Source of the DNA: Bacteroidota bacterium
GTDB taxonomy: Bacteria > Bacteroidota > Bacteroidia > Chitinophagales > Chitinophagaceae
Direction: 5' to 3'
DNA: 35,329 nt
Assembly: GCA_003175935.1 (NCBI GenBank)
Contig: PSRI01000233.1
Location: forward strand, 1 to 35,329
Shown here: positions 1 through 35,329 of the stretch, one piece after another
Numbering within the stretch: the first letter of the stretch is position 1
Layout of the letters: each line of letters starts with the position of its first letter
Notes under the pieces: generated by a model
Seen by the model: only the letters and a program-made list of their open reading frames with translations
Told to the model about the DNA's origin: nothing
Database searches by the model: none
Translations under genes and position numbers: made by a program

Positions 1-2286
1 AAAGATGTCGAAAACATAACCCTTCGTTACAGGATCAGAAATAAACAAGGTGAATATATTTGGCTCGAAACAATTGTAAAGCCCATTAAGGATCGCGATG
101 AGGTAATCAAACTCATTTGCACTTCCCGCGACATAACTGAAAGAAAACTGGTTGAAGAAAACCTAAAAAACAAGGACCTTTTGTTAGAGGCAGTAGCGGG
201 TGCTACACAAAACCTTCTTATTCAGCCGGACTTACAACAGGCTATTACCGAATCGATCAGGATCATTGGTCTCTCAATAAGAGTAGATCGTGTTTATATA
301 TTCAAAAACCATTTCGATGAATTGAATAACCAAATGGTCACAACTCAGATTTACGAGTGGCTTTCATTCAAAAGAAATGAAAATGACGACGAGCTACAGA
401 ATCTTAAAAACATTCCCTTCAGTAAGATTGAGCCCATCATAGCTCCATTGATGAGTGGCTATCCGTTTTTTTCTTACCGGCATACAGAAACAAATAATTT
501 TCTCCTGGAGATTTGTAAAAAGAGAAATATTTACGCTTCGCTTGCACTCCCTATTTATATCAATAACAAATTCTGGGGGCTGGTAGGATTGGACGAAAGA
601 AAAGTAAAAAGAGAATGGACCGAAGCTGAATTTTCTGTATTGAGATCTTTTGCTTCTTCATTGGGTGCGGCTATTGAGAGAAATCAAATCGAAACTGAAT
701 TAATCCGCGCCAAAGAATTGGCAGAATTGGCAAGTGAAGCCAAGAGTGAGTTCATGGCAAATATGAGTCATGAATTGAGAACGCCTATGAATGGTATTAT
801 TGGCTTCACAGATTTAATTCTCACAACTGATCTCAACAAAACGCAAAAAGATTATTTACAAAACGTAAAGAAATCTGCCTTCGGTTTGCTCGATATTATC
901 AATGACATTCTCGACTTCTCAAAAATTGAAGCAGGCAAAATGCTTGTGAATCCAACTGAGCTGAATCTGAATGAGCTTGTGGAAGAAACTATTGATATCC
1001 TAACAGTAAAAGCTTTTGAAAAAAACCTGGAGCTGGTTTGCAATATTCAACCCGATCTTCCTATTTCTATTATTAGCGATCCCGTTCGCATCAGGCAGGT
1101 TCTGGTGAATCTTCTTGGTAACGCGATCAAATTTACAGAGATGGGTGAAATTTATGTTTCCGTAGAAAAAAGAAATGGGTACTGGAAAAATGAAAAAGAA
1201 TTCATAGATATGGCTATTGTGGTGAAAGACACGGGAATTGGTATTTCAGAAAATAAACTCATGCAGATTTTTGAAAGTTTCACGCAGGCCGATTCTTCCA
1301 CAACACGAAAATATGGAGGTACCGGACTTGGATTAACGATTTCAAAAAGTCTGGCTGAGTTATTAGGAGGTGATCTCACAGTAGAAAGTACAGTAGGAAC
1401 AGGCAGTGCATTTACATTCATTTTTACTGCCGAGGTTGCGAACCCGGAGCCTTGCTTTTCTCCAGTGGTTGATTTACCGTTGAAAAAAGTTCTGGTTGTA
1501 GATGATAATGCTACCAGCAGGCAATTATTAAAAAACATTTTTAGGTATTTCAAAATAGATTGCGATATAGCACTAAGTGGTCGCGAGGCCCTGCATAAAA
1601 TTGAGCGCTCGGCTATCGAATCAAAGCCTTATGATTTGCTACTGACAGACAACAATATGCCTTTTATGGATGGTATTAGTTTAGCTAAAGAAGTGCGTGC
1701 GCACAGTTCGCTTCCTGATATACCCATAACACTGATGTTGTCGGGGCTCGATAAAAACAAATACCAGGCTTTAGCGGAGTCTGCAGGAATCCAGAAATAT
1801 CTTACCAAGCCAATTAAACTTCAGAATTTTTACGAGAACCTTTGCGAGATCATGCATCAGGAATCGGCTGTCGAAAATTCCAAACTTTCTCCTTACAGGA
1901 TTGAAAGAATCACCAATGCAGCGGAAATTCTTGTTGTGGAGGATGACCCAATGAATATGCTTCTGATTTGTGAGGTTTTAAAAAATATGGGATTCAATGT
2001 CATTCAGGCAACAAACGGCAAAGAAGCCCTGGAAATACTGCCTCAATACCGCCCACTCATGATTTTCATGGATGTAAACATGCCAGTGATGGATGGATAC
2101 ACTGCCACTCAGTTCATCAGAACAATGGGTGAGCCCTATAGAAGCCTACCGATTATCGCTCTTACAGCAGACGCGATGGAAAAAGATAAGGAAAAATGCC
2201 TCGAGGCAGGAATGGACGACTACATCTCCAAACCATTCAGACTGGAAGAGATCCAGAGTAAACTGAAGAGCCTAATAGCCGCGTAA
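1..2286 (+). CDS. Hybrid sensor histidine kinase/response regulator (PAS-GAF-HisKA-HATPase-REC-REC), 5' end outside window
   Basis: The reading frame is open from base 1 and carries the end of a PAS/PAC domain (motif TSRDITERK, visible residues 44-52), so the gene starts left of the window; a start at the TTG at 181 would cut a domain. A GAF-like domain follows (about 70-225), then HisKA with the phospho-acceptor in MSHELRTPMNG (His257, codon 769-771), a HATPase with DTGIGISE and GGTGLGLTISK, and two receiver domains with acceptor Asp550 (TDNNMP) and Asp691 (MDVNMP). No transmembrane helix or HPt domain is visible in this part. It probably autophosphorylates on a cytosolic cue and relays phosphate through its receivers; the output partner is not in the window. 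The 761 visible residues end at TAA 2284-2286. Confidence 0.95.
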   Translation, partial: KDVENITLRYRIRNKQGEYIWLETIVKPIKDRDEVIKLICTSRDITERKLVEENLKNKDLLLEAVAGATQNLLIQPDLQQAITESIRIIGLSIRVDRVYIFKNHFDELNNQMVTTQIYEWLSFKRNENDDELQNLKNIPFSKIEPIIAPLMSGYPFFSYRHTETNNFLLEICKKRNIYASLALPIYINNKFWGLVGLDERKVKREWTEAEFSVLRSFASSLGAAIERNQIETELIRAKELAELASEAKSEFMANMSHELRTPMNGIIGFTDLILTTDLNKTQKDYLQNVKKSAFGLLDIINDILDFSKIEAGKMLVNPTELNLNELVEETIDILTVKAFEKNLELVCNIQPDLPISIISDPVRIRQVLVNLLGNAIKFTEMGEIYVSVEKRNGYWKNEKEFIDMAIVVKDTGIGISENKLMQIFESFTQADSSTTRKYGGTGLGLTISKSLAELLGGDLTVESTVGTGSAFTFIFTAEVANPEPCFSPVVDLPLKKVLVVDDNATSRQLLKNIFRYFKIDCDIALSGREALHKIERSAIESKPYDLLLTDNNMPFMDGISLAKEVRAHSSLPDIPITLMLSGLDKNKYQALAESAGIQKYLTKPIKLQNFYENLCEIMHQESAVENSKLSPYRIERITNAAEILVVEDDPMNMLLICEVLKNMGFNVIQATNGKEALEILPQYRPLMIFMDVNMPVMDGYTATQFIRTMGEPYRSLPIIALTADAMEKDKEKCLEAGMDDYISKPFRLEEIQSKLKSLIAA

Positions 2287-2289
2287 TGC

Positions 2290-2320
2290 AATTATGAATG
2301 CAACCTTTTCGTTCATAATT
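2290..2320 (+). terminator. AT-rich hairpin after the hybrid kinase gene
   Basis: Perfect 9-bp arms AATTATGAA (2290-2298) and TTCATAATT (2312-2320) enclose a 13-nt loop, four bases after the stop codon, and are followed by T-rich sequence. It fits a weak intrinsic terminator or a transcript-end stabiliser. The stem is AT-rich, so efficiency is doubtful. Confidence 0.45.
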
Positions 2321-2346
2321 TATTCTTATTCTTATAAATCTTCAAA

Positions 2347-2640
2347 ATGACAAAATCTGGTAAAGGGCCTTCGCTGGTGTTCTGTCTATTTATGGACCTC
2401 ATTGGTTATGCTTCTTATACCATTCCCGGACTTGGAGAGTTCAGCGATATTATCTGGGCACCCATTTCGGGGATTATTTTTTTCCTCACGTTTGGAGGCT
2501 GGAAGGGTGCAATGGGGGGAATATTCAACTTTGTAGAAGAAGCATTACCGGGAACTGATTTCATTCCCAGTTTCACAATTATGTGGATCCTTCGCGCAAT
2601 GACCACGAAAGCATCTCAAAAATCTGTGCAAACAGTTTAG
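2347..2640 (+). CDS. Small conserved-looking membrane protein, function unknown
   Basis: A 97-residue protein with an ATG start. It has two or three hydrophobic segments, around residues 9-27, 35-58 and 72-86, rich in Gly and aromatic residues (FFLTFGGWKGAMGG), which suggests an inner-membrane hairpin. I do not recognise a named family with certainty; proteins of this general look occur widely in Bacteroidota without an assigned function. It lies 60 bp after the hybrid kinase, behind a hairpin, and is convergent with the response regulator gene, with only 3 bp between the stop codons. The strong membrane character of this short frame favours a real gene over a chance ORF. Confidence 0.7.
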   Translation: MTKSGKGPSLVFCLFMDLIGYASYTIPGLGEFSDIIWAPISGIIFFLTFGGWKGAMGGIFNFVEEALPGTDFIPSFTIMWILRAMTTKASQKSVQTV

Positions 2641-2643
2641 AAT

Positions 2644-3336
2644 TTATTCAATTACAAACCTGTAGCCAATCCCTTTAATCGTAATGATTTGAAGTGTTGG
2701 ATCACTCTTAATATAGCTGCGGAGTTTGGTGATATATACATCCAACGTTCTTGAATTAAAAAATGTATCGCTTCCCCAAAGTAAATTCAATATATCTCTG
2801 CGATCAATAATCTTGTCGCGATTTTCATATAGCAATTTCAACAACTCGTTTTCACGGAAAGAAAGTTTTCGCTCATCGCCATTTTCGCTCAGTGTTTGAC
2901 GATGCGGATTGAATGCGTATAATCCCAATTTTGTTTCGTCTTTAATTTGAAACTCTACTGGTTTTGAGCCCGCAATTCTCAAAGCATTTTCAATTCGTGC
3001 GATTAATTCTTCCATACTAAAAGGCTTTCTTACATAGTCGTTGGCTCCTGTTTGAAACCCTTTTACCAAATCATTTGTTTGCGTTTTTGCAGTCAGAAAT
3101 ATTATAGGAACAGTTTTGTCCACTTCTCTGATTTGTTCTGCAATGGCAAATCCATCCTTGTTTGGTAGCATAATGTCGAGAATGCATATATCAGGATTTA
3201 CTCCTTTGAATTTGGAATATCCCTCAGCACCATCAGATTCAAGAAATAGTTCGTAACCCCTGCTTTCGAGGCTCTCTTTTACAATCTTGGCAAGAAATGG
3301 TTCATCTTCCACGTATAATATCCTGGCTTTCTTCAT
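2644..3336 (-). CDS. OmpR/PhoB-family response regulator
   Basis: A 230-residue protein. The N-terminal receiver begins with the acidic pair in ILYVEDEPFLA, carries the acceptor Asp in CILDIMLPNKDG and has the conserved Lys in VRKPFS. The C-terminal winged helix (about 135-229) has the OmpR-type recognition region SRTLDVYITKLRSYIK and the wing end GIGYRFV. It is the DNA-binding partner of the histidine kinase encoded immediately upstream; the two genes overlap by 35 bp, which suggests translational coupling. Targets cannot be told from the sequence. The length is normal for the family (about 225-240 residues). Confidence 0.95.
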   Translation of the reverse strand: MKKARILYVEDEPFLAKIVKESLESRGYELFLESDGAEGYSKFKGVNPDICILDIMLPNKDGFAIAEQIREVDKTVPIIFLTAKTQTNDLVKGFQTGANDYVRKPFSMEELIARIENALRIAGSKPVEFQIKDETKLGLYAFNPHRQTLSENGDERKLSFRENELLKLLYENRDKIIDRRDILNLLWGSDTFFNSRTLDVYITKLRSYIKSDPTLQIITIKGIGYRFVIE

Positions 3337-4750
3337 GACTTACTGGTATTTTAATGGTGAATTCCGTTCCTTCCCCTGCCTCGCCTGCCACCTCAATTTC
3401 GCCTGAATGTTGTCGCACAATATGCGCTGTATAACTTAACCCCAAACCATATCCTTTCACATTGTGTTTGTTCCCCGTAGGCACCCTGAAAAATTTCTCA
3501 AAGATCCTGCTTTTGTATTCAGCGGGAATTCCTATTCCGTTGTCTTTTACTTTGAGTATAAGGTTTGAATCATCCCTGTCAATATAAATATCGATCCGTG
3601 GATTTCCTGAACCATATTTTAATGCATTGTCAAGCAGATTATAAATTACACTCGTTAAATGCAATCTGTCTCCCTGAACCATCAATTCTTTCATTGGAAT
3701 ATGCAAATGAATTCCTGCATTGTATTTATCGATTTGAAGTCGCATTGAATTCACTACTTCTTCAACAAGAGTTCGCATATCGAACCACTCGAATTTGAGT
3801 TCGGTTTGTTTCATTTCAAACATCGATAATTTGAGCACTTTATCAACCAGCAGTGATAGTCGACTCAATTCATTGCCTGCAATGTCCAGGTATTCCTCCG
3901 TTCTTTCAGGGTTTTGAAGTGCGTTGAAATTTTTCATTGCTTCAATGGCCACACTCACTGTTGCAATTGGGGTTTTTAGTTCATGGGTGATATTGCTAAT
4001 AAATTCATTTTTAATTTCAGTGAGTTTGCGTTGTGCAATTAAATTCCTGTAGAGTACCAGGAAAGCAAGGATGGTTAGTCCGATGAGGAAAATTGAAAAA
4101 ATAATTTGAGGAAATATCTGACGAAGCAAATAAGGCCATGCATCTTCAATTGCTAATTCGTAAGTAATTGGGTTCCTGAAACCAATCGTTATTTTATTCC
4201 ATTCGGGCCTGGGTCCATCTTCAATCATTCTCGGAGTGGAGGCAATTTTTCTGGTAATAGTGAACGGTGCATTAATTTTTTCCTTCATGAGGTTTTGTTG
4301 GAAACCTACAACCAGTTCATTAATGCGAATAGAATCCTGAAGTGAATCTATACTCACTATAAAATCGAAGAATTTCCCATCTAAACGCTTGCGCTTGTCC
4401 TTGAGAGAGTCTGGAGTGCCTGCTCGGTCATCCCGTTCATATGTAATGATACTTTTTGCTTCTCCCGGATCCTCCGGCTGGGCTGCTGAGTCCGTAACTC
4501 TTTCACGCACCACATCAGTAAATCGGGCAATATCGTTGGTCGTTTTGAATTTTATATGAAGACTTGTATCCAGATTGAGTTTTGAAGCCTGCAAATGGAA
4601 TACTGTTTCTCTAAAAATGATATTGGTTCTGAAATGCAGATTTCTTTTTTCATCCCTGTAATTCAGGCTTAACCAATATCCCTGGAACGCCACAATCAGC
4701 AGCATCGCAGCAATCATCAGCGCAACCGGGGCCTTGAATTTTCTCGTCAT
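3302..4750 (-). CDS. Membrane sensor histidine kinase
   Basis: A 482-residue kinase from the ATG at 4750. A frame-open extension to 4789 exists, but it would start upstream of an exact promoter element and give an uncharged-poor leader of 13 residues, so 4750 is preferred. An N-terminal membrane helix (VALMIAAMLLIVAFQGYW), an extracytoplasmic sensor region of about 200 residues and a second helix (FSIFLIGLTILAFLVLY) are followed directly by HisKA (NITHELKTPIATV), the N box NLLDNALKYG, DNGIGIP and GYGLGLSY. No clear HAMP domain is seen. It autophosphorylates and passes phosphate to the overlapping OmpR-type regulator. The sensor region does not match a known sensor fold that I can name, so the signal is unknown. 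Confidence 0.93.
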   Translation of the reverse strand: MTRKFKAPVALMIAAMLLIVAFQGYWLSLNYRDEKRNLHFRTNIIFRETVFHLQASKLNLDTSLHIKFKTTNDIARFTDVVRERVTDSAAQPEDPGEAKSIITYERDDRAGTPDSLKDKRKRLDGKFFDFIVSIDSLQDSIRINELVVGFQQNLMKEKINAPFTITRKIASTPRMIEDGPRPEWNKITIGFRNPITYELAIEDAWPYLLRQIFPQIIFSIFLIGLTILAFLVLYRNLIAQRKLTEIKNEFISNITHELKTPIATVSVAIEAMKNFNALQNPERTEEYLDIAGNELSRLSLLVDKVLKLSMFEMKQTELKFEWFDMRTLVEEVVNSMRLQIDKYNAGIHLHIPMKELMVQGDRLHLTSVIYNLLDNALKYGSGNPRIDIYIDRDDSNLILKVKDNGIGIPAEYKSRIFEKFFRVPTGNKHNVKGYGLGLSYTAHIVRQHSGEIEVAGEAGEGTEFTIKIPVSHEESQDIIRGR

Positions 4751-4757
4751 AGAACTA

Positions 4758-4790
4758 CAAAAATAATTTTTACAATCCGCTCTATACAAA
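4758..4790 (-). promoter_or_regulatory. Bacteroidota-type promoter for the kinase/regulator pair
   Basis: Read on the minus strand, TTTG (4790-4787) is followed after 21 bases by TATTTTTG (4765-4758), an exact match to the phylum -7 element TAnnTTTG. The element ends only 7 bases before the ATG at 4750, so the transcript would be leaderless or almost so. Confidence 0.6.
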
Positions 4791-4880
4791 TGCTTTAACC
4801 TTAATTAACCTGATACATAATAATCGGGCTCCCCCTGCGTTATTCTAGCTGGTTATCCCTAATTATTACTTCATCCTTAA

Positions 4881-5039
4881 ATGTCCAATGCTATGAACAC
4901 AGCAACTTCTCAAAAGTCTTCCGGCATTATCCGGTTGTTTTTCAACTTCCTGCACAAAATCACCGAGAGGCCTGATTTTTATCCCATTAAGTACTATCAC
5001 AAAAAGAGACGCACCAAACATAGCTGGCACACTCTATAA
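4881..5039 (+). CDS. Small basic protein, 52 residues, unknown function
   Basis: An ATG frame of 52 codons ending in TAA, in an otherwise empty 423-bp gap between divergent neighbours. The protein is strongly basic at its C-terminus (YYHKKRRTKHSWHTL) and has a short amphipathic stretch GIIRLFFNFLHKI in the middle. There is no signal peptide and I recognise no family. Support for it being real: it is followed 53 bp later by a convincing terminator that otherwise has no gene to serve, and its codon use looks like that of its neighbours. An alternative start is Met5 (4893). A chance ORF or an untranslated small RNA ending at the same terminator remains possible. Confidence 0.5.
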   Translation: MSNAMNTATSQKSSGIIRLFFNFLHKITERPDFYPIKYYHKKRRTKHSWHTL

Positions 5040-5091
5040 TCCAAAAAATTCAAGATTTAGCACAACCTCTGAAATCACAAGAAGTGCTAAG

Positions 5092-5121
5092 GCCGCCTCG
5101 GGTAACCAGGGCGGTTTTTTT
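5092..5121 (+). terminator. Rho-independent terminator after the 52-residue ORF
   Basis: Stem GCCGCC (5092-5097) with GGCGGT (5110-5115), containing one G-U pair, has an inner GGT/ACC pairing in the loop and is followed by seven T (5115-5121). It lies between the small ORF and pxpB and insulates the 5-oxoprolinase operon. Confidence 0.8.
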
Positions 5122-5173
5122 ATAGCCATTCCCCGGAATCCCATTTCCCCCAAATTTTCTATATTTAAATGAT

Positions 5174-5893
5174 ATGGGCTCTGGTTTCACCACATATTCC
5201 CTTTCCGAAAGGGCATTGGTAATCAAATTGGGGGATACCATTGATATTTCAATCCATCAAAAGGTCATTCAGTTCAATAATAAAATCAATCAATCTCCAT
5301 TTGAGGGTTTTGTTGAAACGGTCCCGGCTTATAACACCATTGCCGTTTATTATGATCCCATCGCTGTGGTTCATTCCAAAAAGCTGGAAGGTCCATCAGC
5401 TCATAAAAGGGTTGAGAAATATATCAATTCCCTGAATTTTGTTTTGGAAGAAAAACCTGTATCGTCCAAAACCTTAGTTGTTCCTGTTTGTTATGATCCC
5501 GAATACGCACCAGATTTAAAATTTGTATCGGAGTATAGAAAACTCTCAGTCGACAAAATCATTCAGCTACATACTGCCCCAGTTTATACCGTATACATGA
5601 TTGGCTTCGTTCCTGGTTTTCCTTATTTAGGAAAATTAGACCCGGATTTAATTGTGCCCAGAAAAGAAACACCCAGAACAATGGTAGATCCGGGTTCCGT
5701 GGGAATTGCCGGAGAGCAAACAGGTATTTATCCATTCGCAAGTCCGGGCGGATGGCAACTTATCGGTAGAACGCCAATTACTTTATTTGATCCTTTGAAA
5801 AATGAGCCGACACTTCTTCGATTGGGCGACCGCGTTAGATTTGTACCCGTGGGAAAAGCAGAATTTCTTCAAATTCAAGAATCTCGTTCATGA
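5174..5893 (+). CDS. pxpB: 5-oxoprolinase subunit PxpB (KipI family)
   Basis: A 239-residue KipI/allophanate hydrolase subunit 1 homologue. Diagnostic stretches are VPVCYDPEYAPDL, the glycine-rich IGFVPGFPYLGKL, VPRKETPRTMVDPGSVGIA and SPGGWQLIGRTP. PxpB with PxpC and PxpA forms the prokaryotic ATP-dependent 5-oxoprolinase, which opens pyroglutamate to glutamate and removes this spontaneous glutamine/glutamate by-product in the cytosol. It is the first gene of a tight pxpB-pxpC-pxpA operon and overlaps pxpC by four bases (ATGA, 5890-5893). It is sometimes labelled KipI, inhibitor of the KinA sporulation kinase in Bacillus, but the complete operon favours the oxoprolinase role. Confidence 0.95.
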   Translation: MGSGFTTYSLSERALVIKLGDTIDISIHQKVIQFNNKINQSPFEGFVETVPAYNTIAVYYDPIAVVHSKKLEGPSAHKRVEKYINSLNFVLEEKPVSSKTLVVPVCYDPEYAPDLKFVSEYRKLSVDKIIQLHTAPVYTVYMIGFVPGFPYLGKLDPDLIVPRKETPRTMVDPGSVGIAGEQTGIYPFASPGGWQLIGRTPITLFDPLKNEPTLLRLGDRVRFVPVGKAEFLQIQESRS

Positions 5894-6882
5894 GTTTGCG
5901 CATTATTAAGCAAGGCATGCTCACCACTATTCAGGATCGGGGCCGATTCGGATACCAGGATATTGGAGTTCCCTGGGGCGGAGCAATGGACGATTACGCA
6001 TTGCGATTAGCAAACCTGTTAGTGGGCAACAATGAAAGTGAGGCCTGTGTAGAATTTACAATGGCAGGTACGCAAATGTATTTTGAAGAAGATGCTGTTG
6101 TGGCTTTTACCGGTGGCGGCGCCAGGATATTTGTAAATGAAAGACCCGTGCCTCTTTGGAGGAGTTTATACATAAAAGCTTATCGCCTCATTGTACTCCA
6201 GCCTGATCAGGGTTGCAGAACTTACCTGTCTGTAGCAGGTGGTTTTAAGACGGAACCCGTGATGGGAAGTCAAAGCACTTATATACAGGGCAAACTTGGT
6301 GGATGGCTTGGCCGCTCGCTTATTGCTAATGACCTTATTCCCCAATCCCACCAATACACAAATCAAAATAAAAAAATCCGGAATGATTTTCATTGTACAG
6401 AAGATGTGGCCATTGCGCACTGGAGTTTGTCTCCACTCACTTACAAATTTTATAGTCATCCGGAAGTAAGAGTAATTCGGGGGCAAGAATGGGACTGGTT
6501 TGAACATGATAGTCAAAATGAATTTTTTTCGGAAGAATTCAGGATTTCAATGCAGTCGAACAGGATGGGATATCGACTTGATGGTAGTCCGATGAAAAAG
6601 AGTATTAAAGAAGATTTAATTAGTTCCGCAGTTACTAAAGGCAGCATTCAGGTTACGCCCGACAACAATATGGTCTTATTAATGAGTGATGCACAAACTA
6701 CAGGTGGGTATCCGAGAATTGGACAGGTTGCCGAAGTTGACCTTCCGATTTGTGCTCAGCTTAAGCCGGGAGATCCGATACGTTTCAGGGAAATATCAAT
6801 AGGGGAATCAGAAAATTTATTGATGGAGAGAGAAAAGGAAATCGAACAATTAAAAGATACTATCGCACTTAGATTTAGCTGA
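5890..6882 (+). CDS. pxpC: 5-oxoprolinase subunit PxpC (KipA, carboxyltransferase-like)
   Basis: A 330-residue biotin-dependent carboxyltransferase/allophanate hydrolase subunit 2 family protein. The N-terminal signature TTIQDRGRFGYQDIGVPWGG with MDDYALRLANLLVGN and the GNNESEACVEFTMAG region are typical, as are the later RMGYRLDG and DAQTTGGYPRIGQV stretches. It is predicted to pair with PxpB and carry out the ATP-dependent part of pyroglutamate hydrolysis. The start codon lies in the four-base overlap with pxpB, and the stop precedes the pxpA ATG by one base, so all three subunits are probably made from one transcript by coupled translation. Length and motifs look complete. Confidence 0.95.
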   Translation: MSLRIIKQGMLTTIQDRGRFGYQDIGVPWGGAMDDYALRLANLLVGNNESEACVEFTMAGTQMYFEEDAVVAFTGGGARIFVNERPVPLWRSLYIKAYRLIVLQPDQGCRTYLSVAGGFKTEPVMGSQSTYIQGKLGGWLGRSLIANDLIPQSHQYTNQNKKIRNDFHCTEDVAIAHWSLSPLTYKFYSHPEVRVIRGQEWDWFEHDSQNEFFSEEFRISMQSNRMGYRLDGSPMKKSIKEDLISSAVTKGSIQVTPDNNMVLLMSDAQTTGGYPRIGQVAEVDLPICAQLKPGDPIRFREISIGESENLLMEREKEIEQLKDTIALRFS

Positions 6883-6883
6883 C

Positions 6884-7645
6884 ATGCGTACTATAGATTT
6901 AAATGCAGATCTCGGGGAAGGATTGAATAATGATGAAGAGCTGATGAAATGCATAAGCTCAGCCAACATCGCATGTGCTGCACATGCGGGCGATAGAAAC
7001 ACAATGGTTAAATCAGTTAAACTCGCCATAGAAGCAGGCGTTTCAATTGGTGCTCACATTTCATATCCTGATAAATTAAATTTTGGTCGTGTAGATTTAT
7101 TTGACCAGTTAGATTTAGAAGACCTTCAGAAATCGCTGATTAACCAAATGGAAATCCTTCGACAGATATGCGAGCAATTTTCTGTCATTATGAATCATGT
7201 AAAACCCCACGGTGCACTATACAACAGAGCTGCAAAAGATATTCGGGTAAGCGATATGGTTTGTGATTGCATCATTGCATTCGATCCCCAACTAATTTTA
7301 TTTGGCTTAAGCGGAAGTCAGATGGAAAAATCGGCGAAAAATTCAGGAATCTATTTTGTAAATGAAGTGTTTTCCGACAGAAGCTATGAATCAGATGGTT
7401 CGCTCACTCCTAGAAATATTCCCGGAGCTGTTCACGAAACTGTAGATCTCGCACTGAAACAGGCTCTTCGAATTGCAAAAAAAAGTACGGTTATGTCCCG
7501 ACAAAACACAGAAGTGAAATTGAAGGCAGAATCAATTTGTGTTCATGGCGACGGAAAGGAAGCAGTAAACGTTGCTAAAAGTCTTGTTTCAATGTTGCAA
7601 AATGAGAATATCAGGATAGAAGCCCCTCAATTTTCCAAAACGTAG
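6884..7645 (+). CDS. pxpA: 5-oxoprolinase subunit PxpA (LamB/YcsF family)
   Basis: A 253-residue LamB/YcsF protein, the usual length. Family motifs in order are IDLNADLGEG, SANIACAAHAGD, GAHISYPD, NHVKPHGALYN, EVFSDRSYESDGSLTPR and the C-terminal ICVHGDGKEAV. These Asp/His/Glu clusters form the metal- or substrate-binding barrel that binds 5-oxoproline. It is the last gene of the pxpBCA operon, one base after pxpC. No transporter gene follows, although such operons often include one; the next gene is an unrelated GH130 lipoprotein 111 bp downstream. Confidence 0.95.
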   Translation: MRTIDLNADLGEGLNNDEELMKCISSANIACAAHAGDRNTMVKSVKLAIEAGVSIGAHISYPDKLNFGRVDLFDQLDLEDLQKSLINQMEILRQICEQFSVIMNHVKPHGALYNRAAKDIRVSDMVCDCIIAFDPQLILFGLSGSQMEKSAKNSGIYFVNEVFSDRSYESDGSLTPRNIPGAVHETVDLALKQALRIAKKSTVMSRQNTEVKLKAESICVHGDGKEAVNVAKSLVSMLQNENIRIEAPQFSKT

Positions 7646-7756
7646 AGAAAGAAATCACAACTCCAAAGCAAAATTCCTGGAACTTGTTATGCAGATGTTA
7701 TAGAAGGGAATGAAAATCCCATGCTCCAATGGAATAATTTAATTTGAATCTCATTA

Positions 7757-8878
7757 ATGAGACATTTTTCCATGTGTAATAGATTAGTGATAGTTTGCGC
7801 CATCCTTTTTTCTGTGGCATCTTGTAAATCTTCCGGCCCAAAGAAAAATTTAAATCCTTCCTGGGCCATCCTTCCATTTACAAAAGTTGATTCTGTGAAT
7901 CCAATCCTCCTGCCAGATACAACTGGAATCTTCACTGATCCACTTTTACACCGGTCAGTTGCATGGGAAGCAAAAGATGTTTTTAATCCAGCTGCTGTCG
8001 TAATGAATAATAAGGTGTATTTACTTTATCGTGCTGAAGATACCATTGTGGCAAATCCAAGCACTTCTCGTATAGGCCTTGCCGTTAGTGAAGATGGAAT
8101 GCATTTTACTTCACTGAACGATCCTGTTTTTTTTCCGGGCAATGATACTATGGAAAAATACGAATGGGAAGGCGGCTGTGAAGATCCACGTATTGTACAA
8201 AGAGAGGATGGGCTTTTCCTGATGACCTATACAGCTTTTGATGGCAAAATCGCGCGTTTATGTCTTGCGGTTTCAAAGGATTTAAAAAATTGGGATAAGC
8301 AGGGACTTATATTCGGACAATTCAAAAAAGGAAAATACCGCGATTTGTGGAGCAAGTCCGGAGCTATACTTGTTTGCAAAAAAGGAGATCAACTAATAGC
8401 CTGCAAAATTCACGGCAAATACTGGATGTACTGGGGGGATTCTGATATTTTTCTCGCATCTTCCGACGACGGAATTCACTGGGAACCTACTGAAGAAAAT
8501 GACAGACTCAAAAAAATATTTTCTCCAAGAAAGGGATATTTCGATAGTCGCCTTGTTGAACCAGGTCCCCTTGCTCTTTACACCGATACAGGGATTGTTC
8601 TCATATACAACAGCATGAATCACGATCACCTCGGTGATCCGGAACTGGAACCTGGAACATATGCTGTAGGGCAAATACTTCTCGATAAAAATGATCCTTC
8701 AAAAGTGCTTGACAGGATGGATCACTATTTCATTAAGCCCGAAAGAGATTATGAAATCAATGGCCAGGTAAATCGTGTTTGCTTTGCAGAAGGCATGGCA
8801 CCATTTCATGGAAAATGGTTCCTTTACTATGGAACAGCGGATTCGAAAATTGCGGTGGCCGTGGCTCCCATACGATGA
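7757..8878 (+). CDS. GH130-family glycoside phosphorylase/hydrolase, lipoprotein
   Basis: 373 residues with a lipoprotein signal: a basic/hydrophobic leader and a lipobox-like VASC with Cys23, so it is probably anchored at the periplasmic face or cell surface. Met6 (7772) is an equally good start. The body is a five-bladed beta-propeller of the GH130 type: YRAED (91-95), SRIGLAVSEDG (104-114), the family core GGCEDPRI (139-146) with the presumed general-acid Asp143, and VEPGPLAL later. Most known GH130 enzymes phosphorolyse beta-mannosides in the cytosol; exported members tend to be hydrolases of beta-1,2-mannosides. Without a residue-level comparison I cannot say which activity applies. No SusC/SusD pair is adjacent. 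Confidence 0.85.
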   Translation: MRHFSMCNRLVIVCAILFSVASCKSSGPKKNLNPSWAILPFTKVDSVNPILLPDTTGIFTDPLLHRSVAWEAKDVFNPAAVVMNNKVYLLYRAEDTIVANPSTSRIGLAVSEDGMHFTSLNDPVFFPGNDTMEKYEWEGGCEDPRIVQREDGLFLMTYTAFDGKIARLCLAVSKDLKNWDKQGLIFGQFKKGKYRDLWSKSGAILVCKKGDQLIACKIHGKYWMYWGDSDIFLASSDDGIHWEPTEENDRLKKIFSPRKGYFDSRLVEPGPLALYTDTGIVLIYNSMNHDHLGDPELEPGTYAVGQILLDKNDPSKVLDRMDHYFIKPERDYEINGQVNRVCFAEGMAPFHGKWFLYYGTADSKIAVAVAPIR

Positions 8879-11800
8879 TTAACTGAACAGGTATTCCACA
8901 TCTTCTCTTGACAAACTCTTCACAAATGTTGCATCGTCGGAGATCAGGTCTTTTGCTAACAATCTCTTCTTTTCCTGCAATTGCAAAATCTTGTCTTCAA
9001 TCGTGTCCTTACAAATCATTCGGTAAGCGAAAATATTCTTCGTTTGTCCGATACGGTGAGTACGATCAATTGCCTGTTGCTCAACGGCGGGATTCCACCA
9101 TGGATCAACGATGTAAACATAATCAGCCGCAGTAAGGTTCAAACCTACACCACCGGCTTTTAGTGAAATGAGGAATACGCGGCATGTATCATCATTCTGG
9201 AATCGTGTAATTGCTTTTTCACGATCCTGGGCCGAAGTACTTCCATCGAAATATTCAAATGGAACTTCAAGTTCCGTAAGCTTTGCTTTGATGAGCGCCA
9301 GCATGCCGAGGAACTGTGAAAATATAAGTGCTTTGTGATTGCTTATATTCTCTGTAATCTCGCGACCAATTTCTTCCAGTTTGATTGAATGATTTGGATA
9401 TTTTTCAACGTCATTCATGATGGCGGGAGAATCGCAAATCTGCCGAAGCTTCATTAGACCCTGCAGAATTGTAAGCTGGGATTTTTCAATTCCCTGCTCG
9501 CTGATAACACCAAGAATTTTATTTCGATAATCATTCCTGTATGCATCATAAATTTGACGCTGTTCGTTTTGCATCTCACAAAACAAAATAGTTTCGGTTT
9601 TATCAGGCAGATCCTTGGCAACCTGTTCTTTTGTTCTTCTCAAAATGAAAGGATACAAGAGTTTGCGCAAATGTTCTTTCCTGTCCTGCTCACCGAATTT
9701 ATCTATAGGTGTTGCAAATTCATTTCTAAAATATTCCATACTGCCCAGCATACCCGAATTCAAAAAATTCATTTGGGCGTATATATCAAATGTGTTGTTT
9801 TGAAGTGGTGTACCACTCAAACACAAACGATTTTTCGATTTCAAAAGACAGGCAGCCCTGGTAACTTTACTCTGTGGATTTTTGATAGCCTGGGATTCAT
9901 CAAGAATTACATAATCAAAATTTATATCCACCAGCATCTTTATGTCACTTCTAAGAGTTCCATAAGTTGTAATAACCACGTTGAACTGCCTGAAGAATTC
10001 TTTATCCCTCACACGATCTCCGCCATGATGAATATGATAAGTAAGATTTGGAGTAAATTTTTTGATCTCATTTTCCCAGTTAAACATCAGTGTAGTTGGA
10101 CATACTACCAGTGCAGTGAGATGATCATGATGCTCCTTGTAAAATTGCAGGAATGATAACGCCTGAACTGTTTTACCCAAACCCATATCATCTGCCAAAA
10201 TTCCTCCCCAGCCCACTTCACTCAAATAATTCAACCAGTGGTATCCTGCAACCTGGTATGGCCTCAAAATATGATAGAGCTGTTTGGGCGGATCTATTTC
10301 TTTTATTCTATTAAAACCCCTTAATCTTTCGTACTTCTCTTCAAGTTCAATCAAAACTTCTGCTTCATCCCTTTGATCATGCAATTCATCAATAATACTG
10401 AGGTGATATTTAGAAAGCCGAAGTGAATTAGTTTTCCCTTCTCCAACTCTAAATAGCAATGAATATTTTTTCAGCCAGTCTTCGGGCAGAATTCCCAGCG
10501 TTCCGTCATTGAGTTGAACAAACTGTTGTTTGTTTGCAAGAGCCCTTTTGATTTCGGATACGGATACCTGCTGGTCACCAAAAATCACATTCACTTTCGC
10601 GTCGAACCAGTCTGTACCGCTACTGATATGAATTTTTGTAGATGGTTTGCTGGTATTGAATCTAAAGTTCTTCAGCACGTCAAATCCAACAACAGGAACA
10701 TTCATTTCCTTCATCGAATCCACAAAAAGGAAGAACCAGTTATTTTTCAATACATCACTTCCTTTCAATACTAAAGAGCCCGCACCTTCGGGTCTGATGA
10801 AATTGGAATGCAGATTTTCCAGCTTGCGGATGAACTGCATTTCGGCTTGCTTGTTTCTATGCACGATCATCACTTTATCCTCAACAGGAATTGTGATGAT
10901 GTCTTTCTCATTAAATCTTGTTTCAAATCCCTTGTATGAGAATACAGGAACAAATACCAAATAATCGCCTTTTTCCTGTAGCAGCAATTTTATATCCGGC
11001 TCACCATCCTTTATTTCAAGAATGAGATCGTCAGCGAATTCTACTTTATAATCACGGGTAAGCGTAAGCACTGATTTTTGGAGATACTCAGGCCAATCGG
11101 ATTTGGAAATGAGTATACTTCCTTTAGATGCATACTTTTCAATTTCTAAAATGTCTTCCTGTCTTGCCCAGTTATATAGCGTATCAGCATACTTAAATAT
11201 CAGCGTGCTTGTCCACTCATTTTCGGTAATAGCGACTTCACCACTATTTACCTGAACTCTGCATGAGAGTTCGACCTGGTTTTTATTCAGACTAACTGTG
11301 AAAACCGGTGTAACTACTTCTGCACTGAGTTGAACTGGTTGCAGATTGGCGGTGACGAAATTCTTTTTAGCAGGCAGATGAAATGCGGTGGTAGCATTAT
11401 TTGTTTGGCTAAATAATTTCTTGAGTTTCGGGTACCAGTATTCAACGATGAGCGATTTTGTTTCCTCAGGTAAATCATCGTCTTCATGGTGAATAATATT
11501 TTCCCATATTCCGGAGAAAGGAGAATTTCTGCTGACATATTTGCTAACTTCAGAATCCTGCAATTTGCGCAATTGCTGAATAAGCTGACGGTCTGCCTCA
11601 GGAAATGAGTCAACGTTTACAAATTTTCCGAGGTCGATTTTTTCAACTTTGCCAAGGAAATGTTTTCCATCTTCATTAATCTCTCCTGTAACTGCATCTA
11701 CCGTAAATCCGGGATAGGTTGCATTGCCGGTATTAAATACAACAGCCACTCTGCTTCCGGAAACCGGAACAGGCACTTCTTCTTCAACTTCAACTTCCGG

Positions 11801-12640
11801 GCCTTTTTCAATAGTTGCTGGTCTTGGTTTTGTTGCTAATGGTGGAGGTGCAATTCTTTTTATTGATGAATCCAGGACGCGGAGAAAAGGCTTTCCGTCT
11901 TTATATGTAAATTCAAATTTTCCTTTTAGTTCGTCATCCAGACTATAACCATAAGCTTCAAGTAATTTGTTTTTCTCTTTATCCCAGTTTCTAATGGTAT
12001 CGAAATAAAAAGGACCATAAGCATTCAGCAGTTGGAGGAACAAGGCTGTTTTATGAATGCAAAGTGGATGTTCCTGTTCATCGCATTTACAGGATGTATC
12101 AAAATTTCTTTCTTCATTTTTTTGAATCACCACAGGAAATGAATCGCCCTGATAATCCAGAGTAGCTTCCACTCTTTCATTTGCAGCGGAAATGATATTT
12201 GCTTTTTGTCCCCTTAATAGTTTTTCTGCTTCATTATATGCTTCAGGTGATGAAAGAAGTTTTACAGTTTTGAGGTCGATGTGTTTCATTTTTATCACCG
12301 TGTGTCGTTGATGATAAAGCACATCTTTTTCTCCTAAAATATTTTTATCGAGAAGTTCCTGGAGTTGAAGTAAGGCTGCAGCTTCGTGGCGGCAGATGTC
12401 TCCGAGATTATACGGACAGGTGCACCGAATAGAAAGTCCTTTGGGGTCTTTATATTTTTGGATGTACACTTTATAAAAGGTCGAATAGCTGTCATCCTTT
12501 ACTCTAAAAACTACAGAGCCCAATAATTCATCGTGCTCCACAAATTCCACATATCCGATAGAATGGATTTTCTTTCCTCTGCGGATCACTTCATCCGTTC
12601 CGTTGTTGTAAACAAACTTGATAAGGTGCGGTAATGCCAT
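8879..12640 (-). CDS. SNF2-family helicase with duplicated SWIM zinc sites
   Basis: A 1253-residue Swi2/Snf2 ATPase. Near the N-terminus two zinc sites with the same CxC-x7-CxH spacing occur: C73/C75/C83/H85 and C184/C186/C194/H196. A long beta-rich middle is followed by the motor: motif I DDMGLGKT with Lys823, motif II as DESQ (Asp914), motif III LSGTPLQNN, then LISLKAGGVGLNLTAADY and WWNPAVEQQAIDRTHRIGQT. The family moves along double-stranded DNA and can displace bound proteins such as RNA polymerase. It is a single-gene unit. The stop abuts the stop of the convergent GH130 gene with no spacer and no terminator, so the transcripts must overlap. No nuclease or methyltransferase neighbour suggests a defence role. 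Confidence 0.95.
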   Translation of the reverse strand: MALPHLIKFVYNNGTDEVIRRGKKIHSIGYVEFVEHDELLGSVVFRVKDDSYSTFYKVYIQKYKDPKGLSIRCTCPYNLGDICRHEAAALLQLQELLDKNILGEKDVLYHQRHTVIKMKHIDLKTVKLLSSPEAYNEAEKLLRGQKANIISAANERVEATLDYQGDSFPVVIQKNEERNFDTSCKCDEQEHPLCIHKTALFLQLLNAYGPFYFDTIRNWDKEKNKLLEAYGYSLDDELKGKFEFTYKDGKPFLRVLDSSIKRIAPPPLATKPRPATIEKGPEVEVEEEVPVPVSGSRVAVVFNTGNATYPGFTVDAVTGEINEDGKHFLGKVEKIDLGKFVNVDSFPEADRQLIQQLRKLQDSEVSKYVSRNSPFSGIWENIIHHEDDDLPEETKSLIVEYWYPKLKKLFSQTNNATTAFHLPAKKNFVTANLQPVQLSAEVVTPVFTVSLNKNQVELSCRVQVNSGEVAITENEWTSTLIFKYADTLYNWARQEDILEIEKYASKGSILISKSDWPEYLQKSVLTLTRDYKVEFADDLILEIKDGEPDIKLLLQEKGDYLVFVPVFSYKGFETRFNEKDIITIPVEDKVMIVHRNKQAEMQFIRKLENLHSNFIRPEGAGSLVLKGSDVLKNNWFFLFVDSMKEMNVPVVGFDVLKNFRFNTSKPSTKIHISSGTDWFDAKVNVIFGDQQVSVSEIKRALANKQQFVQLNDGTLGILPEDWLKKYSLLFRVGEGKTNSLRLSKYHLSIIDELHDQRDEAEVLIELEEKYERLRGFNRIKEIDPPKQLYHILRPYQVAGYHWLNYLSEVGWGGILADDMGLGKTVQALSFLQFYKEHHDHLTALVVCPTTLMFNWENEIKKFTPNLTYHIHHGGDRVRDKEFFRQFNVVITTYGTLRSDIKMLVDINFDYVILDESQAIKNPQSKVTRAACLLKSKNRLCLSGTPLQNNTFDIYAQMNFLNSGMLGSMEYFRNEFATPIDKFGEQDRKEHLRKLLYPFILRRTKEQVAKDLPDKTETILFCEMQNEQRQIYDAYRNDYRNKILGVISEQGIEKSQLTILQGLMKLRQICDSPAIMNDVEKYPNHSIKLEEIGREITENISNHKALIFSQFLGMLALIKAKLTELEVPFEYFDGSTSAQDREKAITRFQNDDTCRVFLISLKAGGVGLNLTAADYVYIVDPWWNPAVEQQAIDRTHRIGQTKNIFAYRMICKDTIEDKILQLQEKKRLLAKDLISDDATFVKSLSREDVEYLFS

Positions 12641-12712
12641 GCAATGAGATTCTAATTTCTTAATCTTATTGACTGTTTCTTTCGCATTCCGCGTTCAGAA
12701 AAGGCCAATTTG

Positions 12713-12720
12713 CAAAACTA
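12713..12720 (-). promoter_or_regulatory. Candidate -7 element for the SNF2 gene
   Basis: The minus strand reads TAGTTTTG, an exact TAnnTTTG match, about 72 bases before the ATG. The -33 region, 20 bases upstream, reads TTTT in place of TTTG, so the site is only moderately supported. Confidence 0.4.
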
Positions 12721-12830
12721 ACGGAAAATTGGCGGTTGGTAAAAGGAAAAAGCCTAAGAATAATTAAATCTTTTTTGAGGGATTTGATTCAAAAACCGGA
12801 ATACGGGGATTGCCGGGAGATGGGGAGAAT

Positions 12831-13562
12831 TTATATAATCAGCATTCCATCCCGGTATTGCGGCAATACGTTGGCAACGTCTGGAGTAAGGCAATATTTA
12901 ATATCCTTTTGAAGTCCGTATCCCGAAAGACGGTGGAAATGCGAAGCATCCTTTTTTTCCAGGAAGCCATATAGGTCGGGCGCTGCATTTGCGTAAATAG
13001 ATTCAGCAATTTGAGAAGAATCACAATTAATTTGAAAATGGTCACGGACGCGACTGATTACGGCCCCGGCAAATAAAAGATCTTCAAGGTTAACACGATC
13101 CTTCCATGCAGCACATCCCAGGATGACATCCTGTTTTTGGGAAATTAAGAAATCGCACACTGCAGAGAGGTTTGTAAACGATCCCGTAATTATAGATTGA
13201 GCACCACGATCCAGTGCCACATGGAGTAGCTTTGTTCCATTGGTTGTTGTTAAAACCAATATTTTCCCACCAATAAATTCTGTTGGGTATTCAAATGGTG
13301 AATTCCCGTGTTCCAGACCGTCAGCTATTTTACCGTCGCGTTCCCCTGCAGTTATTGCATCTATTTTTTTTCCCAGCTCAATGCATTTTGCCACACTGTC
13401 CACTGGTATAACACATTTTGCCCCATTATAAAGTGCTGTTGAAATGGTAGAAGTTGCCCTCAACACATCAATGATTACTACAATAGCATTATTCAGGTCG
13501 TATAAATGGAGTACAGCGGGTGTTACCGAGGTATGCAAACTGGGCAGGCTCTTTTCATTCAT
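12831..13562 (-). CDS. comB: 2-phosphosulfolactate phosphatase (ComB family)
   Basis: 243 residues from the ATG at 13562. A longer frame to 13601 begins inside an intergenic repeat and is not credible. ComB motifs: VVIIDVLRATSTISTAL, ITAGERDGKIADGLEHGNSP, LVLTTTNGTKLL and GCAAWKDRVNLEDLLFAGA. The enzyme is Mg-dependent and hydrolyses (R)-2-phospho-3-sulfolactate to sulfolactate, a coenzyme M precursor step in archaea. Bacteria holding it use sulfolactate or cysteate differently; in Bacteroidota a link to sulfonolipid precursors is conceivable but not shown here. No comA, comC or sulfonate gene is nearby. It stands alone between the SNF2 gene and the repeat patch. Confidence 0.88.
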   Translation of the reverse strand: MNEKSLPSLHTSVTPAVLHLYDLNNAIVVIIDVLRATSTISTALYNGAKCVIPVDSVAKCIELGKKIDAITAGERDGKIADGLEHGNSPFEYPTEFIGGKILVLTTTNGTKLLHVALDRGAQSIITGSFTNLSAVCDFLISQKQDVILGCAAWKDRVNLEDLLFAGAVISRVRDHFQINCDSSQIAESIYANAAPDLYGFLEKKDASHFHRLSGYGLQKDIKYCLTPDVANVLPQYRDGMLII

Positions 13563-13606
13563 CCTGCGAAAATAAGAGAAGAATTTCACGCCAGGATGCA
13601 AAGTTG

Positions 13607-13709
13607 CGCAAAGACGCCAGAAAGATTAGAGTACCAAGTACCCGGTACTTAGAAAAACTCAGCTAATACGACTCTGCGCGACGTAAGAATGGTTCTCGCA
13701 AAGACGCCA
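13607..13709. repeat. Two copies of an intergenic repeat, CGCAAAGACGCCA
   Basis: CGCAAAGACGCCA occurs at 13607-13619 and again at 13697-13709, 90 bases apart; the second copy continues into AGCCGCAAAG. Between them lies an interrupted palindrome. The area is otherwise noncoding and resembles the dispersed GGCGTCTTTGCG-type intergenic repeats of Bacteroidota genomes. The function is unknown. Confidence 0.55.
13636..13650. repeat. Short palindrome AAGTACC-C-GGTACTT
   Basis: Seven-base arms flank a single C. Eleven bases overlapping the left arm, TACCAAGTACC (13632-13642), recur at 21654-21664 beside the PadR promoter. It may be a remnant of a dispersed palindromic repeat or a coincidence. Confidence 0.35.
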
Positions 13710-13788
13710 AGCCGCAAAGAATAAGGGAAATTCTTATACAAGATTAAACCAGAAACTTAAAACAAAGCATTCAACGTTCAATTTTCAA

Positions 13789-14262
13789 CTAATTCATAAC
13801 AGCTCTCCACTTATCAGATTCTGCGTATTGCCTGATTAGTTCGTTGCGTTGCTGGAAAATTTTTTCGAAATAAGTTTTGAGAAAGAAGGAACTAAAAATG
13901 CTTCCGATCATATCGCGTGGACCTTCGAATTCCACCATGTCGATCATAATGGTTCCATTATCAATTTCTTTGAAGTGACGTTCGTGTCTAAACGCTTTTA
14001 GATCGCCTTTCACCTGTTCTTCAACCAGTGTGAGTGGTTTATTTACTTCTATTATCCTGGCTGTAATCATTCTCGTTTTTCCGAAATGGCGGGCGTGAAT
14101 AGTAACTGTTTCGCCTGAACTCACGAGGTTGGAAGCAGCTCCGGAAGAGATTTTTTCCTTTCTGTTTTGCAAGGCTTTTTTGTAGAGGGAGATATTACGG
14201 CTAAGGTCAAATACACGCTCAGCGGGTGCTTTGATGAATGTGGTTAAATGGATCTTAGGCAT
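13789..14262 (-). CDS. SRPBCC-family (START-like) protein
   Basis: 157 residues with the pattern of polyketide cyclase/START-like ligand-binding proteins: it opens IHLTTFIKAPAERVFDLSRN, with the typical 'binding-fold' first strand and helix, and ends in a long C-terminal helix (FLKTYFEKIFQQRNELI). Central strands such as FRHERHFKEIDNGTIMIDMVEFEGP fit the helix-grip fold. No catalytic residues or ligand can be named; proteins of this kind are often annotated as cell-division inhibitor-like, without evidence. It follows gcvT by 17 bp on the same strand, so the two probably share a transcript. Confidence 0.75.
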   Translation of the reverse strand: MPKIHLTTFIKAPAERVFDLSRNISLYKKALQNRKEKISSGAASNLVSSGETVTIHARHFGKTRMITARIIEVNKPLTLVEEQVKGDLKAFRHERHFKEIDNGTIMIDMVEFEGPRDMIGSIFSSFFLKTYFEKIFQQRNELIRQYAESDKWRAVMN

Positions 14263-14279
14263 TGGATTTTATTTGAATA

Positions 14280-15365
14280 CTAAACGAAAGGCAATTTCAC
14301 CACTTTCGCTTTTGTTTGTTTGTCACGGATATCAATATAAATCTCACTATCTATTGGCGAATGGTCTATAGATACATATCCCATGCCAATTGCTTTTCCA
14401 AGGGTGGGAGATTGGGTTCCCGAAGTAACTCTTCCAATTAAATTTCCTTCCTCATCTTTAATTCTGTAATCGTGTCGGGGTATACCCTTATCAACCATTT
14501 CAAATCCTACCAGTTTTTTATCTGTTCCAGATGCTTTTTGAATTTCCAGGTATGGTTTTGCTGTAAAATCCTTGGAAAATTTAGTGATCCATCCCAATCC
14601 TGCTTCCAACGGGGTAGTATAATCGTCGATATCATTCCCGTAAAGACAATAACCCATTTCCAATCTTAAGGTATCCCTGGCTCCAAGTCCGATTGGTTTA
14701 ATACCACTTGATTTCCCGGCCTCAAAAATGCTGTTCCAGATTTTGATTGCGTCATCTCCTTTATCTTCAAAATAGATTTCCACTCCTCCTGCGCCGGTAT
14801 AACCGGTTGCACTGATCAAAACATTGTCGACACCCGCGAATTTTCCTTTTACAAAAGTGTAATATTTCAAATTCAGGATATCTATATCCGTTAGTTGCTG
14901 TACAATTTTAGTGGCGTTTGGTCCCTGAACTGCCAGGAGCGCAGTTTTACCGGAAATATTATGCATTTCCACACCCAAATCATTATAAGAACGAATCCAC
15001 TCCCAGTCTTTATCGATGTTCGATGCATTCACCACAATCATGTAAACCTTATTTTCCTCTATGCAGTATATCAGAAGATCGTCAACTATTCCGGCATTCA
15101 AATTGGTCATGCAGGAATACTGAGCCTTTCCTGCGGTAAGTTTGGAAGCATCGTTTGTAGTGACTCTTTGAATCAGCTCCAGCGCACTGTCTCCTTTCAA
15201 TATAAATTCACCCATATGGCTAACGTCAAAAACGCCTGCATTAGTGCGTACTGTATGGTGTTCGTCATTAATACCGGTATAACTGATAGGCATGTTGTAG
15301 CCGGCAAATTCTGCCATCTTCGCGCCAAGCGCTATGTGCGTCGCAGTAAAGGGAGTAGATTTCAT
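14280..15365 (-). CDS. gcvT: Glycine cleavage system T protein (aminomethyltransferase)
   Basis: 361 residues, the normal length. It transfers the methylene group from aminomethyl-lipoyl GcvH to tetrahydrofolate, releasing ammonia. Visible family features are [32 protein letters not shown] with the catalytic Asp, [35 protein letters not shown] and the C-terminal [21 protein letters not shown]. The other system genes (gcvH, gcvP) are not in the window; in Bacteroidota they are commonly dispersed. The SRPBCC gene follows in the same direction. A -7 element sits about 26 bases upstream of the ATG, so it probably has its own promoter rather than depending on the signalling genes behind it. Confidence 0.96.
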
Positions 15366-15390
15366 ATAGCCTCATTCTTAAAAGAGTGGG

Positions 15391-15423
15391 CAAATTTAGC
15401 AGAAATACCGGGGTGGAATGAAA
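15391..15423 (-). promoter_or_regulatory. Promoter for gcvT
   Basis: Minus strand: TTTC (15423-15420, one mismatch to TTTG), 21-base spacer, then TAAATTTG (15398-15391), an exact TAnnTTTG. It lies in the 75-bp gap after the LuxR-type regulator gene and would give a leader of about 20 bases. Confidence 0.55.
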
Positions 15424-15440
15424 GATTGGATGGAAAATCT

Positions 15441-16109
15441 TCACTGAGGGGAAACATATAGTCCATTTTTCATAGCATATACCACGATTCCGACTGTATT
15501 TTTTACGTTCATTTTTTCCAGGATTTTCATTCTGTAACCCTCAACTGTTCTCGAACTCAGGTATAGTTTCTCGCCAATTTCTTTATTGGTAAACTCCTGG
15601 CATATGAGAGCGATTATTTCTTTTTCCCGGTCAGAAAATTCAGGGCGATTTTTTTGTGCGAACGGATTGAATTTACTTTTAGCGATCATTTGCGCCAGTT
15701 TGGAAGAGGTTTGGCGGCAATAGTAATTATCCTGCTGGTAAACTGTTTTAATAGCTTCGAGCACTTCTTTTTTATCCGCATTCTTGAGGAGATAACCTTT
15801 TGCCCCTGCTTCCAGCATATCTATAATGAGATTATCTTCATTAAACATGGAAAGTCCGATGATGCCGAGATCGGGATGCTTTTCACTGAGAATTCTGGTT
15901 GCCTCGATACCATCCATGATGGGCATTTTTATGTCGGTGAGAACAACATCGGGATTTTCTTTTTCCACGAGCTCCAGTAAATCTTTTCCATTATCAGCTT
16001 CGCCTATCAGTACAATCTCATCCTGACGCGCGAGCATGAGTTTAAGTCCGTCGCGGAAAATTTCATGATCATCGGCGATGATCAGTTTTATGGTTCCAAA
16101 AGTGGTCAT
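15441..16109 (-). CDS. LuxR/NarL-family response regulator
   Basis: 222 residues. The receiver has acidic residues in IIADDHEIFRDG, the acceptor Asp in DVVLTDIKMPIMDG and Lys in YLLKNADKKE. The C-terminal GerE-type helix-turn-helix follows (FSDREKEIIALI, FTNKEIGEKLYLSSRTVEGY). It is the DNA-binding output of the LiaS-type kinase encoded 8 bp upstream. It is the last gene of a four-gene minus-strand cassette. The target genes are unknown; autoregulation of the cassette would be usual. Confidence 0.95.
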   Translation of the reverse strand: MTTFGTIKLIIADDHEIFRDGLKLMLARQDEIVLIGEADNGKDLLELVEKENPDVVLTDIKMPIMDGIEATRILSEKHPDLGIIGLSMFNEDNLIIDMLEAGAKGYLLKNADKKEVLEAIKTVYQQDNYYCRQTSSKLAQMIAKSKFNPFAQKNRPEFSDREKEIIALICQEFTNKEIGEKLYLSSRTVEGYRMKILEKMNVKNTVGIVVYAMKNGLYVSPQ

Positions 16110-16117
16110 TCTATTAA

Positions 16118-16867
16118 CTAACCCAAAGGCAATTCAAAAACGTATTTGGTTCCTTTGCCCGGCTGGGAATAAAAATGATGCGTACCCCCCATGATTTCGG
16201 TTCTGCTGCTGAGGTTTCTCAAACCAAGTCCACTGTTTTCCTTTAACCTTGTATCAAAGTTAAAGCCTATACCGTTGTCTTCTGTTATTAAAATAAGATC
16301 ATTGTCTTTTGTCTGCAATCTTATATTTAACTCCGTTGCCTTCGCATGTTTGATGGTATTGTGAATAATTTCCTGCACCATCCTGTAAATATTCACTTCT
16401 TTTTCTTTACTCAACTTCACTTCCGGATCTGCCGAGAAATTTATCCTGAGCTGGTTGGTTTTATTCAGGGTGCCTGTAAATTCTTCGAGGGCAGAAACCA
16501 ATCCCTTTCTCACAAGCGTGTTGGGCATGAGGTTATTGGATATCTCGCGCATCTTGCTGATGATCTCATCGATTTGCGAACTCGATTTATCGATGAGCAT
16601 CTTATCATTCGAATCTTCTGATTCAACAGAGTTGATTTGAAGTTTTACTGCTGATAAAAGTGGACCGATTTCATCATGCAGGTCGGAAGCAATTCTCCTT
16701 CGTTCATTTTCGAGTGTAGTAATCTCTGCCAGAATTTTTTCCTGGTTCAAACTCAGTGTGCGACGTTGCTGGCGGATGATTGAAAAAATAAAATAGGCAA
16801 TGATAATCCCCAATACAACGGCAATAATCAAAATGAATTTATATAGATCCTTTTCCTGGGGAGACAT
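16118..16867 (-). CDS. LiaS/NarX-type sensor histidine kinase, single N-terminal helix
   Basis: 249 residues: one N-terminal membrane helix (FILIIAVVLGIIIAYFIFSII), a short linker coil, HisKA_3 with the acceptor His in RIASDLHDEIGP, and a HATPase with TEDNGIGFNFD and GLGLRNLSSR. There is no extracytoplasmic sensor domain: only about ten residues precede the helix. It must therefore sense through the membrane or a partner, and the polytopic protein whose gene overlaps its 5' end by 40 bp is the obvious candidate. This resembles the intramembrane-sensing kinases of the LiaS/DesK group. Confidence 0.93.
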   Translation of the reverse strand: MSPQEKDLYKFILIIAVVLGIIIAYFIFSIIRQQRRTLSLNQEKILAEITTLENERRRIASDLHDEIGPLLSAVKLQINSVESEDSNDKMLIDKSSSQIDEIISKMREISNNLMPNTLVRKGLVSALEEFTGTLNKTNQLRINFSADPEVKLSKEKEVNIYRMVQEIIHNTIKHAKATELNIRLQTKDNDLILITEDNGIGFNFDTRLKENSGLGLRNLSSRTEIMGGTHHFYSQPGKGTKYVFELPLG

Positions 16868-17475
16868 AAAATTGCAATAGCGTAAATTAAATTTACTAAA
16901 AGATTCACGTACACCTGGATATCAAATACCCTCTGGAAAAAATCCCTCGAAATACTAAATACAGGCATCAAAGAAACTTCAACAAATAATCTGTAGGTGA
17001 AAAAAATGGTTAGCCCGATACAAATAATAAACTGAGGGCTCCTTATTATATCTCCTTTCTCAGTGGTGATTTGCTTATTGAGATTTGTAATGGCGAACAT
17101 TACGATTATAAAGCAGTAATAAATTCCAAAATAGGAGTTGAACTGTTTGATGTTTCCGAATATGAATACATCAGCTATCCAGATTAATAGAGAAAAAATC
17201 AAAAATGGCAGGTACCATCTTTCTCTTCCTTTCCATACCTGCCATTTTCTAAATAAAGTCATAAGTATGAGAAACTCGAGTACATTATAGATATTCCAGG
17301 ACGGTGCATTTGTTTTCATTGTAACTATTAACAACCTGTTCGCGATTTCTGCAATAAATCCAAGCCACAAAAAAACGATGAAAATGCGGTAAGAATCGTC
17401 AACGTGCCGAAACCTGATCAATCCAATTACAGCAGGTATCAGTACGCTTAAGCTGAATAGAAAAGCTTTGTCCAT
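16828..17475 (-). CDS. Polytopic membrane protein, candidate sensor partner of the kinase
   Basis: 215 residues with about six or seven hydrophobic segments across the whole length (for example AFLFSLSVLIPAVIGLI, YLPFLIFSLLIWIADVFIF, FGIYYCFIIVMFAITNL and VNLLVNLIYAIAILCL). I recognise no named family, and there are no obvious catalytic residues. Its 3' end overlaps the kinase gene by 40 bp, and the anchored Cys-motif protein precedes it by 43 bp. That organisation and the kinase's lack of a sensor domain make a sensing role reasonable, though this is inference. An alternative is an unrelated small transporter. Confidence 0.7.
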   Translation of the reverse strand: MDKAFLFSLSVLIPAVIGLIRFRHVDDSYRIFIVFLWLGFIAEIANRLLIVTMKTNAPSWNIYNVLEFLILMTLFRKWQVWKGRERWYLPFLIFSLLIWIADVFIFGNIKQFNSYFGIYYCFIIVMFAITNLNKQITTEKGDIIRSPQFIICIGLTIFFTYRLFVEVSLMPVFSISRDFFQRVFDIQVYVNLLVNLIYAIAILCLPRKRIYINSF

Positions 17476-17518
17476 TGGGCAATTTATTTCCTTCTATAGG
17501 TTAGGGAGTACAAATCTG

Positions 17519-18019
17519 TTAGGGACAATATTGCGGACAACGCTGACCATTTTCAAGAATGATTGGCGTATCAAAAAACTGTGGCCCCGATCCCTTTTGC
17601 TTTGCAACATCAGATTTGAGTCCGTTCTCATAAACATCGCTGATATCTTTTCCTCTTTCATTAATACCATACAAGACCAATCTTACATTTCCCTGATCAT
17701 CTATTCCGTAACGAATTCTGATGCCTACACATCCGGGCTGATTTAATAACGAATCCACTTGTCTCTTGTTAAAAGCTTCACTTGCAGGCATTGTCTTTTT
17801 GCTCCAGCTTCCTCGCGTTAAATCATAACGACTCGTAAGCGCTGCAGCCTGTTCCTGTGTAATGCGATGATTAATTTTTTCAAGTTGGTTAACGTCAAAA
17901 GGGATATTCGCAACTGTGCGCGTTGGTTTGCAGGAATAAAAAATTAACGCAGCGATAATAACCAGACTGCATGCAAATGCAATCGCAAATGGGTTCTTCC
18001 ATACATTTTTTGGTGCCAT
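17519..18019 (-). CDS. Membrane-anchored or lipid-anchored protein with C-terminal CPxxC motif, unknown
   Basis: 166 residues. The N-terminus has a basic stretch then a hydrophobic helix (AIAFACSLVIIAALIFYSC). The Cys at its end could be a lipidation site, although YSC is a poor lipobox, so a plain signal anchor is also possible. The exported domain of about 130 residues ends with NGQRCPQYCP, two Cys separated as CPxYC, and has another Cys in PGCVGIRIRYG. I know no function. It is the first gene of the cassette that continues with the polytopic protein, kinase and regulator, so it may be the periplasmic element of the sensory system. Confidence 0.65.
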   Translation of the reverse strand: MAPKNVWKNPFAIAFACSLVIIAALIFYSCKPTRTVANIPFDVNQLEKINHRITQEQAAALTSRYDLTRGSWSKKTMPASEAFNKRQVDSLLNQPGCVGIRIRYGIDDQGNVRLVLYGINERGKDISDVYENGLKSDVAKQKGSGPQFFDTPIILENGQRCPQYCP

Positions 18020-18205
18020 AAAAAAATATTTAAGAGGTAAAGGTTTACTGGAAGAATAAAATTAACTCCCGCCATTTTTTATTCATGAGTAGAAATACGT
18101 AAAAATTACCGTATACTAACCGTGAGTAATCAGTATCAATGCTTCTTTCTTTGATGAAAATTGAAAACAACTTTGTATTCAAGTTCATCCAATAAAAAAG
18201 ATACC

Positions 18206-18490
18206 ATGGCAAAAGCACTTAAAACCAAAATGAGCTCCAAACCTTTCCTGGCACCAAAGAGTAATTCCTACAGGATCAAAACAGATCACACTCTTATGCT
18301 ATCGCACAGGGTTTATGGAGATTATCCTGAAATCCTTATGGAATATTATAAATCCCAGATAGCTGAATTGATAAATGCTATGAACGCGCTAACTATATAT
18401 GAAGATGCCTTCGAAATTCGTGCCACATGCCAAAAGATCATGGTGATCCGAAACAAAATGCAAAACTTAAGACAACGCTTCCCCGTGTGA
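18206..18490 (+). CDS. Small cytosolic protein, 94 residues, unknown
   Basis: The ATG at 18206 is preferred over an in-frame TTG at 18161, because the extension is a low-complexity Ser/Lys run. The N-terminus is basic (AKALKTKMSSKPFLAPK). The rest is helical, with LMEYYKSQIAELINAMN and a final basic helix IMVIRNKMQNLRQRF. There is no signal peptide or membrane helix. It stands alone on the plus strand between two minus-strand blocks and is followed by a strong hairpin. No family is recognised; the pattern would suit a small nucleic-acid- or protein-binding factor, but that is only a guess. Confidence 0.6.
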   Translation: MAKALKTKMSSKPFLAPKSNSYRIKTDHTLMLSHRVYGDYPEILMEYYKSQIAELINAMNALTIYEDAFEIRATCQKIMVIRNKMQNLRQRFPV

Positions 18491-18540
18491 AAACACTATA
18501 TCCCCGTTAAGTCCCCCCCTTTAATGAAGGTTAACTAGAA

Positions 18541-18574
18541 AAGGCTCCCAACTAATGCGGGAGCCTTCCTTTGT
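18541..18574. terminator. Bidirectional terminator
   Basis: Perfect 9-bp arms AAGGCTCCC (18541-18549) and GGGAGCCTT (18559-18567) with a 9-nt loop. On the minus strand, after the PspC gene, the stem runs into TTTTCTAGTT; on the plus strand, after the 94-residue gene, into CCTTTGTTT. It probably serves both converging genes. Confidence 0.8.
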
Positions 18575-18616
18575 TTCAACTTCAACCTGTCTATTGAAAC
18601 GTCGTTTAGTAATCAG

Positions 18617-20860
18617 TTAGTTTATAAGATTTAGAATGAAAGCAAAGGGGCTGGGCATTTCACCTACATAGGCTCCTTTTTCTTCAGTACCATCATTCAA
18701 ATCTTCGTTCACGGTCTTGCTTTGTTTTGAATCTTCTATGGCCTTTTTCTCTTTTGCCCTTTGAATGCTGTCTACTCTCTTCAATTCCTTTTGTAATGAA
18801 TCAACTTTTCTTTTGTACCTGTAGCTTCCATCATCATCGGAATTATCTTCTGCCTGAATATCCACTCCATGTTCGTCTATTTTAATTCTCGCCTTACCTT
18901 TTTTGGGTTTGTCGGAATCTTCATCAGAATTATCCAGGCTTTTCAATCCATCGTTAGTCATTATATATTGCACATTATCGTTCCAGTAATAACTGTTATC
19001 CCATTTATCATTCCACTGTATGTTCCATCCTCTTCTGCGATCCACATTTATTTCAAACCAATTGTACCAGTTCACACTCTTGTCAACCATAATTCTTTTG
19101 CCAACTGGAATTTCTACTACAACCATCACCTGCTGGTTTCTGAATTTAGATTCCTGTGAAATTGCAAATCCTTTTGGCAGATAAAGCACAGTGTCTGATT
19201 GAACAACCGGAAAATTAATTCTGGATGCATTGGTTTCTGCGATGGCAGGATTGCTGCCTCTTGCGAAACGCACCGTTTGAATATGATAGCTGGAATCATC
19301 GCTTTTTACCAATTTCACTCTCACAGTGTTCAGCAGCATACTGTCTTCATTCAAAGAGAGCAATGGATAATCATCGTTGAACCAGTCGAATCCATAATAT
19401 TTCTCTTTATTTTCTGCAACTTTAATAACCAGGTTTCCTTTCGAAGGTGCCACTACTGCCACATCCTGTTGGGTACTGGTTTTTGTTCTGAAATCCCTGG
19501 TCACTAATCCAATCAGCACAAACAAGCTAATCAACCCAAATATCCAGAGTGTTCCAAAAACATATCCTAAATAAGGGCTCTTGGATTTTACTCGAATGAT
19601 TCTTCTAACCACCCATGTTACGAACGCAAGAATTGGAACTCCAAGGAAGAGTGTAAGTACACTCCATGCAAAGAAATTTTGCCAAAAACCCTGGAGGAAA
19701 AAATTCTTAAGTGGAAATACGCCAACACCACTATACAAGGCTGCTATTAAAACAATCAGGAGTGCGAATGCAATACAACCTGCTATGAACAGAAAGAATG
19801 CCTTAAACAAAATTCCTATTGCATTTCCAATTCCAGTTCCTGTTTTTCTTGCTGCGGGACCAACTTCAGCTGCAAATGATTGAGCTTTCTGCGATACAGT
19901 TGAACTCATTTCTTTGCTCCATGCTTCAGTTTTTTGTTTGATATCGCTAGCCATCTTTTCAGACTTGCCCTTTACATCCTTCAATTCTTCCTGTACTGTA
20001 TTCTTAATACTGGCCAGGTCAATTTTTTCACCGCGCATTTCCAGTTTTTCAGATGCAGTCACGGCGCGGGGAAGTACGATCCAAAGAATGATATAGGAAA
20101 TAAAGAAGGTGCCTCCTATTCCGCTAAATGCAACCCAGGGACCGTTAAAGTGAAACCACATGCCACTAAACATGTTTGGAATGATGCTCAATAAGAATGG
20201 AAGTAGAAATATCAATCTCGGTATCCAAACATCAATATTAAAATATGCCGCCAAACCGCTGGCAACACCACCAATCATTGAATTATCAGGATTGCGATAA
20301 AGTCTCTTGCGCACGTTAGTGACAAGAGACTTAGAAGGCAATATGATCCACATAACAATGTATAAAAGGAATCCAAAACCAAATCCTCCGAATGTGATAA
20401 GAGTGAAAAGAATTCGCACAACTGCAGGATCAATTCTCAGATAGTGAGCAAGGCCTGCACAAACACCCCCCAGCACTTTATCATTATCCGCGCGGTACAA
20501 TCTTCTCGGTTCCGCTGCGAATGTTTCCTGTTGTGCCTGTTCCTGATATGTTCCTCCAGATTGTGCACCTGAACTGCTGGTAGATTTTTGTCCATCTTCT
20601 TCTTCAAAGTCTTCAGGTCTACCCATGCTGACGATTACTGCGCTTACGTCTTCATCGGTGATGCATACAGCACCTTTTTTTAATTTCTCATCGAACAGCT
20701 CAGCGATGCGACTCTCAATATCATTGATAATCTCATCTCGTCCTTCTTCATTGGCAAAATATCGGCGCAGACTTTCAGTATATTGCTTCAACGCTTCGTA
20801 TGCTGATTCTTCAATCGGTAAAACCCTGCCTTGAAAGTTTATATTTATTACCTTTTTCAT
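18617..20860 (-). CDS. PspC-domain membrane protein with two PspC modules
   Basis: 747 residues. Residues 1-85 form a helical domain rich in charged residues (IESRIAELFDEKL, then DVSAVIVSMGRPEDF), like the N-terminal domain of PadR-associated Bacteroidota proteins. Two PspC modules follow: 120-176 (RLYRADNDKVLGGVCAGLAHY) and 186-265 (RLYRNPDNSMIGGVASGLAAYF), each with membrane helices. A coiled-coil stretch (about 275-335), two further helix clusters and a C-terminal exported-looking beta region (about 475-640) with a charged tail complete it. PspC proteins take part in envelope-stress responses. PadR lies 13 bp upstream in the same operon and is its likely regulator. Confidence 0.9.
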   Translation of the reverse strand: MKKVININFQGRVLPIEESAYEALKQYTESLRRYFANEEGRDEIINDIESRIAELFDEKLKKGAVCITDEDVSAVIVSMGRPEDFEEEDGQKSTSSSGAQSGGTYQEQAQQETFAAEPRRLYRADNDKVLGGVCAGLAHYLRIDPAVVRILFTLITFGGFGFGFLLYIVMWIILPSKSLVTNVRKRLYRNPDNSMIGGVASGLAAYFNIDVWIPRLIFLLPFLLSIIPNMFSGMWFHFNGPWVAFSGIGGTFFISYIILWIVLPRAVTASEKLEMRGEKIDLASIKNTVQEELKDVKGKSEKMASDIKQKTEAWSKEMSSTVSQKAQSFAAEVGPAARKTGTGIGNAIGILFKAFFLFIAGCIAFALLIVLIAALYSGVGVFPLKNFFLQGFWQNFFAWSVLTLFLGVPILAFVTWVVRRIIRVKSKSPYLGYVFGTLWIFGLISLFVLIGLVTRDFRTKTSTQQDVAVVAPSKGNLVIKVAENKEKYYGFDWFNDDYPLLSLNEDSMLLNTVRVKLVKSDDSSYHIQTVRFARGSNPAIAETNASRINFPVVQSDTVLYLPKGFAISQESKFRNQQVMVVVEIPVGKRIMVDKSVNWYNWFEINVDRRRGWNIQWNDKWDNSYYWNDNVQYIMTNDGLKSLDNSDEDSDKPKKGKARIKIDEHGVDIQAEDNSDDDGSYRYKRKVDSLQKELKRVDSIQRAKEKKAIEDSKQSKTVNEDLNDGTEEKGAYVGEMPSPFAFILNLIN

Positions 20861-20873
20861 TTTCTGTTCTATT

Positions 20874-21242
20874 TTATTGGTTGAAGTTGTTTTGGTCAGT
20901 ACTATTCACCTCCTGCCCATTTTTAGTGAGCGACTGAACCGCATTGGCCAACTCATTCCAGGTGGCTTCAAGTTCACCATAAAATGCTGCGCCTTTATCT
21001 GTAAGAGAAAAATATTTTCGGGGGGGGCCTCCTGTGCTTTCTACCCAGCGGTAGGTTAGGAGATCTGCATTCTTAAGTCTGGTTAAAAGAGGGTACAAAG
21101 TTCCTTCCAGAATATTAAGATTCGCTTTCTTCATTTCGTCAATAATGTCACTGGGATAAACTTCACCTCGCTTAATAATGGAGAGGATACAAAACTCTAG
21201 GACGCCTTTCCTCATCTGGCTCTGAGTGTTCTCAATATTCAT
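20874..21242 (-). CDS. PadR-family transcriptional regulator
   Basis: 122 residues from the ATG at 21242. The winged-helix core starts MRKGVLEFCILSIIKRGEVY and continues LEGTLYPLLTRLKNADLL and GGPPRKYFSLTDKG, the classic PadR signature. A longer frame to 21335 exists, but its extra codons pass through a GC-rich hairpin and give an unlikely leader. It represses or otherwise controls transcription in response to a ligand or stress. It is the first gene of a two-gene operon with the PspC-domain protein, and autoregulation at the promoter near 21640 is the usual arrangement. Confidence 0.93.
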   Translation of the reverse strand: MNIENTQSQMRKGVLEFCILSIIKRGEVYPSDIIDEMKKANLNILEGTLYPLLTRLKNADLLTYRWVESTGGPPRKYFSLTDKGAAFYGELEATWNELANAVQSLTKNGQEVNSTDQNNFNQ

Positions 21243-21616
21243 GACTCGGGAGATTTGGCCCCCGGTCTCCTCCTCCGCGGTTTGGCGGGGGAGGAGAGGC
21301 TGAGGGTTGTTAATTAATTTTGATTCGTCTTTCATACCTGGTCCCTGCTGATTTTAATTCCCGTCTTAAATTCCTTCTTTGTCCTTTAATTCCTGTCTAT
21401 CGTTTAATTCCTCACTGGTCTCTGTGCCTGGCTGTCAATTTTTTGCTTTCTGACTATTCCTTCCTTTTCCTTTTTCCATTCTGGTCTTTCCGGTCGTCTT
21501 ATAATTGCTTTCGATCTTTTCCCTGCTTTTTCTGATCCTTTCTATCCTTTTGTTCTTTTTCGCCTTCTTTTCGTTATTCCTGATCTTTTATGCTTTCCTA
21601 TCTATTTACTTCCTTT
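21243..21616 (-). promoter_or_regulatory. Long purine-rich 5' leader of the padR-pspC operon
   Basis: From the predicted start site near 21616 to the PadR ATG the minus-strand RNA would carry about 370 untranslated bases. By hand count 189 of 240 bases in 21361-21600 are pyrimidines on the plus strand (79 percent), so the RNA is strongly purine-rich. GGAATTAAA-like units recur four times (plus-strand AATTC cores at 21356, 21369, 21388 and 21406). The tract starts at the promoter and ends near the hairpin, so it appears to be a leader feature. No plausible coding frame is seen in it on either strand. Confidence 0.5.
21266..21297 (-). promoter_or_regulatory. Stable GC-rich hairpin in the PadR leader
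   Basis: Thirteen-base arms at 21266-21278 and 21285-21297 pair with a single G-U and enclose a 6-nt loop (GGTTTG). In the minus-strand RNA the 3' arm is GGAGGAGGAGA and ends 24 bases before the ATG. There is no U tail, so it is not a terminator. It may be a translation control element or a palindromic intergenic repeat. Confidence 0.6.
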
Positions 21617-21622
21617 CTGATA

Positions 21623-21653
21623 CAAATGTAAACACTATTTTAATACTATGCAA
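21623..21653 (-). promoter_or_regulatory. Promoter of the padR-pspC operon
   Basis: Minus strand: TTG (21653-21651), 20-base spacer, TACATTTG (21630-21623), an exact match to TAnnTTTG. It is the best-formed promoter in the window, and transcription would start near 21616. Confidence 0.65.
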
Positions 21654-21925
21654 TACCAAGTACCATTTTTTTGTAGGTAGCTGGCAGAGACTATTATCCG
21701 TGTAAGCATAGAAATCAAGCCCAGACTGCATTTCAGGGAATTTTGGCTGTTTTTGGTATTTGCAGAAGATGTATAAATGGTAATATTAGTGGATGAGTGG
21801 CGAGAATTTGGATGCTGAGATGCTGACCTGCGGATACATGAAATTAAACAGACGGGTACTCTTATTAGGAGATAATCGTTATTTTAAAGGGGGAATTCAT
21901 CCTAAACGAAAACACCAGAGCATAC
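21654..21925. other. Intergenic region before the type IX cargo gene, nothing certain
   Basis: About 270 bases between the PadR promoter and the ATG of the secreted protein. A short frame at 21793-22017 overlaps the next gene and is not credible. I see no exact TAnnTTTG element for the plus strand, no RNA gene and no terminator. The secreted-protein promoter must lie here but cannot be pinpointed. Confidence 0.4.
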
Positions 21926-24868
21926 ATGACCCTTGTCCGCACCCGGCTTCTACTAACAGCCCTTACTCTAGGCCGTTCCTTTTCTTTATTTGCGCAAGAC
22001 AGCACCTTTCAAACTGAAGGCTTTTACGTTTCACAAAGCAGTTATTTCACGAACACATGTGCATTACAGTCGGATGGAAAAATCCTCGTATCAGGAAGAT
22101 TCGTCCGGTACCAGAAAAAAATAACTACAAACATTTTCAGGATAAATGCAGACGGATCTCTCGATCCAAGTTTTGATTCATCCATTGGCACCAATAATGA
22201 TATTCAAAAAATTCTGGTTCAAAAAGATGGCAAAATTCTACTTATTGGAAGCTTTACTAAATACAAAGACATTACAGGAATACATGGAATTGTTCGAATA
22301 AATCAGGATGGCACGCTTGACAACACATTCATTCCATACACAAGTCTGTATTATGATTACAACGGACTAACTGCCGCTGCACTTCAAAATGATGGAAAAA
22401 TTGTAATTGCAGGATATGGAATCAGACCTGGCTGTTCTTATGACAGCAGTAGTATGATTAGATTACTTCCAAACGGATCACTGGATAATACTTTCAATAC
22501 TACTTTAAATATTGACGGCACAATAAGTGCCCTGGATATTCAAACTGATGGAAAAATTGTAGCTGCCGGGAGATTTTTTAAATGGGGATCTACACCAGTA
22601 ACAGGAATAATCAGGCTAAACACAGACGGAAGACTGGATCCTGGTTTTGTTTTAACAGGAAAAGGAATAAACTATAATGCTGCTCCGCCAGCTACATCCA
22701 GTCTTAATATTTATTGCATAAAATCTTTACCTGATGGTTCAACACTTGTTGGCGGATCTTTTACTCATTACGACAACACTCAAACAAATGGATTAGTCAA
22801 ACTTCAACCCAATGGTAGTCTGGATAATTCATTCATTCTCGACAATAGTTTAATCAACCAGGATATTGGACCTAATTCAATTGCTATTACAGCTGAAAAT
22901 AAAATTATTGTTGGTGGCAGAATGTATGTAAATGGTAATGCGCGTTTCTTTATTCGCCTGCTTCAAAATGGAGATGTGGATTCTTCTGTTGATCCAAATG
23001 CATACAACATCAATGTAAAGTCTTTTGGCATCGGTAATATTTTGCTTTTGCCCGACGAATCATTTTATGCACAGGGATATTTTTCCGGATCGGTTAATGG
23101 AATTAACATTGGTGCGCTTGCAAGATATAAGTCGGACATGAATTTGGATACATCTTATGATCCGGAGCTGCAGGATAAAGGGATTGTCGCACAAACTGCA
23201 ATTAGTGCAGATGGAAAAATTATAGTTGTAGGGGAGTTTGACCATTACGGTGCGAATCTGGACCGGCAGGAAGGGCGGCTTCTAAGGTTGATGCCAGACG
23301 GACAATTAGATGCAGGATTTAATAACGAAGGCGCAAATAATTACGTCAGCAACGTTGCATACCAAAATAGCAGTGATGTAATAATTGCTGGTGGATTTGA
23401 TAAAATTGGAACGATAAGTATTACAGGAATTGCAAGATTTAAAAGTGATGGGACACTTGATCCGGCCTTTAATCCCGGCACCGGACCCGATGCACCGGGC
23501 GCTGTTTACAGTTTGAAAGTTCAGGGCAGTAGTTATATATACTTGGGTGGAGCTTTTACAAAATTTAACAATGTTGCGCATAAGGGTCTAGTCAGACTTT
23601 TTGCAGATGGTCAGGTTGACAATAATTTTAATCCTTCAGTAAATGGTTTGATGGGCGCAAGCTCTATTGAGGTGGATGACGATGGCAAAGTACTTGCGGG
23701 AAATTTCGGAGGACAAACTGACCCTTACAGAGATTATTTTTCTCCAATTGATATCTACAGGTTTTTACCAGACGGCCAGGTAGACCATTCCTTTACACCT
23801 CCCGTATTAGGATATTCAGAAACAATTAAAATCAGAAAGGGCGCAAACGGTACGTATTATTGGCTGGGTAGATTGTTTCAAAAAAATTCACCAAACCAAT
23901 TTGCTTCTCCTATCATTCGGTTGAAGTCTGACGGAAAGCTGGATACATCTGCAGCTGTATTTCCAGATGATTTTCATCCAAATGATTTCGAAATCATGGC
24001 AGATAATTCCCTAATTGTAACTGGCAAAAAAGCTTCTCTCAGTGATCCTGTTTCAGTGATCATGAAATTCAAACCTGATTTAAGAATCGATTCTTCATTT
24101 ACTCCTGTTGCGTTGTATTATGACATTCAACATATCAATGTATTGCCCGATCAAAGAATCCTTGTAGCAGGGGCACCGTTTCGCTATCCCATCGTTCCGA
24201 ACGATGCTATCCAGGGAATTGCTGTTTTAAAAAATAGTTCCATAGAGGTATACAACTCAAATAACACCATTGTATTTAATGTGCTGGATTCTGTACCACT
24301 CGACAGAGTTAGCGTGGGGAATGAAGTTGAAAAATCTTTCACCATAAAAAATATTTCTACCGGCAATGTTTCACTATTAGACGCAGCAAAAATTCTTGTG
24401 TCAGGAAATGATGCAAAAGATTTTGAGCTGAATGTGAACAATACAGGAAGTTCAATTGCCGAAAATGATTCTGTTCATTTCACTGTTAAATTTAAACCAG
24501 GTAGCAGTGGTAATAAATCCGCATTCATATCGATCCCCTACAATAATGGCATCAACAATAAATATATTTTTAAGGTTTCGGGAATTGCTGATGGCGTAAT
24601 TAAGCCGCCACCGGTCCCAGGCGCACCAACTGGAACAACTATATATCCAAACCCCAATCCCGGTCAAACCATTTATGTAAAAACGGACCAGTATTTTAAT
24701 CACTGCACAATCATAGACGGAAGCGGAAGGATAGTCAGGCAGATTCAACTTCCAAATGCAAGCACCGGTACTATTGAAATTACACCCGGGCCATTACCAT
24801 CTGGTGTATACTGGCTGAATTTGCGGGGTACCAATAATAAAATGGTGAAGAAAATTGTAATCCCTTAA
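21926..24868 (+). CDS. Secreted delta-60-repeat protein with type IX sorting domain
   Basis: 980 residues. The signal peptide is RTRLLLTALTLGRSFSLFAQ. Around a dozen delta-60 repeats follow, each with a DGKIL-like strand and a D/NGxLDxxF strand (such as ADGSLDPSF, QDGTLDNTF and SDGTLDPAF), spread over roughly residues 40-760. Residues around 790-885 form an Ig-like Hydin/choice-of-anchor domain (VEKSFTIKNISTGNVSLLD, VHFTVKFKPG). The C-terminus, from about 902 (IYPNPNPGQTIYV) to MVKKIVIP, is a type A sorting domain. The protein should cross the outer membrane by the type IX system and be released or attached at the surface. The role of the propeller-like repeats is unknown. Confidence 0.9.
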   Translation: MTLVRTRLLLTALTLGRSFSLFAQDSTFQTEGFYVSQSSYFTNTCALQSDGKILVSGRFVRYQKKITTNIFRINADGSLDPSFDSSIGTNNDIQKILVQKDGKILLIGSFTKYKDITGIHGIVRINQDGTLDNTFIPYTSLYYDYNGLTAAALQNDGKIVIAGYGIRPGCSYDSSSMIRLLPNGSLDNTFNTTLNIDGTISALDIQTDGKIVAAGRFFKWGSTPVTGIIRLNTDGRLDPGFVLTGKGINYNAAPPATSSLNIYCIKSLPDGSTLVGGSFTHYDNTQTNGLVKLQPNGSLDNSFILDNSLINQDIGPNSIAITAENKIIVGGRMYVNGNARFFIRLLQNGDVDSSVDPNAYNINVKSFGIGNILLLPDESFYAQGYFSGSVNGINIGALARYKSDMNLDTSYDPELQDKGIVAQTAISADGKIIVVGEFDHYGANLDRQEGRLLRLMPDGQLDAGFNNEGANNYVSNVAYQNSSDVIIAGGFDKIGTISITGIARFKSDGTLDPAFNPGTGPDAPGAVYSLKVQGSSYIYLGGAFTKFNNVAHKGLVRLFADGQVDNNFNPSVNGLMGASSIEVDDDGKVLAGNFGGQTDPYRDYFSPIDIYRFLPDGQVDHSFTPPVLGYSETIKIRKGANGTYYWLGRLFQKNSPNQFASPIIRLKSDGKLDTSAAVFPDDFHPNDFEIMADNSLIVTGKKASLSDPVSVIMKFKPDLRIDSSFTPVALYYDIQHINVLPDQRILVAGAPFRYPIVPNDAIQGIAVLKNSSIEVYNSNNTIVFNVLDSVPLDRVSVGNEVEKSFTIKNISTGNVSLLDAAKILVSGNDAKDFELNVNNTGSSIAENDSVHFTVKFKPGSSGNKSAFISIPYNNGINNKYIFKVSGIADGVIKPPPVPGAPTGTTIYPNPNPGQTIYVKTDQYFNHCTIIDGSGRIVRQIQLPNASTGTIEITPGPLPSGVYWLNLRGTNNKMVKKIVIP

Positions 24869-24929
24869 TAGAAAATAATTTTAAAGGAGGGGCCGGATGA
24901 ATTAAAGTCCCGCTTTTTATTACATAAAC

Positions 24930-26078
24930 TCATATTTTTTTCAATTTTTCTACCGCCTTTTCAAGAGTTTCCTCCTTCTTGGAGAAGCAGAATCTAAGGA
25001 CTTTATCGTCTTTTTCCTTTTTATAGAAAGCAGAAACAGGAATTGTTGCCACTCCATAATCCCTGGTTATCCGGATAGCCAGATCTTTTTCTGATTCCTG
25101 GCTAAAATGACCGTAGGATCCCAAAACAAAATAACTCCCATATGAATGGTGCATTTTGAATTTGGTTTCTTTCATCAGGTCTAAAAAATAATCACGCTTT
25201 TTCTGGAGAAATGAACCGAGGTTTAAATAGTGTTCTTCCTGCTTTAAAAACTCGCTTAGCCCTACCTGTTTGGGCGAATCACAACTAAAACAATTGAACT
25301 GGTGAACTTTTCTAAATTCCTTCATCCATTCTGCAGTAGCAATACAATAGCCCAGTTTCCATCCCGTGCAGTGATATATTTTTCCGAAAGAAAAACACAC
25401 AAAACTTCTTGCTAATAAATCAGGGTACCTAAGTATACTCTGATGCTGTAACCCGTCATAAATTAAGTGTTCATAAACTTCATCACTAACTATGAAGATT
25501 CCGGTATTCTTCACAATATCTCTCAATTGCTCCATATCTTCCATGCGTAATATGGAGCCTGTTGGATTGTGTGGTGAATTGATGATAATAGCCTTTGTAC
25601 GGGGATTCACGGCCCTGCGGACGGCATTCCAGTCGATATGGTAATCGGGATATTGTAATGGAATGAGCACGGGCTTTGCCCCGTTCACTTCCACATTGGG
25701 AATATAGCTGTCATACCCCGGTTCAAAAATGATCACTTCATCTCCCTCTCTTAAAATGGCTGTGAGTGCGGTATAGATTGCGTAAGTTCCGCCCGGAGTA
25801 ACGGTTATTTCTGATTCAGGATTTATTTTCGCCTGGTAAAGTTTCTCAATTTTCTCCGAAACCACTTCACGCAGCGGCATATAGCCATTCATGTGCACGT
25901 ATTGATTAAAACCATCTTTCATTGCGGCGTCAACCAGTTTTATCAAATCTCCGCTCATTGAAAAATCGGGGAATCCCTGACCCAGGTTTACGGCTTTATA
26001 CTCTGCAGCCATGGAACTCATTACGGTAAAAATGGTTGTTCCTACTCCGGGAAGTTTAGATTGTATGCTTGGTATCAA
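24930..26078 (-). CDS. PLP-dependent aminotransferase, methionine aminotransferase (YbdL) type
   Basis: 382 residues, class I/II fold-type I. Substrate and cofactor residues are visible: VNLGQGFPDF (30-39), TPGGTYAIY (94-102), SPHNPTG with Asn171, SDEVYEHL with Asp199 and Tyr202, and the Schiff-base Lys233 in FSFGKIYHCTGWK. The last motif is typical of methionine/kynurenine transaminases such as YbdL. It probably converts methionine and aromatic amino acids to 2-oxo acids, for example in methionine salvage. The start is TTG at 26078: no ATG precedes the SKLPGVGTTIF segment that the family needs. The gene is convergent with the secreted protein gene (61-bp gap). Confidence 0.92.
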   Translation of the reverse strand: MIPSIQSKLPGVGTTIFTVMSSMAAEYKAVNLGQGFPDFSMSGDLIKLVDAAMKDGFNQYVHMNGYMPLREVVSEKIEKLYQAKINPESEITVTPGGTYAIYTALTAILREGDEVIIFEPGYDSYIPNVEVNGAKPVLIPLQYPDYHIDWNAVRRAVNPRTKAIIINSPHNPTGSILRMEDMEQLRDIVKNTGIFIVSDEVYEHLIYDGLQHQSILRYPDLLARSFVCFSFGKIYHCTGWKLGYCIATAEWMKEFRKVHQFNCFSCDSPKQVGLSEFLKQEEHYLNLGSFLQKKRDYFLDLMKETKFKMHHSYGSYFVLGSYGHFSQESEKDLAIRITRDYGVATIPVSAFYKKEKDDKVLRFCFSKKEETLEKAVEKLKKI

Positions 26079-26100
26079 AATGAATTTTGTTTATACAAAC

Positions 26101-26108
26101 CAAATTTA
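26101..26108 (-). promoter_or_regulatory. Candidate -7 element for the aminotransferase
   Basis: Minus strand TAAATTTG is an exact TAnnTTTG, 22 bases before the TTG start. The -33 element is poor, with the nearest TTG at a 23-base spacing. Its position supports the TTG start of the gene. Confidence 0.4.
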
Positions 26109-26171
26109 TTTCTTCTTTGTTAAAGATTTTGCAACTTTATTCTCCCATTCGTAACAACTAAAAACAATCTT

Positions 26172-26582
26172 ATGCAAAGAACAGCTACAGCAGTATGGAA
26201 CGGCTCAGGCAAGGACGGTACTGGCTACCTGACCACTCAAAGCACCACCCTCAACAAAACACAATACTCATATAAGTCCAGGTTTGAAAATGGCGTTGGA
26301 ACAAATCCCGAGGAGTTAGTTGCTGCCGCGCATGCCGGATGCTTTAGTATGAAACTGAGTTTTTCTTTGAATGCAGCAGGCTTTACTGCAGAAGAAATTC
26401 ACACAGATTGTACTGTTGCCCTTGAAAATGGCGCCATTACATTTTCTCACTTAGTGTTGAAGGCAAAAGTGCCCGGAATTTCTAAGGAAAAATTTGATGA
26501 ATGTGCCGCTGATGCAAAAGCAAATTGTCCGATTTCAAAATTGCTCAATACCGAAATTAAGCTTGAGGCAACGCTTCTCTGA
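26172..26582 (+). CDS. OsmC-family peroxiredoxin
   Basis: 136 residues, the normal length for OsmC. The two redox cysteines are present: Cys57 in AAHAGCFSMKLSF and Cys119 in ANCPISKLL, with Arg37 in the position expected of the catalytic arginine. It reduces organic hydroperoxides using lipoyl/lipoamide or related dithiols and is usually induced by oxidative or osmotic stress. It is a single gene, divergent from the aminotransferase, and ends with a strong terminator. The type within the OsmC/Ohr group cannot be fixed by eye, but the length favours OsmC proper. Confidence 0.93.
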   Translation: MQRTATAVWNGSGKDGTGYLTTQSTTLNKTQYSYKSRFENGVGTNPEELVAAAHAGCFSMKLSFSLNAAGFTAEEIHTDCTVALENGAITFSHLVLKAKVPGISKEKFDECAADAKANCPISKLLNTEIKLEATLL

Positions 26583-26594
26583 TCCAACTAATTT

Positions 26595-26623
26595 TCGCCG
26601 GCTCAATGCCGGCGATTTTTTTT
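26595..26623 (+). terminator. Rho-independent terminator after osmC
   Basis: Perfect arms TCGCCGGC (26595-26602) and GCCGGCGA (26608-26615), a 5-nt loop, then eight T (26616-26623). It is 13 bases after the stop codon and the strongest terminator in the window. Confidence 0.92.
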
Positions 26624-26707
26624 CCTTTCTGCCAATTATTCATCCTGCCGTTTGTAACAATTCTAACTTTTCATCGACTCATTATCTAAATTGGCCAAAA
26701 TAACAAG

Positions 26708-27226
26708 TTGGGAAAGGATCAGTTTCAGGAAGAATTTCTTAAACTAATGAATGAACATGCCGGCATCATTCATAAGGTTTGCCGTTTGTATGCGAATTCC
26801 GAAACGGACCGTGAGGACCTTCACCAGGAAATCCTGATACAGCTCTGGAAGAGCTTTCCCAAATTTCGGGCGGAGTCCAAAATCAGCACCTGGATGTATA
26901 GAATCTCCCTCAATACTGCTATTTCCAATTTACGCATTCAGCAAAGGTCTCCGCGCATCGTAGAAACTGAGTGGGTCCCTTCGCCTGTTTTTGATCCAAA
27001 TGAATCGAATAAGGAAGCGAATTTGAAATCTATGTATGATGCCATCAGCACGCTTTCAGAAATCGAAAAAGCGGTGGTGATTCTTTACCTGGAAGAAAAG
27101 TCCTACGAAGAAATGGAAGAAATTTTGGGAATGAGCCAGGGCAACCTGAGAGTAAAAATGAATCGCATCAAAGAAAAACTTAGAAAAATAATGGTGCATT
27201 CCCAATCGGGATCATCAATGAAATAA
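26708..27226 (+). CDS. ECF-type RNA polymerase sigma factor
   Basis: 172 residues. Sigma2 region: HKVCRLYANSETDREDLHQEILIQLWKS and STWMYRISLNTAISNLR. Sigma4 region (about 105-160): LSEIEKAVVILYLEEKSYEEMEEILGMSQGNLRVKMNRIKEKL, a helix-turn-helix that reads the -35 element. The TTG at 26708 is used because the ATG at 26747 would remove the first helix and a stop precedes the TTG; an ATT at 26690 cannot be excluded. It is the first gene of a likely three-gene operon, followed 21 bp later by a membrane protein that may be its anti-sigma factor and then by a TraB/GumN gene. Confidence 0.93.
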   Translation: MGKDQFQEEFLKLMNEHAGIIHKVCRLYANSETDREDLHQEILIQLWKSFPKFRAESKISTWMYRISLNTAISNLRIQQRSPRIVETEWVPSPVFDPNESNKEANLKSMYDAISTLSEIEKAVVILYLEEKSYEEMEEILGMSQGNLRVKMNRIKEKLRKIMVHSQSGSSMK

Positions 27227-27247
27227 TAAACCACACAATCTTGTTGT

Positions 27248-27859
27248 ATGGAGCTTGAAATATTGAAACAAATTTGGGATGAGGCTGACGAAAGCAGCAC
27301 TACAAAATATGATCGTGAAAAGTTATGGTTTCTTGCCAGTCAAAAATCGAATGATCTCATCAACAAAATGAAGAGAAATCTTTTTGTAGAGCTTACGCTG
27401 GTGATCATTTCATTTTGTTCAGTGGCTGTCTATTATTTTATTGCCTTTCATGGTGCGCTTAGTGAAGTAAGCTGGGTTTATATGACCCTGTGCGCATTTT
27501 TTATTGTTTACTTCATTGTTAAGTATCGATTGCTCCAAAAAATGCAATGCTTCACCTGCCAGGTAAAAAGTCATCTTGAAACTCAGCTTGTCCATCTTCA
27601 AAAACTGGTTCGATTTTACCTCATTTCCGGAACTGCAATGATTCCTATTTTATTGATTTTCTTTTTCTGGTTGCTGAGAGAAAAACAATTATATATAAAC
27701 ATGATGAGCAGAGAACAAATCGCCTACTTTATAATTTACACTACCGTCATTACCATTTTCATGTGGTTTATAAACAAATGGTGGGTGAACAAACTCTATG
27801 GACGGCATATACAAAGGTTGAGAAGCATGTTAAAGGAAATGAGCGAAGAAAATATGTGA
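27248..27859 (+). CDS. Four-helix membrane protein, candidate anti-sigma factor
   Basis: 203 residues. The first about 45 residues are soluble and acidic (MELEILKQIWDEADESS), followed by four hydrophobic helices (around 46-64, 72-90, 125-143 and 160-178) and a basic C-terminal helix. It has no zinc-binding HxxxCxxC anti-sigma motif. Position directly after an ECF sigma factor, and a cytosolic N-terminus before the membrane, suggest it restrains that sigma factor, but this is inference from context. Stop-to-start spacing is 21 bp to the sigma gene and 24 bp to the TraB/GumN gene. Confidence 0.7.
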   Translation: MELEILKQIWDEADESSTTKYDREKLWFLASQKSNDLINKMKRNLFVELTLVIISFCSVAVYYFIAFHGALSEVSWVYMTLCAFFIVYFIVKYRLLQKMQCFTCQVKSHLETQLVHLQKLVRFYLISGTAMIPILLIFFFWLLREKQLYINMMSREQIAYFIIYTTVITIFMWFINKWWVNKLYGRHIQRLRSMLKEMSEENM

Positions 27860-27883
27860 TAGATTTGTAGCAGAATTTACGTT

Positions 27884-28762
27884 ATGAAATACCTTTTCGC
27901 TTTTTTGCTGGCCTACTCCCTTCAATTCTATTTTGCAGAAAACTCCTACTCACAAACATCCAATCCCGACGGTGCCTTACTGTGGGAAATTTCCGGTAAT
28001 GGTCTTTCGCAGCCTTCCTATTTATATGGCACCATTCACATGGTTTGCGCTAGCGATTTTAAAATAAGTAATACACTCAAAGAGAAATTCTCATCTGCAT
28101 CAAAAATTTACCTGGAGCTTGATATGGATGAGCCTGGAATAGACATGAAAATGCTTCAGCTTTCTATAATGAAGGACCGCAAATTGAATCAGATATTCAA
28201 TGAAAAAGATTACGCAAAACTCAACGACTATTTCCGTGATAGTGTTGGAATGCCACTTACCCTCTTCCAGGGAATGAAACCATTTGTATTGCTGAGTATG
28301 ATCTCAATGAAAGCAATGCCCTGCGAGAACCAGGAATCGTATGAATTGAATTTTGTAAAAATGTCCAAAGCGCAGCATAAGGAAATGCTGGGTTTGGAAA
28401 CCATGGAAGACCAGATAAAAGTATTTGATGATATGCCTGACAGTGTGCAGGTGCAAATGGTAATGTCGGCAATCAATGAAGTAGACGAACAAAGAGTCGA
28501 GTTTGCGAAAATGACCAATTATTATGTTCATCAAAACCTGGATTCGCTTTACAGGTTGATTGTAAACAGTCCGGATATCGCCGGCTCCGAAGACGCTCTT
28601 TTATACAATCGAAATAGGAATTGGATCCCGGTAATGAAGAACGCTATGAAATCGGGGCCCATTTTCTTTGCCGTGGGCGCTGGACACTTGGGTGGCCCGA
28701 AGGGGGTAATTAATCTGTTAAAAGCTGAGGGGTTTACTGTTAAAGCAGTCGCTCAAAATTGA
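27884..28762 (+). CDS. TraB/GumN family protein, exported
   Basis: 292 residues with a signal peptide (FAFLLAYSLQFYFAENSYS). Family motifs are LLWEISGNGLSQPSYLYGTIHM near the N-terminus, the ELDMDEPG strand, and the C-terminal FFAVGAGHLGGPKGVI. The GxxH-like pair (GTIH and GAGH) is the hallmark of the TraB/GumN/TIKI group, which is proposed to be metal-dependent peptidases; catalytic function in bacteria is mostly untested. It is probably periplasmic. It lies 24 bp after the candidate anti-sigma gene, so it probably belongs to the sigma operon. Confidence 0.9.
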   Translation: MKYLFAFLLAYSLQFYFAENSYSQTSNPDGALLWEISGNGLSQPSYLYGTIHMVCASDFKISNTLKEKFSSASKIYLELDMDEPGIDMKMLQLSIMKDRKLNQIFNEKDYAKLNDYFRDSVGMPLTLFQGMKPFVLLSMISMKAMPCENQESYELNFVKMSKAQHKEMLGLETMEDQIKVFDDMPDSVQVQMVMSAINEVDEQRVEFAKMTNYYVHQNLDSLYRLIVNSPDIAGSEDALLYNRNRNWIPVMKNAMKSGPIFFAVGAGHLGGPKGVINLLKAEGFTVKAVAQN

Positions 28763-28840
28763 TTTCGACCTCATCCAAAAAATAATCCTTGGAAAAGTCC
28801 GTTCAGGTTAGCTGGGATTAATCTGCCCTGGTTGCTATCT

Positions 28841-29428
28841 ATGAAATATTCTGTTTTGATCGCCCTGATCAATTTGGTTTTCGGAAGGCTGACTGCTCAG
28901 CCAGATAGTGCATTTCTGAAAACGCTTAAGGATGTTATAAGGGAAATTCAGCCCGAATCCACAATTTATTATTCGGACCTTCCATTTGAAGATTTTGAAA
29001 ATGGGTTTAAGGATACTAAACGAAAAATTTATTTTTACTTTGACCCTAAAGAACATATTCATCTTTCACATAAAGAAAAGGTAGAAATTATATCCGGACT
29101 CAAAGCCGCCCAAAATTCTAGTTTACCAGATTCATTGATCATAAATTCAAAAAGAATCCCAAGAGATTCTCTCGAAAATTATACATACAAATTAAATCTT
29201 CGTGCTGCTTATTCAATAGCTACAGTAACAGAGGCGAAATACGCACTTTATGTTAGAAGATTTTGGGGGTTTTCATTTTCATTACCCATCTACTTAAGGA
29301 ATAAAAGCCTAATGGCTTTTTATTTCTCATATTATGACAACTCAGGAGGAGCATCTTGGATTACGGTCCGAAAGAAAGATGGGGAAAAATGGATTAGAAT
29401 CGGTGGATTGTCACTCGGGGCTTGGTAA
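28841..29428 (+). CDS. Exported protein of unknown function, first tandem copy
   Basis: 195 residues from the ATG at 28841; a TTG three codons upstream also stays open. A short signal peptide (MKYSVLIALINLVFGRLTAQ) precedes the mature domain. It has a conserved-looking core YSDLPFEDFENGF, then a C-terminal beta-rich block (LYVRRFWGFSFSLPIYLRNK and SWITVRKKDGEKWIRIGG). No family is recognised. It forms a tandem pair with the next gene: the two proteins are the same length, align without gaps, and share about 114 of 198 positions by eye (about 58 percent) when the three-codon upstream extension is included. It lies 78 bp after the TraB/GumN gene, so shared regulation with the sigma operon is possible but unproven. 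Confidence 0.75.
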   Translation: MKYSVLIALINLVFGRLTAQPDSAFLKTLKDVIREIQPESTIYYSDLPFEDFENGFKDTKRKIYFYFDPKEHIHLSHKEKVEIISGLKAAQNSSLPDSLIINSKRIPRDSLENYTYKLNLRAAYSIATVTEAKYALYVRRFWGFSFSLPIYLRNKSLMAFYFSYYDNSGGASWITVRKKDGEKWIRIGGLSLGAW

Positions 29429-29497
29429 ATAACTTACCAAACAGGAAAAGTCGTTTCTAATCATACTATTCAATTCAAAATAACGAGGTTGCTATCT

Positions 29498-30085
29498 ATG
29501 AAATATTTTGTTTTGATCGCCCTGATCAATTTCGGAATTGGAAATCTGAATGCTCAATCAGATACTGCATTTTTAAAGGTGCTTGAGGCAAGGATAAAGG
29601 AAATTCAGCCTGAGTACACAGTAAATTACTCTGACCTGCCCTTTGACGATTTTGAACAAATATTTCCGAACGAAAAGTTGAGGCTTCGTTTCACTGATGG
29701 TCAAAAGGAATATATTCATCTTACCAATAATGAAAAAAGTAAAATTATCTCTAAGCTCAAATCAGCCTTAAAATTGAGGTTACCTGATTCTCTCCTAAAT
29801 AACTCAAAAAGATTTTTAAGAGACTCAATCGCAGATCATGTGGAAAAATTAAATAAGCAGGTCAGTGATTCAATCGCTAAGCAAAGGAACTTGAATTACT
29901 CAATTTATGTTAGAAGGTATTGGAGTTTCTCATTTTCATTACCTATCTACTTAAGGAATAAGACCGTAATGGTTTTTTACTACTCTTATTATGATACCTC
30001 AAGCGGAATGTCATGGCTCGAAGTTCGAATGAAATCAGGGGCTAAGTGGACAAGAGCAGGGGGGATGTTTCTCGCGGCATGGTAA
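29498..30085 (+). CDS. Exported protein of unknown function, second tandem copy
   Basis: 195 residues, the duplicate of the preceding gene. The signal peptide is MKYFVLIALINFGIGNLNAQ. The N-terminal end (AFLK..L....KEIQPE) and C-terminal end (FSFSLPIYLRNK) are nearly identical to the first copy. The middle differs most (residues near 60-95 and 120-140). Both copies keep the DSLxxNSKR-like and KLN patches. Retention of the reading frame in both copies suggests both are used. No function can be assigned. Confidence 0.75.
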   Translation: MKYFVLIALINFGIGNLNAQSDTAFLKVLEARIKEIQPEYTVNYSDLPFDDFEQIFPNEKLRLRFTDGQKEYIHLTNNEKSKIISKLKSALKLRLPDSLLNNSKRFLRDSIADHVEKLNKQVSDSIAKQRNLNYSIYVRRYWSFSFSLPIYLRNKTVMVFYYSYYDTSSGMSWLEVRMKSGAKWTRAGGMFLAAW

Positions 30086-30180
30086 ATTCAAAGAGTCATC
30101 AACGGTGGTATTGATTTTCAATGGTGTTATAACAAAATGGTAAGATTCATTTTCATGAACCACAAACGCCTGTTTCTTGT

Positions 30181-30188
30181 TATCTTTG
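30181..30188 (+). promoter_or_regulatory. -7 element for the Nfu gene
   Basis: TATCTTTG, an exact TAnnTTTG, 20 bases before the ATG of the Nfu gene. The same octamer precedes the saccharopine dehydrogenase-like gene. No clear TTTG at -33. Confidence 0.5.
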
Positions 30189-30208
30189 CAGACTAAATCT
30201 CAGAACAC

Positions 30209-30805
30209 ATGATCAAGACAGGCAATCCAGTGATCAGCATTTATACGGAAATGACGCCGAACCCGGAAACTATGAAGTTTGTGGCTAACAAGCTTTTATA
30301 CCCGGGCAAAAGCATTGATTTTCCGGATGTAGAGAGTGCAAAGCCGTCTCCTCTGGCCCAGGAAATATTTGGTTTCCCCTTTGTAAAGGCCGTTTTTATC
30401 GCGAGCAATTTCATTACGCTCACCAAAACAGCTGAAACAGAATGGCAGGATGTAATTCCAACCATTCGCCAGTTCCTGAAAGAATATTTGGAGGAAGGTA
30501 AGGTGGTAATCAATGAAGAGGAAGTTGCTACCATTAAGATGGAAGCCACCAATGATGTTGCTGCTGATGACGATGATGTTGTAAAACGCATCAAGGAACT
30601 GCTCGACAATTATGTAAAACCAGCTGTTGAAATGGATGGTGGAGCCATACAGTTCAGGAGCTACGATCATGGTGTTGTAAATCTGATGTTGCAGGGTTCA
30701 TGCTCCGGATGTCCTTCTTCCATGATTACACTGAAAGCAGGTATTGAAGGAATGATGAAGAGAATGATTCCTGAAGTGAAAGAAGTTGTGGCCGAATCAG
30801 AATAA
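30209..30805 (+). CDS. NifU/Nfu-family iron-sulfur cluster carrier
   Basis: 198 residues. The Nfu N-terminal domain covers about residues 8-90 (ISIYTEMTPNPETMKFVANK, YPGKSIDF and FPFVKAVFIASNFITLTK). The C-terminal NifU domain follows: IKELLDNYVKPAVEMDGGAI, then CSGCPSSMITLKAGIE with the cluster-binding CxxC. It accepts a [4Fe-4S] cluster from the SUF system and passes it to target enzymes in the cytosol. It is a single gene with its own -7 element and a hairpin terminator; the suf genes are not in the window. Confidence 0.94.
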   Translation: MIKTGNPVISIYTEMTPNPETMKFVANKLLYPGKSIDFPDVESAKPSPLAQEIFGFPFVKAVFIASNFITLTKTAETEWQDVIPTIRQFLKEYLEEGKVVINEEEVATIKMEATNDVAADDDDVVKRIKELLDNYVKPAVEMDGGAIQFRSYDHGVVNLMLQGSCSGCPSSMITLKAGIEGMMKRMIPEVKEVVAESE

Positions 30806-30828
30806 TTCAAAGCATCTTAATAAAGACT

Positions 30829-30852
30829 AAAGGGCCTCATAGGCCCTTTTTT
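30829..30852. terminator. Terminator between convergent genes
   Basis: Arms AAAGGGCC (30829-30836) and GGCCCTTT (30842-30849) with a 5-nt loop and a T run to 30852. It is a strong terminator for the Nfu gene. It touches the stop of the minus-strand gene, so it may also act, more weakly, on that side. Confidence 0.88.
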
Positions 30853-30853
30853 A

Positions 30854-31981
30854 TTAATATTCTTTCTTAATCCAGTTCACATTTCGCTTCTGCAAATAAT
30901 TGATGATATAATCGAAGCAGTCTTTCTTATTACCAACAAGTTCCGGAGGGAATACTCCTTTCTCTTTAAATAATCCATCTGCAAACATATTCACAGCAGC
31001 CGTACAGGTATAACCTGTTGTGCGTGCCATAGAAGAAGTTTTCGTGCCCGCATCATATCGATCCAGTATGGAATATTCTGCAGTAAATGGTTTATTGTTT
31101 TTCTTTCCTCTCACAATCACTTTCATTACTGTAAATTCCTCTTCCTCTTCACCCAGTTTCCATTCCTTGAATAAAATCTTCGAACTAAATGCCCTGGGTG
31201 AGATGCTTGCATTATTGATGGTGATGGGAGTTTCGTCAAAAAACCCGCTGCGCTGCAAAGCAATTATCAGTTCAACATGTCCGGGATAACGCAAAGTTTT
31301 TTCCTTCATGTTGGGAATATGTTTCATGGTAAAAATGATGGAACGCAGTCCATCAGTATTGAAAGCCTCCAGAGTTCCAACACCATCGAACTCCATCAAT
31401 TCAGTGTCACTAAGTGCTGGCTTTGTAACGATATGTCCGTTTTCAACATAACGGGCAGGACGGGTATATTCTTCAATTACATCAATAGGTGAAAATGGAG
31501 CTTTGTATTCGAATGGTTTCTTTCTGTTCTTTGGGAGTCCGCCCACATAGCATTCAAAATTTTCAATTTGCAATTCTTCGTTGTACCTACCCAAAACCAA
31601 ATTGCTTATACCCGGAGCAACGCCGCAGTCAACAATTGCAGTGACATTTTTTTGTTTGGCAAGAGCGTCCAGCTCTAATGCGTCTTCAGGAAAAAAAGAT
31701 ATGTCGACTACATTTTTTCCGGATTCAATAACTGCTTTAAGTGTATTAAATCCCATAAACCCAGGAACGGCCGTAACGATTATATCGTAGGGCTTCAGTA
31801 AATCCGGATACGATTTATAATCCGACAAATCTTGTTTCAGAGTTTTGATTTTCGGAAATGCTGCAGACAAACTTTTCAAAGCATTTTCGCTAAGGTCGAT
31901 TGATGTAACATCAAATCTGCTGGAAAGATCGATTGCCATGGCACGGCCAACCATACCCGCACCTAATACTGCAATTTGCAT
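30854..31981 (-). CDS. Saccharopine dehydrogenase-like NAD(P)-dependent oxidoreductase
   Basis: 375 residues from the ATG at 31981. The open frame extends to 32080, but a -7 promoter element lies inside that extension and the Rossmann strand starts right at this Met (MQIAVLGAGMVGRAMAIDL, GxGxxG). The stretch VDCGVAPGISNLVLG and the C-terminal IIFTMKHIPNMKEKTLRYPGH fit the saccharopine dehydrogenase/reductase family, as in carboxynorspermidine or lysine-type enzymes. The substrate cannot be told from the sequence. It is divergent from pnuC, with 100 bases between the starts. Confidence 0.85.
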   Translation of the reverse strand: MQIAVLGAGMVGRAMAIDLSSRFDVTSIDLSENALKSLSAAFPKIKTLKQDLSDYKSYPDLLKPYDIIVTAVPGFMGFNTLKAVIESGKNVVDISFFPEDALELDALAKQKNVTAIVDCGVAPGISNLVLGRYNEELQIENFECYVGGLPKNRKKPFEYKAPFSPIDVIEEYTRPARYVENGHIVTKPALSDTELMEFDGVGTLEAFNTDGLRSIIFTMKHIPNMKEKTLRYPGHVELIIALQRSGFFDETPITINNASISPRAFSSKILFKEWKLGEEEEEFTVMKVIVRGKKNNKPFTAEYSILDRYDAGTKTSSMARTTGYTCTAAVNMFADGLFKEKGVFPPELVGNKKDCFDYIINYLQKRNVNWIKKEY

Positions 31982-32000
31982 AAGAGAATATTTTGAGGCG

Positions 32001-32008
32001 CAAAGATA
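32001..32008 (-). promoter_or_regulatory. -7 element for the saccharopine dehydrogenase-like gene
   Basis: Minus strand TATCTTTG, an exact TAnnTTTG, 19 bases before the ATG at 31981. It lies within the longer open frame and so supports the shorter start. Confidence 0.5.
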
Positions 32009-32081
32009 TTGTCTTTTATGTGGGAACCCAGAAACCCTTTTTGAAGAATAAAACTCTTTTCTTTGCAATTCAACCACCAAA

Positions 32082-32735
32082 ATGAATCTTCCTGAAATCT
32101 ACCATCAGGTCATTGATAATCTCAGGCAGACTGGCATCCTGGAATATTTGGCTGTTATTTCAGGAATTGCAAGTGTTTGGTATAGCAGGAAGGAAGATAT
32201 TCTTGTTTATCCTGTCGGACTCGTTAGCACTACGATTTACATTTACCTAAGCGCAAAGGAGCATTTGTATGGTGAAGCCAGTGTAAATTTTTACTATACA
32301 GTCATGAGTATTTATGGCTGGATTCTCTGGGCTAAAATAGATGCACAAAAGCAACATGTTGTCCAAATAACTTACTCTACAAAAAAAGATTGGATTAATC
32401 AATTATCGTTTTTCCTTTTCTTCTACATCTCCCTTTATTTAATTCTCTCCTACCTTAAAAAACAATTTGCGCCAGCTGCAATTCCCTGGGCAGATGCATT
32501 TGCAAGTGCAACCGCGTATACAGGAATGTGGCTCATGGCTAAGAAAAAGGTGGAAAGCTGGTACTGGTGGATCGCAACCAATTTCGCGAGTATTCCTCTT
32601 TATTTCGTCAAGCATTTTGCCTTAACCAGTATATTTTACCTGATACTTTTGATTATGGCTTTTTGGGGACTAACTGAATGGATGCGTAAGGCAAGACTCA
32701 ATGAAAAAAATAAAAGAAATGTTGGTATTGCATGA
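32082..32735 (+). CDS. pnuC: Nicotinamide riboside transporter PnuC
   Basis: 217 residues with six to seven membrane helices. Family signatures are LEYLAVISGIASVWYSRKEDILVYPVGLVST, in which the helix-1/2 region and KEDILVYP are typical, then FYYTVMSIYGWILW and the Trp-rich KVESWYWWIATNFASIPLYF. PnuC facilitates uptake of nicotinamide riboside, trapped inside by phosphorylation. The downstream gene, overlapping by four bases (ATGA at 32732-32735), encodes the matching kinase, which makes the NR substrate assignment much stronger than for PnuC homologues that take thiamine or riboflavin. No riboswitch is seen upstream. Confidence 0.93.
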   Translation: MNLPEIYHQVIDNLRQTGILEYLAVISGIASVWYSRKEDILVYPVGLVSTTIYIYLSAKEHLYGEASVNFYYTVMSIYGWILWAKIDAQKQHVVQITYSTKKDWINQLSFFLFFYISLYLILSYLKKQFAPAAIPWADAFASATAYTGMWLMAKKKVESWYWWIATNFASIPLYFVKHFALTSIFYLILLIMAFWGLTEWMRKARLNEKNKRNVGIA

Positions 32736-33256
32736 AAAAAGTAGTGATCATAGGACCAGAATCTACGGGCAAAAGCACTCTTTGCTCACAACTGGCTGAT
32801 CATTACAACACGCTCTGGTGCCCGGAATATGCGCGGGAATATATGCTCAAACACGGAACTAAATATTCATTTGAAGATTTACTCACTATTGCTAAAGGTC
32901 AATTAAGATTAGAAGAAGAATACACAAAAAGGGCTTTGGACCGAAAGGATACTTTTTTATTCATCGACACTGATATGTATGTAATGAAAGTATGGTGTGA
33001 ATTTGTTTTTTCTAATTGTCATTCCTGGATCATTGACCAGATAGTATCTCGCACTTACGATCTATATCTCCTTTGTAATATTGACCTGCCCTGGGTCGCA
33101 GATGAACTTCGTGAATATCCGGATCTCATTTCACGAGAAAAACTTTATAACATTTACAAGGATATAATGATCAACCAATATACTCCCTGGGTTGATATTA
33201 GCGGAGATTATGATCAACGACTTGAAGTTGCAATAAAAGCGATTGACAAACTTTGA
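32732..33256 (+). CDS. Nicotinamide riboside kinase (NadR C-terminal-domain-like)
   Basis: 174 residues: P-loop GPESTGKS (8-15), then PEYAREYMLKHGTKYSFEDLLTIAKGQL and the FLFIDTDMYVMKVW strand, which are the NadR kinase signatures. It phosphorylates nicotinamide riboside to NMN after PnuC uptake. It is a stand-alone kinase domain: the DNA-binding and adenylyltransferase domains of full NadR are absent. Coupled to pnuC by ATGA overlap. It ends 3 bp before the stop of the convergent mtgA. Confidence 0.93.
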   Translation: MKKVVIIGPESTGKSTLCSQLADHYNTLWCPEYAREYMLKHGTKYSFEDLLTIAKGQLRLEEEYTKRALDRKDTFLFIDTDMYVMKVWCEFVFSNCHSWIIDQIVSRTYDLYLLCNIDLPWVADELREYPDLISREKLYNIYKDIMINQYTPWVDISGDYDQRLEVAIKAIDKL

Positions 33257-33259
33257 CTC

Positions 33260-33985
33260 TTACTTCTTTTTTGTTTCCGCAGTTGTTTTAGGGGGAAAAA
33301 CGATTTTTTGAATATCAGGATCTCCATCAAGGTTATTCATTTGTTGCATGATCCAGGGATATTTGATCATGACGAATCCCGACATAGGTCTAATCGTAAA
33401 TTTTTTTGGATTGGGCAGACTTGCTGCGATCATAGCGGCTTCTGCCCTCGTTAAATTCTTTGCCGGCTTTTTGAAATTTCTTCGAGCTGCCGCTTCAATT
33501 CCAAAAACGCCGTCTCCCATTTCAGAAACATTGAGATAGAGTTCCAGTATTCTTCTCTTACCCCAAACATGCTCAATTAAAAAAGTAAAATATACTTCCA
33601 GTCCTTTTCTGATCCATCCCCGTCCCTGCCATAAAAAAACATTTTTGGCAACCTGCTGACTTATCGTAGATGCTCCCTTGATTCTTCCGGGTTTTCTCTT
33701 ATTATATTCAATTGCCTTTTGAATGCTTTTCCAGTCAAATCCATCGTGATCAGGAAAGAGCTGATCCTCTGAAGCAATTACAGCGTAACATGCATTGGGA
33801 GAAATTTCCTGTATATCTACATAGTCACGGGCAAGTCCATGCCCCGAGAGAAAACTCCACAATTGAGTAGCTGTTATTGGTGGATCAATCCACTTTAATA
33901 GAATTAAGTAAACAAGATGAGAGATGAGCAGGAAGAGAAACAGTCGTTTAATGAATCGCCAGGCTTTGATTCGGAAATTTTTCAC
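33260..33985 (-). CDS. mtgA: Monofunctional peptidoglycan glycosyltransferase MtgA
   Basis: 241 residues: an N-terminal membrane helix (LFLFLLISHLVYLILL) then a GT51 domain only. Motifs are AVIASEDQLFPDHDGFDW with the catalytic Glu, KGASTISQQVAKNVFLW, RKGLEVYFTFLIEHVWGKRRILELYLNVSEMG and AARRNFKKPA. It polymerises lipid II glycan strands on the periplasmic side and lacks a transpeptidase domain. The start is GTG at 33985: an in-frame stop precedes it and no ATG is nearby. Confidence 0.94.
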   Translation of the reverse strand: MKNFRIKAWRFIKRLFLFLLISHLVYLILLKWIDPPITATQLWSFLSGHGLARDYVDIQEISPNACYAVIASEDQLFPDHDGFDWKSIQKAIEYNKRKPGRIKGASTISQQVAKNVFLWQGRGWIRKGLEVYFTFLIEHVWGKRRILELYLNVSEMGDGVFGIEAAARRNFKKPAKNLTRAEAAMIAASLPNPKKFTIRPMSGFVMIKYPWIMQQMNNLDGDPDIQKIVFPPKTTAETKKK

Positions 33986-34024
33986 TAGAGGATTTTAATG
34001 CTGGCCTGCAAGATAAAGATTAGA

Positions 34025-34573
34025 TTATTTCGAAGCGAGACTAATATAGTCCAGTGTATATTTTTTACCAATAGGGAAAGTATACTTCCTCAATTTTTTC
34101 ATGGTAAATCCAACTGCAGCAACTCCCAATGAAACTCCAACTACAGCCGGGTTAATTTCCGTATGTTGAATTAATCCATTAACAGTGTGCAAAAAAGCAT
34201 AACCAACGCCTGCGATCATAAATAAATCCCCGTTTCTTACAAATTCAAAACTTTGTGAAGGTCTTGGGAAAGCCCCGATCTCATTGTAGTGAAATCTCAT
34301 TTCGTTCTTAGTTACGGTATCCTGAACCTGGGTTCCCCAGTAAGTTGTAGCCATTCTTACATCGTACCACATCAGGTAAATTGAATCATTCACAATCTTT
34401 GTAATGGTTCCAGCTATTCTTGATCCATTTTTGTGAATAAAATCTATGGCTGAGCCTTTCATATAGGTCTTGATAGTTGTGCCATTTTTTTTCAGAACAA
34501 GAAAATCTGAAGTCTGCGCTTCGCAGTAATTAAGCAGTAAGATGGTAAAAATGCAGAGTAAGATTCTTTGCAT
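34025..34573 (-). CDS. Exported protein of unknown function
   Basis: 182 residues with a signal peptide (MQRILLCIFTILLLNYCEAQ). The mature part begins with a beta-rich segment (SDFLVLKKNGTTIKTYMKGSAIDF, GSRIAGTITKIVNDSIYL), which recalls SH3-like or LSm-like folds. It then has a hydrophobic segment (AVVGVSLGVAAVGFTM) and a basic end. I recognise no family. It lies 39 bp upstream of mtgA on the same strand and could be cotranscribed with it; the spacing does not prove it. Confidence 0.65.
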   Translation of the reverse strand: MQRILLCIFTILLLNYCEAQTSDFLVLKKNGTTIKTYMKGSAIDFIHKNGSRIAGTITKIVNDSIYLMWYDVRMATTYWGTQVQDTVTKNEMRFHYNEIGAFPRPSQSFEFVRNGDLFMIAGVGYAFLHTVNGLIQHTEINPAVVGVSLGVAAVGFTMKKLRKYTFPIGKKYTLDYISLASK

Positions 34574-34659
34574 GGTGAGTGAATATAAATATGAGTTAGT
34601 AGATTAAAAACTAACGAAACGTTAATTCAAACATACGGGAACGGATATCCGCTTCAGAA

Positions 34660-35301
34660 TTATTTCACTTTATTACTGAAAAAAATTATTCCATAAAGCA
34701 ATGCTACCGCGAAAAAGATGAGTATGCTTCCTGAAATTTTTGTAATGATAGAGATATTATGAACCGTTAGTCGCTTTCTTAAATTTCCCGCAAGAAGCAC
34801 TTTTGCACTATCAGCCACTATATTAATCAGCAGGCAGGTAGTAAAAATGATGATGCGCTGTTCAAGCGTATGTGTAACAGCAAATGCGGTGGCATTTACG
34901 AGCCAAAATATAATAACACTTGGATTTAGGGTATTGATAAAAAAACCCGAAAGAAATATCTGGGCAAAATGGCGTTTTTTGAATTTTATTTCATTGCCCT
35001 CGCTGTCTTTATTCAGTTTTATTTTTTTGAAGAACAGGTAATAAATACCTAATCCCAATAAGAAAATACTTCCCAAATATCCGATCAGCTTTTTGTACTC
35101 CAGCAGCTCCTTCATCAGTTCCGTAAACACGTTGCTAAGAACAACTAAAAAGATATCGCTTATCCAAACGCCTGCTACAAAACTGAAACCTCCCTTATGA
35201 CCATTGTTGATGCTTTGCTTAATTACAGTAAAGATTACCGGTCCCACCGATAGCGCCAGAATAAATCCAAGAGCAAATCCCTTCAAAAGAGCCTCCAACA
35301 T
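34660..35301 (-). CDS. LysE/RhtB-family amino acid exporter
   Basis: 213 residues with about six membrane helices and the family opening LGFILALSVGPVIFTVIKQSINNG, followed by FVAGVWISDIFLVV, FLSGFFINTLNPSVIIFW and a C-terminal helix ending SNKVK. Such transporters export basic, branched or threonine-like amino acids; the substrate cannot be set from the sequence. It is monocistronic and starts at the ATG at 35301. Only 28 bases of its upstream region are in the window. Confidence 0.92.
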   Translation of the reverse strand: MLEALLKGFALGFILALSVGPVIFTVIKQSINNGHKGGFSFVAGVWISDIFLVVLSNVFTELMKELLEYKKLIGYLGSIFLLGLGIYYLFFKKIKLNKDSEGNEIKFKKRHFAQIFLSGFFINTLNPSVIIFWLVNATAFAVTHTLEQRIIIFTTCLLINIVADSAKVLLAGNLRKRLTVHNISIITKISGSILIFFAVALLYGIIFFSNKVK

Positions 35302-35329
35302 GCAAGTATCGTTTGGCGTTAATTAATCG

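Follow-up and report, generated by a model that had tools for sequence, protein, structure and literature searches.

A long, purine-rich and nearly unstructured untranslated leader upstream of a padR-pspC operon in Chitinophagaceae

The padR-pspC operon in the window (the whole stretch of DNA analysed, 35,329 nt, contig G000:C266 of a 4.43 Mb draft genome in 274 contigs, 87% complete) is preceded by a leader of about 375 nt, most of which is a purine-rich, U-poor tract that starts at the predicted transcription start; close to the start codon, the tract gives way to a hairpin. The tract is real, is rare in the sampled part of its genome and recurs in relatives, which belong to the Chitinophagaceae. 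The most suitable class for it is that of long untranslated leaders, of which it is an unusual variant. Our tentative explanation, in which we have less than even confidence, is that the composition of the leader rather than any motif in it is under selection, giving an expanded, structure-free and C-poor RNA with few start codons, which can be transcribed though it is untranslated and which feeds into a hairpin near the AUG. The features are listed in Table 1.

Table 1. Features of the padR-pspC locus, in window coordinates.
Feature	Position	Strand	Basis
Putative PadR operator, palindrome GGTACTTGGTATTGCATAGTATT	21642..21664	-	Position kept in nearly all of about 145 relatives
Bacteroidetes-type promoter TTG-N20-TACATTTG	21623..21653	-	Sequence; spacing to operator kept in relatives
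Purine-rich, U-poor, nearly unstructured leader tract, 301 nt, 78.4% purine	21318..21618	-	Maximal-scoring segment
Four GGAATTAAA-like units, imperfect ~18-nt tandem array	21353..21411	-	TRF and k-mer tests
Hairpin upstream of start codon (inner stem-loop 21297-21266)	21259..21306	-	Local fold, z -4.25
padR, 122 aa	20874..21242	-	Pfam PF03551, E 2.8e-17; start kept in relatives
pspC-type gene, 747 aa	18617..20860	-	Pfam: HAAS, PspC, LiaI-LiaF-TM, Toast-rack

The 747-aa protein has PspC, LiaI-LiaF-TM and Toast-rack domains above the Pfam cut-offs, the HAAS domain being borderline (26.8 bits against a cut-off of 27). With a PadR-like wHTH gene beside a HAAS/PspC/Toast-rack protein, the locus is a HAAS-PadR-PspC operon. 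Systems of HAAS, PadR-like wHTH, PspC and Toastrack proteins have been described by their proteins and gene neighbourhoods (PMC11237479), and the gene order found here, padR and then the HAAS/PspC/LiaF-TM/Toast-rack gene, is like theirs; the long leader sets the locus apart, since leader RNA goes unmentioned in the part of that description available to us. The earlier note knew of no such leader for PadR-PspC operons, and none was found in the literature covered, which was mostly open-access. The padR gene starts at ATG 21242, the window and the relatives agreeing on the protein start MNIENTQSQMRKG. A start at ATG 21335, which would give the longest ORF, was rejected, since the same-genus neighbour has no in-frame ATG farther up and the relatives agree on 21242. 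With this conserved start, the hairpin and the last part of the tract fall in the untranslated region, as the earlier note implied. A long leader between the padR promoter and the gene had been proposed, and it is indeed present: about 375 nt separate the predicted +1 from ATG 21242, while Bacteroidota leaders with mapped or predicted starts have means or medians of 24-65 nt (PMC6847099, PMC9723704), the medians for flavobacteria and Bacteroides being 24-32 nt.

The TACATTTG element lies at 21630-21623 on the minus strand, which places the predicted +1 at about 21618-21616. Together with the TTG some 20 nt before it, the element corresponds to the Bacteroidetes -33/-7 promoter (TTG about 20 nt before TAnnTTTG), as had been read earlier, and the position of this promoter is conserved in relatives. 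The palindrome that overlaps it has the family form GTACTWTGTRTTGCATAGTAC and is a putative operator, at which PadR would bind; the operon is probably autoregulated. Promoter and palindrome are kept nearly throughout the relatives, most of which have no purine tract. The suggestion that PadR binds the repeats of the leader is unlikely, since the conserved palindrome at the promoter suits the role of operator far better and the tract is missing from most relatives.

The purine count reported for 21361-21600 is exact: 189 of the 240 nucleotides, read from 21600 to 21361, are purines (A125 G64 C27 T24). The sharp change of composition claimed at the predicted start is also borne out, as the maximal-scoring segment begins 4 nt past the -7 element, that is at the predicted +1, and the DNA upstream of it is about 42-44% purine. 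Within an 818-kb sample of the genome (18% of it, both strands), the tract scores 51.6 against 23.4 for the runner-up segment, and the padR leader is the best 200-nt window, with a purine fraction of 0.81; the second-best window, at 0.725, is protein-coding. Of the runner-up purine windows, those inspected are K/E-rich coding DNA, and the other predicted long leaders sampled in this genome have an ordinary purine content (0.40-0.51), so a genome-wide trait of purine-rich leaders was rejected. The tract is not a dispersed repeat either: no convincing second copy turned up in its own genome, where the best match (35 nt) has an E of 0.007. A search with Rfam covariance models assigned the leader to no family at the gathering score and gave only a 17-bit chance match inside pspC.

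A 240-nt stretch of the tract has a minimum free energy of -10.5 kcal/mol, compared with a mean of -50.4 (sd 8.2) for windows of the genome. Compared with its dinucleotide shuffles, the whole leader shows no extra stability (z +1.06), so the low structure is owed to composition. The same stretch contains 3 start triplets, compared with 12.3 in genome windows; YC dinucleotides have a frequency of 0.033 in the tract against 0.100 in genome windows, and in no part of it does C exceed G. The stable hairpin noted just before the ATG is confirmed: the inner stem-loop is strong, ends 23 nt upstream of the start codon and sits inside the longer pairing. A hairpin in the same position, built from other arm sequences (e.g. 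CUGCUUU/AAAGCAG, UCUCUC/GAGAGA), is present in most of the Agriterribacter clade. This conservation is read from individual folds, the MAFFT alignment of the hairpins being too gapped for pair counts, and the z-scores of single hairpins are mostly modest (-0.6 to -2.3; two reach -4.3 and -5.1, and L061 has +0.9). As a separate observation, a short inverted repeat (AATC..GATT or AAC-TCCG-GTT) abuts the padR ATG in L032, L033, L038, L054 and L065, where it is possibly a mini-hairpin at the AUG.

Leaders were measured in relatives, first at 80 loci of one collection and then at 147 loci in all, which comprise 125 distinct leaders. Their length varies from 20 to about 580 nt, with a median of 110. 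Over the 125 distinct leaders, and with relatedness ignored, the mean purine fraction is 0.57 compared with 0.475 upstream, and purine content increases with leader length (rho 0.31, p 0.0004). The same-genus neighbour (G001) has a leader of 171 nt with a purine segment of 96 nt (score 11.0), which also starts 4 nt after the -7 element; between these two genomes of one genus, the middle portions resist alignment. Strong purine segments, starting 6-10 nt after the -7 element, are found in L044 (281 nt), L046 (175 nt) and L065 (150 nt); the one in L275, 240 nt long and starting at 7 nt, is weaker. Considering the window, L031, L044, L046, L065 and L275 together, the segment opens 4-10 nt past the -7 element and stops 42-76 nt short of the AUG. 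L044 and L046 form one group, L065 is a Segetibacter, and both groups lie outside the clade of the window, so that at least two further lineages have strong tracts from +1. For L044 and L046, too, the best 200-nt purine window in the sampled part of the genome (163 and 154 kb) is the padR leader. The earlier note would have given the tract up if closely related genomes lacked it or had ordinary composition there, and this is half the case: the neighbour has a shorter and weaker tract, and most other relatives have none. Its proposal that the tract is selected gains support from the recurrence of the same composition and edge in other lineages.

Five of the seven leaders that have at least 180 nt and no ORF of 40 aa, a small set from about three strong lineages, have purine fractions of 0.68-0.74 (L071 and L095 are not purine-rich), compared with a mean of 0.57 for the 22 leaders of at least 180 nt that carry an ORF of at least 40 aa. 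This contrast fits a rule of "translated or purine-rich". In at least eight relatives (L217, L220, L262, L269, L287, L289, L290 and L299) a small gene lies between the padR promoter and padR, coding for a protein of about 60-65 aa with a C-terminal motif like [FL]SAADLWNIQRMRRVRVQRRY. A larger, secreted-looking gene, DUF4440/SnoaL-like by eye, occupies the gap in L284, L292, L296 and L215.

The earlier note had described four repeat units spaced 13-19 bases apart, and there are three exact copies of GGAATTAAA and one near copy, GGAATTTAA, with GGAATT at 21411, 21393, 21374 and 21361 and spacings of 18, 19 and 13 nt. TRF detects a tandem period of 18 nt, repeated 2.6 times, at 21365-21412. The array exceeds chance in composition-corrected k-mer tests (p=0.002 for 9-mers, 0.026 for 8-mers, 0.08 for 7-mers and 0.012 for 6-mers); a plain test for any repeated 9-mer in the tract is not significant (p 0.45), because low-complexity 9-mers dominate it. 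The array looks like a small local duplication and is confined to its own genome; the other purine-rich leaders do not share the unit, L044 and L046 having CAGG/AGGA-rich text instead.

In the explanation we prefer, selection on composition, the operon is probably autoregulated with an expanded untranslated leader. As no ribosome would cover these roughly 300 nt, selection may hold the tract poor in C and U, which would leave Rho without a loading site, offer few false start codons and keep the RNA free of structure. Polymerase would thereby reach padR, and 30S subunits could gather on the open single strand before the hairpin-guarded AUG, hairpin and leader together presumably setting the output level of PadR and PspC. 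The leader may have grown by local duplication of short purine units, of which the 18-nt GGAATTAAA array would be an example, while relatives whose leaders are as long often have a small, presumably translated ORF in this place. Rho is encoded in all five genomes checked and the tract has no C-rich, G-poor stretch, as would be expected of a leader that evades Rho. Protecting untranslated RNA in general cannot alone explain why only this operon has such a tract, because the other predicted long leaders sampled in the genome are ordinary. In Flavobacterium johnsoniae, whose mRNAs have no Shine-Dalgarno sites, structure and adenines near the AUG tune initiation (PMC6847099). Like those leaders, which have A-rich start regions, the padR leader would owe easier initiation to adenines and little structure around its start; it differs in that theirs average 33 nt (PMC6847099), while this one has about 375 nt, purine-rich from +1 and then with a hairpin near the AUG. 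Like riboswitches and other structured 5' cis-regulatory RNAs such as the Flavo-1 type (PMC9723704), it is a long untranslated leader of one operon, but its tract is unstructured, its sequence is not conserved and it has no Rfam match. It is conceivable, though we are doubtful, that such leaders form a type defined by composition, long untranslated padR-pspC leaders in Chitinophagaceae being purine-rich and U-poor to escape Rho and structure. Such a type would span +1 to about 45-75 nt before the AUG, equally long leaders elsewhere carrying a small gene. If true, this would offer a clear example of an untranslated leader selected for its base composition, one without conserved sequence or structure and hence invisible to ordinary searches. 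It would also show how the Bacteroidota, which do without Shine-Dalgarno signals, see to it that long untranslated RNA is transcribed and can be translated, in a membrane-stress operon whose control is poorly known.

A largely neutral origin is unlikely, if only somewhat so. Slippage and local duplication would have lengthened a weakly purine-rich leader, and transcription-linked, strand-biased mutation would have maintained it with little function. The wide range of leader lengths among relatives, which suggests that length is unconstrained, the presence of the tandem array and the unalignable middle portions are all consistent with such an origin. It does not account for an extreme composition with its edge at +1 recurring in separate lineages, nor for the lack of this composition in equally long ORF-bearing leaders and in the other predicted leaders of the same genome, and most of the tract is without a recognizable repeat. 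It is also rather improbable, yet worth serious consideration, that an RNA-binding protein uses the tract as a platform, reading its repeated short purine motifs (GGA, GGAAU) and thereby controlling how the padR-pspC mRNA is translated or how stable it is. GGAAT(A/T) units are repeated, with six in this leader and two in that of the same-genus neighbour, three RRM proteins are encoded in the genome, and ANGGA is mildly enriched in the tract (11 against 6.4 expected, p 0.033), an excess that is marginal. The repeated ANGGA recalls the leaders of CsrA targets, but CsrA (PF02599) was not found in a search of eight genomes, the window's own (87% complete) and seven related ones, and a CsrA-target leader was therefore rejected. 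Against a protein-binding platform in general stands the difference of the unit between lineages.

R-loops are favoured by purine-rich RNA on a pyrimidine template. The sense of the tract strand is the one that favours them, and the tract could act as DNA or as an RNA-DNA hybrid, be it by forming a triplex or an R-loop or by binding PadR at a second region that feeds back on transcription. We consider this very unlikely. The tract contains a single pure purine run of at least 12 nt (21 nt long, all others having at most 10 nt) and not the long uninterrupted run with mirror symmetry expected of H-DNA, so the triplex proposed earlier is weakly founded; moreover, the putative PadR operator is at the promoter, conserved where the tract is missing. 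Least probable, and largely refuted already, is that the tract is what remains of a small leader gene. Several relatives do have small ORFs in the same gap, but the longest ORF within this leader has 14 aa, the three frames hold no trace of a SAADLWNIQR-type protein, and plain decay would not yield 78% purine from +1.

Other padR leaders carry features of their own. A conserved motif GTGAGTGACACAA (longer form TACAAGTGAGTGACACAACGATG) is found in several lineages (L065, L071, L072, L283 and L286); a search of four leaders carrying it gave no Rfam match. Flavihumibacter-type leaders (L067, L070, L094, L096, L097, L099, L101 and L103) contain two to three copies of AACCTTATCC or close forms. The Ferruginibacter-type leaders L056, L083, L090 and L093 have an upstream ORF starting from GTATAGCCATGAA, the TGA of which overlaps the padR ATG, an arrangement that suggests translational coupling of this ORF to padR.
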